From contig JAGRDI010000006.1 of assembly GCA_020432765.1 (NCBI GenBank), positions 18,268-50,998 on the forward strand: DNA of 32,731 nt, in the 5' to 3' direction. This DNA is from Anaerolineales bacterium. GTDB taxonomy: Bacteria; Chloroflexota; Anaerolineae; Promineifilales; Promineifilaceae. Below the pieces are notes generated by a model. It was not told where the DNA came from. It made no database searches and saw only the letters and a list, made by a program, of their open reading frames with translations. Both the position numbers and the translations under genes were made by a program. Below are positions 1 to 32,731 of the stretch, piece by piece; within the stretch, counting starts at the first letter, position 1; each line of letters opens with the position of its first letter.

Positions 1-616
1 TCACAAAATCAAAGTCACTTTGGCGTGTCGCGCCATTAGGGATAGCGATGGTAATTAGTCCAGCAGTGTGCGCCGCATGGCAGCCAGGCAATGAATCTTC
101 AAGTGCCAGACAGTTTTGGGGTGCATATCCCAGCCGCTTGGCTGCCAACAAGTAAATATCGGGAGCAGGCTTGCCATTTTTAACCTCGTTGCCAGCAACA
201 ACTGCACCACATTGATCGATGAGATTTAACTGTGTCAAGACTTGAACGGCATGCGAACGACTGCTGGACGTTGCCACTGCCCAGTCTATGTGGCGCTTTT
301 TAATGGCAGCTTGCAGTTCAAAAAAACCCGGCATAACCGGTATGCTAGTGGCAATTCGCTCTGCAAGCAGTGCCTTTTTGCGTTCAATCAATTCCTCTCC
401 AGTAAGCGGGATTGGATACGTCTCCTTCAATATTTGTACGCTGGCATCGCTGCGACGGCCGATCATTTTTAAATAGACACGATCGGAAAGTTCATACCCA
501 TATTCGGCCAGCACGGTCTGCCAGGCCTGGCGCGACAAGGGTTCTGTATCAACCATCAAACCATCCATGTCAAAGATAATGGCTTTAGTTGGGTTGTCGG
601 ATAGTTGAGAAGTCAT
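1..616 (-). CDS. HAD-superfamily hydrolase (beta-phosphoglucomutase-like), 3' end outside window
   Basis: The reading frame is open from the ATG at 616 to the window edge, giving the first 205 residues. All four HAD motifs are visible: the nucleophile motif DMDGLMVDTEP near residue 16, where the first Asp is the nucleophile and the second the acid/base; ATSSS (motif II) near residue 116; the Lys of KPAPDIYL (motif III); and the acidic pair in ALEDSLPG (motif IV). The helical cap lies between motifs I and II (type C1), as in beta-phosphoglucomutase and sugar-phosphate phosphatases. These are cytosolic enzymes that dephosphorylate or isomerise small phosphosugars through an aspartyl-phosphate. 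The substrate cannot be read from the sequence. No strong ribosome site precedes the ATG; there is only a distant AGGA. The C-terminal 15-20 residues are missing because of the window edge. Confidence 0.85.
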   Translation of the reverse strand, partial: MTSQLSDNPTKAIIFDMDGLMVDTEPLSRQAWQTVLAEYGYELSDRVYLKMIGRRSDASVQILKETYPIPLTGEELIERKKALLAERIATSIPVMPGFFELQAAIKKRHIDWAVATSSSRSHAVQVLTQLNLIDQCGAVVAGNEVKNGKPAPDIYLLAAKRLGYAPQNCLALEDSLPGCHAAHTAGLITIAIPNGATRQSDFDFV

Positions 617-725
617 GTGGTCTGGATGTCCTTTTTGCCAATAATTTCACGAATTAGGCGTCGTACGTGGTGTGTCTTTTTCTCGTAACTACACACACTA
701 CTCAGCCCCGTGAATTCTGGCGGCC

Positions 726-2558
726 TCATTTTTCACCTGCGGGCTTTATGAAAAAACGCAGGGAGATACGGCCGAATTTGATACTATCCCCAGTTTTTAA
801 CTGTCGCGGCGTTAATGTGAGGCGTTCATAATTGAGGAAGGTTCCGCTTGCGCTGCCTTCATCCGTTAACCAATAGCTGTCATCTCGGCGCACAATACGC
901 GCATGCAGCCGTGATACACTGGGATCATTTAATACAATTTGAGCATTGTTTGGATCGCTGCCAAATGTGTAACTTTTGGCACTTAGCTCGATAAACGGGT
1001 GAGTGTTATTTTCCCATTCGAGCATAGCGGTGAACTCTGGGTGAGCAACGGCCGTTTCCACTTCAACCACACCCTCTTCCAGAGCTTCTCCTTGGGATAA
1101 ATGCCGTCGCCTACGCCAACGGCGCAAAAGCCAGATTAACAAAAACAGCACAACAAACCCCACACCAAGCATAATCCATTGCTCAAGCGTGAATAATTGT
1201 TGTAAGTCAATCGCAGAGGGTGTGAGCGTTTCCGGTTCCAGTGTGGCTGTGGGCGTGGGCGCAGGCGGACGTTCTATGGCAATTTCAACTGCGAGCGGGT
1301 CACTAACCCCTTGATAACCCAATTCATCTGTCAACTGTACCGTCAGCTCTTGTATGCCCGCATTTAACTGGCTCACATCCCACAAATAATTCAGTTGATT
1401 CGTCGCATCTAACACGAGTGTATCTGGTGGAGGCAGCAGCTGAGCATTTGCTATTAAACGGACATCCGTCACACGGCGTGGCAAATTATCAGGCCAGATG
1501 ACTTGGATTGTCAAAGGCACAATTGTGGGCTGCAACGTGGCGAGCGGCGTGTCATGCGCCATGCCCAAACGACGAATAAGCGTGTCTTCAGCTTCGAGCA
1601 TGACAAGCGGTGCTGCCAGATCAATTTCAAAACTGTCGCCAACTTGCAATGTTCCCAGATTGACTTTGACTTCGTTACGGCCGCTTTGACGTTGCAGGGA
1701 GCGGTATTGCAATTGCAGAGGGTTGCTTTGCTGCTGCCAGAGACGAAAAATTTCGTCGCTGCTGCCCGGTTGCTGCAGATGCACAGTGCGGCCCTGTGTG
1801 GGTATGGCAAGTCGTGCTGCATTCTCTAATTCATTTTCATCCGCTTCCGCGCCTAATATCGCCACAAATATCGGGCTACGCGCATCGTTGGCTTGTGCCA
1901 CAAGCAACGGGTATGAAAGTTGTTGATTCAAACGCCCGCCATCAGTAAATAGCATGAGGGAGCGGAAACGGCCGTCGCCCGCTTGTCCCGCTGTATGTTC
2001 TAGCGCCTGATTTATCATCGCATTTAACAACGTCAGTCCACCAGATTCGGGTTGATATGCATCAATTGCCTCTACAACCTCTTGCGGGCGCGTGGCATCC
2101 TGTAATAAGAAGCGTCCGCCTTGCGCATCTGGCACGATAATCGACACTCGGTCGCGCCCGGCACTGTTCATATGATTTGTTGCAAACCGTTTGATGCTAT
2201 CGGCCACCAAATCACGCCGCGAAGCCTCAAAACCCGCGTCAATATTATTAAAATCCGCATTCGCATCCAGGACAAAAATGAAATCGGCACCTACAGGCAC
2301 ATGCGTCACACTAATGTCTTCTACAGGCACACCGTTTTCACGCACCGTTAGACGTGACACATCATTAATCGGCTCGCTGCGGCCATCGGCCGTTAACAAA
2401 GTTACGCGTACCAATGGAAAAGCGGAAGCATCTAGATCAACCAATTCTAAGCGCAGGTCATCTTCTTGTGCGGAAAGCGGCAAGACACTTAACAAAAAGA
2501 AGCCTAATAAAAGGAAACGTAAAAAACGGTGGGAAGTACACCAATGTTGAATTATCAT
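726..2558 (-). CDS. VWA-FHA membrane protein (610 aa)
   Basis: Residues 1-30 form a signal peptide (charged start, hydrophobic run, cleavage after LSA). A von Willebrand A-like domain covers about residues 92-275, followed by a beta-rich region. A Pro/Thr linker sits near 430-450, one transmembrane helix at about 461-479 with an Arg-rich cytoplasmic stop, and an FHA domain at about 527-603. The predicted topology puts the VWA domain outside and the phosphothreonine-reading FHA domain inside. The metal site is degenerate: DANAD at 98-102 replaces DxSxS, so metal-dependent ligand binding is doubtful. The FHA domain keeps S549-R550-L-H552 and N576 but has Gly-Ser (533-534) where most FHA domains have Gly-Arg. 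It is divergent from a second protein with the same architecture at 2878-4755. The role is unknown; a transmembrane sensor or scaffold is an inference. Confidence 0.85.
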   Translation of the reverse strand: MIIQHWCTSHRFLRFLLLGFFLLSVLPLSAQEDDLRLELVDLDASAFPLVRVTLLTADGRSEPINDVSRLTVRENGVPVEDISVTHVPVGADFIFVLDANADFNNIDAGFEASRRDLVADSIKRFATNHMNSAGRDRVSIIVPDAQGGRFLLQDATRPQEVVEAIDAYQPESGGLTLLNAMINQALEHTAGQAGDGRFRSLMLFTDGGRLNQQLSYPLLVAQANDARSPIFVAILGAEADENELENAARLAIPTQGRTVHLQQPGSSDEIFRLWQQQSNPLQLQYRSLQRQSGRNEVKVNLGTLQVGDSFEIDLAAPLVMLEAEDTLIRRLGMAHDTPLATLQPTIVPLTIQVIWPDNLPRRVTDVRLIANAQLLPPPDTLVLDATNQLNYLWDVSQLNAGIQELTVQLTDELGYQGVSDPLAVEIAIERPPAPTPTATLEPETLTPSAIDLQQLFTLEQWIMLGVGFVVLFLLIWLLRRWRRRRHLSQGEALEEGVVEVETAVAHPEFTAMLEWENNTHPFIELSAKSYTFGSDPNNAQIVLNDPSVSRLHARIVRRDDSYWLTDEGSASGTFLNYERLTLTPRQLKTGDSIKFGRISLRFFIKPAGEK

Positions 2559-2877
2559 ATATGTAGAGTTTATACGTAATCGAGCAAGTGGATTACATAT
2601 TTCAAATTTCTGCCACGAACTTCACCAAATACACGAATTCGGATGGTTTTAATTTGTGGCGAAAAAGAAGTTACACTGAGTAAGCAATCAGCATGTATCC
2701 GAGCTTCAGGCAACATTCGTAACTAACTTAGGGTTCTTAGCCGTTTGGATCGAATGTTGCTTTGCAGAAGTGTCTCTTACTCATCACTTTATATGGAGAC
2801 TCTTCTTTAATATTTACGTAACGCTTAACGTCTGATATTATATCATTGTAGCTTGACACAGAAGGAAAGGAAAACCC
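2559..2877. other. Divergent intergenic region between two VWA-FHA genes
   Basis: This 319-bp region must carry the promoters of both VWA-FHA genes. It holds a GCCACGAA...AAATTTGTGGC-like imperfect inverted segment (about 2612-2663) of the kind dispersed in many bacterial genomes, and a perfect 10-bp inverted repeat (2710-2719/2751-2760). The rightward gene has a purine-rich ribosome site (AAGGAAAGG, 2862-2870) 7 nt before its ATG. TATAAA on the minus strand (2569-2574) ends 10 nt before the leftward ATG and is a plausible -10 box. I see no convincing gene in it. Confidence 0.5.
2710..2760. repeat. Perfect 10-bp inverted repeat, 31-bp spacer
   Basis: GCAACATTCG at 2710-2719 is exactly complementary to CGAATGTTGC at 2751-2760. 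It lies in the middle of the divergent intergenic region, 118 bp before the rightward ATG and about 150 bp before the leftward one. It could be a hairpin or a split regulator site; the sequence does not say which. Confidence 0.6.
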
Positions 2878-4755
2878 ATGCCTGACAAAACTCGTTCACT
2901 TTTGCGTATTTTAGCCATCTTGTTTGCCGCTTTGTTTTTGGTTTTTGCAACGCTATCAGCTTTAGCTCAAGACACCGATACAGTCGAGGATTCGGCAGCA
3001 GTCCAGGAACCAACCACAGAGATTTTTATCACTGGCAATGATATCACGAAGCTGCCCAGTGTAGTTGTGCATATGTTTGGCCGTGATGCAACGGGACAAG
3101 CCATCGACTTTTCTCAGGAAACCTTAGCAGTCACCCACAATGGTCAACCTGTCACGGCCGTTACCGAAGGTGCCATCCCTGCGGGCACATTCACCATCTT
3201 CCTGGTTGATCCGGCTTCTGGTGTGGCTGACCAGATTCCAAATATACAAAATGCCATCAAGCAGTTCGCCAGTCCCAGCGGTGGCATGATGGAACAGGTC
3301 GATACAATCGCTATTTATCAAGTTGGCGCTTCTGCAGCCGAACAATTGATGCCGCCAACTAATTTTTATAATGGTGTGCAAAACTTTTTTGTGAACGATC
3401 TGCAACCCATTACCGGCACAACTGCATTAATCGACAGCTTGGCTAGTCTGGTGGATCAGGTCGATGCGCTCAAGCCAAGCCCCGATATGTCCACCTTCAT
3501 TGTCGTTATGTCTGATGGTACGGATGCGATCAGCACGTTAAGTGCAGACGAAATTTTCACACGCACACGCGCCTTGGATTTACCCATCCACACGATTTGG
3601 GTAAACAGCACGGACTTAACCTTGGCCGGACAACAGCAAGGTCAGGGGTTTTTGCAAGATGTTTCTGATGCCACGCAAGGCATCGCCACCTTTTTAGATG
3701 AACCGGAAGGTGTGGCAACTGTCTGGGATCGCATCGCTGGGTTCCGTGACCATGCGCGTGTGAGTTATGTGGTGGAAGATTTAACGGGCGGCACGGTTGA
3801 TGTTGGCATCGCGCTAGCCAGTGATCCTTCTGTACGTGCAGATACGTCTGTGTTCATTCCTGAAAATCAGCCCCAAGTTGAAATATTGATCCCGCCAGAG
3901 AGCCGTGAATGGTCTTTTCCCAGCTTGACAGAAGAAAATCCGGTACGTATCCAATTAAATACGGCCGTTTCTTGGTTAGACGGCGAAGAGCGTTTATTAG
4001 AAGTGGCGCGTTTACGTATCAATGGGGTCGATGTAGCCGAAATTCCCATTGAGGAAATTGCCAAGTTTACAGCCGATGTTCCTAATTTTGTCTATGGCGC
4101 AAATACACTTGAAGTTTATATAGAAGATGAACAAGGTTTGAACGCTACAAATCTACCGGTGATTGTGAACATTTTAGAAGGCGATGAGTTTTTGCCTGAT
4201 GACGTCAAACCGAGTTCAAATATCGGCACGGTTTTGTTTTATTTGCTCATTATATTAATTATTGTGGCTGTTATCGGTGGTATTGTGTACTTCTTTTTGC
4301 GCAGGGGCGGCGCACCCGGCATGCCACGGGGACGCTCTGAGCGCAGCCAGCAATCGGCTACGATTGTGACGCCGCCAGGCGCGGTTCAAGACGATATGGG
4401 TGCAGCGGCCGTCGTGGGGGCTGCCGCTGCCGATCAAGGCCAATCGTTTGTAATGGCACATCTTGAGGTATTGGAAGCAACCACGCCTATGCACGAAAAA
4501 ATCAATCTGGATGGTGCTGTGGTACGTATCGGCCGTTCCCCCACACAAGCTGATATTGCGTTTCGCGATGATATTACGATGTCGCGCTTGCACGCCAGCC
4601 TCATGCTCGAAGGCGACCATTACCGCATTTTTGATGAGAAATCGACGAGTGGTACCTGGGTAAACGGCCGTCAAGTCCCCGAATATGGATTGCAGTTAGT
4701 TGATGGTGACGAAATCACCCTCGGCGCTGTGCACCTTCGCTTCCGCCAACTTTGA
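2878..4755 (+). CDS. VWA-FHA membrane protein (625 aa), paralogue in layout of 726-2558
   Basis: The order of parts matches the divergent neighbour: signal peptide 1-31 (cleavage near ALA-QD), VWA-like domain about 105-290, beta-rich extracellular segment to about 440, transmembrane helix 451-474 followed by an Arg-rich stretch, Ala/Gly linker 500-522, and FHA domain about 545-622. The FHA domain looks competent to bind phosphothreonine: Gly552-Arg553, Ser569-Arg570-Leu-His572 and Asn596 are all present. The VWA metal site is degenerate (DPASG at 111-115), although MSDGTD at 211-216 matches the usual later motif. An AAGGAAAGG ribosome site lies 7 nt before the ATG. A serine/threonine kinase partner would be expected from FHA biology but none is in this window. 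It ends 65 bp before a convergent gene, with a hairpin between. Confidence 0.88.
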   Translation: MPDKTRSLLRILAILFAALFLVFATLSALAQDTDTVEDSAAVQEPTTEIFITGNDITKLPSVVVHMFGRDATGQAIDFSQETLAVTHNGQPVTAVTEGAIPAGTFTIFLVDPASGVADQIPNIQNAIKQFASPSGGMMEQVDTIAIYQVGASAAEQLMPPTNFYNGVQNFFVNDLQPITGTTALIDSLASLVDQVDALKPSPDMSTFIVVMSDGTDAISTLSADEIFTRTRALDLPIHTIWVNSTDLTLAGQQQGQGFLQDVSDATQGIATFLDEPEGVATVWDRIAGFRDHARVSYVVEDLTGGTVDVGIALASDPSVRADTSVFIPENQPQVEILIPPESREWSFPSLTEENPVRIQLNTAVSWLDGEERLLEVARLRINGVDVAEIPIEEIAKFTADVPNFVYGANTLEVYIEDEQGLNATNLPVIVNILEGDEFLPDDVKPSSNIGTVLFYLLIILIIVAVIGGIVYFFLRRGGAPGMPRGRSERSQQSATIVTPPGAVQDDMGAAAVVGAAAADQGQSFVMAHLEVLEATTPMHEKINLDGAVVRIGRSPTQADIAFRDDITMSRLHASLMLEGDHYRIFDEKSTSGTWVNGRQVPEYGLQLVDGDEITLGAVHLRFRQL

Positions 4756-4760
4756 TTGAT

Positions 4761-4814
4761 TCACCACAGAGAACACAGGGATTTTCTTTTTGTCTTCTGT
4801 GCTTTCTGTGGTGA
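4761..4814. repeat. Long hairpin, likely bidirectional terminator; ACCACAGAG-type dispersed repeat
   Basis: The arms 4761-4778 and 4797-4814 are complementary at 16 of 18 positions (TCACCACAGAGAACACAG against CTGTGCTTTCTGTGGTGA) with an 18-nt T-rich loop. It lies between two convergent genes and is followed by TTTTATT, which suits a shared terminator. The ACCACAGAGAA arm recurs at 20846-20903, so it is also a small dispersed element. Any reading frame through it (His-His-Arg-Glu-His-Arg) is the repeat, not a gene. Confidence 0.75.
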
Positions 4815-4819
4815 TTTTA

Positions 4820-6811
4820 TTATCCTAATTCAGCAGTCACGATTTCTGTATATTCACGTTGGTCGGCCGTTCCGATCTCAACGCCAAAATGCGATAACAA
4901 CTCCGCGATTAAGCTGGCCTTGCGTGCTGCATCTTGCCGTGACCAAGTGCGTGCTTTTATTTCCAGAAAATGTCCTGCAACATCTGGCTTGCGAATGCTG
5001 TCCAAATTGATAGCAAAATCGGTGCCTTTATAGAGAATATGCCAGCGATGACGGTCTTTATCGATTTTTAATTCAGATGCCGGGTCGAAATATTCACGAT
5101 AAAAACGCAAACTGCGATCTGCAGCTGCCAAAAAGCGCGAACGCGAAAGCATTACTGCGTTATCCAGTTCTTCACGTTCACCGCCGCCAATCAATGTCAA
5201 GCGTGAACGCACCTGGGTAACATCTCCTTTTTCATTAATGAATTCATCTTCGCGATATCGCAAGCGGGCTGCATCGGGGTCATCCCCTGAGAACAGGAAA
5301 TAATGGTCATATTGACGGTAGTGTGCATAGCGGACTTTTTCTATTTGGTCGCTTTCCAATGTCGTTAGGATGGCAGTTTTGTCGGCAATCGGAACTTTTA
5401 GTTGGATTTCAAAGCTGGGCTGCCGCTCGACCCCGGCCAGGAAAACCAACTTATTATAGGGGCTGGATTCACGGCGGTTGACAAAAGCATCAATATCGGC
5501 GGCGACTTTTGCTGCATCACTGATGGCTTGCTTCTCATTAACGGTTAACAGTTCACGGTCACGCAGCAAGAAACGGCCGTTGCACAACACATGCACCACA
5601 TCAGCCGCACGACTCGCGTAAATCAAACGCGAATAAACCGTATCAGCATGATGATTAAAATGGGGCTGATTATGCACGCCATCCATACCGATGATCGTTA
5701 TATCAGCTTGTTTGCCGACCTCTAAGCTGCCCGTTTTGTCAGCCATATGCAGCGCACGTGCACCACCAATTGTGGCCACCTCAAGCGCCTGCCGTGCCGG
5801 TAAAACCGTAGGGTCACTGCTGGCCGTTTTGGCTAACAAAGCCGCCAAACGGGTTTCTTCAAACATATCCAAATCATTGTTACTTGCAGGACCGTCCGTG
5901 CCGACACCCACATTCAGTCCGAGTGACAACATTTCACCCACTTGAGCGATGCCGCTGGCTAATTTCAGATTGCTGCTGGGACAATGTGCCACACCAGCTC
6001 CCGCTTTTTTAAGCTGCACCATTTCCTGGCGTTCGAGATGCACACAATGCGCGGCCAATAATTTTGTATTTAACAAACCATGTTTATCTATCCAAGGCAC
6101 AACCAGCATATTGTTATCGTTGCGGCAGTTTTGTGCTTCGAGGCCCGTTTCGCTGACATGGGTGTGGATGGGGACATCAAAAGCGAGTGCCATTTCTGTG
6201 CAAGCACGCAGCAGTTCAGGCGTCGCTGTATACCAGGCATGGGGTGCAACAGCCGGTTGAATCAAGGGATGGTCATGCCATTTTTCGATAAAACGACGAC
6301 AGCGAATGAGGCCGTCTTCATAGGTTGGCGCATCGGGTGCTGGGAAGATGAGGATTGTTTGGCCCAATAATGCACGCATACCAATTGCGGCCGTTTCTTC
6401 TGCAATCGCCTCCTCAAAATAATACATATCGGCAAATGTCGTCACGCCCGAACGAATCATTTCTGCACAAGCGAGCCGTGCACCTAACTTCACAAAATCC
6501 GGCGTCACAAATTCTCGTTCCAACGGCATCAAATAACCCAACCACACATCCAGGCGCAAATCATCGTGCAAACCGCGAAACAAGGTCATGGGAATGTGGG
6601 TATGGGCGTTTACAAGACCAGGGATAATTACCTGACCAGTGCAGTCGAGAGTGGCAACGGCCGTATAGTTCTGTGAAATGTCGTCCATTGTGCCAATTGC
6701 GACTAACTTGTCTTCATGTACAGCAACAGCACCGTCAACAAAGACATCATAGTGGCTGTTCATAGTAACAACGGTGCCTCCGACAAGGAGTAAGTCAATT
6801 TTATCCGGCAT
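4820..6811 (-). CDS. Amidohydrolase (MTA/SAH deaminase-like) fused to a C-terminal CYTH-like domain
   Basis: Residues 1-440 are a complete metal-dependent amidohydrolase of the 5'-methylthioadenosine/S-adenosylhomocysteine deaminase type. H70-T-H72 binds metal, HVSE at 218-221 gives the third His and a substrate-side Glu, H255 follows in AAHCVHL, and D306 in GTDGP is the last metal ligand. Family members usually stop near 430-450 residues; this one runs to 663. Residues 465-660 look like a CYTH/triphosphate-tunnel fold: EIQLK at 468-472 in place of ExExK, basic residues R516, R518, R520, R535 and R537, then NLDSI (602-606) and HFLEIKA (614-620), matching the usual acidic late strands. The first half would deaminate an adenosine- or guanine-like substrate; the second may bind a polyphosphate or nucleotide. 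AGGAG 7 nt before the ATG supports this start. Confidence 0.85.
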   Translation of the reverse strand: MPDKIDLLLVGGTVVTMNSHYDVFVDGAVAVHEDKLVAIGTMDDISQNYTAVATLDCTGQVIIPGLVNAHTHIPMTLFRGLHDDLRLDVWLGYLMPLEREFVTPDFVKLGARLACAEMIRSGVTTFADMYYFEEAIAEETAAIGMRALLGQTILIFPAPDAPTYEDGLIRCRRFIEKWHDHPLIQPAVAPHAWYTATPELLRACTEMALAFDVPIHTHVSETGLEAQNCRNDNNMLVVPWIDKHGLLNTKLLAAHCVHLERQEMVQLKKAGAGVAHCPSSNLKLASGIAQVGEMLSLGLNVGVGTDGPASNNDLDMFEETRLAALLAKTASSDPTVLPARQALEVATIGGARALHMADKTGSLEVGKQADITIIGMDGVHNQPHFNHHADTVYSRLIYASRAADVVHVLCNGRFLLRDRELLTVNEKQAISDAAKVAADIDAFVNRRESSPYNKLVFLAGVERQPSFEIQLKVPIADKTAILTTLESDQIEKVRYAHYRQYDHYFLFSGDDPDAARLRYREDEFINEKGDVTQVRSRLTLIGGGEREELDNAVMLSRSRFLAAADRSLRFYREYFDPASELKIDKDRHRWHILYKGTDFAINLDSIRKPDVAGHFLEIKARTWSRQDAARKASLIAELLSHFGVEIGTADQREYTEIVTAELG

Positions 6812-6927
6812 TTAATTCTCCTATAGATGTTGGATAGATCAGGCAAATCTCGCAGATTGACCTAATCTAATAAAGTGCAAAATGGGTTGTTTTTGAAGGC
6901 TGATCGTACACGCATTATACCGATTCC

Positions 6928-6936
6928 TGCTATAAT
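6928..6936 (+). promoter_or_regulatory. Extended -10 promoter element for pdp
   Basis: TGCTATAAT is a perfect extended -10 element. Extended -10 promoters can work without a clear -35, and none is visible here. The start point would give a leader of about 175 nt containing the 7005-7072 hairpins. Confidence 0.45.
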
Positions 6937-7004
6937 CTAAAAATTGTTGGGTATAGGTGTAACGCAATTTTGTAAAACGCTATAGACATTAAAATAATGT
7001 TTTA

Positions 7005-7072
7005 GTTTGTAGCAACCGCTTTAGCGGTATGCACGCTGGAGAATACCCACGACTAAAGTCGTTACTACAAAC
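7005..7072. repeat. REP-like element: two hairpins inside a 24-bp inverted repeat
   Basis: Arms 7005-7028 and 7049-7072 match as an inverted repeat at 19 of 24 positions. Each arm contains its own small palindrome (ACCGCTTTAGCGGT and ACGACTAAAGTCGT). The bases that differ between arms are paired inside each palindrome, so the changes are compensatory. Weaker outer symmetry (TATAGACATT at 6981 and AACATCTATA at 7089) hints at an element of about 120 bp. Confidence 0.7.
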
Positions 7073-7118
7073 CCCAAATGTTTTTCTTAACATCTATAAC
7101 GAATTGAGAGAGTGATCG

Positions 7119-8423
7119 ATGGATATGGTGAATGTGATCGAAACAAAGCGGGACGGTGAAGAGCTATCTACGCAGCAAATCCGAGATTTCATTACAGAGT
7201 ATACGGCCGAAATAATCCCCGATTATCAGGCAGCCGCTCTGCTGATGGCGATCTATTTACGCGGTATGACGCGCCGTGAAACGGTAGATCTGACCTTGGC
7301 GATTGCCGCATCAGGCAACCAATTGGATTTGCATGATGTAGCTCCCTTAGTTGTTGACAAACATTCATCGGGCGGCGTTGGTGACAAAACCACGTTGGTT
7401 GTACAGCCTTTGGTCGCAGCTTGCGGTGTGCCAGTTGGCAAAATGAGCGGACGCGGACTTGGTTCCAGCGGTGGCACCTTAGATAAAATGGAATCGTTTC
7501 GCGGGTGGTCTTCAAGCATGGATTTGCCGCGCTTCAAACGCCAACTGGCTGAAATTGGATTGGTGTTGGCCGGACAAACGGCCGTTCTGGCCCCCGCCGA
7601 CGGTAAACTTTATGCCCTGCGTGATGTGACTGGTACAGTAGCTTCTACGCCGCTGATCGCGGCCTCAATCATGTCTAAAAAACTAGCGGGAGGTGCCGAT
7701 GCCATCGTCTTGGACGTAAAAATGGGCAGCGGCGCTTTTATGCCGAATTTGGAAGCCGCCAAAGAACTCAGCCGCATTATGGTCGATATTGGCAAAGATG
7801 CTGGCCGACAAACTGTCGCACTAATTACCGATATGAACCAACCGCTGGGTCATGCAATCGGCAATGCGCTTGAAGTCAAAGAAGCATTGGCGACTTTACG
7901 TGGGGAAGGGCCAGCCGAATTTTGGGCACATTGCCAGGATGTAGCCGCCTATATGCTGCTGCTGGCCGGCAATGTGGATTCACTGGAAGCCGGACGTGAA
8001 AAAGCAACGGCCGTCATCAAAAACGGCCGTGCCCTTGAGAAATTCCGCCAGATGGTCGTTGCCCAAGGGGGGAATGCATCCCAAGTTGACGATCCAACTT
8101 TATTGCCGCAAGCAGCATTTGTTGAAGATTTGGTCGTGCCACGCGCTGGTTTTGTGAAGGCATTAGACACCGGGCGCATTGGCTGGGCAGGTGTGCATTT
8201 GGGTGCGGGCCGCCTGGTGAAAAGCGATACAATCGACCACGCTGTTGGCTTTATTTTGCCAATTATGGTTGGCGACAAGGTTACAGAAGGTGATGTGATC
8301 GGCAGCATTCATGCCAATGATGCAGAAAAGTTAGCAGAGGCACGCGCCGAGTTGTGGGCATCTATCAGTTGGTCGGAAACGGCCGTTGATCCGCTGCCTC
8401 ATTTTTATACGGCCGTGACATGA
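7119..8423 (+). CDS. pdp: Pyrimidine-nucleoside phosphorylase
   Basis: This 434-residue protein has the usual length for the family. It splits uridine, deoxyuridine or thymidine with phosphate into the base and (deoxy)ribose-1-phosphate in the cytosol. The phosphate-binding loop KHSSGGVGDK is at 81-90. The family signature SGRGLGSSGGTLDKME at 110-125 is complete. Base-binding R168 (in YALRDVT) and S183/K187 (in SIMSKK) are present. The C-terminal PYNP domain starts near 345. The start at 7119 is followed by a second Met at 7125, which fits family N-termini equally well; GAGAG lies 9 nt upstream of 7119. It is followed at 65 bp by ppgK, which phosphorylates glucose, so the pair handles sugars and sugar phosphates. 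Four ACGGCCGT palindromes fall between 8007 and 8416. Confidence 0.96.
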   Translation: MDMVNVIETKRDGEELSTQQIRDFITEYTAEIIPDYQAAALLMAIYLRGMTRRETVDLTLAIAASGNQLDLHDVAPLVVDKHSSGGVGDKTTLVVQPLVAACGVPVGKMSGRGLGSSGGTLDKMESFRGWSSSMDLPRFKRQLAEIGLVLAGQTAVLAPADGKLYALRDVTGTVASTPLIAASIMSKKLAGGADAIVLDVKMGSGAFMPNLEAAKELSRIMVDIGKDAGRQTVALITDMNQPLGHAIGNALEVKEALATLRGEGPAEFWAHCQDVAAYMLLLAGNVDSLEAGREKATAVIKNGRALEKFRQMVVAQGGNASQVDDPTLLPQAAFVEDLVVPRAGFVKALDTGRIGWAGVHLGAGRLVKSDTIDHAVGFILPIMVGDKVTEGDVIGSIHANDAEKLAEARAELWASISWSETAVDPLPHFYTAVT

Positions 8424-8428
8424 ATTAT

Positions 8429-8472
8429 TATTGCATGTTGCGTAACGATCTCCAGATACGCAATATGCAATA
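8429..8472. repeat. 16-bp stem hairpin between pdp and ppgK
   Basis: TATTGCATGTTGCGTA (8429-8444) pairs with TACGCAATATGCAATA (8457-8472) at 15 of 16 positions, and the exception is a possible G-T pair. The loop is 12 nt. No T-run follows, so it is more likely a dispersed palindromic repeat or an mRNA-processing hairpin than a classic terminator. Confidence 0.7.
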
Positions 8473-8488
8473 TTCAGGATAAACAAAA

Positions 8489-9226
8489 ATGGAAATATTA
8501 GGCATAGACATCGGCGGCAGCGGCATAAAAGGGGCTTTGGTCAATACCGAAAGCGGCGAAATAACGACTGAGCGTTTTCGCATTGACACCCCACGCCCTG
8601 CAACACCCAAAGCCGTCATAAAAACAATTAAAAACATTGCTAACCATTTCGATTACATGGGGCCTATAGGCGTTGGTTTTCCAGGTATCGTTGTCGATGG
8701 GGTCATACTATCGGCTGTAAACATCCACGCCGGTTGGGTCAATTATAATGGTGCCAAAGCGATCAGTGATGCGACGGGCTGTCCGGTAACAATTAAAAAT
8801 GATGCAGATGTGGCCGGCTTGGCTGAAATGGCTTTTGGCGCGGGACGTGGCATGCAAGGCATCGTAATGATCTTTACTTTAGGAACAGGCATTGGCAGTG
8901 TCATGTTCAATTACGGCTGCAATGTACCAAACCTGGAATTGGGTCATTTATATATGCCGGGTCATAAACAAGACGCTGAATTTTATGCGGCTGATCGCGC
9001 CCGCAAAGCCGAAAATTTGAGCTGGAAGGAGTGGGGTAAACGGCTGAACGAATATTTCCAATACATTGAATTCCTCTTTTCACCACAAGTGATCATACTC
9101 GGCGGTGGCGTGAGCAAAAAACACGACAAATTTCTCAAATATATCCGGACCCGTGCGCAAGTACTGCCAGCACAACTGCGCAACCATGCCGGGATTGTTG
9201 GTGCAGCGATGTCGGCGATAGGATAA
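8489..9226 (+). CDS. ppgK: Polyphosphate glucokinase (ROK family)
   Basis: The 245-residue protein opens with the phosphate motif GIDIGGSGIKG (5-15) typical of PPGK, which phosphorylates glucose to glucose-6-phosphate with polyphosphate and often ATP. The general base is D105 in KNDADVAG. TLGTGIGS at 130-137 is the second phosphate-binding loop, and LGGGVSKK at 204-211 the adenosine-region loop. The Cys-rich zinc motif of many ROK kinases and repressors is absent, as usual for PPGK. There is no DNA-binding extension, so it is an enzyme rather than a ROK repressor. It lies 65 bp after pdp, with a hairpin in the gap, and probably belongs to the same transcript. The ribosome site is weak (AGGA, 12 nt upstream). 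Confidence 0.93.
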   Translation: MEILGIDIGGSGIKGALVNTESGEITTERFRIDTPRPATPKAVIKTIKNIANHFDYMGPIGVGFPGIVVDGVILSAVNIHAGWVNYNGAKAISDATGCPVTIKNDADVAGLAEMAFGAGRGMQGIVMIFTLGTGIGSVMFNYGCNVPNLELGHLYMPGHKQDAEFYAADRARKAENLSWKEWGKRLNEYFQYIEFLFSPQVIILGGGVSKKHDKFLKYIRTRAQVLPAQLRNHAGIVGAAMSAIG

Positions 9227-9253
9227 TTAACTCGCCAGCCTCCCAGTGTGCTG

Positions 9254-9283
9254 TTCGAACTTTACCCAGATATTTGTTATACT
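9254..9283 (+). promoter_or_regulatory. Promoter giving a probably leaderless mRNA
   Basis: A -10 box TATACT lies at 9278-9283 and a weak -35 TTCGAA at 9254-9259 with an 18-bp spacer. The -10 box ends 6 nt before the ATG at 9290, so the start of transcription should fall on or next to the start codon. There is no Shine-Dalgarno sequence. Confidence 0.5.
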
Positions 9284-9289
9284 TATTCC

Positions 9290-10642
9290 ATGATTGGTAA
9301 GAAAAAACCGGGACAACGTCTCGCCTTTTTAGCTGATGCCGATGTAGAAAATCTGGCGGAATGTTTGGTCGCCTTTGCCAATGGAGATGGCGGTCTAATT
9401 GTGCTGGGTTTGGACGACAACGGCCGTTCTACTGAAAATATTTGGGAAGAAGAAGCCGAATCTGCATTGCGCGAAGCTGCCAGTTTATGTCGCCCGCCTG
9501 TGCCCAGCCGTTGGCAGCAAGTCGAAGGGTCAAAAGGCACCTTGATCGGCATCAATGTGGCACGCAGTCTGGAACTGCACAGCTTATACGATGGGCGCGT
9601 ACTGATTCGCAGCGGTACACGCAATCGACCCGTAGCTGGTGATGAAATCCTTGACATCGCTAACAGCAAAAACAGCGCCGAATTTGAAACCGAATTAGTC
9701 CCTGGCGCACACACAGACGATCTGGATCAAGAAATTATCAACGAATATCTGGACAGACGACAGAAACGGGGTGTAGCCAAGATAACTGCTACTACAGAAC
9801 TATTATTTGAAATTGGCGCGACTGACCGTGTTGGCAACCCCACAACTGCTGGTATTTTGCTTTTTGGCAAACGACCGCAAATGTTCTTCCCACAAAGCAG
9901 TGTCGTTTTTGTGCGTTTTCCTGGCAATGAACCGCGTGGCGAAGAGGGCGGCATCGGCTACGGCCGTCGCGATGAAATCACAGGGCCGTTAGCACGCATT
10001 GTTGAACGTGCCTGGAATGTGGTCTTTGAAGAAATGCGCGTTGGGGCCACAGTAAACACGCTCGAACGTGAAGAAATCACGGAGTATCCGCGCTTTGCTG
10101 TGCGTGAGGCGCTGGTCAATGCAGTGGCCCATCGTGATTATCGTATTAAAGGACGGCGCATCGAAATCCGTATGTATGCCAATCGTCTAGAAATCATCAG
10201 TCCTGGCGGCCTGCCGGGCTATATGACCGTCGATAATCTTGTCGAGGAACACTTTTCGCGAAATCCACGCATTGTAAGTGGTCTGTATCAATGGGGTTAT
10301 ATTGAAGAGTTGGGGCTGGGTATCGACCAGATGATTGAAGAGATGGTGCAATCAGGTCATCAACCGCCACTGTTTAAGGCCAGCCCTCATTTGTTTACGG
10401 TAACACTGTCGAATAAACAGGAACGGCCGTCGCCCCCTAAATGGACCCACAATATGAATGAACGGCAGGCACGTGCGCTGACTTATGTACGCGAGAACGG
10501 CAGCATTACCAACCGTGAATATCGTCAGCTTTGTTCAGATGTCTCCGCAGAAACACTGCGTCTTGACCTGGTTGATTTGGTCGATAAGAGCTTGTTACTC
10601 AAGATTGGCTCCAAAAAAGGCACGCATTATATTTTGAAGTAG
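9290..10642 (+). CDS. AlbA_2 / HATPase_c_4 putative regulator (COG2865-like), 450 aa
   Basis: The N-terminal third holds an AlbA_2 (Schlafen-type) domain, with LVAFANGDGGLIVLGLDDNG spanning residues 27-46. The middle holds a GHKL-type ATP-binding segment with the hallmark REALVNAVAHRDY (272-284), then IEIRMYANRLEIISPGGLP and GLGIDQM. The C-terminus (about 390-450) looks like a winged helix. Such proteins are annotated as RecG-like or transcriptional regulators; biochemical roles are poorly known. I chose the ATG at 9290 over an upstream in-frame GTG at 9248, because the 14 extra residues are unlike the family and cover the promoter. The gene starts 63 bp after ppgK with its own promoter. No partner gene is obvious. 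Confidence 0.82.
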   Translation: MIGKKKPGQRLAFLADADVENLAECLVAFANGDGGLIVLGLDDNGRSTENIWEEEAESALREAASLCRPPVPSRWQQVEGSKGTLIGINVARSLELHSLYDGRVLIRSGTRNRPVAGDEILDIANSKNSAEFETELVPGAHTDDLDQEIINEYLDRRQKRGVAKITATTELLFEIGATDRVGNPTTAGILLFGKRPQMFFPQSSVVFVRFPGNEPRGEEGGIGYGRRDEITGPLARIVERAWNVVFEEMRVGATVNTLEREEITEYPRFAVREALVNAVAHRDYRIKGRRIEIRMYANRLEIISPGGLPGYMTVDNLVEEHFSRNPRIVSGLYQWGYIEELGLGIDQMIEEMVQSGHQPPLFKASPHLFTVTLSNKQERPSPPKWTHNMNERQARALTYVRENGSITNREYRQLCSDVSAETLRLDLVDLVDKSLLLKIGSKKGTHYILK

Positions 10643-10742
10643 TCTATGTGAGCAGAACAAGGTACTGGATAAAATATCTTGAACGGAAAATAGTTTGACC
10701 CCGTGCCTTACACGGCTAAGCTCAAAATTAATCCAAATTTAA

Positions 10743-10816
10743 CCCAACCATATCCCCACTAATCCCAAAGTTTTCCCAATATCCCAAATTTATCCCAAGT
10801 TTTCATTTGGGATAAA
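10743..10816. repeat. Iterated (T)CCCAA boxes ending in a 10-bp hairpin
   Basis: CCCAA recurs at 10743, 10764, 10775, 10783 and 10794, the last four spaced 11, 8 and 11 bp. The final copy forms a perfect 10-bp stem, TTTATCCCAA (10789-10798) with TTGGGATAAA (10807-10816), around an 8-nt loop. The near-helical spacing suggests a protein-binding array. It might instead be a terminator region for the gene ending at 10642, although no clear T-run follows. Confidence 0.55.
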
Positions 10817-10927
10817 AACCAGATTCTTTACGAATTAGTGCTAAATAATGCGTAGCACGTAATCCAGAGAAAATAATCTTCTACGCACTACATATAACCA
10901 TCTTCAATTCATAAAGCGCCAAAAAAC

Positions 10928-10956
10928 TTTATTTGTAGACCATTACTGAGTATAGT
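10928..10956 (+). promoter_or_regulatory. Promoter giving a probably leaderless mRNA
   Basis: TATAGT at 10951-10956 ends exactly 6 nt before the ATG at 10963, and TTTATT at 10928-10933 is a weak -35 with 17-bp spacing. AGGGG directly before the ATG is too close to act as a ribosome site, so initiation on a 5' AUG is the likely mode. Confidence 0.5.
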
Positions 10957-10962
10957 AGGGGC

Positions 10963-13104
10963 ATGGTCACACTTACGCTGCAATTTTTGCTTGTTTTACT
11001 GCTGCCCCTTAGCCTCATTGGCATGGCTGTGTACAGCTTTGGGGTGGGTAGAAAACGGCCGTTTCCGCACGTTCGTTGGATATTCACCCTTTTAGCAGCC
11101 ACGGTGTGGGCGAGTAGTTTGTTGCGTTATTATAGCGGGCGAGCCCTAAATCAATGGATAGGGCTGAGTTGGGGTGGCGTTGGACACGTCGCTTTGTTCC
11201 TTACCACCTTTGGTGTCCTGTTAACGACATTGCGTCTTTTTGATGTGCCACGACGCACTGGTTTGTGGATCAGCTTGCCAGGGCTATTGTTTGGTTTAGC
11301 CGCTTTGGTACTCGACCCGGCCATCTGGTGGTATCAACTTCCTGATTTGAACGCAGCCGGACAATTCGTGACACATTACTTGTTATGGGCATTCATTTGG
11401 GTCGTAGCCTGGCTGTTGCCACTGTTTGCTGCCTGGTTGTTAACCCAACAGGCACGTACCAATCTAGACCATTCCCTTTTTCGCAATTTAACAAGCTATT
11501 GGTTCTTAACCATTTTGCTAATTGGTTTAGGGGCAGGATTCGCTGCGATTCAAATTCCTATGCAACCCATCTGGCAAGAAGTCGGGGTCTTAATCACAGT
11601 CATCGCTGCTTACATCGGTACACTGACCCTTTCACGACGCCTACTGCCTGACTTATGGTTAACACTGCGGCAGGGGGTTGTGCGTCTGATAGGCATCGTG
11701 CTTGTTTTTATGATTTTGTGGGCAGCTTTATGGTTTACATCACACCAGGCAGCAGCGCCCTCCTTATTGGTGTTAACGTTAGGCGCGGCGGTATTGGCTT
11801 TGTTGGTAACGGCCGTTGCTCTTGGAGGCACCGGTTTGATACGACATCTGCGGGGCATTGATCAATTACCCAAAAAATTAAACATCGATTACATTCCTGA
11901 TTTGAAACAGTTAGGACAGCAATTTTTAGAAACGCTACAAACCAATCTATCTGTCCATGAAGGTTGGTTATTTACAATTGAAGATGGTATTGCTGGTCAG
12001 TTAATTCTACGTCCATTGGCAGCCCGAGGAATTGACATACCCTCTGAAGCTATTTTTGCAGCAGACAGCCCTTTTTCAATCAGATTATTGCATCAAAATT
12101 CACCTTTAATGCGCGTTGATTTGATAACAATGGCAATGACCTATTCCTTACCTCCCGAAGAAGAAGATTTATTAAATAGCTGGCAGCGTGTTCTTTATAT
12201 GCCTCTACGCAGCACTCGTGCTCTGGTTGGCGTTGTGGCACTCGGCCCCAAATATGCGGGTCAACCCTTCTCTCGCCATGATATTATGCTGCTGCATTGG
12301 TTATCCGATCAATTTGCGCCCATATTGGCACAAGCACAGGATTTTGTCACAATACAACGTCTAAACACGGCCTTGTATGCCCAAAATAATGCTTTGACAC
12401 GCCAGGTACGTCATTATCAGGCCCTGGCTGCTTTACAGGAACGGCTGGTTGGTTTATTGTCACCGGAATTGAAACGGCCGTTTGCCACCATCTATACACA
12501 GCTAGACTCACTGCCAGATCCCTCTCAAATCACTCCACAAATCGATTTGCTGCGTGGCGAGATCGAACAGCTCATTCATGTGGCCGGGCAGGTAGAAGCA
12601 CACACAGAATATCAGTTTGCCCCAGTCGAACCAGTCGATGTTTTGCGGTCTGCCATGCACAAACTGGAGTCAGCGGTGGCGGCGCGGCGTATCACAACAA
12701 CGTGGGATATGCCGTCTGATTTGCCGCTCGTATGGGGCGACAGCGACCAACTCAAGGCCGCAATTGGCTATATTTTGCACAATGCCGTCAAATTCAACCG
12801 GATCGGAGGCACGGTAGACATTAAAGCAAATGTGGCTGGCCATGCACTCATGTTACAAATCAGCGACAGCGGCGTAGGTATGCCGCCGGAAAAGGTAGAT
12901 GCCCTACGTAACAATTTTATCGCCGCATCACCTTTAGCATACAATCAACAGCGCGGTCGTTTCCGTATACCATTTGGCTTAACCCTGGCTTATTTCATCA
13001 TTTCTGCTCACGACGGCCGTTTACAAATTGAAAGTATCTATGGCACTGGTACAACCGTTTCAATCCGGCTGCCGGTTTATGCGTTAAACAGAAATTTGGT
13101 TTAA
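10963..13104 (+). CDS. Multi-pass histidine-kinase-like sensor with Pro in place of the phosphoacceptor His
   Basis: Eight or nine transmembrane helices fill residues 5-290. A GAF-like region lies at about 312-460, a coiled linker and dimerisation segment at about 465-545, and a HATPase_c domain at about 590-706. The ATPase boxes are intact: N607 in LHNAVKFN, D635 in DSGVGMP, and G672 in FGLTL. The H-box is not: SHELRTPL of ordinary kinases reads SPELKRPF (500-507), with P501 where the phosphorylated His should be. The codon is CCG at 12463-12465, and the next codons, AAA CGG CCG TTT, are a copy of the iterated palindrome. No response regulator is nearby. The next gene, a double-VWA protein, starts 6 nt after the stop codon, so the two are co-transcribed. 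It may be a pseudokinase sensor or use another His such as H484. Confidence 0.85.
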   Translation: MVTLTLQFLLVLLLPLSLIGMAVYSFGVGRKRPFPHVRWIFTLLAATVWASSLLRYYSGRALNQWIGLSWGGVGHVALFLTTFGVLLTTLRLFDVPRRTGLWISLPGLLFGLAALVLDPAIWWYQLPDLNAAGQFVTHYLLWAFIWVVAWLLPLFAAWLLTQQARTNLDHSLFRNLTSYWFLTILLIGLGAGFAAIQIPMQPIWQEVGVLITVIAAYIGTLTLSRRLLPDLWLTLRQGVVRLIGIVLVFMILWAALWFTSHQAAAPSLLVLTLGAAVLALLVTAVALGGTGLIRHLRGIDQLPKKLNIDYIPDLKQLGQQFLETLQTNLSVHEGWLFTIEDGIAGQLILRPLAARGIDIPSEAIFAADSPFSIRLLHQNSPLMRVDLITMAMTYSLPPEEEDLLNSWQRVLYMPLRSTRALVGVVALGPKYAGQPFSRHDIMLLHWLSDQFAPILAQAQDFVTIQRLNTALYAQNNALTRQVRHYQALAALQERLVGLLSPELKRPFATIYTQLDSLPDPSQITPQIDLLRGEIEQLIHVAGQVEAHTEYQFAPVEPVDVLRSAMHKLESAVAARRITTTWDMPSDLPLVWGDSDQLKAAIGYILHNAVKFNRIGGTVDIKANVAGHALMLQISDSGVGMPPEKVDALRNNFIAASPLAYNQQRGRFRIPFGLTLAYFIISAHDGRLQIESIYGTGTTVSIRLPVYALNRNLV

Positions 13105-13110
13105 CCCTTT

Positions 13111-16005
13111 ATGACTTTCACCACCCCCATTTTCTTGGTTTTGCTCTTAACACTTCCCTTGCTGATTTGGGTAGGACGGCCGTATACAGCTCCATTCAAC
13201 CGGCGCAATTGGCGTGTGTGGATTAGTCTGCTGCTGCGTTTATTAATCGTGGTGTTGATCATTTTAGCACTGGCAGGCGCACAAGCTGTGCGTACCATCG
13301 ATGAATTGGCAGTTGTATTTCTGGTTGATGGTTCTGATTCGATCAACGCAGAGCAGTTTGCAGAAGCCGAAGATTTTGTGGCTACGGCCGTGGCCCGCAT
13401 GGGAGACAATGATCAAGCCGCAGTCGTCGTATTTGGCGCCGATGCCTTAGTCGAACGCCCCCTCAGCAATCTGGCTGAACTCGCTCCCATCACATCTGTA
13501 CCGCAAGCACTGCAAACCGATTTAGCCGGCGCTATCCGTCTGGGTTTGGCCTTATTTCCCGCCGGCAGTGCCCGCCGCCTGGTTGTTTTAAGTGATGGCG
13601 CAGTTACCAGTGGCGATACACGCAGCGCCGCGCAGCTGGCTGCTGCCAATGGCGTGCCGCTCGATTATATTTTTCTGCAACGGCCCGCCATCGACACCGA
13701 AGTCACTTTATTGGATGTAACAGCGCCAACACGGGTCGGCGCGGGCGAAATCTTCCGTCTGGCAGTTACGGCCGAAAGTTCAACCGCTACCCCGGTAGAG
13801 CTGCGGGTGTTATCGGGTGGCAATGTAATCCATCAGGAAAACGTGCAGATGCGCCCCGGCATTAACAATTATGATGTGCGTTTGCGTGCCACCACGCCCG
13901 AATTTGTCAGATACCAAGTGCAGTTAGCGCCAGTTCAAGACACTTACTTCCAAAACAACGAGCTGGCAGCCTTCACAGAGATAACAGGCGCACCACGTCT
14001 GCTGCTGGTTGCGCCAGAGAGCGGCGTCGATGAGAATGGCACGCCTTTACCCGACGAAGCCGCCCAATTACAACTGGCACTCACCGCCACCAATTTAGAA
14101 ATCGACCGCTTGACAGCAGGTACATTTCCAGCCGATCTGACCACTTTGAGCAACTATGCGGCGGTTGTATTAGTAAATATCAATGCACGCGACCTTTCAC
14201 CACGCAAAATGGAGACCTTGCAAAGTTATGTGCGTGATTTGGGCGGTGGTTTGGTTGTCGTCGGTGGGCCAGAAAGTTATGGGATGGGCGGCTATTTCCA
14301 AACTCCATTGGAAGCCGCGCTGCCAGTCAATATGCAAATCAACGACCAAGAACGCTTTCCAGCAGTGAGTATCGCATTGGTGATTGATCGTTCCGGCAGC
14401 ATGGGTGAGATGGAAGGGGGCGCGACCAAGATCCAATTGGCAAATGAAGGTGCGGCACGCGTTGTGCAACTGCTAAATGACAGCGACGAAATTACGGTTA
14501 TTCCGGTGGACACCACGCCCAATAATCCAATTGGCCCTTTATCGGCAGCCGATAAGGATGTTGCTATTGAACAAATCCGGCAAATTGGCGCTGGTGGTGG
14601 TGGCATTTATGTACGCACGGGCTTGGAAGCAGCGTCTGCGGCTTTGACGCAAAGTCCAAATCCTGTGAAACATATCATTTTATTGGCTGATGGCTCCGAT
14701 TCTGAGCAAAAAGAGGGCGTGCCTGAACTGATCGAGGCGCTAACTGCTGAAGGTGTGACGATTTCAACCGTGAGCATTGGCGGCGGACCAGACACGGCCT
14801 GGTTAGAACAGATGGCTGAATTGGGCAACGGCCGTTTCCATTTCACTGATCAAGCTGCCAACTTACCCCAAATTTTCACCCAAGAAACCACCGCCATCCA
14901 GCGCAGTTACCTGATCGAAGAGCGTTTTTTCCCCACAGCCGGTACACCCAGTCCCATCCTGAGCGGCATTCGTGCTGTGCCACCGCTCTATGGGTATGTG
15001 GGAACCAGCCCCAAAGATACCGCGCAGGTGATCTTGGCCACGCATCAAGGTGATCCACTGCTGGCGGCGTGGCAGTACGGTTTGGGACGCGCCGTGGCTT
15101 GGACCTCAGATGCGACAGGGCGTTGGGCGACGGATTGGGTACGCTGGGAAGGGTTTCCAGCTTTTTGGGCACAAGCAGTGCGCTGGACTTTGCCAGTTGA
15201 TCAGGATGGGGCAGTAGAAACAGCCGTAACCTACAACAACAATCAGGCACAGCTAACCGTCGATGTGCGTGATGGCGACGATCAATTCCGCAACAACTTG
15301 CAGTTAGAGGCGAATATAATCGCGCCGGATGGGAGCGTAACGGCCGTAACATTACCACAAGTCGCGCCAGGTCGTTATGCCACTGCATTCACACCCAGAC
15401 AAGAAGGAGCTTACTTGCTGCGCCTTACAGGGGAAGGTGCTACGGAAGCGGATGCAATCGGACAAACAAGCGGCTGGGTTTTGGGGTATTCACCAGAGTA
15501 TCGCGATTTGGATACTGATCCACAGCTGCTTTATTCAATAGCGGAGATTAGCGGCGGACAGGATTTATCTACGCTGGGGGTTGATGCTGCAGCAATGGCT
15601 GTATTCAGCCACGATTTAACCGCGCAAGCAGCCACACAACCAATTTGGCCCTGGCTGCTTCTAAGTGCGGTTTTGTTACTCCCAATTGATGTGGGGCTGC
15701 GACGGCTGGTAATTACGCGTGCCGATTGGCGACGCGCTTGGGTCGCCTCTTTTGGTCGTTGGCAATCGACAAGTGAAGCAGAATCGGAACGACCACAGCA
15801 GATGTCACAACTGTTTGCAGCTAAAAAACGTATGCGGCAGCGGACAAAGTCTGCGATAGAACCTATAGAACCTGTTTTACCAGAAATAGATGATGTTGAG
15901 GAACGGCCGTTGGCATCAGACGCGCCCCTGACCAGACCGCCCACTCAGCAAACCGAAGAAGGTACACTCGCTTCACGTTTGTTGAAGAAAAAGCATTCAG
16001 ATTAA
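13111..16005 (+). CDS. Large membrane protein with two VWA domains and a GATase-like domain (964 aa)
   Basis: Two N-terminal transmembrane helices (5-22, 37-58) lead into a first VWA domain (about 66-190) with an intact metal motif DGSDS (73-77). A beta-sandwich segment (195-285) and a flavodoxin/GATase1-like region (290-410; LRDLGGGLVVVGG-type core at 376-386) follow. The second VWA domain (420-595) has an intact DRSGS at 426-430. A long beta-rich C-terminal part ends in a transmembrane helix (846-865) and a charged cytoplasmic tail of about 100 residues. Batl/BatA-type and YfbK-like proteins share pieces of this layout. Both VWA metal sites look functional, unlike those of the two VWA-FHA proteins at 726-4755. 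It is translationally close (6 nt) to the kinase-like gene before it, suggesting they act together at the envelope. No ribosome site is visible. Confidence 0.88.
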   Translation: MTFTTPIFLVLLLTLPLLIWVGRPYTAPFNRRNWRVWISLLLRLLIVVLIILALAGAQAVRTIDELAVVFLVDGSDSINAEQFAEAEDFVATAVARMGDNDQAAVVVFGADALVERPLSNLAELAPITSVPQALQTDLAGAIRLGLALFPAGSARRLVVLSDGAVTSGDTRSAAQLAAANGVPLDYIFLQRPAIDTEVTLLDVTAPTRVGAGEIFRLAVTAESSTATPVELRVLSGGNVIHQENVQMRPGINNYDVRLRATTPEFVRYQVQLAPVQDTYFQNNELAAFTEITGAPRLLLVAPESGVDENGTPLPDEAAQLQLALTATNLEIDRLTAGTFPADLTTLSNYAAVVLVNINARDLSPRKMETLQSYVRDLGGGLVVVGGPESYGMGGYFQTPLEAALPVNMQINDQERFPAVSIALVIDRSGSMGEMEGGATKIQLANEGAARVVQLLNDSDEITVIPVDTTPNNPIGPLSAADKDVAIEQIRQIGAGGGGIYVRTGLEAASAALTQSPNPVKHIILLADGSDSEQKEGVPELIEALTAEGVTISTVSIGGGPDTAWLEQMAELGNGRFHFTDQAANLPQIFTQETTAIQRSYLIEERFFPTAGTPSPILSGIRAVPPLYGYVGTSPKDTAQVILATHQGDPLLAAWQYGLGRAVAWTSDATGRWATDWVRWEGFPAFWAQAVRWTLPVDQDGAVETAVTYNNNQAQLTVDVRDGDDQFRNNLQLEANIIAPDGSVTAVTLPQVAPGRYATAFTPRQEGAYLLRLTGEGATEADAIGQTSGWVLGYSPEYRDLDTDPQLLYSIAEISGGQDLSTLGVDAAAMAVFSHDLTAQAATQPIWPWLLLSAVLLLPIDVGLRRLVITRADWRRAWVASFGRWQSTSEAESERPQQMSQLFAAKKRMRQRTKSAIEPIEPVLPEIDDVEERPLASDAPLTRPPTQQTEEGTLASRLLKKKHSD

Positions 16006-16096
16006 TCATATAGGCCGGATGTCATACCATTGAAACGTGGTTGACTAACACCACCTTTTAGGGCGTTGAACCAATCAATCATCCATCCATGTTAAT

Positions 16097-16738
16097 CTAA
16101 TCGGAAAAAACAACCTCTTCTTTACCTGCTAACATATCTTGAATGCGTTTGACAACAATATCTAGGTGACCAGCCTGATTGACAAAATCCAAATCATCTG
16201 TGCGTATGGTTAACACCGGGCATAAATCAAAAGTTGCCATCCATTCGGCGTAGAATGAATCTAGCAGGGACAAGTAATCGGCCGTTATGCCGGTTTCCAT
16301 TTCGCGGCCACGCCGCTGAATACGTTCCATCAACAGCGGCACAGGCGCTTTCAAATACAATAACAAATCAGGACGCGGCAAATTTTCTACAACTAGATTA
16401 TAAACAGTACGGTAAGCTTCATAGTCGCGCTCGTTTAGATTGCCCATGTGATGCAATACACGTGCAAAGATATGCGCATCTTCATAAATGCTGCGGTCAG
16501 CAATGGCAGATTGCGGGTTATCGGCCAATTCTTTGTGTTGTTCTGCACGGTGCCCCAGAAAAAATACCTGCAAATGGAAGGCCCACTGTTTCATGTTAGC
16601 GTAAAAGTCAGGCAAATAAGGATTGTCAGCCACAGATTCATAGCCAGAGAGCCAATTCAAACGCGCCCCAATACGCTCCGTAAGGGAAGTTTTGCCGGAA
16701 CCAATATTACCAGCAACAAGAATAAATCGTTTCGTCAT
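16097..16738 (-). CDS. Deoxynucleoside kinase (dAdo/dGuo/dCyd kinase family)
   Basis: The 213-residue protein has the P-loop GNIGSGKT at 10-17, the substrate-binding E34 in GYESV, the DRS motif at 81-83 (in ADRSIYED), and a basic lid RRGRE at 142-146. This is the layout of bacterial dNK-family kinases, which add the first phosphate to deoxynucleosides in the salvage pathway. The exact base specificity cannot be told. It is transcribed leftward, with AGGA 9 nt before the ATG and a TATAAG -10-like box about 20 nt upstream. It converges on the double-VWA gene with a 91-bp gap. Together with pdp it points to active nucleoside salvage, though the two are 8 kb apart. Confidence 0.92.
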   Translation of the reverse strand: MTKRFILVAGNIGSGKTSLTERIGARLNWLSGYESVADNPYLPDFYANMKQWAFHLQVFFLGHRAEQHKELADNPQSAIADRSIYEDAHIFARVLHHMGNLNERDYEAYRTVYNLVVENLPRPDLLLYLKAPVPLLMERIQRRGREMETGITADYLSLLDSFYAEWMATFDLCPVLTIRTDDLDFVNQAGHLDIVVKRIQDMLAGKEEVVFSD

Positions 16739-16765
16739 TAGGATAATCCTGTAGTCTTATAGCTA

Positions 16766-16876
16766 CTGGACACTGGCGAAAAATAGATTTGTCAACTTTC
16801 CTCTCTGGAAGCAAACATAATTTCAAACAAAAAAGTTGACAAATCTCTCTGGAAGAACAAAAACGCCAGAGTCCTG
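16766..16876. repeat. Nested inverted repeat with internal direct repeat
   Basis: Inner arms AGATTTGTCAACTTT (16785-16799) and its exact complement (16832-16846) form 15 perfect base pairs around 32 nt. Outer arms CTGGACACTGGCG (16766-16778) and CGCCAGAGTCCTG (16864-16876) pair at 11 of 13 positions. CTCTCTGGAAG occurs twice in direct orientation (16801-16811, 16845-16855), each just inside or after an inner arm. The size and nesting resemble a MITE-like or REP-like element. Confidence 0.65.
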
Positions 16877-16893
16877 TAAATGTATTGTATCAA

Positions 16894-17118
16894 ATGGTAA
16901 ACGTACCTTCACCTTTTCAATTCACAGAATTTAGCCTGGAAGTTGCCAAACAATCATCAAGCGCCATACAGGCAGCATTCAAAAGGGAGACAGAAAAAAA
17001 TCAACCAGAAAATGGGTTGCCGACCACTGACTGGCCAACACAGATAAACTCTTCTGGTCGAACGAAGAAGCTGCAGGCAAGGTTTGCGGATTTACTTTTT
17101 GTCAACAGTTATTGGTAA
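16894..17118 (+). CDS. Doubtful small ORF, no recognised family
   Basis: The frame could encode about 74 residues starting MVNVPSPFQFTEF. It is polar, rich in Gln, Ser and Lys, with a possible amphipathic helix in the middle and no signal peptide or transmembrane segment. No ribosome site precedes it, and it ends 18 bp before the fmt -10 box. It may be chance. Confidence 0.2.
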   Translation: MVNVPSPFQFTEFSLEVAKQSSSAIQAAFKRETEKNQPENGLPTTDWPTQINSSGRTKKLQARFADLLFVNSYW

Positions 17119-17141
17119 ACTAATTAACAGAGTGCTAGAAT
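17112..17141 (+). promoter_or_regulatory. fmt promoter, probably leaderless
   Basis: There is an extended -10, TGC then TAGAAT at 17136-17141, and a -35 TTGGTA at 17112-17117 with an 18-bp spacer. The -10 ends 7 nt before the ATG at 17149, so transcription should start at the start codon. An upstream in-frame ATG at 17140 overlaps the -10 box and is therefore unlikely to be used. Confidence 0.55.
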
Positions 17142-17148
17142 GCGCGGC

Positions 17149-18084
17149 ATGGCAAAAGTTGTATTTATGGGCACACCAGATTTTGCTGTGCCGACCTTAC
17201 GCAAATTAATCGAAACGCAGACAGTGGTCGGGGTTGTGACCCAGCCAGATCGTCCTGCCGGGCGCGGTAGACAACTACGGCCGTCACCCATCAAACTTCT
17301 CGCACAGGAAAACAATATCCCGATCTACCAACCCAAATCATTACGCAAACTAGCAGCAGCCGAAACCTTACAAGCATGGCAGCCAGACGTAATTGTTGTA
17401 GCCGCATTTGGTCAAATACTGCGTCCACATGTGCTAGATTTGCCGCCGCATGGCTGCATTAACGTCCACGCTTCGCTGCTGCCTCGTTGGCGCGGCGCAG
17501 CCCCGATCCAATCTGCACTGATGGCAGGTGATGCTGAAACAGGTGTGACATTGATGCAAATGGACCCCGGTCTAGACACCGGCCCAACCTATGTGGCTGA
17601 AGCGATTCCGATTCATGCCGACGAAACGGCCGCAACCCTCCACGACCGTCTATCCATATTAGGCGGGGAGATGTTGGCCCGTTATCTCGCTGATATCTTA
17701 GCAGGCAATATCAGCGCGGTCCCCCAAGATGACAGCCTTTCTACTTACGCGCCCATGTTGGAAAAAGAACTCGGTCGACTGGACTGGAAGCGCAGCAGCG
17801 TCGAATTGGAGCGTCATATACGTGCGATGACACCCTGGCCGGGTGCTTTTACGACTTGGAATGGGGAGGTGTTGAAGATTTTAGCGGCGGATATAGAAGA
17901 CAAATGTCAAGATGGACAACCCGGCAAAGTCATCCTCAAAAATGATCAACTGATTGTACTTTGCGGTAACGGTGGATTAGCACTAGACACCATTCAATTG
18001 GCTGGCAAACGCGCTATGCAAGCCCCAGATTTTGTTCGTGGTCGGCAAGATTTTGTTGGAGCTGTATTGGGAGCGAAAGGATAG
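17149..18084 (+). CDS. fmt: Methionyl-tRNA formyltransferase
   Basis: The enzyme formylates initiator Met-tRNA using 10-formyl-tetrahydrofolate in the cytosol. The N-terminal formyltransferase domain begins VVFMGTPDFAVP. The catalytic signature NVHASLLPRWRGAAPIQ supplies N105 and H107, and D143 lies in MDPGLDTGP. The C-terminal tRNA-binding domain starts near residue 205. Length (311 aa) is standard. I chose 17149 (MAKVVFMG) over an ATG three codons upstream, because the upstream one sits inside the -10 box and the shorter start fits family N-termini. The usual partner def (peptide deformylase) is not adjacent. panE follows 90 bp later with a hairpin between. Confidence 0.96.
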   Translation: MAKVVFMGTPDFAVPTLRKLIETQTVVGVVTQPDRPAGRGRQLRPSPIKLLAQENNIPIYQPKSLRKLAAAETLQAWQPDVIVVAAFGQILRPHVLDLPPHGCINVHASLLPRWRGAAPIQSALMAGDAETGVTLMQMDPGLDTGPTYVAEAIPIHADETAATLHDRLSILGGEMLARYLADILAGNISAVPQDDSLSTYAPMLEKELGRLDWKRSSVELERHIRAMTPWPGAFTTWNGEVLKILAADIEDKCQDGQPGKVILKNDQLIVLCGNGGLALDTIQLAGKRAMQAPDFVRGRQDFVGAVLGAKG

Positions 18085-18104
18085 GATGACTAAGTTACAA
18101 AATG

Positions 18105-18142
18105 GCAAGGTTGCAGTTGATTTTTCTGCCTTGCAACCTTGC
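18105..18142. repeat. 11-bp stem hairpin between fmt and panE
   Basis: GCAAGGTTGCA (18105-18115) pairs perfectly with TGCAACCTTGC (18132-18142) around a 16-nt T-rich loop. There is no T-tract after the stem. The CAACCTTGC wording suggests a dispersed repeat; a weak terminator for fmt is also possible. Confidence 0.65.
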
Positions 18143-18174
18143 ATCTCTGTCCCTTCTAACCACATGCAAATTCC

Positions 18175-19212
18175 ATGAAAATTCTAATCTATGGTGCAGG
18201 TGCGATTGGCGGTTATTTGGGCGGCAGATTATATCAATTTGGCAATAATGTCACCCTCCTTTCCTTACCGTTTGCGATTGAACCAATTATCGAACACGGT
18301 CTCACAATTAGCGAAGCAGACGAAACAGTGACTTTGCAACCACCATGCGTCGTATCGCTTGAGGAAGCATTCACTGACAACAAACAATATGACCTCATCT
18401 TAGTAACAATGAAGTCGTATGATCTGGATGCAGCCCGCGAAGCGATTTATCCATTTATTACACAACCAACAGTTTTTATGACGGTGGGTAACGGGATTGG
18501 GGTGGAACGGCCGTTTATCGAACAATTTGGGTCTGCACAAGTCCTTGCCGGATCACTCACCACGCCCGTACGTAAAGCCAATAACCACCACCTGATCATC
18601 GAACGACCAGATCGTGGTTTGGGTCTAGCAATGACACAGCCAGGTATGCATGCCGCTAAATGGGTAGATTTATTTAACAATGCCCACATCACCACAATCA
18701 GCGCAGTCGATTATGAATCCATGAAATGGTCGAAAGCATTTCTGAATATCGTTGGCAATGCGACTTCTGCCATCCTCAACCGGCCGCCTGGAGAAGTCTA
18801 TCAGATGCCGGGCATGTTTGATATCGAAGTTGCCATGCTGCGCGAAACGTTGATGGTAATGGACAAAAAAGGATTGACAGTGATGGATTTGCCGGGGTCA
18901 GCGGCACGGCAGCTCGCATTTGGTGTGCGCCGCGTGCCAAAATTCTTACTCAAACCAATCCTGACCAAGATTGTGGCAGGTGGCCGTGGCAACAAAATGC
19001 CCTCTTTTCAAATTGAGTTAGCGTCTGGATCTAATAGAAGTGAAGTTGTTTTCCACAATGGTGCTATTGCGGAGGCAGGTAAAGAAGTCGGCATCCCCAC
19101 ACCGGTCAATGCCACTTTGAATTCAATTCTGATGCAAATCACAACGGGAGTGGTTAATTGGGAGGAGTATGATGGACAGCCACAACGATTAATCGAACAA
19201 ATTCCCTCATAA
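18175..19212 (+). CDS. panE: 2-dehydropantoate 2-reductase (ketopantoate reductase family)
   Basis: The 345-residue protein has the NADPH-binding GAGAIG at 7-12 and the mid-domain GNG at 105-107. The helical domain carries the catalytic Lys in ESMKWSK (K184), N191 in FLNIVGNA, and a late Glu (E290) near SGSNRSEVVFHNG that corresponds to the substrate-side Glu. The reaction reduces ketopantoate to pantoate for pantothenate/CoA synthesis. It is 35-45 residues longer than typical PanE because of a basic insertion around 245-270 (VRRVPKFLLKP). Members of this family also act on other 2-oxo acids, so the substrate is likely but not certain. No clear ribosome site precedes the ATG. It converges on the SDR gene. 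Confidence 0.85.
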   Translation: MKILIYGAGAIGGYLGGRLYQFGNNVTLLSLPFAIEPIIEHGLTISEADETVTLQPPCVVSLEEAFTDNKQYDLILVTMKSYDLDAAREAIYPFITQPTVFMTVGNGIGVERPFIEQFGSAQVLAGSLTTPVRKANNHHLIIERPDRGLGLAMTQPGMHAAKWVDLFNNAHITTISAVDYESMKWSKAFLNIVGNATSAILNRPPGEVYQMPGMFDIEVAMLRETLMVMDKKGLTVMDLPGSAARQLAFGVRRVPKFLLKPILTKIVAGGRGNKMPSFQIELASGSNRSEVVFHNGAIAEAGKEVGIPTPVNATLNSILMQITTGVVNWEEYDGQPQRLIEQIPS

Positions 19213-19249
19213 TCACCACACATTCAAATGCACGGCTATGATGAAACAG

Positions 19250-19286
19250 GTTAGCTAACGGCTATTTTAGTGCGCTTTAACGCACT
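19250..19286. terminator. Possible bidirectional terminator between panE and SDR
   Basis: A 10-bp palindrome GTTAGCTAAC (19250-19259) is followed by a hairpin AGTGCG (19269-19274) / CGCACT (19281-19286) with a 6-nt loop and a T-rich stretch TTCTTCTTTC. It lies between convergent genes, where a shared terminator is expected. Confidence 0.45.
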
Positions 19287-19322
19287 TTCTTCTTTCATTA
19301 GCTGAGGATTTAAATCCACAAA

Positions 19323-20084
19323 TTATTGTGCCGTAAAACCACCATCGACAGTCACTGTCGCGCCATTTGTGAAGGATGAAGCATCTGAACACAGCCAAAC
19401 AACTGCCGCAGCCACTTCTTCCGGTTCGCCAAGGCGACGGCTGGGATTGCCTTTGATGGTGGCCTCCGCAAATTGAGGCATGATTTCGACGGCACGTTCG
19501 ACCATGGGGGTACGTACAACGGATGGGCAAACGGCATTTATACGAATATTTTTGCGTGCATATTCCAAAGCTGCCGATTTCGTTAAGCCAACGACAGCAT
19601 GTTTGCTGGCAGCATAGACGGGTAAACTATGTGCACCAACCAGCCCAGCTACAGAAGCAATGTTGACAATGACCCCACCACCCTGCGTGATCATCCGTTG
19701 GATTTCGTGTTTCATACATAACCAGACACCTTTGACGTTGATGGCCATAATACGATCAAAATCAGCTTCGCTGGTGTCAGCCGTACGCGCCGGCAGCCCT
19801 TCAATACCGGCATTGTTTACTGCACAATCGATACGGCCGTATCGCCCCACAATCGCCTCTATCAAAGCCACAACATCGGCTGCCTGGGACACATCCGAGT
19901 ATTGAAAAAACGCTTGTCCGCCCAGGTCTCCAATTTCGGCCACAACAGCCTGTCCGCCAGCTTCATCAACATCAGCGACAACGACATATGCACCCTCGGC
20001 CGCCAGTGCCAATGCGGTTGCATGTCCAATCCCAGAAGCGCCACCGGTCACCAAAGCGACTTTTTCACGCAGAGTGTTATTCAT
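19323..20084 (-). CDS. SDR-family NAD(P)-dependent oxidoreductase
   Basis: This is a classical short-chain dehydrogenase of 253 residues: TGGASGIG at 13-20 (cofactor), D63 in SDVS, NNAG at 90-93, catalytic S144, Y157 and K161 (YAASK), and PS at 187-188. The acidic residue D38 at the end of the second strand (VVVADVD) favours NAD over NADP. Relatives reduce or oxidise acyl, sugar or steroid alcohols. It lies 2 nt downstream of the CoxG-like gene on the same strand and has GGGAG 7 nt before its ATG, so it ends a leftward operon of START-fold genes. An acetoacetyl-CoA-type activity would suit the PHA context, but the sequence does not show it. Confidence 0.9.
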   Translation of the reverse strand: MNNTLREKVALVTGGASGIGHATALALAAEGAYVVVADVDEAGGQAVVAEIGDLGGQAFFQYSDVSQAADVVALIEAIVGRYGRIDCAVNNAGIEGLPARTADTSEADFDRIMAINVKGVWLCMKHEIQRMITQGGGVIVNIASVAGLVGAHSLPVYAASKHAVVGLTKSAALEYARKNIRINAVCPSVVRTPMVERAVEIMPQFAEATIKGNPSRRLGEPEEVAAAVVWLCSDASSFTNGATVTVDGGFTAQ

Positions 20085-20086
20085 AG

Positions 20087-20809
20087 TTAACTCCCATGTT
20101 TGAGTTCACGATTTACTTCTTCGACTATTTGTTGTGCAAAATAACCTCTGATCCAATCAATCAGTGTACGGCCAGACACAAGAATGCCAATCAATGCCAA
20201 CATATTGAGTACAGCAACAATCGCGGCAAAAACAAGGAGACGTCGATTGTGACTAACTTCGCGTAACTTATCGCGTGTGTCGACAGTGCGTTTGCCTTTT
20301 TGCCGCTGTCCACTAACGGCCGTTTCCCAAAGTGGCTCTGACTTGCTATAAGTCGTATACACGGCGGTCTGTATCTGAATCTGTGCTGTTAAAGCCTTGA
20401 AAAATTTTCGTAATTGGGCGTTGGCGGTTGTACGGATAAGGCGTGGCGTTTGGGGAAGATCATTGTCATCAAGCATCAGTTCACCTTGATAAACCAAGCA
20501 TATCTGTTTTTCCCCGACATCCACAAGCTTTATATGACCGTGCGCCTGGATTGCTCCAATTGGGCCGCTGCCAACCACAGTGATGTGTAGGCTTTCGCAT
20601 TCAACAACGTCACGCAAATCAATAATGCCATTATATTGGCCGACTAGCGGCCCTTTACTAATATGCATGGCCAGATCAAATTGGCGCGAACCGAGCTGAT
20701 CCAAATGTTCACAACCGGGGATCGTTTTACAAAGCATACCCGGATCAAGCAGCATGGACCAAATTATTTCACGCGAGGCCGTAAATATATAGTCACCTTC
20801 AATTTTCAT
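20087..20809 (-). CDS. CoxG-like SRPBCC protein with C-terminal transmembrane helix (240 aa)
   Basis: The N-terminal 150 residues match the carbon monoxide dehydrogenase subunit G (CoxG) type of START/SRPBCC fold: MKIEGDYIFTASREIIW, then LLDPGMLCKTIPGCE, and a late GSGPIGAIQAHGHIKL. These folds hold hydrophobic ligands; CoxG itself recruits CO dehydrogenase to the membrane. A polar, Lys/Arg-rich linker (about 150-188) precedes one transmembrane helix (190-213), so the lipid-binding domain is tethered to a membrane. I start it at the Met at 20809, because the 13 residues upstream do not match the family. No coxL, coxM or coxS is present, so a role in CO metabolism is not supported. It precedes the SDR gene by 2 nt. 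Confidence 0.82.
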   Translation of the reverse strand: MKIEGDYIFTASREIIWSMLLDPGMLCKTIPGCEHLDQLGSRQFDLAMHISKGPLVGQYNGIIDLRDVVECESLHITVVGSGPIGAIQAHGHIKLVDVGEKQICLVYQGELMLDDNDLPQTPRLIRTTANAQLRKFFKALTAQIQIQTAVYTTYSKSEPLWETAVSGQRQKGKRTVDTRDKLREVSHNRRLLVFAAIVAVLNMLALIGILVSGRTLIDWIRGYFAQQIVEEVNRELKHGS

Positions 20810-20845
20810 AGGTTTTGGCCTTTGCAAAACTGATACACAGCGAAC

Positions 20846-20903
20846 CACAGAGAAATGAGGGAGTCTCGCCGAGAATTGGAGTGGGTTTTGTCATTTCTTT
20901 GTG
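20846..20903. repeat. Second ACCACAGAG-type hairpin repeat
   Basis: CACAGAGAAATGA (20846-20858) pairs at 12 of 13 positions with TCATTTCTTTGTG (20891-20903). The left arm shares ACCACAGAGAA with the hairpin at 4761-4814, while the inner part differs. It fills most of the 107-bp gap between the two CoxG-like genes. Confidence 0.6.
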
Positions 20904-20916
20904 CGCCTTGATTTTG

Positions 20917-21378
20917 TTAGTGTGGCGGCGAAACGGCCGTTTTTGTTTCCAGACGCGCCTTAACACATTGAAAAAATTGTTCGACAATTGTGGGCAGCAT
21001 ATTGCCTAACATTTGCAAAAACATCCGGTTTGGTGTGTTTAGTACCAGTGAAAAATCTAAAGCTGTGTGTTGTTCCATAACCGGTTTCAATATCATCTGG
21101 CCAGATGCAGATACAATCTGATTGTTTAATGTCGTTGCCAGGTTCAAATCTAAATGGGTTGGCGGAATAATCAAAACCCATTTAATCATTACCGGTACGC
21201 GCACACTGCGCTTCGCGCTTAAATGGCGTACAAGTACGATTTCATAACTATTTGGCGCTTGCAAAGCATGCCAGGATTCTAAACCTGGTGTGCATTCACT
21301 AAGAGCTTGTGGATCCAACAAACAGGTCCATACATGCTGCTGTTGTGCTTCAATATTGACCGTGCCTTGAATTTGCAT
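20917..21378 (-). CDS. Small SRPBCC (CoxG-like) protein, 153 aa
   Basis: The start MQIQGTVNIEAQQQHVW and the following LLDPQALSECTPGLESW match the START-fold CoxG type at the same places as the neighbour at 20087-20809, so the two are probably old paralogues. There is no transmembrane helix, so this version should be soluble. The C-terminal helix (MLGNMLPTIVEQFFQC) is the usual long helix that closes the hydrophobic cavity. The ligand is unknown. Its start codon overlaps the stop codon of the preceding gene (21378), which shows tight translational coupling within the leftward operon. Confidence 0.72.
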   Translation of the reverse strand: MQIQGTVNIEAQQQHVWTCLLDPQALSECTPGLESWHALQAPNSYEIVLVRHLSAKRSVRVPVMIKWVLIIPPTHLDLNLATTLNNQIVSASGQMILKPVMEQHTALDFSLVLNTPNRMFLQMLGNMLPTIVEQFFQCVKARLETKTAVSPPH

Positions 21379-21941
21379 CAGGTTTGCACCTGTTGATTTG
21401 CTTGCTGCTCAGCAAGCCAGTGGGGAAACGCAGCCAGGGCATTTACCATGAAACCATCAGCAATTTCGCGCACACGCCCTTCAGAAATACTTTTAGCAAT
21501 GCGATTCACAACCCTCCCCGGCATCATGCGCAAACCGCGCGGCCGTGGCAATTGTGCACCTAATTTGAGATGATATTCAATAAAGGATTCATCACCGGCG
21601 TCCATGAAGATCGCTTTGCTAGCAAAATCACCATAACAACTGCTCGTATTTAAGGTTGCCTCGCTGGGAACTGGCGTTTTACCTTTTAAAGGGAGAATAT
21701 GGATGATGCCATTTTCAGAATCAATGACACTTTGAACATCCGCAAACAAATTAATTGTGTATGCTCCCATTTCAACACTCCGATAATGCATGCGCAGGGC
21801 ATTCGGCGTATAGACAGTGGCTACTGTGATGTGGGGCAGAAAGATCGCAATGCGTTGGAAGTCACTAAAGAAACGAATAGCGATGCCAGGCTCAGCCGGA
21901 AAATGGAATTCGCGTTTAGTGGCTCCTTGAAGTTTAATCAT
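21378..21941 (-). CDS. DUF1997-like START-fold protein, 187 aa
   Basis: The pattern of strands, an early FFSDFQRIAIFLPHITV segment and a long amphipathic C-terminal helix suggest a START/SRPBCC fold of the DUF1997 kind; I am not certain of the family. Many residues in the predicted cavity are hydrophobic, and no catalytic motif or transmembrane segment is visible. The ATG at 21941 is preferred to a TTG two codons upstream. It lies 23 nt after phaR on the same strand, separated by a 21-bp tandem repeat, and overlaps the next gene by one base. It is therefore the third predicted lipid-binding protein in a row. Confidence 0.6.
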   Translation of the reverse strand: MIKLQGATKREFHFPAEPGIAIRFFSDFQRIAIFLPHITVATVYTPNALRMHYRSVEMGAYTINLFADVQSVIDSENGIIHILPLKGKTPVPSEATLNTSSCYGDFASKAIFMDAGDESFIEYHLKLGAQLPRPRGLRMMPGRVVNRIAKSISEGRVREIADGFMVNALAAFPHWLAEQQANQQVQT

Positions 21942-21983
21942 GGTCAATTAGCAATTGTCGCTGGTCAATTGTCAATTGGTGAC
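21942..21983. repeat. 21-bp imperfect tandem repeat between phaR and the DUF1997-like gene
   Basis: Two adjacent 21-bp units (21942-21962 and 21963-21983) share GGTCAATT, then two variable bases, then CAATTG. The phaR stop codon (21965-21967) lies inside the second unit, so the last codons of phaR are made of repeat sequence. Confidence 0.6.
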
Positions 21984-22558
21984 GGTTGTGTATTCGAATC
22001 AGTTGTACGTTTTTCGACAATGAGGCTGTCCAATTGAACAGTGAGGGCTTCAATTTGTTGATTGAGGCGGTCGATTTCATCACGCGTGGGAACACCGCGA
22101 CGCGTCAGCAAATCCTCAATCTCAGCATCTTCTGTTTCTGGCTGTGATCCGGAGCGAACACTCAATGATAACATTTTATCCCGCAAGCGCAGTCCCTCTT
22201 CTTTGGCCACTTCGCCTTTGCTAATGAGTACCTGGAACCGTCGTTCGATTTCGCGATCAACATGTTGCAATAAATCCAATGGTATCGATAGACTGCGGCG
22301 TAATGAGTTAAGCGTATCGCCACCTGATTGTACGAGGCTGGTTAAGACAGATGTGGGCAGAAAGCCGCTTTTTTTCTTTTCTTGTTCGAAGATAATTTGG
22401 GTGAGGGTAACGGCCGTTAAATCTTCTTCCGTTTGATGATCAACAACTGTGACCTCTTCACCCTCACGAATCATCTTCGCGATGCCATCTAGCGTGATAT
22501 ATTTTTTGGCCGTGGTGTCATATAGCTTGCGATTTGGATATCTTTTTATCGTTGGCAT
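21965..22558 (-). CDS. phaR: PHA synthesis regulator PhaR
   Basis: The N-terminus carries the PHB/PHA accumulation regulator DNA-binding domain: IKRYPNRKLYDT at 4-15, KYITLDGIAKMIREGEEV, VVDHQTEEDLT, and LTQIIFEQEKK. In proteobacteria PhaR represses phasin and PHA genes until it is titrated onto polyester granules. Residues 85-180 are helical, with phasin-like features (LLQHVDREIERRFQ, then LISKGEVAKEEGLRLRDKM) and a final coiled coil (TRDEIDRLNQQIEALTVQLDSL). This last segment resembles the C-termini of the two phasins upstream, so PhaR could co-assemble with them. GGAG 7 nt before the ATG fixes the start. Its own promoter carries the candidate operator at 22576-22590, so autoregulation is likely. 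Confidence 0.9.
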   Translation of the reverse strand: MPTIKRYPNRKLYDTTAKKYITLDGIAKMIREGEEVTVVDHQTEEDLTAVTLTQIIFEQEKKKSGFLPTSVLTSLVQSGGDTLNSLRRSLSIPLDLLQHVDREIERRFQVLISKGEVAKEEGLRLRDKMLSLSVRSGSQPETEDAEIEDLLTRRGVPTRDEIDRLNQQIEALTVQLDSLIVEKRTTDSNTQPSPIDN

Positions 22559-22575
22559 GAACCAGCTCCTCTCAT

Positions 22576-22590
22576 GATACAGTGCGTCAT
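22576..22590. promoter_or_regulatory. Candidate PhaR operator in front of phaR
   Basis: TGATACAGTGCGTCA is an imperfect palindrome with outer TGA/TCA half-sites. It shares ATGAYRCAGTGCRTCATTT with 23721-23739. It lies 9 nt downstream of a perfect TATAAT (minus strand, 22600-22605), that is, just after the expected transcription start, where a bound repressor would block elongation or initiation. Confidence 0.6.
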
Positions 22591-22599
22591 TTTTGCTGA

Positions 22600-22605
22600 T
22601 TATAT
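22600..22605 (-). promoter_or_regulatory. -10 box of phaR promoter
   Basis: A perfect TATAAT on the minus strand, with a weak TTGCAT -35 16 bp upstream (22622-22627). The start point should fall near 22593, giving a leader of about 35 nt with the operator at its beginning. Confidence 0.55.
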
Positions 22606-22624
22606 GCAGGATTGACCCAAATGC

Positions 22625-22655
22625 AAAAAGGGGAGGAAACGGTCGTCTCCTCCCC
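22625..22655 (-). terminator. Rho-independent terminator of the phasin operon
   Basis: On the minus strand GGGGAGGA pairs perfectly with TCCTCCCC (22648-22655 and 22630-22637) around a 10-nt loop, followed by TTTTTG (22624-22629). It lies 52 nt after the stop of the second phasin gene and separates that operon from phaR. The loop contains ACGGTCGT, one base from the iterated palindrome. Confidence 0.82.
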
Positions 22656-22706
22656 GATATTTTGTATCAGGTTTAGGCATACAGCAGTGCCAGGTACGCC
22701 TAAAAT

Positions 22707-23225
22707 TTATGCGCCGTTGGCATTCAACTCGTCGATCTTTTTGCTTAGCGCATCGATCTGATTACTCAACTGGTCAATTTCGCTCACCGTAGGAATATTC
22801 AAGCGATGCAAGATGCCTTCAATTCGTTGGTCAACTTCTGAGGATGCTCTATCAGATGCCTTTTTGGTGGTTTCAACAACCGCCTGTCTGCGATTTTCGA
22901 GTGCTTGTTTGCGGTTTTCAAGAATATCGTTAATTAAGCTGCGGCCGTCTTGTTCAGCAATTTCACCACGATCAATCAGCCGATTCACAAAATCTTCGAT
23001 TTCTTCTTGTGCTAACGCTACCATGCCAATGCCAGCCATCAAAACGCGGCGCAGACTGTCCAACAGCGGGTTGCTGGCGTCCAAACTTTCTTCTTCTAAT
23101 ATGTCGATATCTACATCAATTTCGGCAACATCTTCAACGACCGTATCTGCTGCAACGGCCTCTGCACCGGCTTCGCTCGCGCCATTGACCTGTTGTTCTA
23201 ACTCTTGTGCTATTTCTTGTGTCAT
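22707..23225 (-). CDS. Phasin-family (PHA granule-associated) protein, 172 aa
   Basis: An acidic N-terminal third (Glu/Asp/Ala-rich, about 1-50) is followed by a phasin-type helical region: LLDSLRRVLMAGIGMVALAQEEIEDFVNRLIDRGEIAEQ spans about 55-93 and is the characteristic PhaF/PhaI-like motif. Then comes a long charged helix with ENRKQALENRRQ, ending in LHRLNIPTVSEIDQLSNQIDALSKKIDEL, a short coiled coil. Phasins coat PHA granules and control their number and size. The IPT.sEId.L...I..L ending also occurs in the phasin at 23240 and in PhaR (VPTRDEIDRL), suggesting a shared assembly element. AAGGA 8 nt before the ATG gives the start. It is co-transcribed with the upstream phasin (14-nt gap). 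Confidence 0.85.
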   Translation of the reverse strand: MTQEIAQELEQQVNGASEAGAEAVAADTVVEDVAEIDVDIDILEEESLDASNPLLDSLRRVLMAGIGMVALAQEEIEDFVNRLIDRGEIAEQDGRSLINDILENRKQALENRRQAVVETTKKASDRASSEVDQRIEGILHRLNIPTVSEIDQLSNQIDALSKKIDELNANGA

Positions 23226-23239
23226 TTTATTAATCCTTT

Positions 23240-23656
23240 CTATTCTTCTTCATCTTGGCTAAGCTCATCAAGACGTATATTTAATGTCACCAGTTTATCG
23301 TTTAGTTCGTTAAAATCTGTGGCGGTGGGAATATTAGCCCGATGCCATATCCAATCAAGGCGATTTACAACCACTTGCTGTAATTCAGTTGCCTGCTCAG
23401 TGAGCGTTTCTTGCTCGGCAGCAACCGCTGCTTCGGCCGCATCCAGCCGTGCTTGACGCTGCTGCATACGTGCATCTGCAACCTGTTCACCACGGTCAAT
23501 TAATTTATTACCGCTTTCAGCAAGTACTTTCACCAGTTTAGTTAAGCTCTCTTGTGTTAGCACGACTGCGCCTAAGCCCGCCAAAAACAGCTTGCGTGGA
23601 TTCACTGCAATTACGAGTTCTTGTCCATTTTCTTGAACTGCATTTACCTCGGTCAT
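23240..23656 (-). CDS. Phasin-like protein, 138 aa, first gene of phasin operon
   Basis: Residues near 20-60 (PRKLFLAGLGAVVLTQESLTKLVKVLAESGNKLIDRGE) match the start of phasin helices, with a hydrophobic face and the recurring LIDRGE. The middle is a long Ala/Glu/Gln coiled coil. The C-terminus has WIWHRANIPTATDFNELNDKLVTLNIRLDEL, equivalent to the endings of the neighbouring phasin and PhaR. The ATG at 23656 has a perfect GGAGGT 5 nt upstream, so a longer start at 23680 is not used. Its promoter (TTGACT, 17 bp, TATCAT) carries the candidate PhaR operator just after the transcription start. It is probably the most strongly expressed gene of the group, judged from its promoter and ribosome site. 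Confidence 0.8.
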   Translation of the reverse strand: MTEVNAVQENGQELVIAVNPRKLFLAGLGAVVLTQESLTKLVKVLAESGNKLIDRGEQVADARMQQRQARLDAAEAAVAAEQETLTEQATELQQVVVNRLDWIWHRANIPTATDFNELNDKLVTLNIRLDELSQDEEE

Positions 23657-23721
23657 AAAAACCTCCAAAATCATCCACATGTTAGTATGCTAATTTACAA
23701 TTAGATGGTACACTAGCGCCA

Positions 23722-23736
23722 TGACGCAGTGCATCA
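23722..23736. promoter_or_regulatory. Candidate PhaR operator in front of phasin operon
   Basis: TGACGCAGTGCATCA is a near-perfect palindrome (TGAYGCA, central base, TGCRTCA). It lies 5 nt after the -10 box of the leftward phasin promoter and 112 nt before the rightward repeat-protein gene, so it might affect both. It matches 22576-22590 in 13 of 15 positions. Confidence 0.62.
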
Positions 23737-23741
23737 TTTGG

Positions 23742-23770
23742 ATGATAACACACCCAATGAGTCAAGTCAA
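23742..23770 (-). promoter_or_regulatory. Sigma-70-type promoter of phasin operon
   Basis: On the minus strand TTGACT (23765-23770) and TATCAT (23742-23747) are each one base from consensus, with an ideal 17-bp spacer. Transcription should start just before the operator at 23722-23736. Confidence 0.68.
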
Positions 23771-23848
23771 TTTTAACGTATCGCCCAAACGAAAAATTAA
23801 GTATAAAATTATTCACGAATCGATTTCCTTATTAAAGGGAGGATAAAA

Positions 23849-24886
23849 ATGGATCAAACAGACAATCTTCTTACAACACAAGAACAAGCTGCGCTAGAAA
23901 AAATAGCTGAACAGGGCGATACAAATGCCCAGCGTGCGCAGGCATTACTGTATATCAATGCCGGCATGCAGCATAAAGAGGCAGCCGAGGCAGCCGGACT
24001 TACTGTTGGACAAGCTAATTACGCTTTGAAAAAATTCCGTACACAGCGTTTGTTGGCTTTTCCTGGGGCGTTAGCTTATTTAGAAGAAGCAACGGCCGTT
24101 ACCAAACCAGAACCGGAACTTGCTAAACCGGTAAGCAAAACGCAAACCCGCATAGACATTCTGCTGGCAGAATTGGACAAATTAGTCGTTGATCTACGTG
24201 CTGCTTTACCAGATGCCGACAATTCACCCTATTCACCATTGCGTTTGATCGGTCTGGTGCGTGAAAATCTGAGCAAATACACACCTGAAGTGCAATTACA
24301 TATCTTAGAACAGTTTGAAGGCATGTCACGTGAAGATTTGATGGATGTTGACACATGGAAAGGCATCGCTTACATGATCGCCTATTCAGCTCAATTCCAG
24401 GTCAGCCAGACCAAAGATCGCTTGAACGCACAAATGCCACAGCCACTCAAACCAGATACAATACTGCAATTTATCAAAGATGGTCTGGATCGTCTTATGC
24501 CAGAAATCGCTAAAGACTTGGCAGGCACGCTGGAAGGGGCTTCCCGCGACGACCTAAAAGACCCGGATACCTGGAAAGGCATGGTCTATATGTTGAGCTA
24601 CTCTGCCCAATTCCAAGCGAGCCAAACCAAAGATAAACTCAACGAAACACTGCCTGGTCCAATCAAACCAGATACGCTTTGGAAATTGTTTAAAGACAGT
24701 CTCAACCGGGTAACACCAGATGTAGCCAAACAAATCATCGCCAGCTTTGAAGGCGCAACACGCGATGACCTGCTCGACCCGGATACCTGGAAGGGTGTTT
24801 GGTATATGCTCAACTATTCACTCCAATTCCAGGCTGAACAAATCAAGGTTAGACTGTTGGGTGAAGCTGAGGAAGAAACGAAATAA
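23849..24886 (+). CDS. HTH-like protein with three 72-residue repeats (345 aa)
   Basis: Residues 10-75 resemble a helix-turn-helix of the IS630/homeodomain-like kind (RAQALLYINAGMQHKEAAEAAG then LTVGQANYALKKF). After a Pro/Lys linker (about 82-100) and a helix come three tandem repeats: about 134-205, 206-277 and 278-345. Each contains a TPE/MPE segment, an acidic-basic stretch (REDLMDVDTWKG, RDDLKDPDTWKG, RDDLLDPDTWKG), then YM..YS.QFQ and a basic stretch with TKD.L in repeats 1-2. The invariant Trp are at 170, 242 and 314, an exact 72-residue period. I do not recognise the repeat. The gene is divergent from the phasin operon, has GGGAGG 6 nt before its ATG, and is followed after 1 nt by an SCP2-like gene. 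A granule- or membrane-associated role is inferred from context only. Confidence 0.8.
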   Translation: MDQTDNLLTTQEQAALEKIAEQGDTNAQRAQALLYINAGMQHKEAAEAAGLTVGQANYALKKFRTQRLLAFPGALAYLEEATAVTKPEPELAKPVSKTQTRIDILLAELDKLVVDLRAALPDADNSPYSPLRLIGLVRENLSKYTPEVQLHILEQFEGMSREDLMDVDTWKGIAYMIAYSAQFQVSQTKDRLNAQMPQPLKPDTILQFIKDGLDRLMPEIAKDLAGTLEGASRDDLKDPDTWKGMVYMLSYSAQFQASQTKDKLNETLPGPIKPDTLWKLFKDSLNRVTPDVAKQIIASFEGATRDDLLDPDTWKGVWYMLNYSLQFQAEQIKVRLLGEAEEETK

Positions 24887-24887
24887 T

Positions 24888-25298
24888 ATGCCTGTTTACA
24901 GCAGTGACCAACAATTCTATAGCTGCCTTAAAATGCTTTTCACTCAAATTGGAGAAGTTGATCCACAGGCAGCCGACCAGATTACGAAATCTAAGCTAAC
25001 CATTCGTTTTAATTGCTCGCAGCCAACTGCAGAGGTTTTGATAGACGGCCGTTCCCATCCCCTACAAATTCATTATGGTCCCAACGGCGTTAAACCCATT
25101 CTTGATATCATGCTCACTGGCGACACGTTACATGAAATTTTGCTCGGCACATTAAAGCTTTCCAAAGCAGTTGGCAGTAAACAGTTGAAACCCAAGGGGC
25201 CAATCTGGAAAGCAACCGCACTCGAACCTATATTGCACCATGCGCAAAACCTTTATCCACAAATCGTACAGGAGTGCAATCCAAACGCAGCCACATAG
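24888..25298 (+). CDS. SCP2-like sterol/lipid-carrier domain protein, 136 aa
   Basis: The protein reads as a single SCP2-type domain: LTIRFNCSQPTAEVLIDGRSHPLQIHYG (about 36-63), then LDIMLTGDTLHEILLGTLKLSKAVGSKQLKPKG, and a C-terminal helix region with ILHHAQNLYPQI. SCP2 domains carry fatty acyl chains or sterols in a hydrophobic tunnel. The true start is the ATG at 24888, 1 nt after the stop of the repeat protein, with GGAAG upstream; a longer frame from 24747 only overlaps that gene. There is no signal peptide. Translational coupling to the repeat protein suggests they work together. Confidence 0.7.
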   Translation: MPVYSSDQQFYSCLKMLFTQIGEVDPQAADQITKSKLTIRFNCSQPTAEVLIDGRSHPLQIHYGPNGVKPILDIMLTGDTLHEILLGTLKLSKAVGSKQLKPKGPIWKATALEPILHHAQNLYPQIVQECNPNAAT

Positions 25299-25407
25299 TA
25301 AAATTATCCATAAGTAGGTTCCCCCAGTTCCCCTGATTTCCTAAAACAGTATCAAAACTCAGGAGAACTCAAAACACTAAGTTTTTTACGGACAATCCCA
25401 TAATATT

Positions 25408-25420
25408 GGAGGAAGTATTG
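25408..25420 (+). promoter_or_regulatory. Ribosome site fixing a TTG start
   Basis: GGAGG (25408-25412) lies 5 nt before a TTG (25418-25420). An in-frame TTG at 25406 overlaps this ribosome site and cannot be the main start. No ATG or GTG is available near the start of the frame. Confidence 0.7.
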
Positions 25421-26641
25421 GACGGAGAGATTAATTTAAGGCCCTATCTGGACGCATTATGGTCCAAAGCACCACTCATCATTATTGTTACACTCATCGC
25501 AGCCTTTGCCGGTTTTGTGATTAGTAATTTCCTGGCACCTAACTATAAAGCCTCTGCTTTAGTTGCCCTGCGACAACCTCGCTACAACCTGGATTTTGAT
25601 TCGCGCATTCAAGTTGAAGGTGAAGATATCAAATCAGTTTACGATGCATTACCAATCCTCGCTACCAGCGATGAATTATTCGCGCAGTTAACTCAATCCG
25701 ATTTAATCACGATAGGTCCACCTTTATCATCCGAAGATTTGAGAAACGCACTAACCACAGAACAAATGGCCAAACCAACCCTCATCAAATTCAGCGCGAC
25801 ACATGGTGATCCGCAGTATGCAGCTGAACTTGCCAACGCATGGGCAATCCTATTGGTAGAGCGTGCCAATGCGGTTTATGCAGGTCAAGGCAGCGGCCAG
25901 GTCGAGTTTTTTTCCAACCAACTGCAAACGGCCGAACAAGAATTAGCTGCAGCCCAGGCAGAATTGAGCATATTTGCTGCTGCTAATGAAAAAGAAATCT
26001 TATCCAATCGACTTGAAGCGCTGCTGACCAGCCAATTCGCCCTTTTGGAAAAACAAGGTTTGTTAACACTGCTCAAGCAAGATGTGGATAGTTTACTAAA
26101 CCAGCTTGAAACAGCCCCCACAAATTCCGTTTTAGGACAAGGGGATCAACTAGCAGCACTTTTGATACAAATTCGAGCCTTTAATTCCCAATCAGAGATT
26201 CCACTGCAGATGCAAATTGGAAATGTAGAACCATCTGCAGCATCTACCACAGCTGAACAGCGCCTTTATTTAACGAATCTACAAGACACGCTTAATCAAC
26301 AAGCCTCTGCCATTGATATAGAGCTAAACATCTTAACACCCCAAATATTACTGCTGCAAAAAGATATTCAGGAAAACCTGACCATTGAAACCGAATTAAT
26401 TGATGCGGCCGAATTAGCTCGTGAGACACACACGATCCTGGCACGGAAGATGGAAGAATCAAACATTGCCAAAGGTAATGAATCAGGTCTGGTGCAATTG
26501 GCAAGCAGGGCAAGCGTGCCTACTTCACCCGCTTCACCAAACAAACTTATCAATGCTATTGCGGCTGGTTTGCTTGGATTTATTATCGTCTCAGCAGTTG
26601 TTATTGTTTGGCAATGGCGCAAAGGAGCCGTCACAGCATAA
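25418..26641 (+). CDS. Wzz-like polysaccharide co-polymerase (chain-length determinant), TTG start
   Basis: The 407-residue protein starts INLRPYLDALWSK and has a first transmembrane helix at about 18-40. A Wzz domain follows (NYKASALVALRQPRY; ELANAWAILLVERANAVYAG), then a long periplasmic or extracellular coiled coil (about 157-345). It ends in the proline motif ASVPTSPASPNK and a second helix (about 377-398). These are the parts of a polysaccharide co-polymerase that sets polymer length. No Walker A tyrosine kinase domain is attached, unlike many exopolysaccharide PCPs. It is the first gene of a rightward series with wzx, pyruvyl transferase, TPR, wzy and glycosyltransferase genes. Confidence 0.85.
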   Translation: MDGEINLRPYLDALWSKAPLIIIVTLIAAFAGFVISNFLAPNYKASALVALRQPRYNLDFDSRIQVEGEDIKSVYDALPILATSDELFAQLTQSDLITIGPPLSSEDLRNALTTEQMAKPTLIKFSATHGDPQYAAELANAWAILLVERANAVYAGQGSGQVEFFSNQLQTAEQELAAAQAELSIFAAANEKEILSNRLEALLTSQFALLEKQGLLTLLKQDVDSLLNQLETAPTNSVLGQGDQLAALLIQIRAFNSQSEIPLQMQIGNVEPSAASTTAEQRLYLTNLQDTLNQQASAIDIELNILTPQILLLQKDIQENLTIETELIDAAELARETHTILARKMEESNIAKGNESGLVQLASRASVPTSPASPNKLINAIAAGLLGFIIVSAVVIVWQWRKGAVTA

Positions 26642-26660
26642 ACGTCTTCTTGATATGGTG

Positions 26661-26698
26661 ATGTGATCACATTTTGTGTCTACAGTATGTGACCACAT
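26661..26698. promoter_or_regulatory. Two operator-like palindromes before the flippase gene
   Basis: ATGTGATCACAT (26661-26672) is a perfect 12-bp palindrome, and ATGTGACCACAT (26687-26698) is a one-mismatch copy centred 26 bp downstream. They lie in the 97-bp gap between the Wzz-like and flippase genes, 40 bp before the latter. TGTGA half-sites recall CRP/FNR-family sites, but the spacing within each palindrome is different. Confidence 0.5.
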
Positions 26699-26738
26699 AA
26701 TGCCATTCAAAATCATTGGGAAGCATTTGACGTAAAAA

Positions 26739-28298
26739 ATGAGCGAAGAAGCAGTTATCACAGTGCAGGAAGGCACTGCACCACGACGGTTTGCTGTTAA
26801 TGTTGGTTCTAACTTATTGATGCTGGGCCTCACGATGCTATCCGGCATCTGGTTCACCCAATATCTCATCGAAAATTTGGGCGTCGCGTTGTATGGGATT
26901 GTGCCCCTGGCGCTGTCTGTGACCAATTACATGAACGTGATCAATTCATCTCTTAACAGTTCTGTTGGTCGTTTTCTCACAATTGATCTAAATCATGGCG
27001 ACCATTTATCTGCCAATCGCACTTTCAATACGGCCCTCTGGTTGAGCATTGTGGTTTGTCTGCTTTTGCTGCCGGTGGTGTTGGTCGTGTCCTATCTGGC
27101 ACCGCTGTTTTTTAATGTGCCTCCAGGAAGTGAAACGGCCGTACGTTTCCTTTTCGTTGGCGTTATGCTGGCCTATCTGATCAGCATCGTGCGCAGTATT
27201 TTTAATGTATCACCCTTTGCCCACCATCGCTTCGATCTGCAAAATGCTGTTTTAGCAACGAATTTAATCATCCGTGTCGGATTGGCAGTGATTTTATTTA
27301 CACTGTTAATGCCAACCTTATGGTTTATTGGTGTGGGATCAATAGCCGGCGCGCTCATATCGACGGTTTTAGCGATTGTCATTTGGCGCTATCTAACTCC
27401 GGAATTAAAGATAGGTTTGCACTTTTTTGACCGTGAACAATTAGGCAAACTCGCCGGCATGAGTGGGTGGGTCTTAGTGACCCAGGTTGGGGCTTTGCTT
27501 TTTTTGAATATCGATCTGGTTGTGGCTAATTTGCGCCTGGGTGCTGAAGTCACGGGCCAATATGGTTCTGTGCTGCAATGGCATATCATGCTGCGAATGC
27601 TGGCAACCACAGCAACCAGCGTGCTGGCACCTATCATCATCGCCCAATATGCTCACAACAATCTCAACAAGATGGCAAGCTTGACCAGACGCTCTGTGAA
27701 GCTTTTGGGCTTGGGCCTGGCGTTTCCCATCGGCATCGTAGCCGGATTGTCGCATCCCTTGTTAAATATTTGGTTGGGACCTGAATTCACGCATTTAGCG
27801 CTGTTGCTGACCATTTTGGTGATTCATTTGTGTGTGAATACGGCCGTATTGCCCTTATTCTCTGTCCAGGCTGCCTTAAACAGGGTACGTATTCCCGGCA
27901 TAGTAACGCTTGTACTAGGCATACTCAATCTCATCCTGGCCTGGTGGTGGGCACCTTATAATTCCATAGGGATTGGCATTGCATTGGCAGGTGCATTGAT
28001 CTTGACCTTAAAAAATACGATATTCACCCCACTTTATGGCGCGTATATTCAAGATTTGCCCTGGCACACATTTTTAACGAGCCTGGTACCGGGGGTTTTA
28101 GGCACCCTCTGTATCACAGCGGCGGCTTTTTTTATTGGGCAATATTTCCAGATAGACTCCTGGATCAAGATCGGAGTTGTGGGAGCTATTGTGGGTTTAA
28201 TTTATGGTGGGGCCGCTTTTGTTATTGCGTTGAGTAAGGAAGACCGCCAATTTTTAACCCGCTTCCTGCCGCGTCTCGTTAATTCACAAAAAATATAG
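26739..28298 (+). CDS. Polysaccharide flippase (Wzx-like, MOP superfamily)
   Basis: This is a highly hydrophobic 519-residue protein with 12-14 predicted transmembrane helices, starting at about residue 16 (RFAVNVGSNLLMLGLTMLSGIWFTQYLI). The early LGVALYGIVPLALSVTNYMNV and later SLTRRSVKLLGLGLAFPIGI segments fit oligosaccharide flippases, which move lipid-linked repeat units across the membrane. Soluble loops are short. It sits between the chain-length determinant and the pyruvyl transferase, as expected in a Wzx/Wzy-dependent locus. No clear ribosome site precedes the ATG. It stops 8 nt before the next gene. Confidence 0.9.
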   Translation: MSEEAVITVQEGTAPRRFAVNVGSNLLMLGLTMLSGIWFTQYLIENLGVALYGIVPLALSVTNYMNVINSSLNSSVGRFLTIDLNHGDHLSANRTFNTALWLSIVVCLLLLPVVLVVSYLAPLFFNVPPGSETAVRFLFVGVMLAYLISIVRSIFNVSPFAHHRFDLQNAVLATNLIIRVGLAVILFTLLMPTLWFIGVGSIAGALISTVLAIVIWRYLTPELKIGLHFFDREQLGKLAGMSGWVLVTQVGALLFLNIDLVVANLRLGAEVTGQYGSVLQWHIMLRMLATTATSVLAPIIIAQYAHNNLNKMASLTRRSVKLLGLGLAFPIGIVAGLSHPLLNIWLGPEFTHLALLLTILVIHLCVNTAVLPLFSVQAALNRVRIPGIVTLVLGILNLILAWWWAPYNSIGIGIALAGALILTLKNTIFTPLYGAYIQDLPWHTFLTSLVPGVLGTLCITAAAFFIGQYFQIDSWIKIGVVGAIVGLIYGGAAFVIALSKEDRQFLTRFLPRLVNSQKI

Positions 28299-28306
28299 GG
28301 AGCCAT

Positions 28307-29506
28307 ATGGCAGGTAAAAACCGGTTAATTGCCGGCGAATCATATAGTTCAAATTTAGGGGATGGAGTCATTGCGGAATCATTAGCTTTTCTTTTTCAAC
28401 AGGAAGACCCCATTGTCGAAAACAGCTTCTTGGATATTTCTTTGCGCCAAAATTGGGGTGCCGGGGGTGGGGAACAAAACGGCCGTTTGAAAACAACCTT
28501 GCAAAGTTTACGCCACCATCTTGGTGATCGTACCTATAACCGGCTGGTCTGGCCAACGCTGAAACGCAGCCGCAGTCAGCAAGCATGGGAACCGGTCTTG
28601 CAAAACAGTTCTGCATTGATTATCGGGGGCGGGCTTTTATTGATGGATAACGACCTCGATTTTCCGCTCAAGCTTAACACTCTGGTGAAAATGGCAGTGG
28701 CGCATCAACTACCGGTTCATTTTGTGGCTTGTGGCGTCGGCCATAATCGTCCTTGGTCAAAACAAGGTTTACGCTTGATCCACGAAGCCTTGGCAGAAGC
28801 CCAAACTGTTACTTTACGCGATCAACTGTCACAAGATAAGTTAAGTGAACTCATACCGGATATCAAGACGGCCGTTACCTTCGATCCTGCTATTTGGGCA
28901 CGCGCTGTATATGGGCCACCGGCAAACCAATCAGCAGCACCGCTGATTGGTTTAGGTGTCATTCAGGTTGACAAAATCAACGCTTATAATCAAAAAAACG
29001 CCCCCCTATCGGCAGATGATATGCGTAATTTCTGGCTAAAGATCATTGCCTTATTACAGCAGCAAGACAAAAACGTTGAGCTTTTTTCCAATGGCAGCGT
29101 AAAGGATTCCGGTTTTGCCAAAGAAATCGCGGAAGCCGCATCTGCCCAATTGAGACTCACCGTCCCCGTTGCACCGCCACCACAACGGCCTGATCAACTT
29201 GTGCATACAATTAATCGTTACACAGGCGCAATTGTGTTTCGCCTGCACGCCAGCATCATCGCATCTGCTTATCGTATTCCGACTGTTGGCTTGATCTGGG
29301 ACCAAAAAGTGCATGCGTTTTATGCTGAAACCCAACGTCAGGATTTTTGCTTTGACATTTTTAGCAGCCAACCAGAAACCATTGTCAAATCACTCAATAC
29401 GGCCCTGGCAAGCGGTATAGCTGAAACTGCTTTAACGTTCTGGAAAACGAAAGCACGCCAGACCGTCACTATTCCGCTGCAAAAAGAAGATACGGTTAAT
29501 GCATGA
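28307..29506 (+). CDS. Polysaccharide pyruvyl transferase (CsaB-like)
   Basis: The 399-residue protein has the marks of the polysaccharide pyruvyl transferase family: early SYSSNLGDGVIAESL (12-26), ALIIGGGLLLMDND (about 103-116), HFVACGVG, and late RLHASIIASAYRIPTVGLIWDQKVHAFY (about 315-342). The family moves a pyruvate from phosphoenolpyruvate onto a sugar of the polymer, making it acidic. The target sugar is unknown. It is cytosolic with no transmembrane segment. GGGAG 5 nt before the ATG fixes the start, and its end overlaps the next start by 4 nt (ATGA), showing translational coupling. Confidence 0.88.
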   Translation: MAGKNRLIAGESYSSNLGDGVIAESLAFLFQQEDPIVENSFLDISLRQNWGAGGGEQNGRLKTTLQSLRHHLGDRTYNRLVWPTLKRSRSQQAWEPVLQNSSALIIGGGLLLMDNDLDFPLKLNTLVKMAVAHQLPVHFVACGVGHNRPWSKQGLRLIHEALAEAQTVTLRDQLSQDKLSELIPDIKTAVTFDPAIWARAVYGPPANQSAAPLIGLGVIQVDKINAYNQKNAPLSADDMRNFWLKIIALLQQQDKNVELFSNGSVKDSGFAKEIAEAASAQLRLTVPVAPPPQRPDQLVHTINRYTGAIVFRLHASIIASAYRIPTVGLIWDQKVHAFYAETQRQDFCFDIFSSQPETIVKSLNTALASGIAETALTFWKTKARQTVTIPLQKEDTVNA

Positions 29507-30540
29507 TGGCTGAACATTTGTACAAAGTGCCACGACGAACAACGGCCGTTAAAATAATCCTGGTCAGTTTAGTTTTTGTCGTTGTACTCCTCTTGCTGCA
29601 CAGAGAGTTTTCCTCGGTTGTTTTGCGGAATTGGGGGTACTTGTGGTTAAACCGCGCAGCGGCCGTCACCAATTCAGAAACAAGCCAAGCAGCAGCCTTA
29701 AAAGCCAGAACCAATCTGCAAACAGGACAAAAAACAGCGGATGATAAACGGCCGTTTCAATATGGACTGGGCTTTGCCGCCGCATTGCAAGGTGATGAAG
29801 CGCAGGCCTTAACACAATGGCAATCGCTGGATGATATGTTTACGGCTGCGATCACTTTCGGCCAACAAGCACTTGAACGGGGTGAAATCGAAACAGCCCA
29901 AACATGGTTCGAACGTGCAGCCAAACTCAATCCACAAGCCGCCGACCCGTGGTATTATTTGGGTTTAACAGCACTGCAAGCCAGCCAACCTACAAATGCA
30001 GCTGCGTATTTTGATCGTGCAGTAGTCGCCGCTTACACATTTTTTTTAATACCTAAAAGCGAGGTATTATGTACGCTCGGATGGTATTATCATTGGCAAG
30101 CGCCCGAACGCGACCCCATCCGCGCCGAACAATATTATTCAAACGGCTTAACAACCGATCAATTTGATACGACAATAAATAAAGTTGATTGTCTTTACAA
30201 ACGCGCACAAGTCAGGCAGTTTTATACAGAAGATTTAGCAGGCGCAGCCCAGGATTTTGGCGCAGTTATCCTATTAGACCCGGATAATTGGGCCGTGCGG
30301 TCTGAGTTGGCGTGGGTAGACTATTTACAAACAGGTGATTTGGCGACGGCCGTAGCCGTCCTCACCGACCTCCAACAACAAAAACCGGCAGATAAATGGG
30401 CTTACTGGCGTTTGGCCGATGTCTACAAACAAGCCGGTCAGAACACAAAAGCAGTCGAGATGTATCAAGCTGCACTGGTACATGATCCACAAAATCAGCA
30501 GCTGCAAACACAAATCGAGGAGTTACAAGACAAACCGTAA
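29503..30540 (+). CDS. Membrane-anchored TPR protein of the exopolysaccharide locus, 345 aa
   Basis: One N-terminal transmembrane helix (about 15-35: VKIILVSLVFVVVLLLLH) places the rest outside the membrane. Several tetratricopeptide-like units follow. The clearest are ALERGEIETAQTWFERAAKLNPQAADPWYYLGLTALQ (about 123-159), a unit near 235-275 (AGAAQDFGAVILLDPDNWAVRSELAWV), and a final WAYWRLADVYKQAGQNTKAVEMYQAALVHDPQN. TPR proteins scaffold polymer export machines. Its ATG overlaps the pyruvyl transferase stop, and a second ATG 3 nt later could also be used. It lies 8 nt before the ligase/polymerase gene. Confidence 0.85.
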   Translation: MMAEHLYKVPRRTTAVKIILVSLVFVVVLLLLHREFSSVVLRNWGYLWLNRAAAVTNSETSQAAALKARTNLQTGQKTADDKRPFQYGLGFAAALQGDEAQALTQWQSLDDMFTAAITFGQQALERGEIETAQTWFERAAKLNPQAADPWYYLGLTALQASQPTNAAAYFDRAVVAAYTFFLIPKSEVLCTLGWYYHWQAPERDPIRAEQYYSNGLTTDQFDTTINKVDCLYKRAQVRQFYTEDLAGAAQDFGAVILLDPDNWAVRSELAWVDYLQTGDLATAVAVLTDLQQQKPADKWAYWRLADVYKQAGQNTKAVEMYQAALVHDPQNQQLQTQIEELQDKP

Positions 30541-30548
30541 CAAACCAT

Positions 30549-32078
30549 ATGGCAAGCACAAAACACTCCAACCAACCAATCAGAATATCGACCAATTTAG
30601 GTTTGGGAATCATCGCAACCACCCTCACACTGGCAGCCATCAGCGTGGCGCTGTGGTTGGACATTTTGCTGCCGCTGCTCGTATTTGTACTTGCTATCAT
30701 GGTTGGCACAGCATTTCTGGCTGTTCTATGGCGCTCACCGGCCACACTGTTGATTATTTACATCATATTACTGCCAGCTTACATTTTGACCATTGCCGCC
30801 TTATACAAATTCTCCGGCTCCACCACTTTAGTGACGTTGTTCAGACCCTGGAAAGAATTTCTCGCGATTTTGTTGCTGATTTTTATCGGCATAGGCGCCC
30901 TCCATCGGTTGAAAATCACAGGTCACCTGCACAAGGTCGATCTGCTGGTTTTTGCCTATCTGCTCTTAAATCTGCTTTACTTATTTGTACCTTGGGGACC
31001 GGAATTAACCATACGATTTTATGGTTTCCGTGCCAATGTACTCTTTGTCCTGATTTATGGGTTGGGCCGACTTGTGCCCATTAGCTCCCGCCTGCAAAAA
31101 TGGATATTTGGCATCATCATTGGTGTCGGCGTCCTGGCGGCCCTGGGCGCATTAGTTGAAGTGGCTCTGCTGCCCCCAACCTGGCCAAATCTGTTAGGGT
31201 ATGCAGATTACATTCGTGAATTCTTCGGGCAGGAACCCACAGGCCATTATGGTTTGAGTTGGACTTTTGAGACATCAACCGGCTTACGCCGTCGCAGTGC
31301 CTTTTTTGCTAATCCGCTAGAGTTGGCCAGTTCGACGCTTGTCACCGGCGCTGCCGCTTTGTATCTGATGTTTGCCTACCGGCCCAAAACGATCGGCCGT
31401 TGGCTTGGTATCGCTTGCTGGGGACTAATTGCGTTGTCACTCATCCTCACGGTATCACGTGCTTCAACGTTGGCATTTGGCATTCAGACAGTTGTAGCCG
31501 CTGTTTGGCTGCGCAAGACGCGCTTTGCTTTGTTCTTTAGTGTGCTGGGTGCATTTGGGTTAATTGTCGGGGTTCTTGTCTTAGATCCTCGTTTACTTGC
31601 TTTTGTCGTCGAGTCAATTACTTTTCAAAATCCATCCATGCAAGGGCATTTACATGATTGGGGTGTTGGTTTGCAAACGATGTTCTCTGATCCATTGGGG
31701 ATTGGTTTAGGCACAAGCGGCCAAACTGGCAATCGTTTTGGTGACAGCACCAGCGGCGAAAATCAATTTTTCATCCTGGGTGTACAGTTGGGTATATTGG
31801 GTTTATTGTTGTATATCCTGATTTTATGGGGGTCAATCCATTACGCGCTTAAAGCTTACCGGCGCACGGTTGGCGCTACAGCCGCACTTTGTTTTGTAGC
31901 GGCTGCGGCAAAATTCGGTCTGCTCTTTCCTTCATTTTCAGCCCATATCGAAAATTATCTATTTGCCATGTTTGTAACCTGGTGGTTGGTGGGATTTGCC
32001 ATTCAGCAGTTAGGTAGGTTATCGGAAACGGCCGTAACCGCCCCCAACACCATACAAATTCCCCCGGAGCCTTTCTAA
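30549..32078 (+). CDS. O-antigen ligase / Wzy-like polymerase family protein
   Basis: The 509-residue protein has about 11-12 predicted transmembrane helices and the family's Wzy_C core: a large external loop (about 215-260, with GLSWTFETSTGLRRRSAFFANPLELAS), then GLIALSLILTVSRASTLAFGIQ, where the SRA segment is typical. Members polymerise lipid-linked repeat units or ligate polymer to a carrier; with a Wzx-like and Wzz-like protein beside it, a polymerase role is favoured. The C-terminus ends in a short Pro-rich tail. No ribosome site precedes the ATG, so translation may be coupled to the TPR gene 8 nt upstream. Confidence 0.88.
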   Translation: MASTKHSNQPIRISTNLGLGIIATTLTLAAISVALWLDILLPLLVFVLAIMVGTAFLAVLWRSPATLLIIYIILLPAYILTIAALYKFSGSTTLVTLFRPWKEFLAILLLIFIGIGALHRLKITGHLHKVDLLVFAYLLLNLLYLFVPWGPELTIRFYGFRANVLFVLIYGLGRLVPISSRLQKWIFGIIIGVGVLAALGALVEVALLPPTWPNLLGYADYIREFFGQEPTGHYGLSWTFETSTGLRRRSAFFANPLELASSTLVTGAAALYLMFAYRPKTIGRWLGIACWGLIALSLILTVSRASTLAFGIQTVVAAVWLRKTRFALFFSVLGAFGLIVGVLVLDPRLLAFVVESITFQNPSMQGHLHDWGVGLQTMFSDPLGIGLGTSGQTGNRFGDSTSGENQFFILGVQLGILGLLLYILILWGSIHYALKAYRRTVGATAALCFVAAAAKFGLLFPSFSAHIENYLFAMFVTWWLVGFAIQQLGRLSETAVTAPNTIQIPPEPF

Positions 32079-32079
32079 A

Positions 32080-32731
32080 ATGCACATAGCCGTTGATACC
32101 CGCGACCTGCGCATCGCCCGCACCGGCAATCGCACTTACCTGGAAGAACTTTGCCGCGTTTTCCCGACCGTCACAGATGCCCACCAATTCCACTTCATCG
32201 CCCCAAACTGGCAAATTCCCTCTGGCAAATCACCCCTGCACAAAATCATAGCTCATCTCGCCTTTTATTGGTGGAAAGAGATCGAACTGCCTTGGCATGC
32301 CTGGCGCAAAAAGTGTGATGTCATCTTTTGTACCGATTATGTCGTACCGCTTTGGGCCAGTGCGGCCACCGTGCCCGTATTTCATGATGCCGGCTTCTGG
32401 GAACGGCCGCAAGATTATAATCGTTTGTGGCGCAAATTATTGAACCTGTTGGCACTGCCAGCGGCGCGTCATGCAGCAGCTGTCATCACCGTGTCCCAGT
32501 CAGCACGTGAACGTATTGCCAGCCTGACCGGCATTCCGCTGACAAAATTGCATGTCGTCTACGAAGCACCGAAACACGCGGCGACAACAAGCCAACCAGA
32601 AGATTGGCAGGCGATTCTGGCACAATATCAATTGCAAAACAAACCGTTCATGCTGCATGTGGGCGTGATGGAAAAACGCAAAAACCTGACACGTCTGGTT
32701 GAGGCATTTGCCCAGGCACAACCCCATTTAC
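32080..32731 (+). CDS. Glycosyltransferase family 4 (GT-B), N-terminal part only
   Basis: The frame opens at ATG 32080, 1 nt after the ligase/polymerase stop, with GGAG 10 nt upstream, and runs 217 codons to the window edge. It begins MHIAVDTRDLRIARTGNRTYLEEL, the usual first strand and loop of GT4 enzymes. The middle has VPVFHDAGFWERPQDYNR, an acceptor-side segment; VITVSQSARERI follows near 147-158, and GVMEKRKNLTRLVEAF near the edge is the start of the donor-binding half. The UDP/GDP-sugar-binding EX7E motif lies outside the window. It is the next step in building the exopolysaccharide repeat unit; the sugar is unknown. Confidence 0.88.
   Translation, partial: MHIAVDTRDLRIARTGNRTYLEELCRVFPTVTDAHQFHFIAPNWQIPSGKSPLHKIIAHLAFYWWKEIELPWHAWRKKCDVIFCTDYVVPLWASAATVPVFHDAGFWERPQDYNRLWRKLLNLLALPAARHAAAVITVSQSARERIASLTGIPLTKLHVVYEAPKHAATTSQPEDWQAILAQYQLQNKPFMLHVGVMEKRKNLTRLVEAFAQAQPHL

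Follow-up and report, generated by a model that had tools for sequence, protein, structure and literature searches.

Why should a protein made of three 72-residue repeats and an HTH-like head be encoded between phasin genes and a gene for an SCP2-like protein in a bacterium of the phylum Chloroflexota? This arrangement is found in the window, that is, the whole 32,731-nt stretch of an Anaerolineales genome (contig JAGRDI010000006.1) that was analysed here. The first-pass annotation had proposed a new granule-surface or lipid-handling scaffold. As described below, a role in lipid handling fits both an acyltransferase fusion and the lipid-related neighbours of the gene, while localization to granules is something that we would only infer, and the PHA setting implied by that proposal is not borne out.

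A three-fold repeat of an undescribed helical domain

The open reading frame at 23849-24886 (+ strand) is a genuine gene, preceded by an RBS-like GGGAGGA and homologous throughout to genes of other bacteria. Its 345-residue product consists of the HTH-like head (residues 1-83; 23849-24097), a linker helix recognized by alignment and in AlphaFold (AF2) models (residues 95-119, LLAELDKLVVDLRAAL; 24131-24205) and three DTWKG units, namely unit 1 (residues 127-198; 24227-24442), unit 2 (residues 199-270; 24443-24658) and unit 3 (residues 271-336; 24659-24856), all on the + strand; the C-terminus is acidic (EAEEETK). The exact 72-residue period over residues 127-336, first read from the sequence alone, was confirmed by comparing residues 101-345 with themselves. 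An offset of 72 gave 74 identities, against no more than 17 at all others from 60 to 84, and was also the only one with a positive mean BLOSUM62 score, so this periodicity is not due to chance. The DTWKG motif starts at residues 168, 240 and 312, placing its Trp at 170, 242 and 314 as annotated, and the QFQ of all three units and the TKDxL of units 1 and 2 (IKVRL in unit 3) are likewise present. Units 1 and 2, 1 and 3, and 2 and 3 share 34/72, 32/72 and 37/72 residues, respectively, and 53%, 50% and 60% of their DNA positions.

A profile of 39 units has ten invariant positions, and we define the DTWKG-unit family as segments of 66-72 residues with the invariant D71, D74, TWKG, Y83-M84, Y87 and Q92 (A3 numbering); the unit HMM matches the window protein three times. 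No family match to the unit was found in Pfam, NCBIfam or PDB sequences, the best E value of the profile against PDB sequences being 0.15, and Pfam searches with all 39 units gave only scattered chance matches. AlphaFold models the linker helix together with unit 1 as entirely helical (pLDDT 82.5); in the three-unit model, units 2 and 3 are of low confidence (pLDDT about 44-63), too low to support any arrangement of the repeats. Fold searches against the PDB returned nothing at E <= 0.001, either with the whole-protein model (best E 0.3) or with the model of the linker helix and unit 1 (best E 3.2). Because neither a known family nor a solved fold matches it, the DTWKG unit is an undescribed helical domain without a Pfam entry, within the libraries searched. 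This agrees with the initial failure to assign the repeat, and no confident match to a characterized domain of unrelated function has emerged. No paper among those listed for Chloroflexota phasins or droplets deals with the repeat protein. A Pfam match of the window protein to DNA_gyraseB (E 0.006) was rejected, being below the cut-off and straddling two repeats (residues 207-301), and an Rfam search gave no match.

The helices of the unit are no more amphipathic than those of shuffled sequences, so we did not adopt the reading of the unit as a simple membrane anchor. Binding to a droplet or membrane is not visible in these helices; the units may equally well dock on a protein partner.

Acyltransferase fusions and the history of the repeats

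Most homologues of the repeat protein contain two units, which follow an HTH head, a zinc-like head (CxATTKxGxxCKN...CxxH; DUF5763 in one homologue at E 0.0085, below the cut-off) or no head at all. In a second architecture, a single unit, with the linker helix kept ahead of it, is N-terminal to a PlsC-type acyltransferase domain (PF01553; E 1e-12 to 5e-17 in L015-L018). The profile search found no such domain, with its NHx4D motif, in the window protein; the fusions have NHSGQLPWD. At one locus (L021:4229-5362) the unit and the acyltransferase are on two adjacent ORFs, through either a natural split or a frameshift. We considered whether repeat protein and fusion might be mutually exclusive but rejected this, as several genomes carry both; locus L078 holds one of each, and L076 encodes a two-unit fusion.

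In total, 29 of 301 genomes sampled across the phylum Chloroflexota carry the unit. The nine loci sampled outside the class, which belong to other Chloroflexota families, all encode single-unit acyltransferase fusions directly after an SDR epimerase gene, and none of them has a phasin gene nearby. Such a distribution supports the fusion as the probable older form, with the stand-alone repeat protein presumably arising in the family of the window and its kin.

In a tree of 66 units, which is based on few columns and of which only the large splits were used, the first units (27 rows), the last units (28 rows) and the fusion units form separate sets with support of 99/97, 99/97 and 100/98, respectively. 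The duplication into first and last units thus took place before the two-unit protein spread; it is old and common to the two-unit homologues, as the first-pass annotation had held of the duplication in general. Its companion claim, that the period is under constraint, is not supported for the three-unit spacing. The period in homologues is mostly 72 but also 76 and 65, and the third unit is private to the window genome among the genomes examined; it is recent relative to the rest, because a genome of the same genus (G001; L002/L026) has two units. Unit 1 is of the first type and unit 3 of the last type, and units 2 and 3 of the window both fall among the last units in the tree. The N-terminal part of unit 2 is 49% identical to last units versus 28% to first units, and its C-terminal part leans slightly the other way (66% to first versus 60% to last, a small difference). 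Unit 2 is thus a probable chimera of the two types, a pattern compatible with unequal crossing-over close to the DTWKG core.

A conserved neighbourhood of lipid genes

The SCP2-like gene (24888-25298, +; 136 aa; PF02036, E 4.5e-6) has its ATG one base past the stop codon of the repeat gene, and an SCP2 gene directly follows in relatives, so that the coupling noticed at the outset is a conserved feature and the two genes are probably co-transcribed. The genes on the other side are all on the - strand and encode phasin 1 (23240-23680; 146 aa; PF05597, E 2.2e-11), phasin 2 (22707-23225; 172 aa; PF05597, E 1e-19), a PhaR-like regulator (21965-22558; 197 aa; PF07879, E 3.8e-28; TIGR01848, E 1.1e-25, below its curated cut-off), a DUF1997-like and possibly lipid-binding START-type protein that is syntenic in relatives (21378-21947; 189 aa; PF09366, E 0.0023, below the cut-off) and two proteins of the CoxG family, which belongs to a lipid-transport superfamily (20917-21378; 153 aa; PF06240, E 5.9e-7; and 20087-20848; 253 aa; PF06240, E 1.3e-9). 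The longer CoxG protein has a hydrophobic C-terminal segment, judging from its sequence. The repeat protein itself matches neither the phasin profiles (PF05597 / TIGR01837) that detect both neighbouring phasins nor the PhaR profile PF07879 (PHB_acc_N) that detects the regulator. Beyond the SCP2-like gene, positions 25406-32078 contain probable polysaccharide genes, among them those for a Wzz-like chain-length protein and a flippase-like protein; several relatives likewise have a Wzz-like gene after the repeat gene.

The order CoxG-DUF1997-PhaR-phasin, then divergently the repeat protein or the fusion, and then SCP2, recurs in many genomes, the acyltransferase fusion occupying the slot of the repeat protein in relatives. 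A phasin gene lies within 6 kb of 16 of the 37 repeat proteins and 3 of the 13 fusions; for the repeat proteins well under one would be expected (about 1e-27 under a crude binomial null that ignores kinship). The homologues are thus strongly linked to phasins, and the result that the first-pass annotation had named as refuting it, homologues never occurring with phasin genes, was not obtained; repeat proteins are also found away from phasins (L010-L012, L081-L085). In several genomes a large protein, often accompanied by an SDR epimerase, is encoded between the phasin gene and that of the repeat protein or fusion, and its C-terminal half matches, at scores short of the curated cut-offs, the N-terminal region of PigE (E 2.6e-50) and acyl-ACP reductase (TIGR04058, E 5.6e-17); in the window genome (G000), relatives of this reductase are encoded elsewhere (C296, C33). 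Patatins, Fe-ADH and a second SCP2 are encoded downstream in relatives. Judging from its families, this set of neighbours would provide for fatty-acyl reduction, esterification, transport and lipolysis.

The same neighbours could also serve a membrane. The units might be a protein-protein docking module that scaffolds thioester reductase, acyltransferase and SCP2 there, without any particular link to storage inclusions and with membrane or ether lipids as possible products. The reductase, epimerase and acyltransferase neighbours, the lack of amphipathicity in the unit helices and the position of the unit N-terminal to acyltransferases across Chloroflexota, at sampled loci without nearby phasins, would all suit such a scaffold. 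However, phasin, PhaR and a PhaR-type palindrome are tightly linked to the repeat gene in the window's family, and several repeat proteins have no reductase or acyltransferase nearby; we consider this reading doubtful, though by no means far-fetched.

A PhaR-type palindrome in the divergent promoter

The divergent promoter of the phasin and repeat genes is 168 bp long and contains the exact palindrome ATGACGCAGTGCATCAT (23721-23737), just downstream of a sigma70-like -10 element of the phasin gene. Its core fits the PhaR motifs of Ralstonia, YTKNTGCRNYGCANMAR (PMC12849132), and of Sinorhizobium, with its YGCRNYGCR core (PMC12542648). A second palindrome with one mismatch (22574-22590), upstream of phaR, is in a similar position to a sigma70-like -10, both -10 elements being consensus matches only. 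Most syntenic loci have the palindrome between the phasin gene and the repeat or fusion gene, and the loci of relatives, redundant ones included, contain 57 matches versus 5 in reversed sequence. At up to two mismatches, the window genome as a whole contains 19 sites versus 2 for the reversed pattern; the genes next to them include those for phasin 3, SCP2, an acyl-CoA dehydrogenase and ETF as well as amt/gltB genes. Taken by itself, the number of palindromes in the window is not significant (at least 2 matches, at up to 3 mismatches, in 30 of 100 shuffles), and our case is built on the exact match, its position, its conservation and the genome-wide count. We infer that PhaR controls the repeat gene together with the phasins.

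Two other sites in the window genome deserve mention. At L111 (G000:C118) the palindrome separates the divergently oriented genes of an ammonium transporter and a glutamate synthase, a hint that storage may be linked to nitrogen supply. At L116:1596-1979 (G000:C511) it directly precedes the gene for a small protein whose N-terminal stretch looks phasin-like by eye and which has a helix-hairpin-helix domain.

The exchangeable head

Residues 28-69 of the window protein match Pfam HTH_28/29 weakly (E about 0.06; 13.7 bits versus a cut-off of 25), while HTH_28 exceeds the cut-off in a homologue (L005, E 8.7e-8), two head paralogues also score above the HTH_28/29 cut-off, and AF2 predicts a confident helical domain over residues 11-70 (mean pLDDT 94-97). 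The original description of the head as HTH-like is consistent with these results. In relatives the same head also occurs alone with a long lysine-rich tail, and these paralogues adjoin CHAD and ParA-like genes in 2 of the 3 loci examined. Two loci (L128, L129; G044:C3, G034:C431) contain a cassette of a lysine-tailed HTH protein, a CHAD protein and a ParA-like ATPase, which is possibly a partition system for polyphosphate granules. CHAD is described as a polyphosphate-binding domain (PMC6537752), a histone-H1-like protein as spacing polyphosphate granules in Pseudomonas (PMC9239181) and bacterial lipid droplets as capable of being held to DNA by a protein (PMC5504291). The HTH head of the window protein is probably a DNA tether of this kind, holding inclusions to the nucleoid. 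Tethering would not be the core role of the family, because the HTH head is missing from most homologues.

An HTH head on a divergently arranged gene, as is typical of regulators, also raises the possibility that the repeat protein regulates transcription of the phasin/lipid locus, its head binding DNA and its units sensing the inclusion or its lipid, much as PhaR itself acts (PMC12849132, PMC12542648). Yet most homologues have a zinc-like head or none and still keep the units, the SCP2 gene and the locus, and a PhaR gene with PhaR-type palindromes is already present. A regulatory role is accordingly improbable in our estimation.

Which inclusion do the phasins coat?

Neither PF07167 nor TIGR01836 detected a PHA synthase in the window genome, and the two models matched in only a few of the 35 genomes of its family that were searched; synthases are present in G012, G015 and G020 of this family and in G053 outside it. 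Phasins were found in 48 of the 52 genomes of the family (f1). WS/DGAT (PF03007) was found in 21 of 24 family genomes, in two copies in the window genome (L106, L107); none of the 16 genomes sampled from outside the family has a match above the cut-off. One family member (G009) has a WS/DGAT gene close to a phasin gene (L105); the two in the window genome are unlinked to the repeat locus, and the palindrome is absent from both of their loci. Because the window genome is a MAG in fragments (96% complete, 5.7% contamination), a synthase might have been missed there, though not in most of the family. Roseiflexus and Chloroflexus are known to contain wax esters and also store PHA (PMC4400912). Because there is no detectable PHA synthase and there are two WS/DGAT genes, the phasins of the window probably coat wax-ester/TAG inclusions rather than PHA, and a wax-ester/TAG inclusion is the simplest reading for the family as a whole. 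That the repeat protein is a PHA-granule scaffold, as its phasin and PhaR neighbours and the few relatives with PHA synthases might suggest, is very unlikely, since, with two model families, neither the window genome nor most of the 35 family genomes searched yielded a PHA synthase, although nearly all have phasins.

Discussion

Our preferred reading is that the repeat protein is a PhaR-controlled adaptor of the inclusion surface, derived from the docking domain of an acyltransferase, with wax-ester/TAG droplets likelier than PHA granules; we give it about an even chance of being right. The working part of the protein would be the Chloroflexota helical domain formed by the linker helix and the DTWKG unit, which may at first have been a docking module at the N-terminus of a PlsC-type acyltransferase. 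This module would then have become independent and been doubled, with a third unit added in the lineage of the window. The units may dock on the droplet or on its coat of phasin and acyltransferase, the SCP2 protein from the presumed common transcript may ferry acyl lipids to the droplet, and PhaR may switch the repeat gene together with the phasin genes when inclusions form. The interchangeable head, HTH here and Cys/His zinc-like or absent elsewhere, would be a lineage-specific add-on, which in the window protein probably tethers the inclusions to the DNA and so holds them to the nucleoid. What the sequences show directly is the domain architecture, the fusion, the synteny, the PhaR-type palindrome and which synthases were or were not detected. 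More tentatively, one may picture a Chloroflexota droplet system in which phasins and PhaR serve wax-ester/TAG inclusions and a multi-copy coat adaptor of acyltransferase origin tethers the droplets to the nucleoid through exchangeable heads; as a whole, this picture is possible rather than probable.

The analysis defines a domain without a Pfam entry, which gene fusion connects with fatty-acyl chemistry. Phasin and PhaR genes, which are commonly taken to indicate PHA storage, may mark another inclusion in a large family of Chloroflexota, and claims of PHA storage based on annotation would need to be re-checked for these bacteria. The analysis also makes the building and partition of their neutral-lipid stores testable.

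Among the nearest known counterparts are those PlsC-type (LPLAT, PF01553) acyltransferases of Chloroflexota that carry the DTWKG domain at their N-terminus; they share a homologous unit and linker helix and the same cluster slot ahead of SCP2; the window protein differs from them in having three units instead of one, an HTH head and no acyltransferase domain. PhaM is a granule-nucleoid linker with a DNA-binding part and an inclusion-binding part and is found in a phasin setting. PhaF, the PHA granule-nucleoid linker (PMC5658603), likewise resembles the window protein in its phasin setting and in combining an inclusion-binding part with a DNA-binding part, presumed in our case. Unlike PhaF and PhaM, which are recognized by a phasin domain and a basic DNA-binding tail, the repeat protein has no phasin domain, an HTH head and an acidic C-terminus, and the inclusion is likely not PHA. 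MLDS of Rhodococcus, a protein of lipid droplets, keeps these attached to DNA (PMC5504291); family searches showed no sequence relation to it. Within the same bacterial family, the lysine-tailed HTH proteins encoded next to CHAD and ParA genes, whose polyphosphate setting is suggested by CHAD (PMC6537752), have a homologous head (39% identity over 75 aa to the L130 protein by BLASTP) and a lysine-rich tail where the window protein has its repeat units. What is new is thus the undescribed domain; as a kind, inclusion-associated adaptors are known.
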